In this document: positions 1 through 38,025 of the stretch, piece by piece | Layout of the letters: every line of letters begins with the position of its first letter | Position numbering within the stretch: the first letter of the stretch is position 1 | Assembly (NCBI GenBank): GCA_002869005.1 | Contig: PKTU01000064.1 | Span: 3,765-41,789, forward strand | Reading direction: 5' to 3' | Source of the DNA: Deltaproteobacteria bacterium | GTDB taxonomy: Bacteria > Desulfobacterota > Deferrisomatia > Deferrisomatales > BM512 | DNA length: 38,025 bases | The notes under the pieces: generated by a model | Database searches by the model: none | What the model was told of the DNA's origin: nothing | Seen by the model: the letters and a program-made list of their open reading frames with translations, nothing else | Position numbers and translations under genes: made by a program

Positions 1-102
1 TCCCGGCTCCGGCTGCGAGATGGTTTCAGGCCCTGAAACGCACCCCGACGCCAGCAGAGCGGTTGCCAGAATAGAAAAGTGTATTTTGAATTTAAGAATC
101 AA
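1..102 (-). CDS. Putative lipoprotein, N-terminal fragment cut by the window edge
   Basis: Only the first 34 codons lie in the window. Reading from a TTG at 102-100, the peptide begins MILKFKIHF, followed by a hydrophobic stretch and ALLASGC. This is a lysine-bearing n-region, a short h-region and a lipobox ending at Cys21, as expected of a signal peptidase II substrate. The mature part then starts VSGPE and turns proline-rich. The TTG overlaps the stop of the upstream CooT-like gene as TTGA, and an AAGG sits six bases before it, which supports this start and translational coupling. The function of the mature protein cannot be seen. It is probably the third gene of a short operon with DUF3842 and the CooT-like gene, so a shared envelope or metal-related role is possible but is inference only. 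Confidence 0.6.
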   Translation of the reverse strand, partial: MILKFKIHFSILATALLASGCVSGPETISQPEPG

Positions 103-299
103 TTGGCCGCCTTGAGGACAATTCTATGGCCGGAGAGATTTGCTACATCAAAGGTAGCTTTTACTATACGCTGCTCTCCGAAAATATTCTGTAAAAAGAG
201 CCCCCCGGTCTCCTCGTCAGGGCGGATGATGCAGACATCTTCTAAAAGGAGTTCTTCATCATCGCCGCCGCGTTTCAAAAACACTGCCGCTTCACACAT
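99..299 (-). CDS. CooT-family small (nickel-binding type) protein
   Basis: A 66-residue protein starting MCEAAVFLK, with a conserved-looking NIFGEQRIVKA segment near residues 41-51 and a C-terminal HRIVLKAAN. This matches the CooT/predicted RNA-binding small protein family. In characterised CooT, a homodimer binds Ni(II) through Cys2, and that cysteine is present here. A longer reading that adds six residues is possible, but the start at 299 is preferred. It puts Cys at position 2, it is preceded by GGAG, and it overlaps the end of the DUF3842 gene by eight bases. The downstream lipoprotein starts on this gene's stop codon. No carbon monoxide dehydrogenase genes are in the window, so a nickel-delivery role rests on the family alone. 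Confidence 0.75.
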   Translation of the reverse strand: MCEAAVFLKRGGDDEELLLEDVCIIRPDEETGGLFLQNIFGEQRIVKATFDVANLSGHRIVLKAAN

Positions 300-726
300 T
301 TTCCACTCCGCTATCAAAAAAACAGCGCTTTAGTTCACCCACAAGTTTGTCGATAAGGTGGGGGAAAGGTACCGACGTATGCCCAGCCAGGGTGATGCCG
401 TCAATCCGGAGAGGCAGAAGAAACTTTCTGGCAGGCGAAAGTAAAAGCGCTTCCGCTATCTCAGGAGTTACCTCGCCCATCATCTGGTGTGGTGCTATTA
501 TGGCGAGCGCTCCAACTATAGCGTCGACCTTCGGGGCCGTGACCTTAATGGCGTTCGCCCCTGAGGCACCTTTATTTGCGCGCGCCTTCATCATCGCCTG
601 CGTTGCGACTGCGTTGGTACCGAGGGCGACAATATCTACCTCGGGGGGCAACTCCTCCCTGAGACGGCGCACGATGTGGCTGCCAATTCCGCCGCCCTGG
701 CCGTCTATAACGGCTATTGTCACCAT
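292..726 (-). CDS. DUF3842 family protein
   Basis: A 144-residue protein resembling the DUF3842 family. Residues 1-30 form a beta strand followed by a glycine-rich loop (IDGQGGGIGSHIVRRL), the look of a nucleotide-binding Rossmann-type or ParA-like N-terminus, although the lysine of a P-loop is missing. A middle segment, ARANKGASGANAI, and a C-terminal GHTSVPFPHLIDKLV follow. No catalytic function is established for the family. The start at 726 has a strong GGAGG six to seven bases upstream. Its last codons overlap the CooT-like start (ATGTGTGA), so the two are almost certainly co-translated. It is divergent from pilB, with 77 bp between them. Family assignment is fairly sure; the biochemical role is unknown. 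Confidence 0.75.
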   Translation of the reverse strand: MVTIAVIDGQGGGIGSHIVRRLREELPPEVDIVALGTNAVATQAMMKARANKGASGANAIKVTAPKVDAIVGALAIIAPHQMMGEVTPEIAEALLLSPARKFLLPLRIDGITLAGHTSVPFPHLIDKLVGELKRCFFDSGVENV

Positions 727-747
727 TTTTCGCCTCCAGCGTATACT
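717..747 (+). promoter_or_regulatory. Possible promoter for the pilus block
   Basis: A TATACT at 742-747 looks like a good -10 element, and TTGTCA at 717-722 resembles a -35 element. Their 19-base spacing is at the upper limit, and the -35 element lies inside the first codons of the divergent DUF3842 gene. The predicted transcript would start about 50 bases before pilB. This is seen by eye only. Confidence 0.3.
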
Positions 748-803
748 ATTCTCTCACTGGGGGTTTTATCAAATGATGCTCTTGTCGTACAAGGAGAAAG
801 AAA

Positions 804-2597
804 TTGGCTGAAGAAGCCCCTATGGGCGCGGCGGCGAGGAGCCTGACCCTGGATATGGCCCTGGCCGCACTTGTTGAGGATGGGCTTTTAAGTGACCTTC
901 AGGCCAAGTACGTGAGGGAGCGCCGGAAAATTCAATCCGCCAAACTTGCAGCCCAGCGCTCCGCCGTGGAAGCTGAGAGCCCGGTCTCACTAATACAATC
1001 TTTTGGGCTCACCCCTCCCGGCCGCGAGAAAGAACCTCTGGAAGGTGGCGAAATTGTAGCCTCCATCTCCAAGCGCCTAAGGATTCCCACCATTGAGATA
1101 GACCCGCTAAAGCTGGACAGCGAGGCGATAGTGAGGTCATTGCCCCGAGCCTACGCCTTCAAACACGCGGTGCTGGTCCTAGACCCCAAAGCCCGGCCCG
1201 CGCCAGTCGCGGTCGCAGACCCCCTCGATCAGGAGGTGCTGGACACGGTAAGGGCTAAGCTGGGCGCGTCACTCATCGTTTATATTGCGCCGGCCGCCGA
1301 GATACTACATCTCATAAAGGAGATTTACGGTTTCAAGAACTCGGTGGCGGAAGCTGAAAAGGACCTCGCAAAATCACCGGACATACAGAATCTGGAGCAG
1401 TTTTTCTCCATGCGCTCCGACGCGGACCTGGATGCAACCGACAGCCACATCGTCCGCGCCGTGGACCATCTCTTCAGATATGCATTTGACCAACGTGCAA
1501 GCGACATACATATAGAGCCAAAAAGAAGTGAAGCGGTTGTCCGCTTGAGGATCGACGGGGTGCTGCACACTGCGCACAGGTTCTCCAGAAGGGTACACTC
1601 CGCCATCACCTCACGCCTGAAAACCCTTGCCAGGATGGACATTGCAGAAAAACGCATCCCGCAGGACGGCAGGATTAAGACCGAATACGAGTCGACTAAG
1701 CTGGAGATGAGGGTATCGACCCTGCCTGTGGCGTTCGGCGAGAAGGTGGTCATGAGAATCTTCGACCCCCTCCTCCTTGAGCAGGACCTCTCGCAGCTTG
1801 GGCTTTGGGGAAACGATCTCCGGCTCGTGGAGAGCTTCCTCGCCCGCCCGCACGGCATATTCCTCGTCACCGGCCCAACTGGTTCGGGTAAGACGACCAC
1901 CCTCTACACAGCGCTGAAAAAGCTCTCCACGGATGAGTTCAACATCTCCACCGTAGAGGACCCGATTGAGAACATATCTCCTGAGTTCAATCAGGTTGCG
2001 GTGCAGCCCGGCATCGGCCTCACCTTCTCAAGCGCTCTACGGACGCTCCTAAGGCAGGACCCCGACATAATAATGGTGGGCGAAATACGCGACAGTGAGA
2101 CCGCCAAGATGGCTATTCAAGCGGCTCTCACAGGCCACCTCGTCCTATCCACCCTGCACACGAATGACGCCCCCGGCGCCGTTAACCGCCTAATCGACAT
2201 GGGCGTGGAGCCCTTCCTCCTGGCGTCAACGCTTGTTGGGACCATGGCCCAACGCCTCGTGAGGAGCCCTTGCGGCTACTGCGCTAAAGAGGTCGTCATC
2301 CCCGCCCACGAGGCGGCTATGCTCGGGCTACCGGAGGATACCGTCATAAAACTGGGCGAAGGGTGCCCCAAGTGCCGCCAAACCGGCTATATTGGCAGGA
2401 CCGGTATCTTCGAGGTCATGCCAATAACTAAAGAGATTGGCGACGCGATACACGACAAGGCGACTACCGGGCGAATAACCGAGATCGCGATAAACGCCGG
2501 GATGAAGACACTTTTAAGTTCCGGCGCCGAAAAGGTGGCCGCAGGAGCGACGACCCCCGCCGAGGTACTTCGCCACACCTTCGTTGAGGAAAAGTGA
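804..2597 (+). CDS. pilB: PilB/GspE-type assembly ATPase
   Basis: The hexameric cytoplasmic ATPase that powers assembly of type IV pili or type II secretion pseudopili. The 597-residue length is normal. An MshEN-like N-terminal region (about residues 60-170) precedes the secretion ATPase core. Walker A GPTGSGKT lies at 357-364, the Asp-box/Walker B DPDIIMVGEIRD at 419-430, followed by the His-box region LTGHLVLSTLHTND. The zinc tetracysteine characteristic of PilB/GspE is complete (C490, C493, C521, C524). The start is a TTG, chosen because AAGGAG sits seven bases before it; an ATG six codons later has no comparable site. It is the first gene of a block of minor pilins. No platform protein (PilC/GspF) or prepilin peptidase is nearby, so the rest of the machine must lie elsewhere. 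PilB versus GspE cannot be settled from sequence alone; the PilV/PilW/PilX neighbours favour PilB. Confidence 0.9.
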   Translation: MAEEAPMGAAARSLTLDMALAALVEDGLLSDLQAKYVRERRKIQSAKLAAQRSAVEAESPVSLIQSFGLTPPGREKEPLEGGEIVASISKRLRIPTIEIDPLKLDSEAIVRSLPRAYAFKHAVLVLDPKARPAPVAVADPLDQEVLDTVRAKLGASLIVYIAPAAEILHLIKEIYGFKNSVAEAEKDLAKSPDIQNLEQFFSMRSDADLDATDSHIVRAVDHLFRYAFDQRASDIHIEPKRSEAVVRLRIDGVLHTAHRFSRRVHSAITSRLKTLARMDIAEKRIPQDGRIKTEYESTKLEMRVSTLPVAFGEKVVMRIFDPLLLEQDLSQLGLWGNDLRLVESFLARPHGIFLVTGPTGSGKTTTLYTALKKLSTDEFNISTVEDPIENISPEFNQVAVQPGIGLTFSSALRTLLRQDPDIIMVGEIRDSETAKMAIQAALTGHLVLSTLHTNDAPGAVNRLIDMGVEPFLLASTLVGTMAQRLVRSPCGYCAKEVVIPAHEAAMLGLPEDTVIKLGEGCPKCRQTGYIGRTGIFEVMPITKEIGDAIHDKATTGRITEIAINAGMKTLLSSGAEKVAAGATTPAEVLRHTFVEEK

Positions 2598-2626
2598 CCC
2601 GGCTGGGATTTGGCTCGGAGATGTTA

Positions 2627-2632
2627 TATAAT
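2627..2632 (+). promoter_or_regulatory. Possible -10 element before fimT
   Basis: A perfect TATAAT lies in the 110-base gap between pilB and the fimT-like gene. No convincing -35 element is at the right distance: TTGGCT at 2610-2615 is only 11 bases away. If functional, it would allow the pilin genes to be transcribed separately from the ATPase gene. Confidence 0.25.
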
Positions 2633-2707
2633 TCGTTGCTTGTGACTAATATGGGCCTGTTTTAACCAGTCCTAATTAAATAGCCCAGCAAGAAGAGGAT
2701 CGGTTGA

Positions 2708-3334
2708 ATGTTATTTACATTGAGCGCTAAACGGAAAAAGGGCTTTACACTTGTAGAGCTAATGATAACGGTGGCCGTTATTGCAATACTGGCACTAGTA
2801 GCAGCACCCGGCCTCTTCATATACATACCGACTTACAAGGTAAACTCGGCTACAAAGACGCTCACCTCACAGCTTCAGCTCGCTCGCGCGGAGGCAATTG
2901 CAAAGAACCTGGATTACAGGATAAGGATCGACCAGGGCGGGCAAACGCTCTTCGTTGAGAGGATTGAGGACGACAAATCAGTCACGCTGATTAAGAAGTA
3001 CCTCTTTGAGCTTACCGGCCGAACCAACCCGGACTTTCCCGGCGTAAAGGTAAATCGCCCGAGCGGAACAACCTTTCCGCCCCAATCCACAACGGAAGAG
3101 GATACCGCGGCGGTGGCCTTCGGCGTGCCGGGCGGCTCCGCCGTATACAATCATCTGACCTTCAAGCCAAACGGAATCAGCAACTACGGCGGAGAGTTGT
3201 ACCTTACCCACAGCTCAAACACCGAGCTTTACAACACACGTGCCGTACAGGTGCAGCGCGCCGGCATAATAAGAGCATTCAAATATACGCCGCCGGATAC
3301 CGATGGCGGTGATTACAAGTGGGAGGGGTTTTAA
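2708..3334 (+). CDS. FimT/GspH-like minor (pseudo)pilin
   Basis: A 208-residue prepilin-like protein. The short basic leader ends KRKKG at residue 12, followed by FTLVELM and a hydrophobic helix of about 20 residues. That is a class III prepilin signal with Gly-1, Phe+1 and Glu+5. The following segment, SATKTLTSQLQLARAEAIAKN, is typical of FimT/GspH, in which the N-terminal helix continues into an amphipathic region. The rest is a predicted globular C-terminal domain (NHLTFKPNGISNYGGELYLTH), also GspH-like. It is expected to be processed by the prepilin peptidase and held in the inner membrane as part of the pilus-initiating complex. GAGGA precedes the ATG by eight bases. The next gene follows its stop directly. 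Confidence 0.82.
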   Translation: MLFTLSAKRKKGFTLVELMITVAVIAILALVAAPGLFIYIPTYKVNSATKTLTSQLQLARAEAIAKNLDYRIRIDQGGQTLFVERIEDDKSVTLIKKYLFELTGRTNPDFPGVKVNRPSGTTFPPQSTTEEDTAAVAFGVPGGSAVYNHLTFKPNGISNYGGELYLTHSSNTELYNTRAVQVQRAGIIRAFKYTPPDTDGGDYKWEGF

Positions 3335-3973
3335 ATGAACCGCAGGGGTTTCACCCTCATAGAGGTGCTTGTCGCGCTCGTGATCCTGCTTATAGGGCTC
3401 CTGGCGGTGATCCAGCTTTCACTAGCCTATATCAACGCAAACACCTTCAACCACATGATGAGCGAAGCCACTATCCTAGCCCAGGAAAAGATGGAAGAGC
3501 TGCGCAGCTACGCGAGGAGCGACCGCGCGGACAGGTACTCCGCCCTCGACTTCGACTACCTCACAAGCACGGAGACGGACTTCACCTCCTTTGCCGAAAA
3601 GGACCTCTCCGGAACCGTTAAAGAGCCCCTTCTCATCGTCGACGGCTTACTCTCGGGCGGCAACGGCGGAACAAATAAGGTTGCACCCTGGAACCCCGCT
3701 TACGGTGAAACCGATGCAAAGCCCGACTATTTCGTACTATATGACGATGGGGCGCATGAAGACGGCGGTTCAGGTGATGGCGTCTACGGAACCACTTGGG
3801 ATGAAGAGGTCCTTGGCCCGGCAGGCACGACAGCCTTTACCGTTACTACTGCGTGGACCATTGAGCCTTTAGCGGCGGACTACGCGGAGCTGACCGTTAC
3901 ATCTAAATTCACAGACCGGACGGGAACGGAGCGCAGTGTGACCTTCGTCTCCCTCGTCAACAGGAGGCAGTAA
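3335..3973 (+). CDS. pilV: PilV-like type IV pilus minor pilin
   Basis: A 212-residue minor pilin. The leader is only five residues (MNRRG), then FTLIEVLVALVILLIGLLAV, giving a prepilin peptidase site with Glu+5 (residue 10) and the polar-free helix typical of PilV/GspI. The segment NHMMSEATILAQEKMEELRS matches the PilV/GspI region after the transmembrane helix. The C-terminal domain contains acidic DGAHEDGGSGDGVYG and ends in a predicted beta sheet. The ATG abuts the fimT stop codon with no gap, and a GGGAGGGG lies just upstream inside fimT, so the two are translationally coupled. It probably joins the FimT-, PilX- and PilW-like proteins in the tip complex. The symbol is by similarity. Confidence 0.82.
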   Translation: MNRRGFTLIEVLVALVILLIGLLAVIQLSLAYINANTFNHMMSEATILAQEKMEELRSYARSDRADRYSALDFDYLTSTETDFTSFAEKDLSGTVKEPLLIVDGLLSGGNGGTNKVAPWNPAYGETDAKPDYFVLYDDGAHEDGGSGDGVYGTTWDEEVLGPAGTTAFTVTTAWTIEPLAADYAELTVTSKFTDRTGTERSVTFVSLVNRRQ

Positions 3974-3975
3974 CG

Positions 3976-5919
3976 ATGCGCATGGATAGAGATCGCGGCG
4001 CAGTCCTCGTAACGAGCCTCCTGGTACTGGCGCTACTTTCGCTGATGGGCGCAGGCGCATTGATTAGCGCCACACTGGACACCCGCTCCGTAACCAACCA
4101 ACGCGTATCAAGGCAATCCTTCTACGCGGCGGAAGCGGCGCTGGACGTGGCCGTGGGCGATATCCTCGCGGAGTTCAGGGCAGGCAGGATCTATGAACCG
4201 GATGGAACCCCGACAGCGATAACGGCTCCCGTGACGGGCAGCGACTTCAACGGTTATACGATAACCTACCAGGTGGATCTGCCCCCCAACAGCGAAGACC
4301 CCACAGCCACTACTCCGCAGCCTATCGTATATTCGACCACGGAGAATCAGCGGCCGATAACCAACGTCTCCTACCAATACTTAATCACCGGGCGTGCTGT
4401 CTCCAACAACGGCACCGACAGAGAAGAGATAGTGGAGACTATAAAGATTCTGGAGCGGCCGGTGACGCAGTACCTCGCCTTCTATGAGGGCGATATGAAC
4501 TGGCGGCCCCAGCAAAGCTCATTCCTCTCCGTAGAGGGCGGCAGGGTACACGCCAACGGCGATATCTATATCGCCCCAAGGGCAGGGATGGAGTTCACCT
4601 ACGACCCCGCTCTTGACTCCAACGCCATAACAGCGACGGGCGACATTCTCTACCATCAGGTCCACTACACCAACGGCACCTCCGGTGGCGCAGGCGCGGG
4701 CAACGTGACAATCGCCGTCCCTGACGCGGGTGGGACAACCTCCACGGACGTTAACCTCACTGAAGATATACTCCCGGAGACAAGGGCAAAGGTCGAGGAC
4801 CTCTTCGCCTTCGGGCTCGACTCCATTGTGCGTACAGGCGTCGACACCCTCACCACAATCGACAGGGGCTCCATTCAGAGCGGCGGACGCTACGAGGATT
4901 ATTCTCTGGTTCAGGGCGCACTTCCCTTTGAGGCTGATGTGGACACCATACACATCACTAACGATGGCGGCGCCATATCAATTAGGTGCAGCATCGACGG
5001 TGCCTCGCCGGTCGATGTTACTAACGATATCCGAAACACTACCGACTTCACTGGCTGGTCATCGGCTGTGAGGGTCAATCCGGACGGAAACACGTCCACC
5101 TTTATACAAGGGTCAATAGTTTACTCTGTTGAGGACAAGCCAGCCGCCAACCCCGCCACTGTAGACCTGGATTACCCGACAACCCTTGAAACCAACGACC
5201 CCCGCGAGGGCGCGGCGGTGAACTTCACCGTCATCGACCTTCAGCGCCTAAGCCACTGGTATATGAACTACTACAACGGTGAGATGGGGGGATTTCCCAC
5301 AGGTGACAGAGGGCTCCTTATCTATGCCGAACGAACAAGAGGCGTAGGAGCGATAGAGGCGATCAAGCTCATCGGCTCATACAAGGGGCGGGAGAGAAAT
5401 CCGGCAATCGAGCCAACTTATGCTACGGTAACCGGCACCCTTGTAGTGCCCACCACCTTTGTGACACCTAACCCGGTATATATTGAAGGCGAGATAAACG
5501 CGACGAATTTACCCTTCGCAATAATCTCCGATGCCATCACCGTTCTCTCCAATGACTGGGGTGAGAAGCATTACGGAGTTGTAGCCGGTATTACAAGTGT
5601 CGACTCCGACGCAGTTTACAACGCCGCCTTTATAACCGGTAGGGAATCAACTACCGGCGGCGGCGGTGGCGTTGCCGAGGGCGTGGAAGACCTTATAAGA
5701 AAGCTGGAAAACTGGGATTTCAAAAAGCTTGAGACCAACGGCGCTTTCATAAGCCCCTGGTTCAGCAGTCACGCCACAGGGGCATACAGCTCCGGTCTCA
5801 CAAGCCCCCCCCTCTACTCGATAGCTTGGGACCCGGCTTTGAGGGCCGTGATGATCACAAACCCGCCCTACATACCCAAAATCTATGGGGTTGAGCGCGA
5901 GGCTTGGCAGGAAGAGTAG
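3976..5919 (+). CDS. pilX: PilX-like minor pilin with a long extracellular region
   Basis: A 647-residue protein with a PilX_N-type start: basic leader MRMDRDRG, then AVLVTSLLVLALLSLMGAGAL. The position corresponding to Glu+5 is threonine (residue 13). Loss of this glutamate is known in tip-capping pseudopilins such as GspK and in many PilX proteins. The motif SRQSFYAAEAALDVA, residues 39-53, is typical of the family. After about residue 170 comes a large secreted-looking region with EGGRVHANGDIYI around 185-197 and beta-rich repeats such as VYIEGEINATNLPFAII. It is much longer than Pseudomonas PilX, as is common in delta-proteobacterial homologues. AGGAGG lies eight bases before the ATG, two bases after pilV. 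It probably sits at the pilus tip. Confidence 0.8.
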   Translation: MRMDRDRGAVLVTSLLVLALLSLMGAGALISATLDTRSVTNQRVSRQSFYAAEAALDVAVGDILAEFRAGRIYEPDGTPTAITAPVTGSDFNGYTITYQVDLPPNSEDPTATTPQPIVYSTTENQRPITNVSYQYLITGRAVSNNGTDREEIVETIKILERPVTQYLAFYEGDMNWRPQQSSFLSVEGGRVHANGDIYIAPRAGMEFTYDPALDSNAITATGDILYHQVHYTNGTSGGAGAGNVTIAVPDAGGTTSTDVNLTEDILPETRAKVEDLFAFGLDSIVRTGVDTLTTIDRGSIQSGGRYEDYSLVQGALPFEADVDTIHITNDGGAISIRCSIDGASPVDVTNDIRNTTDFTGWSSAVRVNPDGNTSTFIQGSIVYSVEDKPAANPATVDLDYPTTLETNDPREGAAVNFTVIDLQRLSHWYMNYYNGEMGGFPTGDRGLLIYAERTRGVGAIEAIKLIGSYKGRERNPAIEPTYATVTGTLVVPTTFVTPNPVYIEGEINATNLPFAIISDAITVLSNDWGEKHYGVVAGITSVDSDAVYNAAFITGRESTTGGGGGVAEGVEDLIRKLENWDFKKLETNGAFISPWFSSHATGAYSSGLTSPPLYSIAWDPALRAVMITNPPYIPKIYGVEREAWQEE

Positions 5920-5974
5920 ATTGACGCGCCCTTGGCGGGCGCTGGCGGCATATAAATAAAGGCAGATAATGAGG

Positions 5975-6051
5975 CAGGCACCCACGGGGGGAAACCTGCG
6001 GTCTAACAGCGTGCGTAAAGTACGGCCTGAAGACCCACAGGAGGCGAGAAA
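5975..6051 (+). promoter_or_regulatory. Structured leader of the giant pilin gene, possible GEMM-like (c-di-GMP-I type) element
   Basis: The 132-base gap before the giant gene holds a candidate RNA structure. CAGGC at 5975-5979 can pair with GCCTG at 6025-6029. Inside are GGGGAAACC, then GCGTAAAG, then CGGCCT, in the order and rough spacing of the GEMM-I motif core (GGGCAAACC ... ACGCAAAG ... CGGCCT). A second short hairpin (CCTG pairing with CAGG, 6026-6041) would hide part of the AGGAGG ribosome site. Against it: there is no clear GNRA tetraloop, no full second helical domain, and the inner stem has a mismatch. GEMM switches are known upstream of pilus genes in Geobacter-like bacteria, which makes the idea reasonable but unproven. 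Confidence 0.25.
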
Positions 6052-9000
6052 ATGAACTCGGCGCAAAAGCAGCGCAATTCCAAAGGCATGACGCTGATCG
6101 AGCTTATGATCGCTATGGCGATTGGGCTCATCTTAATAGCCGGTATATGGCAGCTCTTCACTTCGCAGCAGCAGAGCTATTCAATTCAGGACGAGACCGC
6201 GAAGATGCAGCAGCGGGCCAGGGTCGCCGAGGATTTTCTCCTCAAAGCTATCCAGCAGGCGGGGGCGGTTGCCGAGCGTGACGATGTTGTCTCGATGCTT
6301 GGGCGCCCTATCATGGCGGCCGGCGACCACTTTATAGCCGTCCAGTTTGACGACCCTCATGGCGAAACACCCAACGTGGTGTCAAATGAAGAGATAGCAA
6401 TTTTCGCCGTCTCAAAAGAGACCGGTGCCGCCAAGGAGATAATAACGATCCCTGTGGCCTTCGATCAAGATGGCGACGGAACGGTTGAAGTCGGCGAGCA
6501 ATTTGACGTTGATGTAGATCTATTTCTGGATGGCCCTCCCTACAACCTCTACCGCTACACCCCCGACAACGCGAACCCCACAGGGACAGCACCATACAGA
6601 GAGCTTATCGCCACTAACGTGGACAACTTGGTTCTCAAATATTACGACAAAAACGGTATCCGCATACCCTCCGACCCAAACACGAAAAAGCCTCTGGATA
6701 TGCCCTACGAGCTTACCAATACGGGAGAAAACCCCGAGGTCTCATTGATCCAGACGGTTGAGTCGGAGATAGTCCTAAGGGCGGAAAAGAGGGACCCTAA
6801 GTTCTCGGAGGAGTACCCTGTAGAGAACTACTCCGTTGGCACCTATGATGCCTCGGGGAACCCCCGCTCAGGTTTTACATTCGGTGGAACCGGAGATGGC
6901 GACGCTACGCTGAACGCTCAGTACAGGCGCAGAACATACAAATCCCGTTCGGCATTAAGAAACCTCGCCACCAACAACTGCGGCACAATCTCCCTTGAGC
7001 CCGACGGAATCCCTATATGCCCCGACGGAGTCACCCTAAAAGCCACCGTCAAGGATGGCGACAACAACCTCGTAAGCGACGCCACAACGGTAACTTTTGA
7101 CATCTTGAACCGGGACCCAACAGCTGCCGACCAACCATCCCTCTCTCCAACGGTAACCACTACTAGCGGAGGCATTGCCACTACGGTTTTATCCTACGAT
7201 GGCCCCGCGAGGGCTTTTATCGTCGAAGCCGCAGCCAAGGTGGATTGCGGTGACGCGGGCGAAGTTACGATATACGCCACCTATACGGTGAACTTCCTCC
7301 CCGGCGAACCGACAAATGTTTATGTAAATTTCGTTGATCACGATTACAGGTCAGCTACGGTCGAGCTGGATGTCCCTCCCTATAGGGATGGCCTGGCCGA
7401 CCCCATGACCACCTGCTACGACGACAATTACATCTTCAGCGCAAAGGTAACCGACGCCTGCGGCAATGAGGTCGCGCCAAACAACGACTTCAAGTTCAGC
7501 GTTTACGATGATTTTGGAAACCAGGTCGGGAAGATGTACAACACGTTGGATAATGGCGCTGCGGCTACTCCGCGATATGACCACACCGAATCGGGCGCCA
7601 CAGTCAACTTAACCCAATCCTTCGAGTATTTTTCGGTTTCGGGTCCGAAAGCCTGGATAGACCCCTCTGTAACCACCCCGGACCCTGAATTTGGATTTTT
7701 CAACCTGAATGTCTACCCGGATGGCGGCGTACTGCCTGCTTGGGTAAAGCTTTTTCACTTAGGTGATTACGGCGCTTCTACTCCCATAGCGCCGGTAGAT
7801 GACCATATTTTTGCGTCAAACCGGATACACCTCTACCCTTGGGCGCCAAACAGCTACAATATGCTCGAAGACAATATTAGCGGGCAGCAATCGGAAGATT
7901 GCGAGCTATACACAGACAGGCTCTTTGCCTCCCTAGAGGTTCTGGATTGCAACGGCAACCGTGTCTACAACACCAACACCCCTCAAGACAAGGGCAGGGT
8001 GAAGAGCACTTTGCCGGCTCCTGCGTCCGGGTATTCCATGCTGGCGGATCTGCAAACTTCACCCAGCATCCCCAACGACCAGCGCGGTGACCTCTACACG
8101 GTCTTCTACCCAACAAATGAAGACACGACCGGTTATACCACCTGGGACCCCAACGATCCCCAGACCGGCTACGATGGTTATTATGCCTTCACAGATACTG
8201 CCGGTCTCTTTGACAACCCCGACTCATCTCCGATAAATCAGAACCCGGCTGACGCGCTATATCTGGACAACCAATACCAGGATGGCGCATACCGCGTATA
8301 CTACGACTCCATTTGCGCGGTGAGCCCCGGTGACTTTACCCCAGCCTCTCCTATGCGTCCTCCCTTCGACCTTACCCCCGTAGGCTACGCAGGTGCAACT
8401 ACCACCATCACCCCGGACGTACCTCCCTGTAGGGATTGCGGCGTCACTGTATCCCCAGACGTGGTCGCAACCTGCGAGGGTATTAGCGAGGTAAAGGTCG
8501 CCTTCTGCCAGCCGCAGTACCGCTTCGTGGAGCTTGAAATCATCGGAGGGAAAAACCCCTACTGGTTCTCCCACCCCGGGGAACTGGCTGGTGTGACTCC
8601 GACTGTTGCCCCCGTAACGGTCAACCCGACGAATCCGAGAAAAGCCCTTGTATTCACAATACCTGACCCCGATTATCCCGGCGATGACGAGCGCGCGGCA
8701 GCTTTGGCAAAGCTATCCATCGGAAATACGGCCACGGGTGAAACCATCACCATCAAAGCCACATCCGTTAAAGCAGATTCGATAGGAATAACGGCGGCAT
8801 ATTTCAAGCCATTGGTGACAGGCGGCTATGAGCTGGACTCTCAGCTGATAGAGGAAGCCGAGAGCCCCGCGTGGTCCTGTAACAATGACGGCACCCTGAC
8901 GGTTGACAACCTCTGCGAGAATTTCCAGATGTTCTATCTCGCGGACAATATCGTCAATCCCATAGTAAACGGAGGCAAATACTGCGCCTCCAACCTCTTC

Positions 9001-12000
9001 CAGATATATTTCCAGTTTGAGCACTGCTTTGACGGCAGCGATATGAACCTCGTCGACGGTCACCTGCCGACGCCCCTTAACGTTTATATGCTAGATGAAG
9101 TGGGGCAGCAGTACGATAGAGAGCGGATTTACTTCTACCCGATTACCTCAACGGGCACCGCAAACACAACATTCAGGGGAACTATAAACATGATCCCCTA
9201 CACCGCCCTTAAAGGCGTGCCCTACAGCGACTCCCTGGAGTACCCGGAGGGGCGTGGCTCCTCCATCTCGGTGCAGCCGTGGACAAACCATAACGACGGC
9301 GCTGATTCGTGTCCTGCCGACGATTGGAATATAACCCTCATACCGCCAATCCCCGTCTGCTTCCCCAACGCTATCACCTCCGGCGGCGGCGCGGCATGGT
9401 CCGGCAACTTCCTCGTCCACTGGGGCGACGTCGTTGTTCGCGGGCAGCTAACAGTGCCACTACTTAATAAACGCATCGAAAAGCGGATCGACGGCCAGTT
9501 CAACGGAGCGCCCTTCGGCGGCGCGAACAACACCGATCGCTTCGTCGATGTCTACGTAGGTCGCGCTGGAACGGGCGAGGTCAACGATGGCCTGATTCAG
9601 GGGGTCTACCCGACCTCTGACCCAAACTATATTCCAGGCTTCGTATACCAGCCATATAAGCCTGACGGCTACGGGAACTACTTCACCAACATCAGCCGCG
9701 CCAGGATAAGCGAGCTTATCGTACTGCTACAGTACGACCTGATGCGCGAGCTCGCGCTAAACCACAGCGAAAACTCCTACTGGTTGTCGGTGGATATGGG
9801 CAGCGCTGTTCCGGGGCTTTACAACCCTAAAACTAAAGTCCTGCTCAACAATATAAATGAACTGCTCAGCTTTCCGGACTCAAACCCCAACTATGATGGG
9901 GACTACGTCTTCATCGACACCTGGGGGCTCAAAAACACGGTGGCCGGCGGCCCGGCCTGGTTGCCCGACCAATCGATCACCGGCGAGCTTATTGACAAGA
10001 CCCCTGCAATCCACGACGCCAAAGCGGGCCAGGTATTAACCGACGCGCTGCCGCGGCATGAGATCTCCGGTGATTTTTACACCACGGGCATCATCTACGT
10101 CGCAGGAACGATGTCCTTCGGCGGCCTCGGCGGAACCACCCCCATAGTCGTGCAGACGCCTCCGGGGCAGGAAATGCACTATAAACACAATTCCATGAAC
10201 TTCACCGAGGCGGATATACCCGTCAGACCTGATCCGTCGGTGCCTAAGCTATCACCCAACCCGACGGTTTCCGTTCACATAAACGGCGCTATTTACTGCG
10301 ACGGAGAGTTCGCCGGAAGCGGCAACCCGCAGGTCTATGGCGCGCTCAACTCCGAGCGCGGCTACAGCGGTAACGGTAACCCGGAGGTCTGGTACAACTA
10401 CTCGCTCAACGAATCGGGCAGCCAGAACGCGCTGTGCGTCGAATGCTGCGCCCTTGAGGTCTCGCCGAGGGTCCTCGACCTGGGCGTGGGCGACTCCCAG
10501 CAGCTGACGGTAAAGGACTCCTACGGTGATATCGTTTGGCAGTCCTCCGACACGAACATCGCCACCGTCTCCTCAACCGGCTACGTAACAGCCCACAACG
10601 TAGGCGACGCACTAATCTGGGTTGTTGACGCGAACAACTGCACGCAGGCCATTCCCACCCGCGTCGCTACCGAGTGCGTAGGTTACGCTATGCAGCCGCC
10701 TGTTGTGCCGGAAGACCCGGTAAACGCACCCTTCCAGATATCTGATTTCAATGGCGACACCGAAATCCTCACGATAGTAAACAGCGACGGCGACCCCTAC
10801 CCCTTCTCCGACTGGGTGTGGACCGCCGACCCCGATCCGCTGGGCAATGACGTTGTAACGGTTACCCCCTTAGGGGAGGGCGTGCACACCGCATGGATAA
10901 CGGCGCAAAAGTGCGGCACTACTGTTGTACATGCTGAGGACTCTACGGGAATATGCGGCGGCATTTACGAGTCGATCGTAACGGTCTCTTCGCCGCTGGC
11001 TATCAGGCAGACGAGCCCGGTCAAAACGCGTTACGAGGTAGGCGACACAGTTACCCTGACCGCCAACGGAGGCAACGGCACCATACTCTGGGTCGCAAGA
11101 CCGGCCACCGCCGTCTCCTTCGATACGATGTCCGGAGAGACCGTCAACGTAACCTTCAACTACGCGGTAGACCCCGTCAGCATCGACGCTTACGACGAGC
11201 TAAACTGCGTTGCAGACATTATCGACTTCTACGTAGATTGCCCCGAACCAACCGTATCTACGGTGCATCCGCCCAACTTCTCAACGTGGGGTGAGCTGTC
11301 AACCAACGGAGTTAATCTATACTGGCAGGCGGAACCCTTCGACGACCACCAATTCGATCCGGCGGCACCTGCAACAGGGTTGGATGAGATAGATAGGGTC
11401 GAGTTCACCATAAGACCCGATCCCATGGGGATCTCACCGATAGTCGACTCTACGCTGGAGTACTGCGGCCTCTCCATCTCGGACAACTGCGCTCTTGACG
11501 CCATAAACATCTCCGAGTGGCCTGACGGCGATTACCTCCTTACGGCGACCGCATACACGAACTACACAGAACCGGAGATACTGTCAGGCTGCCCGGATGC
11601 TTCTTTACCTGTTGTCAGCGAGACGACGATAACGATCGACAACTGCCAGCTCGACTGGTACGACAACTTCACATATCTGGACCCGGCGTGGCGCTTCGCT
11701 TGCGTAGGGGGCAGCTGCTACTCCGGCAACTTGACGTTACAAACGATTGACGACGAGTATCCCTTGGGGCTGGGCGTCGTCGTCTACAACGACCCGACGA
11801 TAGGCGGGAGGATGTTCGGGCAGGCTACGGTCGACCAGAGCCTAAACGAGACCCTCGAAGGCGAGGACTTCGCAACGGCGGTGACCGCCACCGGCATGAT
11901 TGACAGAGATGACGCGGACGTCGGCACCTCAGGGCAGGGTCTCTCGGTAAGGGAGGCGCAGTTCGGCCCCTCCAACCACTTCACTGTGGTCGGTTATGCA

Positions 12001-12333
12001 AACCCACCCCTCTACCTAGCCGACCCAACGGCCAAGCTTGAGCCTCAGGAGCTGCACCTCAAGTACAATATAGGCGGGGGCGAGGTCGACAAACCTACAG
12101 GAATAATAGTCAAACCCCCATACATGATCCTGATAATCAGAAATGCAGGGGTGTTCTCCGCTTACTACAGGTATCCGGCTGACGCCAGCTGGACGGCAAT
12201 AGGCTCACTGCCCTATGCAATACCGGTGGGGACGCCGCTCTACGTTGGTCCCTACGTCGAATCTCAGAGCGACATCGACGCTGCCACCTGGGCGGGATTT
12301 AAGGACTTCACAATGCAATGTCTGATGAAATAG
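6052..12333 (+). CDS. Giant PilW-like minor pilin fused to a multidomain surface adhesin region
   Basis: 2093 residues. Residues 1-12 are a prepilin leader ending SKG; MTLIELMIAMAIGLILIAGIW follows with Glu+5, and residues to about 306 read as a complete PilW, ending in the usual family style (YRRRTYKSRSALRNLA). The remaining 1,790 residues are an extension. It holds Ig/invasin-like beta domains (about 310-430) and cysteine-rich DACGNEV and DCNGNRV type modules (to about 1100). A PilX-like region follows (about 1108-1460; SGNFLVHWGDVVV, SGDFYTTGIIYVAG, VHINGAIYCDGEF). A BIG2 Ig-like domain comes next (about 1466-1543; TVKDSYGDIVWQSSDTNIATV), then more Ig-like sequence. The C-terminus is a concanavalin/lectin-like beta sandwich (about 1866-2093). 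Normal PilW is about 300-400 residues. AGGAGG lies upstream of the ATG. Likely a filament-tip adhesin; the ligand is unknown. Domain edges are by eye. Confidence 0.8.
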   Translation: MNSAQKQRNSKGMTLIELMIAMAIGLILIAGIWQLFTSQQQSYSIQDETAKMQQRARVAEDFLLKAIQQAGAVAERDDVVSMLGRPIMAAGDHFIAVQFDDPHGETPNVVSNEEIAIFAVSKETGAAKEIITIPVAFDQDGDGTVEVGEQFDVDVDLFLDGPPYNLYRYTPDNANPTGTAPYRELIATNVDNLVLKYYDKNGIRIPSDPNTKKPLDMPYELTNTGENPEVSLIQTVESEIVLRAEKRDPKFSEEYPVENYSVGTYDASGNPRSGFTFGGTGDGDATLNAQYRRRTYKSRSALRNLATNNCGTISLEPDGIPICPDGVTLKATVKDGDNNLVSDATTVTFDILNRDPTAADQPSLSPTVTTTSGGIATTVLSYDGPARAFIVEAAAKVDCGDAGEVTIYATYTVNFLPGEPTNVYVNFVDHDYRSATVELDVPPYRDGLADPMTTCYDDNYIFSAKVTDACGNEVAPNNDFKFSVYDDFGNQVGKMYNTLDNGAAATPRYDHTESGATVNLTQSFEYFSVSGPKAWIDPSVTTPDPEFGFFNLNVYPDGGVLPAWVKLFHLGDYGASTPIAPVDDHIFASNRIHLYPWAPNSYNMLEDNISGQQSEDCELYTDRLFASLEVLDCNGNRVYNTNTPQDKGRVKSTLPAPASGYSMLADLQTSPSIPNDQRGDLYTVFYPTNEDTTGYTTWDPNDPQTGYDGYYAFTDTAGLFDNPDSSPINQNPADALYLDNQYQDGAYRVYYDSICAVSPGDFTPASPMRPPFDLTPVGYAGATTTITPDVPPCRDCGVTVSPDVVATCEGISEVKVAFCQPQYRFVELEIIGGKNPYWFSHPGELAGVTPTVAPVTVNPTNPRKALVFTIPDPDYPGDDERAAALAKLSIGNTATGETITIKATSVKADSIGITAAYFKPLVTGGYELDSQLIEEAESPAWSCNNDGTLTVDNLCENFQMFYLADNIVNPIVNGGKYCASNLFQIYFQFEHCFDGSDMNLVDGHLPTPLNVYMLDEVGQQYDRERIYFYPITSTGTANTTFRGTINMIPYTALKGVPYSDSLEYPEGRGSSISVQPWTNHNDGADSCPADDWNITLIPPIPVCFPNAITSGGGAAWSGNFLVHWGDVVVRGQLTVPLLNKRIEKRIDGQFNGAPFGGANNTDRFVDVYVGRAGTGEVNDGLIQGVYPTSDPNYIPGFVYQPYKPDGYGNYFTNISRARISELIVLLQYDLMRELALNHSENSYWLSVDMGSAVPGLYNPKTKVLLNNINELLSFPDSNPNYDGDYVFIDTWGLKNTVAGGPAWLPDQSITGELIDKTPAIHDAKAGQVLTDALPRHEISGDFYTTGIIYVAGTMSFGGLGGTTPIVVQTPPGQEMHYKHNSMNFTEADIPVRPDPSVPKLSPNPTVSVHINGAIYCDGEFAGSGNPQVYGALNSERGYSGNGNPEVWYNYSLNESGSQNALCVECCALEVSPRVLDLGVGDSQQLTVKDSYGDIVWQSSDTNIATVSSTGYVTAHNVGDALIWVVDANNCTQAIPTRVATECVGYAMQPPVVPEDPVNAPFQISDFNGDTEILTIVNSDGDPYPFSDWVWTADPDPLGNDVVTVTPLGEGVHTAWITAQKCGTTVVHAEDSTGICGGIYESIVTVSSPLAIRQTSPVKTRYEVGDTVTLTANGGNGTILWVARPATAVSFDTMSGETVNVTFNYAVDPVSIDAYDELNCVADIIDFYVDCPEPTVSTVHPPNFSTWGELSTNGVNLYWQAEPFDDHQFDPAAPATGLDEIDRVEFTIRPDPMGISPIVDSTLEYCGLSISDNCALDAINISEWPDGDYLLTATAYTNYTEPEILSGCPDASLPVVSETTITIDNCQLDWYDNFTYLDPAWRFACVGGSCYSGNLTLQTIDDEYPLGLGVVVYNDPTIGGRMFGQATVDQSLNETLEGEDFATAVTATGMIDRDDADVGTSGQGLSVREAQFGPSNHFTVVGYANPPLYLADPTAKLEPQELHLKYNIGGGEVDKPTGIIVKPPYMILIIRNAGVFSAYYRYPADASWTAIGSLPYAIPVGTPLYVGPYVESQSDIDAATWAGFKDFTMQCLMK

Positions 12334-12352
12334 TTTAAATATGCTTTAAAAC

Positions 12353-12390
12353 AAAGGGGCCTCCGTACCTTGTGCGGCGGCCCTTTTTTT
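12353..12390 (+). terminator. Rho-independent terminator after the pilus block
   Basis: AAAGGGGCC pairs with GGCCCTTT around an inner CCG/CGG, followed by seven T residues. It lies 20 bases after the giant pilin stop and ends only nine bases before the preferred start of the glycosyltransferase gene. Confidence 0.75.
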
Positions 12391-12399
12391 CGGATGAAG

Positions 12400-13410
12400 A
12401 TGAAAAAACTCTCAATACTGATGCCGGTAAGGGACGAGGAGAGCTACCTTCAGGAGGCCCTTGATTCGCTTTTGGCCCAAAGCTTCAGCGATTGGGAGTG
12501 CTTAATCTTGGACGATGCATCCACTGACTCGACTCCCGCTATTTTGTCGGACCTTGCCGCAGCGGACGGCCGCTTCAAAATTTTAAGGAGCGAAAAACCG
12601 CTTGGAATCGTTAAGGCACTGAACCTTCTGCTCGGGAAAGCCAAGACGCCCTTTTGCGCGAGGATGGACGGCGATGACATCTCAATGCCGGAGCGTTTTT
12701 TAGAGCAGCTCAAGTTGATCGATGCGAACGACGAGGTTGATATTGTCGGAGGTCTCGTCGAGCCGGTCGGTGATTGCCCGGTGGGTTGGCGAGATTACCT
12801 ATCCTGGCTTAACACGGTTGTAACAGCAGGGGAAATCCGAATAAACGCCCTTACCGAATCGCCGCTCCCCCATCCCACCTGGCTTTTCAGAACAGCTTCC
12901 GTGAAGGCCGCGGGAGGGTACCGCGAGGGCATCTTCCCTGAGGACTACGAACTATTCTTGCGCCTCTTGGCTTCGGGGGGAAAGTTTGCTAAAGCTGACA
13001 CCGTAACGGTTGGATGGCGCGACCACCCCAATAGGCTAACCCGCACCTCAAAGAGAACCAGCGGCGATGCCTTCCTCAAAATCAAGGCTGCCTACTTTAA
13101 GCCGCTTGTAAGTGCCGGGGTGTTCCCGGAGCTATCCACCCGTCCCATAGCAATTAGGGGCGCAGGCATCACGGGGCGGCTACTTAAAAGGGAACTTGAT
13201 AAAGCCGGCGTTAGGGTGTCGGCGTTCATAGACCCGCTTAAAGCCGGGAAAAATTTCAGTGGGATGCCTGTATTTGCCCCGGATGAGGTCAATCAATTAG
13301 ATTACCTGAGCCTTATAGCCATAAGACACAGGGATGCACGGGAAGTTGCGGTAAATGAGCTAAATGGCGCGGGGCTAAAATTTGGTAGAGACTACCTGCT
13401 CCTCTATTGA
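12400..13410 (+). CDS. GT2 family glycosyltransferase with C-terminal Rossmann-like domain
   Basis: A 336-residue cytoplasmic enzyme expected to transfer a sugar from a nucleotide-sugar donor. The N-terminal GT-A fold starts KKLSILMPVRDEESYL. It has LILDDASTDSTP, the metal/nucleotide-binding DGD at residues 90-92, and PEDYELFLRL in the acceptor/catalytic region. From about residue 247 a separate domain begins with the dinucleotide-type loop IRGAGITGRLLKREL and continues AFIDPLKAGKNFSGMPVF. This resembles the Rossmann-like sugar-nucleotide or CoA-binding modules found on some GT2 enzymes. Upstream in-frame starts (TTG 12370, ATG 12394) fall in or beside the terminator; ATG 12400 gives the usual family start. 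It may glycosylate the pilins or a surface glycan, judged by location only. Its 3' end overlaps the convergent tldE-like gene by seven bases. Confidence 0.82.
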   Translation: MKKLSILMPVRDEESYLQEALDSLLAQSFSDWECLILDDASTDSTPAILSDLAAADGRFKILRSEKPLGIVKALNLLLGKAKTPFCARMDGDDISMPERFLEQLKLIDANDEVDIVGGLVEPVGDCPVGWRDYLSWLNTVVTAGEIRINALTESPLPHPTWLFRTASVKAAGGYREGIFPEDYELFLRLLASGGKFAKADTVTVGWRDHPNRLTRTSKRTSGDAFLKIKAAYFKPLVSAGVFPELSTRPIAIRGAGITGRLLKRELDKAGVRVSAFIDPLKAGKNFSGMPVFAPDEVNQLDYLSLIAIRHRDAREVAVNELNGAGLKFGRDYLLLY

Positions 13411-14744
13411 CCCGCTATCTCCACCCCGGACAAAAGAAGTGAAGGAGCCCCCAGGCCCCCCTGAAAACGCATATCCTCTCCTACAACTTCAACGTTTGAG
13501 AAGAGGTCCAATATGTTTCCGGAGATGGTCCCCCCTGTAAGAGGTGCGGTAATTTCACCACCGGTTATCAGCTGTCCGGAAAACCCCAAGCTGAATTCTC
13601 CAGAGATGGGATCAATGGTATGGATCCCCATCACTTCACTGACAAGCACGCCGTTGGCGAGGCTCCCGATAAGATCTCTCTGAGAATGCCCTTTACCGCC
13701 CGCAATGAATAGGTTCGTGCATGAGGGCTCAACCCGCGAGGATACCCCGCCGGTCCCGTTACCCGTTGTCCCGACACCCGCCTCGGCGGCGGACCGCCTG
13801 TCGTAGAGGTAGCTCGTCAGCACCCCACTTTCGACACAGCGAGTGAGCCTCCTTGCGGACCCCTCGCCATCCAAGGGGGCGGTCTCGATTCCGGTGGTGA
13901 GGAGGCCATCGTCAATTATGTTAAGTTTATCCGAGAAGATCCTCTTCCCAACCATTTCCGCGAGAAGCGACTTCCCCCTGGAAACATTCTCACCTATGAG
14001 GGAGAAGCCGATAACGTCCAGCATATCGAGCGCAACCCTTGAATCCAGAACAACATCGTAACGGCCACTTTTGGGAAGCCCTCCTCCCAGCAGCCCCACG
14101 GCCCTTTCTCCAGCCTCACGCCCTATGGATTCAGGATCCAGCGAGGCAAAGAGGCGAGTCGAGCTCTCCGCCCAGCCGCTCTCACCCTCCTCTCCATCAC
14201 GCGCGCCGGTTTCAAGCGACACCGAGTAGCTGCTCTCCATCCAGCTAAAATGGCTCCCATTTACAGCGACAACGTTATGCGAAACACCGCCCTCGCATCT
14301 CGCCCTTCTAACCGAAGCGACCCTACGATCGACCCCGTAGGCCGCCCGCTCCGCCGCCGCCGCAAGAGAGAGCGCCAAAGCAGGCGTAAAAGTCAGGCTC
14401 TCCGGGTCTAAAATTTTCAATTCTTTTTTAGGGGGATAATCCAAAGCTTCAGGCAATGAGTAACGGTGCTCAATGGTAGCTACCGCCGCGGAGGCTAGAG
14501 CGCGTTCGCAGATAAGTTCCACATCCGGCGCCTCATCGCCAAAGGTAGTAGAGGTAAATCCTAGCCTCCCACCTGAAAGCTCCACACAGAGGCCGAGGCC
14601 GCCCTCGGCTAGCTGCTCAACCTCGCATGCCTTGCCGCCTTTGGCCTCCACTGCGGTGCTATCTTCCAAAGAGATGTTCAAAAGGTAGCGGCCACCTTTG
14701 AGCTTCTTCTCTATTCTTTCAATAATCTCGTCGAGGTGGCGCAT
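13404..14744 (-). CDS. pmbA: TldE/PmbA-like metallopeptidase-family protein
   Basis: A 446-residue member of the TldD/PmbA (microcin-processing/modulator of gyrase) family. TldE/PmbA pairs with TldD to form a protease; only TldD carries the HExxxH zinc motif. No such motif is seen here, so this is the TldE/PmbA type. Family hallmarks near the C-terminus are GTGGVSSRVEPSCTNLFI, followed by GEFSLGFSGQLITGGEI and TISGNILDLFSNV. The start at 14744 (MRHLDEIIERIEKKLKGG) overlaps the acetyltransferase stop as TGATG. A longer reading of 23 more residues would overlap that gene substantially and does not look like the family N-terminus. No tldD is in the window, so the partner must be elsewhere. It is the last gene of the nadK-recN-acetyltransferase-tldE unit. 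Confidence 0.85.
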   Translation of the reverse strand: MRHLDEIIERIEKKLKGGRYLLNISLEDSTAVEAKGGKACEVEQLAEGGLGLCVELSGGRLGFTSTTFGDEAPDVELICERALASAAVATIEHRYSLPEALDYPPKKELKILDPESLTFTPALALSLAAAAERAAYGVDRRVASVRRARCEGGVSHNVVAVNGSHFSWMESSYSVSLETGARDGEEGESGWAESSTRLFASLDPESIGREAGERAVGLLGGGLPKSGRYDVVLDSRVALDMLDVIGFSLIGENVSRGKSLLAEMVGKRIFSDKLNIIDDGLLTTGIETAPLDGEGSARRLTRCVESGVLTSYLYDRRSAAEAGVGTTGNGTGGVSSRVEPSCTNLFIAGGKGHSQRDLIGSLANGVLVSEVMGIHTIDPISGEFSLGFSGQLITGGEITAPLTGGTISGNILDLFSNVEVVGEDMRFQGGLGAPSLLLSGVEIAGQ

Positions 14745-15205
14745 CAAACTTCGCGTGTCATCGCTATTTCGGCGCAGTCGGGAAACTGCGTACAGTTGAG
14801 GCAATCCATCCAAACTTTATGGGGAAGTTCTGATTTCTCAACCTCGGAAAACCCCAGCTTCTCGAAAAAACCGGGCTTGTAGGTGAGAGAGAAGACCCTC
14901 TTAATACCCAATTCTTTGGCGTCCTCAAGGGCGCGCTCGACGAGAAGGCGGCCTATACCCTCGCCCTGCCGCTCTTCCAATACCGCCAGCGACCTTATCT
15001 CCACGAGGTCGAACCATAGTATGTGAAGCCCCGCCAGACCGACAACCACCCCGTCATCCTTGGCGACTGTGAAGTCGCGGATATTTTCATACATGTCCAG
15101 GCGTGAACGGCTCAGGAGAAGGCCCCTCTTCGCCCATACGTCCAAAACCTCTTTCATCGCCTCCACATCGGAGAGTTTCGCGTTTTCAATGACAATGTTA
15201 GCCAC
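14744..15205 (-). CDS. GNAT N-acetyltransferase, ArgA-like (N-acetylglutamate synthase type)
   Basis: A 153-residue single-domain GNAT protein. The acetyl-CoA binding region is clear: VEIRSLAVLEERQGEGIGRLL, about residues 69-89, with a Q/RxxGxG/A-type pyrophosphate loop. It is followed by GFFEKLGFSEVEKSELPHKVW. The C-terminus has a cysteine-rich DCLNCTQFPDC tail, seen in the short ArgA-like enzymes of delta-proteobacteria that can acetylate glutamate for arginine synthesis. No other arginine genes are nearby, so the substrate is uncertain, and a different small-molecule or protein target is possible. The gap to recN upstream is five bases, and the stop overlaps the tldE-like start. The GNAT fold is certain; the substrate is less so. 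Confidence 0.8.
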   Translation of the reverse strand: MANIVIENAKLSDVEAMKEVLDVWAKRGLLLSRSRLDMYENIRDFTVAKDDGVVVGLAGLHILWFDLVEIRSLAVLEERQGEGIGRLLVERALEDAKELGIKRVFSLTYKPGFFEKLGFSEVEKSELPHKVWMDCLNCTQFPDCAEIAMTREV

Positions 15206-15210
15206 TCAAT

Positions 15211-16872
15211 TCACCTCTTCGCCAACTCAAGGGCATGTCTGTAAGCAGCCTCCGAACCCTCGGAGCCACCAAGCATACGTGAAAGCTCCTTGACCCGCAT
15301 ATCGAAATCAAGCTCCTCGACCCTTGTCAGGGTCCGCCCATCCACAACGGCTTTTTCAACCAGAAAATGATTGCCTGCCCGCCCCGCGATCTGTGGCAGA
15401 TGGGTTATACATATTACCTGACAGGACTCAGCGAGGGCTCTTAGCCTTTCGCCCACCCTCTCCGCCACCATGCCGCCTATACCGGCGTCCACCTCGTCGA
15501 AGACGAGCGTCTCCACGGAGCCGTCCCTGAGGGCGTTCTTTACAGCGAGGAGTATCCTTGAGAGCTCACCGCCGGAGGCTATCTTGGCAAGTGGTTTGGG
15601 CGCTTCACCGGGGTTAGCCGCCAGGAGAAATGTGACCTCATCCACTCCCTCCGGCCCCGCCGGGCCAACCTCTACCCCCACTATGAAGGCCGCGCCGCCA
15701 AGGGCCAGCCCTTCGAGCTCTCCGCAAACCATCTCCTCAAGCTTTTTTGCCGCCTCCCGGCGCGCCTCTGAAAGAAGCGGCGCCGCTCTATCCAGCACCT
15801 CTCTGGATGAGGCAAGCTCATCTTCGGCATCGGAGAGCACAACAGCGCGGTTCTCAAGCTCCCAGAGTTCCCTCTCAAGAGCTTCTGCCTTTGCAAGTAT
15901 ATCCTCTATGGTGCTCCCATGTTTTAGAGAAAGGCGTTTAATCAGCGCCAGGCGGTCCTCTATCTCTTCAAGCCTGCCGGGGTCGCTTTTAACCTTTTCG
16001 GTGCGCTCCCTTAGACCCTCGGAGGCTTCCTGAAGCGATACCTCCGCCTCTTTCAGAAGCTCAAGGAGCCTCGCGGCCTCCGGGTCTTTGTCGAGAACCC
16101 GCTCAAGATGTCGTTTAGCCCTGCCCAAAATGTCAACCGCCGCCTGCTCTCCGCTGAAGAGCTCACGCTCCGCCCCGGAGTATGCCTCGGAGAGCTTTTC
16201 CGCGTGCACGAGGATATTACGCTCTTCGGAGAGGGAATCATCCTCCCCGGCTTCCAGCATCGCGCTTTTAATCTCATTTAGCTGAAAAGCGACAAACTCT
16301 CGGCGTTCAACAGATTCCGCCGCCAATCTTTTAAGGCGGGCTACTTCCGCCTTGGCCTTTTCCCATCTGGCATAGGCATCCATATAGGCGGATTTTGTCA
16401 AGGCACCTGCCGGGGTAAGGGCGCGGTCCAGTATCGAGATGTGGTTTTGCTCATTCAAGAGCGCCTGATGCTGGTGCTGACTTGAGACTTCGACGAGCCT
16501 CGCCCCGACCTCCGCGAGGGTGCCGACCCCCGCAGATGCCCCGTTTACATGGGCCCTGCTTCTACCGTCGGGGGTTACCTGCCGCGAGATAACCAGCGGC
16601 TCCTCCCAGGGGATCCCGGCCTCCTCTAAAATGGATTTTATCCCTTCGGCGCAAGCCCCGGTAAGGTTGAAAACCCCCTCAACCCTGGCGGCTTCAGCGC
16701 CGGTGCGTACAAGCTCCCGGCTGGCGCGGTCGCCGAGGAGGAGGGCCAAGGCCTGTAGCAGAATGGATTTACCCGCCCCCGTCTCCCCCGTAAAGACGTT
16801 AAAGGATCTCCCGGGCTTCAAATCAAGCCGCTGCACCAAAGCGAAATCCCTTATGGAGAGGGATTCAATCAC
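15211..16872 (-). CDS. recN: DNA repair protein RecN
   Basis: A 553-residue SMC-like ATPase of double-strand break repair. Residues 1-36 are MIESLSIRDFALV and the Walker A loop GETGAGKS (29-36). A long alpha-helical coiled-coil middle follows, rich in Glu, Arg and Ala. The ABC signature LASGGELSRILLAVK and Walker B TLVFDEVDAGIGG lie in the C-terminal third, then CQVICITHLPQIAGRAG. Order and length are those of RecN. The start is the GTG at 16872, which overlaps the nadK stop as GTGA and has AGGAG six bases upstream. A longer reading of 11 residues starts inside nadK and lacks support. nadK-recN adjacency is common in proteobacteria. Confidence 0.95.
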   Translation of the reverse strand: MIESLSIRDFALVQRLDLKPGRSFNVFTGETGAGKSILLQALALLLGDRASRELVRTGAEAARVEGVFNLTGACAEGIKSILEEAGIPWEEPLVISRQVTPDGRSRAHVNGASAGVGTLAEVGARLVEVSSQHQHQALLNEQNHISILDRALTPAGALTKSAYMDAYARWEKAKAEVARLKRLAAESVERREFVAFQLNEIKSAMLEAGEDDSLSEERNILVHAEKLSEAYSGAERELFSGEQAAVDILGRAKRHLERVLDKDPEAARLLELLKEAEVSLQEASEGLRERTEKVKSDPGRLEEIEDRLALIKRLSLKHGSTIEDILAKAEALERELWELENRAVVLSDAEDELASSREVLDRAAPLLSEARREAAKKLEEMVCGELEGLALGGAAFIVGVEVGPAGPEGVDEVTFLLAANPGEAPKPLAKIASGGELSRILLAVKNALRDGSVETLVFDEVDAGIGGMVAERVGERLRALAESCQVICITHLPQIAGRAGNHFLVEKAVVDGRTLTRVEELDFDMRVKELSRMLGGSEGSEAAYRHALELAKR

Positions 16873-17717
16873 CTGCGCTCCTCCGGCTTTTTCCTGTCGC
16901 CCCAAAGAAGCTTGCTCCTCAGGAGGCTATAATAATCCATGCTTGGGGAGCGGATCATAAGCACATCGCTCTCGCCGCGGCTTACCTTGACTACATCCCC
17001 CGCATCGAGCTCTATTCCTACCTGACCGTCCAAGGTGACGAAGAGCTCTCCATTCTTCTCCCTCAGCTTGACCTCAAGAACGGAGGTATCGCAGAGGACT
17101 ATAGGCCTGTTGGTCATGGCGTGTGGGCAGATCGGCGAAAGGAGTATGGAGGAGAGGCTGGGGTGTACTATAGCTCCCCCCGCCGAGAGGCTGTACGCGG
17201 TGGAGCCGGTGGGACTTGATATGACAAGCCCGTCGGCCCTGTAGGTAGTCAAAAAGAGACCATCCACCGAAACCTCTATCTCGCTGATACGCGCCAAGGC
17301 TCCCTTGTTGAAGACCACATCGTTCAGCACAGAGAATCTGGAGACCACCTCCCCGTCGCGCTCCACCGTACCCTGCAAAGTCATCCTGCTCTCGACAAGC
17401 CCCTCGCCGTCCAGCAGCTTTTCAAGCGCGGTGAATAGCTCGCCCGTGGTTATCTCAGTTAGAAAACCAAGAGAGCCCAGATTGACGCCGAGCAGAGGAA
17501 TCTGGCGTCCTCCAAGCCAGCGCACCGCGGAGAGGAAGGTGCCGTCGCCGCCCAGCACAACCAGAAGGTCGGGTTCGGCACCGTACTCCCGCTCTCCCGC
17601 GCTGGTTATCACGCACTCAATCCCCTTCCCCTCGGCCCATGAGGCCAACTTCTGGGCCATAACATCTGCGGGGGTGGAGTCATGTTTTTTAAATACTCTG
17701 ATGCTTCCGATCTTCAC
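16869..17717 (-). CDS. nadK: NAD kinase
   Basis: Phosphorylates NAD+ to NADP+ using ATP or polyphosphate in the cytosol. The 282-residue protein has the diagnostic GGDGT at residues 56-60. It continues GVNLGSLGFLTEI, with VLNDVVFNKG at the usual NE/ND position and the nucleotide-binding loop YRADGLVISSPTGSTAYSLSAGG. It ends with the family's CPHAMTNRPIVL and ITLDGQ-like segment (FVTLDGQVGIEL). The start is the GTG at 17717 (MKIGSIRVFKK), preceded by AAGGAG with five bases of spacing. A longer reading of 48 residues would run through the promoter region into divergent rarA and has no family similarity. It is the first gene of the minus-strand repair/metabolism unit. Confidence 0.94.
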   Translation of the reverse strand: MKIGSIRVFKKHDSTPADVMAQKLASWAEGKGIECVITSAGEREYGAEPDLLVVLGGDGTFLSAVRWLGGRQIPLLGVNLGSLGFLTEITTGELFTALEKLLDGEGLVESRMTLQGTVERDGEVVSRFSVLNDVVFNKGALARISEIEVSVDGLFLTTYRADGLVISSPTGSTAYSLSAGGAIVHPSLSSILLSPICPHAMTNRPIVLCDTSVLEVKLREKNGELFVTLDGQVGIELDAGDVVKVSRGESDVLMIRSPSMDYYSLLRSKLLWGDRKKPEERR

Positions 17718-17733
17718 TACGGCTCCTTCGCTG

Positions 17734-17756
17734 TATAAATGCAATGTGGTATTGTA
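17734..17756. promoter_or_regulatory. Divergent -10 elements between nadK and rarA
   Basis: On the plus strand TATAAA at 17734-17739 precedes rarA. On the minus strand TACAAT (17756-17751) precedes nadK by about 34 bases. The 45-base gap between the two starts leaves room for little else. Neither has a strong -35 element. If the plus -10 element is real, the upstream ATG at 17739 cannot be the rarA start. Confidence 0.35.
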
Positions 17757-17762
17757 GCAGCC

Positions 17763-19103
17763 ATGACACGCACGCAAAAAGAGAAGAAAACCAGCCGCGA
17801 CACCTTTAAGCCTCTGGCGGAGAGGATGCGCCCGAAAACCATCCCGGAGATCGTTGGCCAAAAGGATGTTATAGGCGAGGGCACGCCCCTTATGAATTCG
17901 CTGAATTCAGGCACGCTCCCATCCCTTCTACTCTGGGGGCCACCCGGGTCGGGGAAGACCACTTTGGCCCGCCTTCTGGCTCAGGTAACAGGGTACCACC
18001 TCATCGCCACCTCCGCAGTTACCGCGGGTGTCAAAGAGGTGCGGGCCATGATAGAGGAGGCGAAGGATCTACAGACGCTTGGAACCAAAACGCTGCTCTT
18101 TTTGGATGAGATACACCGCTTTAATAAGGCGCAGCAGGATGCCCTTCTGCCGCATGTGGAGGCGGGAGTAATCACCTTGGTCGGCGCGACCACGGAGAAC
18201 CCCGCCTTCCAGGTAAACTCCGCGCTGTTATCACGTCTGCTTGTTTTAAGGCTCTCCCCCCTTGAAGCGGAGCATCTCGACGAGCTTATAAACAGGGCGC
18301 TCGAAGATGAGGAGCGCGGTATGGGAGAGCTTCACCCCCACCTTGAAGAGGGTGCACGGGATCTGCTTATCCGCACCTCCATGGGCGACGCCCGGCGCGC
18401 ATTAAATGTCCTTGAAGCGGCGACTCTGGCGACAAAGCAGGCGGATGGCGAGGAGGGGCGAAGGATAACGCTGGAGGTCATGAGCCAGACCCTCCAGTCT
18501 CCCACACTCTATTACGACACGGATGGAGACTGGCACTACGACATCATAAGCGCCTTCATAAAGACAATGCGCGGCTCCGACCCTGACGCCGCGCTCTACT
18601 GGCTCGCCAGGATGGTCGAGGCGGGAGAAGACCCACTCTTCATCGCGAGGAGGATGGTTATCTTCGCCTCCGAGGATATAGGCAACTCCGACCCCGAGGC
18701 GCTAAGGGTCGCCCTTGCGGTGAAGGACTCGGTACACTTCGTAGGCATGCCGGAGGGGTGGATACCTCTGGCGCAGGGTGTCGTTTACCTCGCCACCGCT
18801 CCAAAATCCAATGCTTCATATCTCGCCTACAAGATGGCTAAGCGGGATGTGAAGGAGTTCGGCAATCTTCCGGTGCCTATGCACCTCCGAAATGCTCCGA
18901 CCAAGCTGGCGAAGGATATGGGGTGCGCCGAGGGCTACCTGTATCCCCATGACGATCCGGACGCGGTGGTTGCGCAGCGCTACTTCCCCGAAAAGATCAA
19001 AAATCGTAAATACTACTCCCCCACTCAATTCGGCTTTGAGAAGACGATCGCCCAGCGCCTCGAATGGTGGAGGAAGATGCGGGAGAAAAAGGGGCTGAAA
19101 TAA
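17763..19103 (+). CDS. rarA: Replication-associated recombination ATPase RarA/MgsA
   Basis: A 446-residue AAA+ ATPase acting at stalled replication forks, related to clamp-loader subunits. It opens FKPLAERMRPKTIPEIVGQ, with Walker A GPPGSGKT at residues 59-66, Walker B LLFLDEIHRFNKAQQDALLP and sensor 1 VGATTENPAFQVNSALLSR. The C-terminal MgsA tetramerisation region is intact: ALYWLARMVEAGEDPLFIARRM, SEDIGNSDPEAL, and YLPHDDPDAVVAQRYFP-like sequence. The start at 17763 is preferred over 17739 because the latter overlaps a -10-like TATAAA. Neither has a strong ribosome site. The 3' end lies three bases from the convergent M16 gene with no visible terminator between them. Confidence 0.94.
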   Translation: MTRTQKEKKTSRDTFKPLAERMRPKTIPEIVGQKDVIGEGTPLMNSLNSGTLPSLLLWGPPGSGKTTLARLLAQVTGYHLIATSAVTAGVKEVRAMIEEAKDLQTLGTKTLLFLDEIHRFNKAQQDALLPHVEAGVITLVGATTENPAFQVNSALLSRLLVLRLSPLEAEHLDELINRALEDEERGMGELHPHLEEGARDLLIRTSMGDARRALNVLEAATLATKQADGEEGRRITLEVMSQTLQSPTLYYDTDGDWHYDIISAFIKTMRGSDPDAALYWLARMVEAGEDPLFIARRMVIFASEDIGNSDPEALRVALAVKDSVHFVGMPEGWIPLAQGVVYLATAPKSNASYLAYKMAKRDVKEFGNLPVPMHLRNAPTKLAKDMGCAEGYLYPHDDPDAVVAQRYFPEKIKNRKYYSPTQFGFEKTIAQRLEWWRKMREKKGLK

Positions 19104-19106
19104 CCC

Positions 19107-20507
19107 TCATGGATTGACCCTTATAACTTTCCACCCCGTCCAATCCTCATCGCCAAGCTCGGCCTTTCCAACTACAATCCATATGCCCTTATCCATCTTG
19201 TAGTTCTTAGCGGCTGCGGAGACGTCATCTTTCTTGACCGCATCCAGCTCCCTCATAAAGCGCTCGGCAAGGTCCTGGGGAAGTCCGGATAGCTCGCTGC
19301 CCATCCGCTCAAGAACAAGACTTGCAGGGTCCCTATAGCGGAATATGTAGCTATTGGCGAGGGTATCCTTTACAAGCGCTACCTCCTCTTCGGTGACTCC
19401 CGCGGAGGAGAGCTTTTCCACCTCTTTCGTCATCAGCGCCCAGACCTCACGAGTGCTTACAACGCCCGTCTCACCGCTCATGCCCATGACCCCGAACTCT
19501 TTGAATGGGGAGTAGAAGCTGCCCACCCCATAGGCAAGGCCACGGTCCGAGCGTATCTCGCGCATCAGCCTGGATTGAAAGCCGCTCCCGCCAAGTATCT
19601 GATCCGCCACCTCAAGGGGCGTACGTTCCGGGCTCTCCACCTTGGGTGCCAGCGCCCCCCAGAGTAGCGTAGATTGCTCCGTATCTTTCTCCACCAGCAC
19701 AAGCACAGGGGCGGGGGTAGATGGCGCAGGGAGCGGCTTAAAGGATTCTCCAGCTGCGGAGAGGGCTCCTAAACGGCTTGAGAGCGAATTAAGAAGGGCG
19801 TTGGCGTCAAAGTCGCCCACCGCGCCGATTACCCACTCCGAATCGGCCAGCAGCCGCCTGTGGAGATCCGCTACATCTTCCCTCGTCACGGCAGAGAGGG
19901 ATTCTTCGGTGGTAATCACTCCCCGTGGGTGGCCCTTATAGAGATTTCGCCTGAACTCCCTGAACGCAAGGGAGGAGGGGTTGTCCCTTACCCTCGCCAC
20001 CGAAGCACGCTCCTTCTCCTTGGCCCACTCAAAGACCTCTCTGTCTAAGCGGGGCCTTAAGAGTAGCTCCGCCAAAAGGTCCAACCCCTCGTCAAGGTCT
20101 TCGCTTAGTATTGAGAGGGAGGCAAAGCCCGTGTCCCGCCCGAGCCCCACGGAGAGCTCCGCCGCGAGCTCATCCACACGTTCGTCGAAAGCGGCGGGGT
20201 CGCTTGCCTCGGTGCCGCCGGTGCGCCAGAGTGTGGAAAGAACGTCAGCGAGCCCCTTTTTGCCGGGAGGGTCATATACCGCCCCACCCCTGAATGAGAG
20301 ATATAACCTGACCAGCGGTATATCATGGTCCTCAAGCAGGAAAACCTTGACACCGCTTGGCAACGCCTCCTCCATAACTGCGGGCGGGGTAAAGCGCTCC
20401 CTGGGGAAGGTTGCGGTGCGAGGGTCCAGTTTGGCTTTTCCGGACGCGCAGCCAGTTACTATCAGCGCTGCGATCAGGAGGGATAATATATTTGCAACTC
20501 TACGCAT
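19107..20507 (-). CDS. M16 peptidase-family lipoprotein lacking the zinc motif
   Basis: A 466-residue M16B-like protein with a lipoprotein signal: MRRVANILSLLIAALIVTGC, acylated at Cys20. The two-lobed pitrilysin fold is recognisable, but the place where HxxEH should be reads GLADVLSTLWRTGG, so it is not itself a zinc protease. The C-terminal half keeps the RSDRGLAYGVGSFY signature that holds the substrate-binding Arg/Tyr pair of the non-catalytic partner. M16B enzymes often work as one active and one inactive subunit encoded side by side, which is the arrangement here. It overlaps the active partner's stop as TGATG; a GTG one codon earlier is an equally possible start, with AGGAGG six bases upstream. 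Likely periplasmic, anchored to a membrane. Confidence 0.88.
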   Translation of the reverse strand: MRRVANILSLLIAALIVTGCASGKAKLDPRTATFPRERFTPPAVMEEALPSGVKVFLLEDHDIPLVRLYLSFRGGAVYDPPGKKGLADVLSTLWRTGGTEASDPAAFDERVDELAAELSVGLGRDTGFASLSILSEDLDEGLDLLAELLLRPRLDREVFEWAKEKERASVARVRDNPSSLAFREFRRNLYKGHPRGVITTEESLSAVTREDVADLHRRLLADSEWVIGAVGDFDANALLNSLSSRLGALSAAGESFKPLPAPSTPAPVLVLVEKDTEQSTLLWGALAPKVESPERTPLEVADQILGGSGFQSRLMREIRSDRGLAYGVGSFYSPFKEFGVMGMSGETGVVSTREVWALMTKEVEKLSSAGVTEEEVALVKDTLANSYIFRYRDPASLVLERMGSELSGLPQDLAERFMRELDAVKKDDVSAAAKNYKMDKGIWIVVGKAELGDEDWTGWKVIRVNP

Positions 20508-22057
20508 CACCCCTCTCCTCCTGCCGGTATGAGTAATACTGAGGTCTCGTTCTCAGGCGTGAAATACTTTGCGCAAACCGCGCTTACCTCCTCGGGGGTT
20601 ACTGTCTTCAGGATGCGAGGGTGCTCCTCTGCGTAACGCCAATCACCTGCGACGGTCTCAAAATATGAGAGCCTTCTGGAGAGGCCGCCGTCGGAGAGGA
20701 GCGAACGGACCATATCCGCCTCCATTTTCCTCACAACTCGCACAAGCTCTTCTCTTGTGGGCGGAATCGCCGCCAGGAGAGCAAGCTCCTCCCTCAAGGC
20801 CTTCAGCGCTTCATCGGCGGTAACGCCCGGCGCGGGCTCCGCATATAGGAGAAAAAGGTTGTCGTACCTTGCCCCGGGGCTACCGTTCTGTGTTGAAACC
20901 GAGGTTAGGATTCTCTTCTCCTCAACCAATGAACGAACAAGGCGGGAGGAACGGCCATAGGAGAGGATTCCGTCGACTACATCCAGCACATAGTCATCAC
21001 GGTGCGGCAGGGTCGGCTTGTGGTAGGCAAGGAGCGCTATCGGCTCCGCATCCAGCCTCACCTCCACCCTTCGGGCCTCAACCTGCTTGGGCTCCGAGGT
21101 CAGCGGATAGCGCCTGAAGCCGCTGCTGGGTATTGGGCCGAAATAGCGCTCGCACACTTCTATAAAGTCATCGGGGTCAACCGCGCCAACCGCCGTTACT
21201 ACTGCGTTGTCGGGACCATAGTATTTTTTGTAGAAGGTGCGTGTGTCCGCCAAGCCCAAAGCATCAAGGTCTTCAGGCCACCCGATTACCGGGTTGCGGT
21301 ATGGGTGGGTGGTGAAGGCGGCGGCTTTAAGCTCCTCCATAATCCTTGCCACAGGCTCTCCCTCTCGGCGCTGGCGGCGCTCCTCCTTCACCACATCGCG
21401 CTCCACATAAAACTCACGCAGCACCGGTTCACGCATGCGTTCGGACTCTATAGCAGCCCAGAGCTCTATCCTCCCGGCTGGCAGGGATACTATATAGCTG
21501 GTCATGTCGGGAGTCGTGAAGGCGTTGAAACCTGTCCCGCCGTTTCTGGAATAAATTGCGTCTATCTCATCTTTTACTATGTATTTTCGTTCCGATTGCT
21601 GGAGTTCGGCAAGCTCGGCGGCAAGGGTTTTGGCCCTCTCGCTCTCCCCCTCACCCCTCGCCCTGAGGGAATCCAAGGCCGCTCCGACCTCCTCTATCTT
21701 TTCGAAAATAGGGCGCTCGGCCTCCCAATCCCTCGTTCCGAGGGTTGTAGTGCCCTTGAAGAGCATGTGCTCGAAGAGGTGGGCCATCCCTGTCTTGCCC
21801 TCCACCTCGTCCACGCTTCCTACCTTGAATGTTATCTGGAGGGTGACCACAGGCGCGCCCTCTCGTGGAAGGAGCAATAGGCGCATACCGTTTTTGAGGG
21901 TATGCTCTACAACCCTCCCTTCCAAGCTCCCTCCATTGGCGAAGCACACGGAGGAAAGGAGTAGAAAGAGCAGTAAAATCAGACTTTTTATATATCTCAC
22001 AGACACTTTGCCTAAACCTCGTTTCTCATGATCTCTTTGTGTAAGAACCTTCCCCAT
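20507..22057 (-). CDS. M16 family zinc metallopeptidase, catalytic subunit
   Basis: About 516 residues. The inverted zinc motif HLFEH (residues 93-97 from this start) lies in GMAHLFEHMLFKGT. The third ligand region, ELWAAIESERMREPVL, follows at the expected distance. An N-terminal hydrophobic segment (KSLILLLFLLLSSVCFA) looks like a signal peptide, so the enzyme is periplasmic. The start is uncertain. ATG 22057 has a GAGAGG site but gives a long n-region; GTG 22006 or 22000 would give a normal signal peptide; a TTG at 22078 is less likely. A charged insert of about 40 residues (DSLRARGEGESERAKTLAAE) separates the motif from GFNAFTTPDMTSYIV. It forms a pair with the inactive lipoprotein downstream. 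The peptide substrate is unknown. Confidence 0.9.
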   Translation of the reverse strand: MGKVLTQRDHEKRGLGKVSVRYIKSLILLLFLLLSSVCFANGGSLEGRVVEHTLKNGMRLLLLPREGAPVVTLQITFKVGSVDEVEGKTGMAHLFEHMLFKGTTTLGTRDWEAERPIFEKIEEVGAALDSLRARGEGESERAKTLAAELAELQQSERKYIVKDEIDAIYSRNGGTGFNAFTTPDMTSYIVSLPAGRIELWAAIESERMREPVLREFYVERDVVKEERRQRREGEPVARIMEELKAAAFTTHPYRNPVIGWPEDLDALGLADTRTFYKKYYGPDNAVVTAVGAVDPDDFIEVCERYFGPIPSSGFRRYPLTSEPKQVEARRVEVRLDAEPIALLAYHKPTLPHRDDYVLDVVDGILSYGRSSRLVRSLVEEKRILTSVSTQNGSPGARYDNLFLLYAEPAPGVTADEALKALREELALLAAIPPTREELVRVVRKMEADMVRSLLSDGGLSRRLSYFETVAGDWRYAEEHPRILKTVTPEEVSAVCAKYFTPENETSVLLIPAGGEG

Positions 22058-22111
22058 GATAACCTCTCGGCATGTCAACCGCCCAAGAAATCGACGTGAG
22101 GAGAACTAAAA

Positions 22112-23800
22112 ATGACTAAGGCTGCCTCTCCAGAAGGTGGACACCTCGCGATGGTTAAAAGGGAGGCAACAAAGCTCCTGACCCTGCGCGGCGAAGCGCG
22201 TGAAGACCTCCTCGTCAACTCCGATAATATAGGAGCGCTGGTACCGCTGCTACCTCCTGAGGAGCTGCTATTTACCATCCGCGCAGCCGCCCGGGAGAAC
22301 GCGCTTGAGATAATATCAAACGCTACGGCCGAGCAGCTAATTTCACTATTTGACCTTGAGCTTTGGGATGAGGATATCTTGAGCGGCGAACGTTCGGCCT
22401 ACTGGCTCCTCTTCCTCGCAGAGCTTAAGGAGAAGCCACTGCTTCGGTGGCTGCGAAAGTTGGAATCGCCGGAGCTGACCATACTCCTCGCCCCAAACGT
22501 CACCGCCGCCTTGGCGGACGAGGATGGTGACCCCCCCGAGCTGGACGGCTTCATAACCTTCACCCTAGACGGCACCTATTACTTCATCGCCCCTGAGAAG
22601 CTGGCGGACGCTGCAAAGAGGCTACTCTCACTCATCTTGCGCGACTTCCCTGATACCTTCAAGAACGTACTTGAGACGCTGCTGATGGGCTTCGACCCGG
22701 AAAAGGAGGAGGAAGCGTTCCAGATGCGAAGCGTGCGAATAGCCGAGCTAGGCTATGTCTCCTTCGGGGAGGCGCAGTCCATATACCAGGCTGTCTCCGC
22801 CTCCGCGCTTGCCAACCTCCCATTGAGGACCGCTCCCATTGAAGGCTTGGAGAGCATAGCTCCCGCCTCATACCTACTCGCCACAGGAGATGAAGAAGTC
22901 CCCTTCTCGCAGCTGCTCCAGTATTTCAACAACACCACAGATGGTGCAGTCATCTACTCTCAGCTCGCGAACCTTACACACAAGGTGATAGCGGCAGACG
23001 GGTTGGACGTAGGCGATGAAGAGTCGTATTACACAGCCGCAAGCAAGGTCTCCGGGTACCTCTCCATAGCCCTCGCAACCCTTCACGGCGCAGATGAAGA
23101 TAAGATGCGGGTGACTCTTTTCACTCACTGGATCGAGAACCTTTTCAGGGTTGGCTGGTGGCGGGTGCAGAGCGCGGCAAGAGCAGCAAGAAGGCTCCTT
23201 AACGAGGGTTGGCCGCAGCGCAAGATGGAGAGGCTGCTCTTGATAGACGAGCCCCTGATCTCGACGATGAGCGGCCTGCTTTTTAAGCGCCCCAAGTATT
23301 TCCACGTTACGAAGAAGGATGAGCGCTACCGCGACTTTTACTCCCTAGCCGAGGTGGAGGAGGCGGAGCGCACCGTCGCCAAGATAGAGTTCATAGGCAG
23401 GTACCTCCTGAAAGCGATCGACTTCTCCCTCGGCAACCTTAATAAAGCGGTAACCGATATAGCGGACGAGAACATGAAGGGCTCCACCGTATTCAATACC
23501 GGACTAATGAACGCGGCATTGGGCAATGGCTTCATCTTCGCCCCCATCTCGAGGTCAGAGGTTGGAAAAGCGCTCGATAAGCTCTGGTCAGAGAGCTCCA
23601 CGCCAAGGAGGGTCAAGGGTGAGCTGGCCCTGGCCGCCCTTAACTGGTCCGAAGGGCTAATGGAGATGACTCTGGAGGAGAAAGAGTATCTATCGGACTT
23701 TCTCGGAGACGCGGTCGCGCTCCTTGAGGAGGAGTTCGGACACCTGCCTGAAGCTGAGACCCCCGACCCAAGGTTCCTCAGAGGAATTTGGCTAAAGTAG
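22112..23800 (+). CDS. DUF6178 family protein
   Basis: A 562-residue acidic, leucine- and alanine-rich soluble protein with no signal peptide. It opens with LLTLRGEAREDLLVNSDNIGALVPLLPPEELLFTIR, followed by SNATAEQLISLFDLELWDEDIL, which is the pattern of the DUF6178 family of delta-proteobacteria. The remainder is mostly predicted helix, in short repeats that recall HEAT- or MgtE-N-like units in the first 130 residues. No catalytic motif is visible and the family role is unknown. AGGAG sits eight bases before the ATG. It stands alone between the divergent M16 genes and a bidirectional terminator, so it is probably a single-gene transcript. Confidence 0.75.
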   Translation: MTKAASPEGGHLAMVKREATKLLTLRGEAREDLLVNSDNIGALVPLLPPEELLFTIRAAARENALEIISNATAEQLISLFDLELWDEDILSGERSAYWLLFLAELKEKPLLRWLRKLESPELTILLAPNVTAALADEDGDPPELDGFITFTLDGTYYFIAPEKLADAAKRLLSLILRDFPDTFKNVLETLLMGFDPEKEEEAFQMRSVRIAELGYVSFGEAQSIYQAVSASALANLPLRTAPIEGLESIAPASYLLATGDEEVPFSQLLQYFNNTTDGAVIYSQLANLTHKVIAADGLDVGDEESYYTAASKVSGYLSIALATLHGADEDKMRVTLFTHWIENLFRVGWWRVQSAARAARRLLNEGWPQRKMERLLLIDEPLISTMSGLLFKRPKYFHVTKKDERYRDFYSLAEVEEAERTVAKIEFIGRYLLKAIDFSLGNLNKAVTDIADENMKGSTVFNTGLMNAALGNGFIFAPISRSEVGKALDKLWSESSTPRRVKGELALAALNWSEGLMEMTLEEKEYLSDFLGDAVALLEEEFGHLPEAETPDPRFLRGIWLK

Positions 23801-23835
23801 AGTGCTCTTTGCTCAATTGCAGTTAAGGTCTAATT

Positions 23836-23868
23836 AAAAAAAGCCCCGCCATATAGCGGGGCTTTTTA
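23836..23868. terminator. Bidirectional terminator between DUF6178 gene and trpA
   Basis: AAAGCCCCGC pairs perfectly with GCGGGGCTTT around a six-base loop. It is flanked by an A run on the left and a T run on the right, so it can stop transcripts from both sides. It closes the plus-strand DUF6178 gene and the minus-strand trp operon. Confidence 0.9.
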
Positions 23869-23881
23869 AATCGCTAAATTG

Positions 23882-24676
23882 TTAATCCAGCGCTTTTCTT
23901 ATACCGGCGATGAAATCGCCTCCGCGTTTAACTGCCTCATCACCTCTCTCATCGCCAAGGGAGGAGAGCAGCGCGCTGCCCACTATTACTCCGTCTGAAA
24001 CTTTAGCGAGCTCCGCCGCACCCTCGCCGGTGGATACACCAAAGCCGATTAAAACCGGCAGGTCCGTATGGGGCCGTATCCTTTTGACCAGGTCACCGAC
24101 CATCTCGACAACAGGCTTCTTCTCTCCCGTCACCCCGGTTACCGAAACGCAGTAGAGAAACCCGCTCGACTCGCGGGTAACTTTATCCATCCGCTCCTCC
24201 GGCGTGGTTGGAGCAACGAGAAAAATTGTGTCGAGGCCGGCTTCGCGGGCGGCAGGAGCGAATTCTGCCGCCTCTTCCGGCGGCAGATCCACCACGAGGA
24301 CTCCATCCGCGCCGCTTTTAACCGCGCACTTTGAAAACTCCTCCGCGCCTAGGTGAAAGACGGGGTTGTAATAGGTCATATAAAGGAGCGGTATTGTTAA
24401 ACCACGGCTCCGGGCGGTTGCCACCGCTTCGAAGATCGAAGTCAAGGATGCGCCCCGCTCAATCGCCACCTGGCTGGAAGCCTGTATGACGGGGCCGTCT
24501 GCGGCGGGGTCGGAGAAGGGCAAGCCCACCTCAACGCCATCGGCGCCTACACGCTCCAACTCCAAAAGCAGCCCGATGAAGGTCTCCATATCGGGGTAGC
24601 CCCCGGTGAGGAAAGGCAGGAGTATCTTTCCACCCGCGGCCCTCTTTTCCCTCAGTCTCTTCTCTAGGCGGTTCAT
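23882..24676 (-). CDS. trpA: Tryptophan synthase alpha chain
   Basis: Cleaves indole-3-glycerol phosphate to indole and glyceraldehyde 3-phosphate, passing indole through a tunnel to TrpB. The 264-residue TIM barrel is of normal length. The catalytic residues are at their classical positions: Glu49 in [11 protein letters not shown] and Asp60 in AADGPVIQ. The phosphate-binding loop [13 protein letters not shown] and the terminal DGVIVGSAL are present. Its ATG overlaps the trpB stop as ATGA, so the two subunits are translationally coupled. It is the last gene of the trp operon, followed by the bidirectional terminator. Confidence 0.97.
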
Positions 24677-25866
24677 GCCGCACCACCCTTCTTTTCGAAG
24701 GCAAGGACCGTTGCTAGGTCTTTGTCGCCCCTGCCGGAGAGGTTGACGACGAGCTTCGCTTCCTTGGGGAGTGTCTTCGCCACGTCCACCGCCCTTGCCA
24801 GTGCGTGTGCTGATTCGAGAGCCGGGATTATACCCTCGGTACGCGTCAGAAGATGAAAACCTGCGAGCGCGTCTTCATCGGTCGCGGTAAGCACCTCTAT
24901 GCGGCCGGTTCTGGCAAGCTCGGCTATCTGTGGGCCAACGCCGGGATAGTCGAGCCCTGCGGAGATTGAGTGGGCTTCAAGCACCTGCCCGTTACAGTCT
25001 TGGAGCAGGTATGATTTTTGTCCGTGTAAGACGCCGACCTGTCCCCCGGCAATTGCAGCTGCGTGACGCCCTGTCTCTAACCCTTCGCCGGATGCTTCGA
25101 CCGCCACCAGCTTAACCTCGTCATCAAGGAAGGAGGCAAAAGCGCCAATGGCGTTGGAGCCGCCTCCTATGCAAGCCAGCACGCAATCGGGGAGCTTTCC
25201 GAAGCGCTCAAGCGACTGGGCTTTGATCTCGTCTCCTATGACTCTCTGAAACTCACGAACCATCACAGGGTAGGGGTGGGGCCCCGCCGCCGAGCCGATG
25301 ACGTAGAAGGTGTTGTCGACGTGGGAAACCCAGTGGCGCATAGCTTCGTTCATCGCGTCCTTAAGGGTACGGCTGCCGGAGGTCACCGGGACCACCTCCG
25401 CACCAAGGAGCCTCATTCGCTCCACATTGGGAGCTTGCCGCCTCACATCCTCCTCGCCCATAAAGACAGCGCATTGGCACCCGAAGAGGGCGGCGGCGGT
25501 GGCGGTGGCGACCCCATGCTGACCTGCGCCGGTTTCCGCTATCACGCGCTTTTTACCCATGCGAGTAGCCAACAGCACCTGCCCGATGGTGTTGTTTATC
25601 TTGTGGGCGCCAGTGTGGTTTAGGTCTTCACGCTTTAGGTATATCTCGCAGCCGCCGGCCATGCGCGTGAGGTTGGCCGCGAAGGTAAGCGGATTTGGCC
25701 GCCCCACGTACTCGCGGAGGATCCGGTGGTACTCGTCCCAGAATCCCTCATCTTCCAGCACGGCGGCGAAAGCCTCTTCAAGTTCTGAGAGCACCGGCAT
25801 GAGGACCTCTGCGACATACTGCCCGCCGAAGGGGCCAAAACGTCCCGTCTCTCCCCTGATTGTCAT
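24673..25866 (-). CDS. trpB: Tryptophan synthase beta chain
   Basis: The PLP enzyme that joins indole with serine to make tryptophan. At 397 residues it is the TrpB1 type. The PLP-binding lysine is Lys89 in [11 protein letters not shown]. The phosphate-binding GGGSNA loop lies in [24 protein letters not shown] at the N-terminus and [12 protein letters not shown] in the COMM/catalytic region are typical, and the ending [10 protein letters not shown] is present. Both ends overlap neighbours by ATGA (trpF upstream, trpA downstream). Nothing is missing or unusual. Confidence 0.97.
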
Positions 25867-26495
25867 ACTTTATCTCCTCTTTCGAGGGCGGCATCGGCCT
25901 CCCTGACCGCCCCTATGAATTTCCGTATAAGCTCATGGTCCTTTATACCATTCGATGATTCAACTCCGCCCGCCGTATCCACCCCCCAGGGAGCGACAAG
26001 TCGTACAGCGTCGCCAACGTTTTCTGGCGTCAACCCTCCAGCGAGGATTATCTCACGGTCAAGCTGTGCTTTAGCGGCGAGAGACCAATCACAGGGCCTC
26101 CCCGCGCCGCCGCCGCCTGCATCAAGCAGAAAGTGCGTACCTTCACGGTAGCCCCTCATCCGTGCACAAACCTCCGAAGAGTCAGCGTTTAACGCCTTAA
26201 GAGTGGGGAGCCCAAGTTTATCTATATAGTCTTGGTCCTCCTTGCCGTGAAGCTGCGCGACATGGAGGCAGCCCTCTGACATAATCCGTCGCACCTCCTC
26301 TAAAGGTTGGTCTTTAAAGACCCCAACGAGGGTTATGAAGGGTGGGAGCTTGCCTCCCACCTCCAGGGCGAGGTCCACGCTCGCGCGTCTCTTCGACTCC
26401 TTGGCGAAGATAAAGCCCATGGCGTCCGCTCCCGCTTCTGCGGCTGCAAGGGCGTCTTCAACCCTTGTAAGCCCGCAAATTTTTATGCGTATCAA
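25863..26495 (-). CDS. trpF: Phosphoribosylanthranilate isomerase
   Basis: Converts N-(5-phosphoribosyl)anthranilate to the 1-deoxyribulose form by an Amadori rearrangement. The 210-residue TIM barrel begins [29 protein letters not shown] and carries the catalytic Cys7. The active-site aspartate lies in [15 protein letters not shown], and the phosphate-binding end reads [11 protein letters not shown] and [16 protein letters not shown]. The start is TTG at 26495, overlapping the trpC stop as TTGA with GGAGAGG just upstream, so initiation probably depends on termination of trpC. Confidence 0.95.
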
Positions 26496-27286
26496 CCTCT
26501 CCCCCTCTTAACAAAAGTCCTGAGCAGCCCCTCAGGATCACCGGAGGATACAAGAGACTCGCCGATCAGGAAGGCATCAGCCCCATTCTCAGCGAGAAAA
26601 TCCATATCTCTTACTGAGTGGATACCGCTCTCGGCAACGCCATAGCGGCCCTCTCCAATTCCTGAGAGGAGCGAAGCGCCTACATTTAAATCAACCTCAA
26701 AGGTTTTGAGGTTCCTGTTGTTTACGCCGACAAGACGTGACCCCGCTCTTAGCGCAATATCGAGCTCCGCCTCATCGTGGACCTCGACAAGCGGGGTGAG
26801 ACCCGCCTGAACCGCCAATTCGTGATACTCCTCTGTCCTGTCGCCCAAAAGCGCCACTATCAGAAGGACTATATCCGCTCCGAAGGCGCGCGCCTCAAGG
26901 AACTGGTAAGGGTCGACAACGAAATCCTTGTAGAGGACGGGGATATCTACTGCGCCGCGAACGGAGGCGAGGTCTTCAAGCGAACCGCCGAAAAAATCCG
27001 GCTCTACCAGGCAGGATATGGCAAAGGCCCCGCCGCGCTGATAAGCGGAGGCTGTCTCAGCTGCATTGAGGGTGGGCGCTATGTCGCCCTTTGAAGGGCT
27101 TTTTCGTTTTACCTCAGCGATGATGGGGCGTTTATCGCCTGGAAATTCTCGCAGTCTCCCAAAAACGTCCAGCGCGCCGCTTTGAGAGCTGATCTTCTCT
27201 TTAAGGAGCGCTTCCGGTCGGGAAGTTTTAGCCTCCCGCACCCGAACCATTCGCGAGGCCGCTATTTTGTCGAGAATCGTGCTCAT
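26492..27286 (-). CDS. trpC: Indole-3-glycerol phosphate synthase
   Basis: Closes the indole ring, with loss of CO2 and water, from CdRP. The protein is a 264-residue monofunctional enzyme, not fused to TrpF. The catalytic lysine region [16 protein letters not shown] is intact, followed by [53 protein letters not shown] and [12 protein letters not shown]. These are the known substrate and phosphate contacts of the family. The ATG overlaps the trpD stop as ATGA; its own stop overlaps the trpF TTG. Confidence 0.96.
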
Positions 27287-28341
27287 TCGTTTGTCATTTC
27301 AACCAAAGCGGCCAACTTGTCGCCCGCAGCGCCCGAATCGATCACTTGTGCGGCCAGCTTTATGCCTGCTTCAAGACTTTCGGCCTTGCCGGTAAGGTAG
27401 AAAGCCGCTCCGGCGTTCAAAAGAACCACATCTCGTTTTGGGCCAGCCTCCCCTGCCAGCACGGACCTTACAATTCCCGCGTTCACCTCTGCGTCGCCAC
27501 CTTTAATTTCTTCAATCGCTACCCTTGAGATACCGAACTCTTCAGGGGTTATCTCATACTCATTTACTTCGCCTCCCGACAACTCGGCGACAAAGGTCGG
27601 CCCGGTTATGGTGATCTCGTCCATACCGTCGCAGCCGTGAACAACCATCGCCCTCTTGGAGCCGAGGTTTCCAAGGACCTCCGCCATTACGCGCGTCAAC
27701 TCGCGCTGATATACTCCGAGCACCTGATACTGCGCCCCCGCCGGGTTTGAGAGGGGGCCGAGGATGTTGAAGACTGTCCTCACTCCAATCTCGCGGCGCA
27801 CCGGTGCAACGTGCTTCATCGCCGAATGAAGGAGAGGGGCATAGAGAAAACCTATGCCTATTTCACCAAGGCACCGTTCCACGGTCTCCTTCGTTACGTC
27901 GAGGTTGACGCCAAGCGCCTCCAGCACGTCAGCGGAGCCGCAGAGGCTCGACACCGAGCGGTTGCCGTGTTTGGCGACAATCACCCCGCCCGCGGCAAGG
28001 ATAAAAGCGGTCGTCGTTGAGATGTTGAAGGTGTTTGTGCCTGAGCCGCCCGTGCCGCAGGTATCAAGAATCGATTCGTACTCGACGTTTATCTCGTCGC
28101 GGTCGATATCAACCAGAGGAGCTTTGGAGGCTACCCCTATCCTCGTGGCGCGCTCTCTCATTACCTTGGCGGCGCCGGTTATCTCGGGAACCGTTTCACC
28201 CTTTAGCCTGAGGGCGGTGAGAAACGCCGCCATCTGCGCGTGGGTCGCTTCTCCACCCATGATCATCGCCATCGCCTCAATCATCTCGCCCTCTGAGAGA
28301 TCCACACCGTCGATGAGTTTTTTTATAAACCCTTTAAACAT
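27283..28341 (-). CDS. trpD: Anthranilate phosphoribosyltransferase
   Basis: Transfers phosphoribose from PRPP to anthranilate. The 352-residue protein is a stand-alone TrpD, not fused to the glutaminase TrpG. The glycine-rich PRPP loop [17 protein letters not shown] is present, followed by [23 protein letters not shown] and the metal-binding [11 protein letters not shown] short extra stretch ([14 protein letters not shown]) before the glycine loop makes it slightly longer than average. It begins three bases after the trpG stop and overlaps trpC at its end. Confidence 0.96.
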
Positions 28342-28344
28342 TCT

Positions 28345-28917
28345 CTACTCCGTAATTTTGAGGAAGTTTTTAAGGATATCCATTCCGCTGCCGGTAAGGA
28401 TCGACTCCGGGTGGTACTGTATGCCGTAGAGACGGGCCTCGTCGTCGGCGATACCCATGATCTCGTCATCCTCGACGGTCCAGGAGTTGACTCTGAAACG
28501 TTCGTGGAGGGTGCCCTTTTTAACCACGAGTGAGTGGTAACGGGTTGCGTCGAAGGGGTTATCGATCCCCTCGTATATGGTTTTGCCGTCGTGATGAACC
28601 TTGGAGACCTTTCCATGCATTATCCGCTTGGCGCGTACTATCTCACTCCCGAAGGCGTAGGCCATCGACTGGTGACCGAGGCAGACCCCCAGAATCGGCA
28701 CTCGACCCGCCAGCTTACGTATAACTTCGACGCTTACCCCCGCGTCGGTTGGATCGCCGGGGCCCGGTGAGATCACAACGCCGGAGGGCATCAGCGCCTC
28801 CGCCTCCTCGACGGTTATCTTGTCATTCCTGTAAACCCTCACCTCCGCGCCCAAAATTCCAAGGTACTGGACTATGTTGTAGGTAAAGGAATCGTAGTTA
28901 TCAATCATCAAAAGCAT
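28345..28917 (-). CDS. trpG: Anthranilate synthase glutaminase component
   Basis: A class I glutamine amidotransferase that feeds ammonia to TrpE. The 190-residue protein opens LLMIDNYDSFTYNIVQYL. It has the oxyanion segment SPGPGDPTDAG, the nucleophile Cys79 in GVCLGHQSMA, and the catalytic His-Glu in QYHPESILT. TrpG can be shared with folate synthesis (PabA) in some bacteria; its place directly after trpE says tryptophan, but dual use cannot be excluded. The gap to trpE is eight bases and contains the ribosome site AGGAG. Confidence 0.95.
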   Translation of the reverse strand: MLLMIDNYDSFTYNIVQYLGILGAEVRVYRNDKITVEEAEALMPSGVVISPGPGDPTDAGVSVEVIRKLAGRVPILGVCLGHQSMAYAFGSEIVRAKRIMHGKVSKVHHDGKTIYEGIDNPFDATRYHSLVVKKGTLHERFRVNSWTVEDDEIMGIADDEARLYGIQYHPESILTGSGMDILKNFLKITE

Positions 28918-28925
28918 GTCGTCTC

Positions 28926-30395
28926 CTAGGCGGAAAGCCCCTCCGCCGCCATCTCAAGGGCGCGACGAAGGGCATCTGATTTGTGTATTGTCTCCTCATA
29001 CTCGAAGGCCGGGGAGGAGTCGGCGACGATGCCTGCGCCCGCCTGAAGATATACCCTGCCTTCGCTAAACAGGATAGTCCGAATGGTGATGCATGTGTCC
29101 AGATTCCCGTCAAAGCCGAGGTAGCCAACAGCGCCGGCATAAAAGCCGCGCTCACGTCCCTCAAGCTCGGCGATGATCTCCATCGCCCTCACCTTAGGTG
29201 CTCCAGAGACTGTACCGGCTGGGAATGTCGCCGCCAGAACATCCAGCGCATCCCTGCCACCGCCGACCTTTGCCGATACTGTGGATACGAGGTGCATTAC
29301 GTGTGAGTAGCGCTCCACTACAAAGGACTCTTCCAGTGTCACTTTGCCGGGGTCTGCAATGCGCCCTAGATCGTTGCGGCCAAGGTCCACCAGCATGACG
29401 TGTTCCGCGCGTTCTTTTTCATCCGCCAGAAGCTCTTCCTCAAGGGCCACATCCTCCGCGGTATCTTTGCCGCGGTGGCGGGTTCCGGCTATTGGTCGCA
29501 CCATAGCCTTGTCCTCCTCGACCCTGACCATCACCTCCGGGCTCGCGCCAACCAGCACCTCCTCGCCCATCGCCAAGTGAAAAAGGTAGGGGCTGGGATT
29601 CAGTATTCGAAGGGCACGGTAGACGGTGAACGGGTCTATCTCACCCTCGCCTTCAAATACCTGGGAGAGAACTATCTGGATCGCCTCCCCGGCGTGGATA
29701 GCCTCACGCGCGGTCTCCACCATAGCTTCGAAGCGCTCCCTCGGGATGGATGGGGATAGCGTCACCGCTCCTCCGGGAGGTGGAAAGGCTTCCTCCTCGG
29801 GCAGGTTCGCCTTTAAATTGGAGAGGACTCCGTCAATCTCCTTTAACGCCCTCTCATATGCGATCTCAGGTTCATTGCCGGGTCTCGCCAAGACAATGAT
29901 ATCGAGGGTTTTGGAAACGTTGTCGAAGGCGAGCAGTTTTCCCGGCGCGAAGAGCCGTATGTCCGGCAGCCCTACAGGGTCTTCGCCACGGGGCGGTAAC
30001 TCCTCAAAGAGACGCGCGGAGCCATAACCGAAATAACCCACGAGGCCGCCGCTGAACCGCGGAAGCCCCTCTATGCGGGGCATTTTGTTTGCTTTTACCA
30101 CGGAGCGCAGGAGAGCAAGCGGCTCGCCCCTCTCCTCGACGCCGTTTTTGTGGGTAAGGAGAGCCTCCTCTCCTGTACATTCGTAGACCATAAGGGGGTC
30201 GAATCCGACTATGGAGTAGCGTCCCCAGTTTGTCCCTCCCTCCACGGACTCAAGGAGGAAAGACCAGCACCCTTTAGCGGTCTTAAGGTAGGTGGAGACG
30301 GGCGTCTGCGTATCCGCCGGGATACGCCTTGCCACCGGTACAAGCGAGTATATCCCCGCCAACTCCATGAAACTGGCTTTATCCGTTAAAAGCAT
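28926..30395 (-). CDS. trpE: Anthranilate synthase component I
   Basis: Makes anthranilate from chorismate using ammonia from TrpG. At 489 residues it is of normal length. The tryptophan feedback site motif LLES is present at residues 47-50 (GCWSFLLESVEGGTNWGRYS), so the enzyme is probably inhibited by tryptophan. The chorismate-binding core has PSPYLFHLAMGEEVLVGASPE, then RPIAGTRHRGKD, ERAEHVMLVDLGRNDLG and the C-terminal FPAGTVSGAPKVRAMEII, then QAGAGIVADSSP. The ATG at 30395 follows AGGGG by seven bases. It is the first structural gene of trpEGDCFBA and lies just behind a leader peptide and an attenuator terminator. Confidence 0.96.
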   Translation of the reverse strand: MLLTDKASFMELAGIYSLVPVARRIPADTQTPVSTYLKTAKGCWSFLLESVEGGTNWGRYSIVGFDPLMVYECTGEEALLTHKNGVEERGEPLALLRSVVKANKMPRIEGLPRFSGGLVGYFGYGSARLFEELPPRGEDPVGLPDIRLFAPGKLLAFDNVSKTLDIIVLARPGNEPEIAYERALKEIDGVLSNLKANLPEEEAFPPPGGAVTLSPSIPRERFEAMVETAREAIHAGEAIQIVLSQVFEGEGEIDPFTVYRALRILNPSPYLFHLAMGEEVLVGASPEVMVRVEEDKAMVRPIAGTRHRGKDTAEDVALEEELLADEKERAEHVMLVDLGRNDLGRIADPGKVTLEESFVVERYSHVMHLVSTVSAKVGGGRDALDVLAATFPAGTVSGAPKVRAMEIIAELEGRERGFYAGAVGYLGFDGNLDTCITIRTILFSEGRVYLQAGAGIVADSSPAFEYEETIHKSDALRRALEMAAEGLSA

Positions 30396-30427
30396 CGTAA
30401 AACCCCTTGTTGTAATCGCTAAAACTG

Positions 30428-30456
30428 AAAAAGGCCCCGGTTATATTCCCGGGGCC
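30428..30456 (-). terminator. trp attenuator terminator
   Basis: On the minus strand GGCCCCGGG, a six- to seven-base loop and CCGGGGCC are followed by five T residues. It lies between the leader peptide and trpE, about 33 bases before the trpE start, so it must be passed for the operon to be expressed. Confidence 0.85.
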
Positions 30457-30470
30457 TCAGTTTCATAAAC

Positions 30471-30506
30471 GGCCACGGGCGGCTCAGAAGGGCCGCCCGC
30501 GTGGTC
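30471..30506 (-). promoter_or_regulatory. Leader RNA hairpin upstream of the trp attenuator
   Basis: A strong stem of 11 base pairs (CCACGCGGGCGGC with GCCGCCCGTGG, two-base bulge) sits between the Trp codons and the terminator. Its 5' arm contains ACCAC, which can pair with the GTGGT repeats formed by the leader's Trp codons, as expected of regions 1 and 2 in trp attenuation. I could not find a clean pairing of its 3' arm with the terminator stem, so the antiterminator is not resolved. Confidence 0.5.
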
Positions 30507-30535
30507 GATTCAAAGGTGCACGACTGCGGTTGGCC

Positions 30536-30583
30536 CTATCTCCAGGTCCACCACCACAGCCAGTTGTCGGAAATGCGTGTCAT
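30536..30583 (-). CDS. trpL: trp operon leader peptide
   Basis: A 15-codon ORF, MTRISDNWLWWWTWR, with five Trp codons at positions 8, 10, 11, 12 and 14, three of them consecutive. It has a GGAG ribosome site nine bases before the ATG and lies about 150 bases before trpE, followed by two GC-rich hairpins, the second with a T run. In established trp attenuation, scarcity of charged tRNA-Trp stalls the ribosome on such codons and prevents terminator formation. Trp-rich composition in exactly this place makes chance very unlikely. Confidence 0.9.
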   Translation of the reverse strand: MTRISDNWLWWWTWR

Positions 30584-30621
30584 CACTGTTGTCTCCGGCC
30601 TTCGCACTCTAATCTAAAGCG

Positions 30622-30650
30622 AAGCTAACAAAGCCACAATCTTCCGTCAA
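30622..30650 (-). promoter_or_regulatory. Probable trp operon promoter
   Basis: On the minus strand TTGACG (30650-30645) is followed after exactly 17 bases by TAGCTT (30627-30622). The transcript would start near 30615, giving about 30 bases before trpL. The -35 element is strong and the -10 element weak. No palindromic trp-repressor operator stands out. Confidence 0.5.
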
Positions 30651-30697
30651 GAACAAATGAGCGAGGAGGTTAAAGCGGGCGCAATTCGACTCTTTCA

Positions 30698-30706
30698 TGT
30701 TATATT
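30698..30706 (+). promoter_or_regulatory. Possible extended -10 promoter for ubiX
   Basis: TGTTATATT matches an extended -10 element (TGn plus TATATT), about 40 bases before the ubiX start. There is no good -35 element, which extended -10 promoters may lack. It is divergent from the trp promoter. Confidence 0.35.
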
Positions 30707-30745
30707 GAAAAATGGAGCTTTTTTAAAGCAGAAGCGGAGCTTTCT

Positions 30746-31309
30746 ATGCGAAGATTTGTCGTTGGAATGACCGGGGCATCCGGTGCGATTCTTGGGGTCC
30801 GGTTGTTAGAGGAATTGAAAAAAGACCCCGAAGTCGAAACTCATCTGATAATAAGCGCCGGAGCCGAGATAAACATTGCTCTTGAGACCACTTACACTGT
30901 TGATGAAGTAAGAGCGCTCGCGGATCTCTCTTATCCCATCGAGGAAATCGCGGCCGCAGTCGCAAGCGGCTCTTTTCAGGTGGAGGGGATGGTCGTCGTC
31001 CCCTGTTCGATGAAGGCGCTCTCCGCAATTGCAAATTCATATAACGCCGACCTCCTAACCCGGGCGGCGGACGTCACCTTAAAAGAAGGCCGCCCCCTAA
31101 TCCTCTGCCCGCGGGAAACCCCTCTACACCGCGGTCACCTAAAGCTGCTGCTGGAAGTCGCGGAAAACGGGGCGCGGGTGATCCCACCCATGATGGCGTT
31201 TTACCACAAACCAAAGACCTTGGAGGATATGGTCGACCATACAGTCGGCAGACTCCTAGACGCTTTAAAGGTCGAGAACAACCTCTTCAAGCGATGGGAA
31301 GGCCGATGA
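30746..31309 (+). CDS. ubiX: Flavin prenyltransferase UbiX
   Basis: Makes prenylated FMN, the cofactor for UbiD-type decarboxylases. The 187-residue length is normal. The N-terminal FMN loop is VGMTGASGAILGVRLLEEL. The segment VVVPCSMKALSAIANSYNADLLTRAADVTLKEGRPLILCPRETPL holds the family's prenyl-phosphate and FMN contacts, and HRGHLKLLLEVAENGARVIPP and the terminal AFYHKPKTLEDMVDHTVGRLLD complete the pattern. A GGAG lies about seven bases before the ATG. No ubiD is in the window, so the decarboxylase it serves is unknown (ubiquinone/menaquinone or aromatic acid metabolism). Its stop overlaps the Nudix gene start. Confidence 0.94.
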   Translation: MRRFVVGMTGASGAILGVRLLEELKKDPEVETHLIISAGAEINIALETTYTVDEVRALADLSYPIEEIAAAVASGSFQVEGMVVVPCSMKALSAIANSYNADLLTRAADVTLKEGRPLILCPRETPLHRGHLKLLLEVAENGARVIPPMMAFYHKPKTLEDMVDHTVGRLLDALKVENNLFKRWEGR

Positions 31310-31866
31310 TGGCCTCACGCGGATGGAAGAAGCTCTCGACTGATATAGTCGCCGAGACGCCTCTCTTTACAATGAAGCGTGAGCGGGTGGTTAACCCCAG
31401 AAACGACCACGAGTTTGACGCTTATGTCATTGACCTTAGCGACTGGGTCAATGTCATCGCGATCACTCCTGAGCGCGAGATGGTATTTGTCAGGCAGTAC
31501 CGCCACGGAATTTCGAGGGATACCCTTGAGATCCCCGGCGGAGTCATTGACCCGGGAGAGGATGCGGTAGCGGCTGCGGTTAGGGAGCTTTTGGAGGAGA
31601 CGGGATATTCATCCGAGCGCGTGCAGCATATAGGCACCGTGGACGCACAGCCCGCCATACAAAATAATGCCCTGCACACTTATCTGGTTATTGACGCCGA
31701 GCCGACCGCCGAGCTGGCGCAGGACCACGGAGAGGATCTGCGCGTTGAGCTGCATCCTCTGGATTCACTGGACGAGCTTGTGCGTACGGGAGAGATATCC
31801 CACTCGATGATGCTTACAGCTTTTCACTGGCTGACTCTTTACTTCAGGAAAAATGGCTCTATATAA
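31309..31866 (+). CDS. Nudix hydrolase, ADP-ribose pyrophosphatase type
   Basis: About 185 residues. The Nudix box GGVIDPGEDAVAAAVRELLEETGY is complete, with the metal-binding REXXEE. The upstream part, FDAYVIDLSDWVNVIAITPEREMVFVRQYRHG, is the ADP-ribose pyrophosphatase (NudF) pattern, in which the N-terminal domain swaps across the dimer. The enzyme would hydrolyse ADP-ribose or a related nucleoside diphosphate sugar. There are start choices at 31294, 31306 and 31309; 31309 is preferred because GGAAGG lies six bases before it and it overlaps the ubiX stop as TGATG. The next gene begins inside its last codons. The exact substrate cannot be read from sequence. Confidence 0.88.
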   Translation: MASRGWKKLSTDIVAETPLFTMKRERVVNPRNDHEFDAYVIDLSDWVNVIAITPEREMVFVRQYRHGISRDTLEIPGGVIDPGEDAVAAAVRELLEETGYSSERVQHIGTVDAQPAIQNNALHTYLVIDAEPTAELAQDHGEDLRVELHPLDSLDELVRTGEISHSMMLTAFHWLTLYFRKNGSI

Positions 31867-32350
31867 GAAGAGGATTCTAATACTCCAACACTCCTCGACA
31901 GGGGTATCCGCAAAGCTGGGGAGGATGGCTCGCGGCCACCTCGAAGCCGCAGGGCACAAGGTACGAGTAGAGGCAATCCGACCAAGGCGCCCCCTTCCAT
32001 ACCTCTTAAATCTCATTATTTCATTTATACCAGGAGTCTCTCTGCCGACACTTGAGCTTGCCGCAAAGCTGGAGGACTTCGACGCCCTTTTACTTATTTT
32101 TCCAAAGTGGACCTTCGCCCACCCGCTGATAAACGACTTCATAAAGAATCAATCCCGTCGTTTGCCGCCCACGGCTTTGATCGTTACTTGCGGCGGCTGG
32201 GATGAGGACCGTTACCTTGAGGGGTATTTAAGAAAGCTTAGGGAGGCGCGGGTGCCCCTCCTCGGAGGAGAGACCTTCCGCAGGAAGAGCGTCGACAGGG
32301 GGCTGGCAACAATGATCTTGCGCCTGAAGCTAAGGCGTTGGTTCAGCTAG
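31853..32350 (+). CDS. Flavodoxin-like/NAD(P)H-quinone reductase-fold protein, function uncertain
   Basis: A 165-residue protein starting KKRILILQHSSTGVSAKLGRMARGHLEAAGH, a beta strand followed by a serine/threonine-rich loop in the place of the FMN-phosphate loop of flavodoxin folds. The segment LEDFDALLLIFPKWTFAHPLINDFIKN resembles the 'P-x-W---P' turn of NAD(P)H-quinone reductases. The C-terminus is basic (RRKSVDRGLATMILRLKLRRWF) and could bind a membrane surface. Family membership is weak and FMN binding is not certain. It overlaps the Nudix gene by 14 bases and the convergent HAD gene by eight bases. The link with ubiX (FMN chemistry) is suggestive only. Confidence 0.55.
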   Translation: MALYKKRILILQHSSTGVSAKLGRMARGHLEAAGHKVRVEAIRPRRPLPYLLNLIISFIPGVSLPTLELAAKLEDFDALLLIFPKWTFAHPLINDFIKNQSRRLPPTALIVTCGGWDEDRYLEGYLRKLREARVPLLGGETFRRKSVDRGLATMILRLKLRRWFS

Positions 32351-32990
32351 GTTCTTCTGCCCGCAACCGCGCATATAGCGCTGGCAGTTCGTGGACTCGC
32401 CCGATGTGATGATGCCCCGTAGCGGGGCTGCCGCCCACCAGGATTGTTGTCATACCCAACTCTTTCCCGGTTGACAGATTCTCTTCGGAGTCCTCAACGA
32501 ACCAACACCGGTCCGCAGAAACCCCCTCCCCCGCTAAGACGCGCTCATAAGCGTAGAGCTTCGGTTTAGGGATATAGTTGAAATCCCGGATGTCGTAAAT
32601 TTTCTCGACGGCACCGCTCATACCCAACACGTCGATGACTCCTCTTGCGTGCTCTTGTGTTGCGTTTGTGAAGATTACTTTGCGGCCTGGAAGGCTATGA
32701 AGAGCTTCCGAGAGCGCGGGGTCCGGAGAGAGGTAATCTGAGAGCGGGACGTTGTGAACGTAGGATAGATAATGCTCCGGATCGACGTTGAAGTCGGCCA
32801 TTAGGCCACCCAAGGTAACCCCGTACCGCTTCCAATATCCCAGCCTTAGCGGCTCCACCTCATCCTCGGGTATTCCGACCAACTCCCGCATGTATTCTAT
32901 TATGAGGGCGTTCACATTGTCGAAAAGCCTGTTTCCAGCAGGGTAAAGCGTATTGTCGCAGTCGATGAGCCAGGTCGGGTTCAAGCTCAT
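32343..32990 (-). CDS. HAD-superfamily pyrimidine 5'-nucleotidase-like phosphatase
   Basis: A 215-residue HAD hydrolase. Motif I is WLIDCDNTLYP (Asp10 nucleophile, Asp12 acid/base), motif II KVIFTNATQEHA, and motifs III/IV are KPKLYAYERVLA and CWFVEDSEENLSTGKELGM. The 'DNTLYP' form, helical cap and length match the pyrimidine 5'-nucleotidase (SDT1-like) subgroup, expected to dephosphorylate UMP/CMP or similar. The start at 32990 overlaps the stop of the YihY gene as ATGA; a reading six residues longer is possible but lies inside that gene. It was probably recruited as a housekeeping nucleotidase; there is no evident functional link with YihY. Confidence 0.85.
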   Translation of the reverse strand: MSLNPTWLIDCDNTLYPAGNRLFDNVNALIIEYMRELVGIPEDEVEPLRLGYWKRYGVTLGGLMADFNVDPEHYLSYVHNVPLSDYLSPDPALSEALHSLPGRKVIFTNATQEHARGVIDVLGMSGAVEKIYDIRDFNYIPKPKLYAYERVLAGEGVSADRCWFVEDSEENLSTGKELGMTTILVGGSPATGHHHIGRVHELPALYARLRAEEPS

Positions 32991-34219
32991 TTGTCTCTTC
33001 CCGCCCACTCCGCCCAGGTTGTCTCTCCAATCGTACTGGACAGCTCGCCCATGAATTCATCCACGTATTCCTTCTGCCCTTCGATCGCGGCGAGGCCGGA
33101 GACCAGGTCGCCCATACTCACTTTGGTGGGCGAAATCGATGGCAGTATTCTCGGCGGGTTTTCATCCGTTAAGGATATATATCCGGCATCGGAGAGATTT
33201 TCACAAATCGACCCAAGGATGTCGGTCGAGATTCCAGTTTCGGAGGCCAGGTCGGCGATGGTCAAGGGTTTAGTCCCGGATTCAAAGCGACGCCCCACTT
33301 CGCGCAAAACAGGGAGGAATACCCCCGGCCGGGGCATCCAAGCGTAAAGCCTTGCCTTTAACGCTCGCCCCCTTCCCGGCAGCTCCAGTATGCACGCCAC
33401 CTGTGCGCCGATAAGGATTATGCACCAACCCATGTACATCCAGATGAGAAAGAGCGGCAGCTGCGCCATCGCGCCATATATGGCGTTGTATTTGGTTACC
33501 CCGACCTGAAATCTTATGTATATCCACTCCGTCGCCTGCCATCCGAGGCCGGCGACGATGCCGCCGGTGATCGCCGCTTTTAATGATACTCGGCGATTTG
33601 GCATTATGAGATACATGGCGGCAAAAGCGACGGCTTTCGCCAGAAAGGGGATGAGCGCAAAGAGGAGCGGAAAAGCTCTGCTAGCAATCTCCTCCGGCAG
33701 GTATTTCTGTATTTGCCCGGTCGTCGAAATGGAGGTGGAGAGCAGCAAGAGAACCGGGCAACCAAGCATAAGGGCGGTGTAATCCGTGACCTTCCTCAAG
33801 GCTGTGCGCCCTTTTTCAACTCCCCATATCGTATTGAAGGAGCGCTCTACACTCCCCAATAGAGAGATCGCGGTAAGGATAAGGGCGATAAGCCCGACAA
33901 CACCCAAGGCTCCCACGTTGGTGCGGTCCACATACTCCATTATTTTGGTGGCGACCTCTTTATGGCCGGAGGCGAAAAACTCCAGGAGCTTGGGCTCAAG
34001 GCGTTTCTGGACGCCTAGCCCCTTGAGCATCGAAAAGGTTATCGCAAGAAATGGCACTATACTTAGCGCTGTGGTGTATGTGAGCGCGGATGCCCGGAGA
34101 GTTCCATCATCGCGGCGAAATTTCCATATTGATACCGCGAGGAGCCTTAAGCCCTCTCCGAAGAAACCTGACTCCTCATCCTTCCAAACGAACTCGCCTA
34201 CCTTTTTTGTAGCTTTCAT
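32987..34219 (-). CDS. YihY/BrkB-family inner membrane protein with C-terminal winged-helix-like domain
   Basis: A 410-residue polytopic membrane protein. The first 290 residues are the YihY/virulence factor BrkB domain: RASALTYTTALSIVPFLAITFSML, VGLIALILTAISLLGSVERSFNTIWGVEKGR, and AIYGAMAQLPLFLIWMYMGWCIILIGAQVA. These give about six transmembrane helices. After a basic linker, residues about 310-375 (KPLTIADLASETGISTDILGSICENLSDAGYISL) look like a winged-helix domain. It occurs in a subset of homologues and would face the cytoplasm. Members were once called RNase BN, but that is now considered wrong; transport function is unproven. GGGAGGG precedes the ATG. A 20-codon ORF ends on this start codon. 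Confidence 0.88.
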   Translation of the reverse strand: MKATKKVGEFVWKDEESGFFGEGLRLLAVSIWKFRRDDGTLRASALTYTTALSIVPFLAITFSMLKGLGVQKRLEPKLLEFFASGHKEVATKIMEYVDRTNVGALGVVGLIALILTAISLLGSVERSFNTIWGVEKGRTALRKVTDYTALMLGCPVLLLLSTSISTTGQIQKYLPEEIASRAFPLLFALIPFLAKAVAFAAMYLIMPNRRVSLKAAITGGIVAGLGWQATEWIYIRFQVGVTKYNAIYGAMAQLPLFLIWMYMGWCIILIGAQVACILELPGRGRALKARLYAWMPRPGVFLPVLREVGRRFESGTKPLTIADLASETGISTDILGSICENLSDAGYISLTDENPPRILPSISPTKVSMGDLVSGLAAIEGQKEYVDEFMGELSSTIGETTWAEWAGRDK

Positions 34220-34278
34220 TTAAGGCCCTCCCTACTTGACTTTATACCAGAATTATCCTTTTGCCGCCCTCCTTTCAT
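34216..34278 (-). CDS. Possible 20-codon leader ORF upstream of the yihY-like gene
   Basis: ATG at 34278-34276 opens a 20-codon frame, MKGGRQKDNSGIKSSREGLK, whose TGA overlaps the yihY ATG as ATGA. An AGGAG lies seven bases before it, better placed than most sites in the window. The peptide is basic and hydrophilic, without a membrane segment. It may be a coupling leader for the membrane protein or a chance frame; no homology can be judged at this size. Confidence 0.3.
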   Translation of the reverse strand: MKGGRQKDNSGIKSSREGLK

Positions 34279-34325
34279 AACTGTTCTCCTTTGTGGTAGC
34301 TTTTACCTTCACTCATGGAGGCCAG

Positions 34326-36179
34326 ATGACACCGCCTAAAGACAACCTCTTCACGCCAACCCCTCGAAAAAGGGCTTTGTCCTGGACCTTCCGGTTCGCC
34401 CTCTTCAACGTCGCGGTAATATCGATTTTGCTGCTGAGATACGCCTCTTCAATACCGGAAATAAGCGGCCCGCTTGCCCGGACTTTTTTTGTTTTGTCAG
34501 TGCCTGCGCATGCTTTTTCAATAGTGCTGCTTGCGATGATACTGCCCGCATTGCTGGCGCTGCTTTGGCCTAATCGCAGCTTCGTTACGACGATAGCGGT
34601 ACTCGTAAGTATCCTTACCTGCTTTACCCTCATGGTGGATACTGAAGTATTCCGGCTTTACCGTTTCCACTTGAATGCGATGGTCTGGGAACTGCTGACC
34701 GGCGGCGCCGCGTCTGAGACGCTGCCCATCTCCTCCAACACCTGGCTTACCATGACGGGGGCGCTTTTAGGGCTCCTTCTGGTCGAGGGTGGCGGCGCAA
34801 CCTGGATATGGCTGACTAAAGGACGCGCAGCAAAGAACAAGGTGATTTTACTGCTTCTTTTCATTGCGCTTGTCGGGGCTAACGCCATACACGCCTGGGC
34901 GGACGCCACCGGCTACACCCCTGTTGTTAGCCAGGTCAGATACTTCCCCGCATACATGCCGTTAACTTCAAAGGGGTTCCTCCGAAAACTTGGGGTGGAG
35001 CCTGCAAAAGCGGAAGTTAACGCGAAGGCCAAATTGAAGGGGAGTCTTGCCTACCCCTCGGCGCCTCTCACCCGCACGGGAGCAGCCCCTGACAAAAATA
35101 TCCTGGTGATTATCGTTGACGGATGGCGCGAAGATTGCCTCGACCCTGAAACTACGCCAAACATCTGGAGGTTCAAGAAGCGCTCCTTGAACTTCTCCAA
35201 CCACTACAGCAGCGGCAACGCTACAAGGTTCGGCACCTTCGGGCTTTTTTACGGTCTCCACTCCAACTACTGGCATGCCGCGCTTGCCGAAGGCAAGGGA
35301 GCCCTTCTTGTCGAGGAGGCGGCAAAGCTGGGGTACAATTTTGGGATCTTCTCCAGCGCGCCGCTGGACAGCCCGGAGTTTGACAGGACTATCTTCTCTG
35401 CCATACGAGAGCAATTGGATATTACCACCGAGGGAGAAAATGCGGTGGCGCGGGACCTCAAAATAACGGAGAAGTTCAAAAATTTTGTGGGGGCGGAGCG
35501 CGGCGGCCCTTTTTTCTCCCTCCTTTTCTACGACTCATCGCACTCCTACGCGATACCTGCTGATTACCCGGCCCCATTCACGCCTTACGCTGAATCAGTA
35601 AACCACCTGTCCCTCGACGCCGATACCGACCCGGCTCCGATAAAGAACAAACTTAAGAACTCTTATCACTTCATCGACTCGCTGGTCGGCGAAGTCTTTG
35701 AAGAGCTGGAGTCCAAAGGGCTGCTGGAAGAGACCGTGGTCGTGATAACCGGCGACCACGGTGAGGAGTTCAACGACAACGGCCTATCATTCTGGGGCCA
35801 CAACTCAGGCTTTTCGCCTTGGCAGACTAGGGTTCCCTTCCTCATTCATTGGCCCGGCAAAAGCGCTGGTAATATTACGCGCAGAACTTCCCATGTAGAC
35901 CTTGCACCCACCCTCCTAAAGGAGGTGCTGGGCGTTGACGCGGCGGCGGAAACTTACTCAAACGGTGTCAGCTTATTTGCTGATGTGAAGCGGCCCTTTC
36001 TATTTGTGGGGTCATGGGACTCTTACGGACTTGTCGGAGAGAGCTGGACTATTGTTTCACTCCCCTCTGGCGAGTTGGAGTATAGAGACGAAAACTACCT
36101 ACCCGCAGAAAAGCCTGCGGGGGCGAATGAAGCTCTTCTCGCCGCCTTAAGGCAGATGAGCATCTTTTTCAAGAAGTAG
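34326..36179 (+). CDS. YejM/PbgA-like inner membrane protein with periplasmic sulfatase-fold domain
   Basis: 617 residues. Residues about 20-220 hold a cluster of transmembrane helices (FNVAVISILLLRYA, LLAMILPALLALLWP, FVTTIAVLVSILTCF and later ones). From about residue 256 (NILVIIVDGWREDCLDPETTPNIWRF) a sulfatase/alkaline phosphatase fold follows. Ser-Gly-Asn-Ala-Thr-Arg at 296-301 takes the nucleophile position (Thr300), and GDHGEEF at 476-482 provides metal ligands. In enterobacteria YejM/PbgA senses lipopolysaccharide and controls LpxC breakdown through LapB; whether that applies here is unknown. The start at 34326 follows GGAGG; a GTG 11 codons earlier has no site. It is followed five bases later by a lipid kinase gene, so a lipid role is plausible. 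Confidence 0.83.
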   Translation: MTPPKDNLFTPTPRKRALSWTFRFALFNVAVISILLLRYASSIPEISGPLARTFFVLSVPAHAFSIVLLAMILPALLALLWPNRSFVTTIAVLVSILTCFTLMVDTEVFRLYRFHLNAMVWELLTGGAASETLPISSNTWLTMTGALLGLLLVEGGGATWIWLTKGRAAKNKVILLLLFIALVGANAIHAWADATGYTPVVSQVRYFPAYMPLTSKGFLRKLGVEPAKAEVNAKAKLKGSLAYPSAPLTRTGAAPDKNILVIIVDGWREDCLDPETTPNIWRFKKRSLNFSNHYSSGNATRFGTFGLFYGLHSNYWHAALAEGKGALLVEEAAKLGYNFGIFSSAPLDSPEFDRTIFSAIREQLDITTEGENAVARDLKITEKFKNFVGAERGGPFFSLLFYDSSHSYAIPADYPAPFTPYAESVNHLSLDADTDPAPIKNKLKNSYHFIDSLVGEVFEELESKGLLEETVVVITGDHGEEFNDNGLSFWGHNSGFSPWQTRVPFLIHWPGKSAGNITRRTSHVDLAPTLLKEVLGVDAAAETYSNGVSLFADVKRPFLFVGSWDSYGLVGESWTIVSLPSGELEYRDENYLPAEKPAGANEALLAALRQMSIFFKK

Positions 36180-36184
36180 CGGCT

Positions 36185-37051
36185 ATGACACGCGAGATCT
36201 CATTTATCATAAATCCAAAAGCCGGCTCCTTCTCCATAAAGTTGGTGGAGCGCATAAGGGAGCGTTTTCCGGAAGCGACCCTACACTTTACGGAAGCGGC
36301 AAGCGATGGTGTTCGTTTGGCAAGTGAGCTCTCTGCAAGTGGCAAGGTGCTGGTGGCGTGCGGGGGTGACGGAACCCTGCGTGAAGTAGTTGAGGGCGCA
36401 AAAGAGGGGGTTACGCTCGCCTTTATACCTCTTGGTACGCTCAATCTGGTCTCCCGCCACCTTGGCATACCAACCACCCACGACGGGGTGCTTGAGCTAA
36501 TCGAAAAAGGTGAGGCAAAAAAGATCTATCCGGGGTTGATCAAAACCCCTGAATATACAAAGCCCTTCCTCCTTGCCATCTCGGCGGGGCCTGACGCCGA
36601 CGCGGTACACATGGTCAGCCTGAGGTTAAAGAAAATCATCGGCCGCTTCGCCTACGCAGTGAGCTTCATCAAAAGAATGGTTAAACCCGTTGTCGATGAG
36701 ATTGATCTCGTTGTTGACGGCAAAGGGGTTAGCGTCGGCACGGCAACACTCCTGAGAGGCCCCTTTTACGGAGGCGTTTTCCGCTTCGGGAAGAAGGCTA
36801 CTCTGGAGAATGTGGGGGTTGAGGCGCTGGCAACTGGGGAGGGCAGGATAGCGCTCCTGCGCCTCTACCTCTCAGTGCTAACCGGAGGCTTCATTGGCAA
36901 GGGGGGCGCGTTAAGGTTTTTCGCAAAGGAGGTTGCCTTTAAAAACCCGAGTGGGCGGATACAGATTGACGGGGATCCCGATACCGCGTATTCGGCATCG
37001 GTATACACAGCCGAAAGGCCTATTACGGTTATCTGTGGGGATATTAAATGA
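36185..37051 (+). CDS. Diacylglycerol/lipid kinase family protein (YegS/BmrU type)
   Basis: A 288-residue soluble or membrane-associated lipid kinase. The N-terminal FIINPKAGS and the ATP-binding GGDGT at residues 60-64 are characteristic, followed by AFIPLGTLNLVSRHLGIP. The usual motif is GTxN, and here it is GTLN. The C-terminal beta sandwich ends QIDGDPDTAY, the position of the family's 'DGE' catalytic region, here with Asp in place of Glu. It probably phosphorylates diacylglycerol or a related lipid. It begins five bases after the YejM-like gene and overlaps the hydrolase as ATGA, so the three form an operon. Eukaryote-like sphingosine kinases share the fold, but nothing supports that substrate. 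Confidence 0.87.
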   Translation: MTREISFIINPKAGSFSIKLVERIRERFPEATLHFTEAASDGVRLASELSASGKVLVACGGDGTLREVVEGAKEGVTLAFIPLGTLNLVSRHLGIPTTHDGVLELIEKGEAKKIYPGLIKTPEYTKPFLLAISAGPDADAVHMVSLRLKKIIGRFAYAVSFIKRMVKPVVDEIDLVVDGKGVSVGTATLLRGPFYGGVFRFGKKATLENVGVEALATGEGRIALLRLYLSVLTGGFIGKGGALRFFAKEVAFKNPSGRIQIDGDPDTAYSASVYTAERPITVICGDIK

Positions 37052-37782
37052 AGATTGAAGAGGGTGGCGTTATCAGGGTATCTGGACGCCCTATAACATT
37101 TGATAGGATCATCGGCGAGGGCCCCGGTGTCATCTTTTTCGGCGGCTACTCCTCCGTGAGGTTCGGTGAAAAAGCCTCCGCGCTGTGGAATTGGGCAAAG
37201 AAGAGCGGGCGCTCCTTTGTCAGATTTGACTACTCCGGGCATGGCGGAACCTTAGATGAGTTCAAAGAGGGAACTCTCGGCGATTGGCGGGATGAAGCCC
37301 TGGCGGCGGTGGAGCAACTCACTCGCGGGCCACAAATTCTCGTTGGCTCCTCTATGGGCGGCTGGATAGCGCTAATGGTCGCCGAAGAGGCTTCTTCAAA
37401 AACTCATGCCGTAATAACCTTGGCCTGTGCGGCGGACTTTACGATAAACGTCGTCGAGAATCGCTTAGCTGAGAGCCAGCTTGAAGAGCTCTCCCGCGAA
37501 GGAGTAATCGACCTAGGAGATGGCGCAATAATGACCAAGCGCTTTATCGATGAGTCCCGCGCGCACCTCGTCCTCGGCGCGCCGATACAAATCCCCTGCC
37601 CCGTCAAACTAATCCACGGTTTGTTGGATGAGAGGATCCCCTGGGAGACATCACTGTCGGCGGCGCGGTTGATAACCTCCGGTAACGTAACGGTCGAGTT
37701 GGTCAAGGGCGGCGACCACCGGCTATCCAACTCCAGCGATCTTTCCAGGCTTATCGCCAGAATCGAAGAGCTTTCCTGCTAA
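37048..37782 (+). CDS. Alpha/beta hydrolase
   Basis: A 244-residue serine hydrolase. The nucleophile elbow is GSSMGG with Ser102. The oxyanion region is FFGGYSSVRFGEKA, then FVRFDYSGHGGTLDEFKEGTLGDW. The acid is probably the Asp of HGLLDERIPW, and the histidine that of KGGDHRLS near the C-terminus. The layout, with its short cap, recalls ABHD10/thioesterase-like hydrolases of proteobacteria. No signal peptide, so cytoplasmic. Coupling to the lipid kinase (ATGA overlap) hints at an acyl ester or thioester substrate, which is inference. A strong terminator follows 11 bases after the stop. Confidence 0.85.
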   Translation: MKIEEGGVIRVSGRPITFDRIIGEGPGVIFFGGYSSVRFGEKASALWNWAKKSGRSFVRFDYSGHGGTLDEFKEGTLGDWRDEALAAVEQLTRGPQILVGSSMGGWIALMVAEEASSKTHAVITLACAADFTINVVENRLAESQLEELSREGVIDLGDGAIMTKRFIDESRAHLVLGAPIQIPCPVKLIHGLLDERIPWETSLSAARLITSGNVTVELVKGGDHRLSNSSDLSRLIARIEELSC

Positions 37783-37793
37783 ACAATGAAAAA

Positions 37794-37828
37794 GGTCCGC
37801 TCCCTGTAATGGGAGCGGACCTCGTTTT
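37794..37828 (+). terminator. Strong rho-independent terminator after the hydrolase
   Basis: GGTCCGCTCCC pairs perfectly with GGGAGCGGACC (11 base pairs) around TGTAAT, followed by a T-rich tail. An A run on the left side could let it work in both directions. Confidence 0.9.
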
Positions 37829-37861
37829 CTTATGGGGTGCAGGCCATTTAATCTATCGGCT

Positions 37862-37932
37862 AAAGCCCTGTAATGCCAAGGCTTTCATCTCATGGAGTTT
37901 TTCCCATACCCCCAAACATACCCCCTAAACAT
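37862..37932. repeat. Inverted repeat plus direct ATACCCCC repeats, possible integrase attachment region
   Basis: AAAGCC (37862-37867) and GGCTTT (37880-37885) form an imperfect inverted repeat. It is followed by two copies of ATACCCCC(T)AAACAT at 37906-37919 and 37918-37932. On the other strand these read as GGGGGTAT repeats. Short inverted core-like repeats next to spaced GGGGGTA direct repeats recall tyrosine-integrase core and arm sites, from memory of similar regions. No integrase gene lies inside the window; one could begin just beyond it. No coding region is seen from 37783 to the end. Confidence 0.35.
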
Positions 37933-38025
37933 GCTCCTAATAACCTTATTTTCCACAGTTGTTATGCATTATGTAAAAAGTGAGCGGTGTTCCCAATGCC
38001 ATCTGTCTAGCTCTACCTATTCAAA

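Follow-up and report, generated by a model that had tools for sequence, protein, structure and literature searches.

DUF3842 and CooT are encoded by a real two-gene unit. We take this unit, with slightly more confidence than doubt, to be a translationally coupled nickel-handling unit for the maturation of CODH/ACS, in which DUF3842 is the dedicated partner of CooT. The Wood-Ljungdahl pathway has CODH/ACS as its key enzyme, whose nickel insertion is only partly understood. As a widespread and uncharacterised protein that goes closely with a CooT subtype and occurs in one acs operon, DUF3842 is a specific candidate for a missing step of this insertion. According to the accessible parts of two reports, CooT is already known in Wood-Ljungdahl gene sets and clade E/F CODH operons (PMC6344411, PMC13056359); what is new here is the proposed, undescribed partner, DUF3842, for the CooT nickel unit. 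A search of 5.39 million papers, light on subscription titles, found none naming DUF3842 or PF12953, and none that combined cooT, acsV and a gene cluster.

Gene arrangement in the window

The window is the whole stretch of 38,025 nucleotides that was analysed (G000:C150:3765-41789), from an assembly of 2.6 Mb in 192 contigs that is 92% complete. Its first genes run on the minus strand in the order DUF3842, CooT and gene 3, the last of which runs off the window (Table 1). The preliminary description of this DNA had reported three genes overlapping by 8 and 4 bases, and both overlaps were confirmed.

Table 1. Features of the DUF3842-CooT locus in the window
Feature	Position	Strand	Details
DUF3842 gene	292-726	-	144 aa; PF12953, E 2e-48, 164 bits (cut-off 28.5)
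CooT-family gene	99-299	-	66 aa, Met-Cys2-Glu start; PF10133, E 4e-18, 66 bits (cut-off 27)
8-bp overlap of DUF3842 and CooT	292-299	-	ATGTGTGA, from the sequence; TGA stop of DUF3842 inside the Met-Cys-Glu codons of CooT
4-bp overlap of CooT stop and gene 3 start	99-102	-	TTGA, from the sequence; 4-bp overlap also in G001, same genus
5' end of gene 3, predicted lipoprotein-type MltD-like lytic transglycosylase with LysM repeats	1-102	-	truncated by the window start and a contig N

Conservation of the DUF3842-CooT pair

In a sample of 395 genomes of the window's phylum, DUF3842 was found in 141 at E 0.001 and CooT in 231. The DUF3842 matches were over the cut-off in 138 genomes, with G384 added as the 138th, and the three genomes with sub-cut-off matches were counted as lacking DUF3842. 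All 138 carried CooT, compared with 93 of the 257 others; DUF3842 is nested within the CooT-bearing genomes, although this count, like the other association counts given here, takes no account of shared ancestry. Within families that included both kinds of genome, 13 of the 30 DUF3842-less genomes that could be placed (those with a printed family label) also had no CooT, some of them being incomplete.

The positions of the genes were compared for the 150 DUF3842 genes among the matches listed, which lie in 137 genomes; the CooT places were filled in for 48 genomes. CooT was the next gene downstream, on the same strand and within 3 kb, for 134 of these 150, and it lay no more than 120 nt from the matched ends for 127. 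Adjacency held in 126 of the 137 listed genomes and in 34 of 36 families. The recurring co-occurrence that the preliminary description had put forward for a neighbourhood survey was thus borne out. The 16 exceptions comprised nine in families 40/92, five second copies in genomes that have a pair as well, and two others.

The pair stays together while its flanks vary. Among the 54 pair loci tabulated (two others dropped out, and flanking genes were called with a simple script instead of a gene finder), the commonest upstream cluster occurred in seven and the commonest downstream cluster in 10. Neighbouring genes included parB (18 loci), parA (17) and one of the ispH type (15). The gene directly after the pair belonged to one cluster in 10 of the 54 loci; its scanned member (L104:7624-9342) encodes 573 aa with LytB (IspH) and UbiA-like parts.

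Across the 12 genomes of the window's class, DUF3842 was present only in the two genomes of the window's genus and CooT in 11. The window genome has a second CooT, which is unpaired and belongs to the other subtype (G000:C115:10073-10246). Given these two observations, the pair in the window's genus looks like an addition that may have arrived as a unit. The neighbours of the second CooT resembled, by eye, thiamine-synthesis genes and branched-chain amino acid transporter genes.

The overlap and translational coupling

When at most two pair loci were taken per family, the identical 8-bp overlap, ATGTGTGA, was found in 39 of 56. The codons ATG TGT GA(A/G), which specify Met-Cys-Glu of CooT, contain TGA in the DUF3842 frame, so that the overlap is an economical stop for DUF3842. 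The Cys2 codon was TGT in all 39 of these loci. TGC was used by 4 of the 17 remaining paired genes, by 5 of 21 unpaired ones, and by 5 of 13 scorable genes from a further 30 loci in genomes without DUF3842. Because this octamer is shared by 39 of 56 pair loci and CooT so regularly follows the listed DUF3842 genes, the overlap is beyond chance. Its persistence across families suggests that translation of DUF3842 and CooT is coupled.

The CooT protein and its subtype

The preliminary description had pointed to Cys2 as the nickel ligand of CooT-type proteins. This residue is present in the window CooT and was kept in 107 of 107 aligned rows, which had been trimmed to start at a Met-Cys pair, none being without one. 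A profile of CooTs including that of the window matched the solved CooT 6fan at E 1.4e-22 and matched 5n76, the CooT of Rhodospirillum rubrum, only at E 0.019. Like the window CooT, the R. rubrum protein belongs to PF10133 and starts with Met-Cys2, and it handles nickel for CODH. According to the available part of its description, it binds Ni(II) through Cys2 as a dimer, and CooT and CooJ are described as having unclear roles (PMC6006190). In that part it appears in a CODH operon with CooC and CooJ and without DUF3842 (PMC6006190), whereas the window CooT is paired with DUF3842.

Paired CooTs differed from those of genomes lacking DUF3842. Gln43 was present in 50 of 56 paired CooTs and Ala4 in 47 of 56, compared in each case with 5 of 38 rows from DUF3842-less genomes. 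These 38 rows came from 30 loci plus eight taken earlier and include seven repeats; 79 of the 93 genomes were searched. Among unpaired CooTs of DUF3842 genomes, Gln43 occurred in 9 of 13, including all five of those compared from families 40/92, in which DUF3842 is not next to CooT. When the paired label was mapped on a CooT tree, it required 10 changes, compared with 32.6 when shuffled (0 of 500 shuffles as low), although the tree was built on just 63 columns and its clustering is inflated by near-copies. As judged from these alignments, a CooT subtype marked by Gln43 and Ala4 accompanies DUF3842.

Association with CODH/ACS

Before ACS was counted, 17 weak matches were set aside. ACS was present in 124 of the 138 DUF3842 genomes and in 128 of the 257 others, an odds ratio of 8.9 before any correction for ancestry. 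Either ACS or a strong CooS match was present in 133 of the 138, and the remaining five genomes are 66 to 92% complete; the 24 DUF3842 genomes with a weak CooS match or none were picked by eye. CooT is itself tied to ACS (203 of 231 genomes with CooT, compared with 49 of 164 without), so that the link of DUF3842 to ACS may simply be that of CooT, with nothing added by DUF3842. ACS also occurs in many genomes that lack DUF3842, three of them in the window's own family, and thus DUF3842 is not required. A strict dependence on CooS was also ruled out: the window genome has ACS (E 1.6e-63) and yet only a weak CooS match (E 1.2e-6). It also has a NiFe hydrogenase. The NiFe hydrogenase large subunit matches in six other genomes (G081, G048, G193, G147, G175 and G018) each cross one TGA, which suggests selenocysteine forms.

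The link was much less apparent at the level of the locus. We scanned 61 DUF3842 loci of the window's phylum, up to 7 kb on each side, and found acsB in none of them. CooS-like genes were present in two, 2.7 kb (L096) and 2.6 kb (L138) after CooT, with matches of 726 bits and of 369 bits, the latter below the cut-off of 478. Two further loci, L120 and L121, held AcsV-like genes. At a locus of a genome without DUF3842 (L160, G096), CooT lay within 7 kb of acsC-, acsE- and acsB-like genes.

The Acetoanaerobium operon

Acetoanaerobium noterae (Bacillota) carries, on one strand, acsC-like, acsE, acsB, gcvH, acsV, cooT, DUF3842 and His-rich genes. The acsC-like gene is a CdhD/FeS gene, the His-rich gene encodes 115 aa, and AcsE and AcsV were over curated cut-offs. 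The order cooT-DUF3842 is reversed relative to the window. This is an independent placement of the pair in a CODH/ACS operon, in one genome. The locus (L255) was retrieved by a search of plasmid records and lies on NZ_CP154629.1, a 2.63-Mb record named plasmid pTPELB2 that is evidently the chromosome.

A similar arrangement has been reported for Clostridium autoethanogenum, in which CooT (nbp) and a His-rich hp lie beside the Wood-Ljungdahl cluster (PMC10230548). As in Acetoanaerobium, CooT thus stands by a C1-fixing cluster with a His-rich neighbour, and DUF3842 goes unmentioned in the accessible part of that report. There, loss of nbp and loss of hp each changed growth in rich medium, and no nickel effect was seen on deletion of CooT (PMC10230548), a result that counts against the nickel role proposed below.

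The DUF3842 protein

The glycine-rich loop noted in the preliminary description, D8-G9-Q-G11-G12-G13-x-G15, was conserved in 42 aligned members of DUF3842. The invariant positions in these members include D8, G9, G11-G13, G15, G36, N38, T42, N51, G84, E85 and K101, and none of the invariant or nearly invariant positions is Cys or His. Since no Cys or His is conserved in this way, DUF3842 is unlikely to bind nickel by itself; more likely, it would take up a phosphate ligand and have its effect on CooT or on the target.

Comparisons with other families gave few leads. In Pfam searches up to E 10, the window DUF3842 matched PF12953 alone, with no P-loop ATPase match. AlphaFold models from one and from two sequences were of low confidence (mean pLDDT 66 and 63). 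With such a low-confidence model, Foldseek returned nothing at E 0.001, and all VIA-align rows had Z of 5.2 or less. No significant match was obtained with hhalign against 50 profiles, and the sequence search of solved structures gave a single match, at E 0.66. A search for relatives in viral contigs and phages was uninformative. Two likenesses suspected by eye gained no support, both scoring no better by hhalign than unrelated profiles: CofD/YvcK (E 0.37; 4 of 8 CofD sequences usable) and FtsZ (E 0.13; 21 of 27 FtsZ sequences usable).

Proposed role and alternatives

DUF3842 lies nearly always before CooT and, in Acetoanaerobium, within an acs operon; for these reasons it is probably an overlooked nickel-loading helper for CODH/ACS. 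By analogy with the R. rubrum protein, CooT would be a small nickel carrier that holds Ni(II) through Cys2 in a dimer, with nickel as the presumed metal here too. DUF3842 would be cytosolic, would bind a nucleotide or similar ligand at its phosphate-binding-like glycine loop, and, in a putative complex with CooT, would control the loading of nickel or its release toward the enzyme. CooC, an ATPase for nickel insertion into CODH, offers a parallel in that a nucleotide-dependent role in nickel maturation is proposed for DUF3842 as well; the two differ in that DUF3842 matched PF12953 and no P-loop ATPase. The suggestion in the preliminary description of a metal-handling module gains support from Cys2, from the genome-level CODH/ACS link, from the Acetoanaerobium operon and from nickel-type transporter genes at 4 of the 61 loci scanned.

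We considered whether the pair instead serves corrinoid or cobalt supply, to the benefit of the pathway's cobalamin protein, or nickel and cobalt homeostasis in general, rather than nickel insertion into CODH/ACS. This is unlikely in our judgement, and it ranks first among the alternatives. The 61 loci contained CbiQ in three, FecCD in two and CobU/CobS in four. The CobU and CobS genes follow DUF3842 in four fetched loci of families 40/92 (L146-L149), downstream of parA-parB, a setting that fits cobalt or corrinoid no less than nickel; ExbB, ExbD and FecCD occur in L129 and FecCD in L130; and genes for CbiZ and a periplasmic binding protein lie nearby in L138. The neighbour of CooT in Acetoanaerobium, AcsV, bears the name of a corrinoid activation protein, and the AcsV-like genes of L120 and L121 point the same way. 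The nickel-type transporter genes mentioned above are of the CbiM type (L113, L127, L135 and L136), and NCBIfam names these matches cobalt transporters. However, the order in L127 and L136 (CbiM, two accessory genes, CbiQ, ATPase; divergent from the pair in L127) resembles that of the NikMLKQO nickel operon as given in the accessible part of its report (PMC11247825). Moreover, the characterised CooT binds nickel, as far as the available description goes (PMC6006190), and nearly all DUF3842 genomes have CODH or ACS (133 of 138).

A somewhat weaker alternative, also unlikely, is that DUF3842 is a separate cytosolic enzyme, for example nucleotide-dependent or like a hydrogenase maturation protease, whose gene has no more in common with that of CooT than a transcript and the hand-over of ribosomes. 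Many pairs adjoin parAB or ispH-type genes, as this would allow, and one DUF3842 has no CooT nearby: that of Subdoligranulum variabile (L256), on a 116-kb plasmid-labelled record (OY725837.1), where no CooT appeared in 16 kb of sequence, 8 kb to either side. The protease leads were all non-significant, namely TIGR00072 (E 0.046; 13.7 bits, cut-off 47.45), an hhalign match to hydrogenase maturation protease (E 0.018, probability 2.5%) and a VIA-align match of the low-confidence model to 1cfz (Z 2.9). Against a separate enzyme, the pair is kept together while its neighbours vary, its order is reversed in Bacillota, and the DUF3842-type CooT occurs apart from DUF3842 as well, in all 5 of the unlinked copies examined.

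We further put forward, as a speculation placed below both of these alternatives, that DUF3842 could be a nucleotide-dependent nickel-transfer factor that docks on the Gln43 and Ala4 subtype of CooT and drives the delivery of nickel to CODH or to the ACS active site, a third maturation route beside CooC and CooJ.

Gene 3 and the window surroundings

An N at C150:3764, directly before the window start, breaks the frame of gene 3. Extension of the contig, which had been proposed as a way to read the lipoprotein gene, showed that the remainder encodes an SLT domain and LysM repeats. The G001 copy of gene 3 is intact (574 aa), with a lipobox recognised by eye, and among NCBIfam families it matches murein transglycosylase D best (253 bits, cut-off 508). 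Based on this match and on the SLT and LysM content, gene 3 is an MltD-like cell-wall enzyme outside the conserved unit. The module of DUF3842, CooT and a lipoprotein, with its envelope component, that the preliminary description envisaged is therefore very improbable: the three genes overlap in the window and have the identical order in G001, but gene 3 is MltD-like and its place beside the pair is confined to the window's genus (2 of the 54 loci tabulated), so that the locus survey ruled out a conserved three-gene module.

In the window genome, the pair adjoins pilus-like genes as well as the lytic transglycosylase. These divergent, type IV pilus-like genes (804-12333, plus strand), named by eye, include a GspE/PilB-type ATPase and pilin-like minor proteins. 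One of the encoded proteins, of 2,093 aa, has by eye a PilW-type pilin-like start followed by a very long extension.
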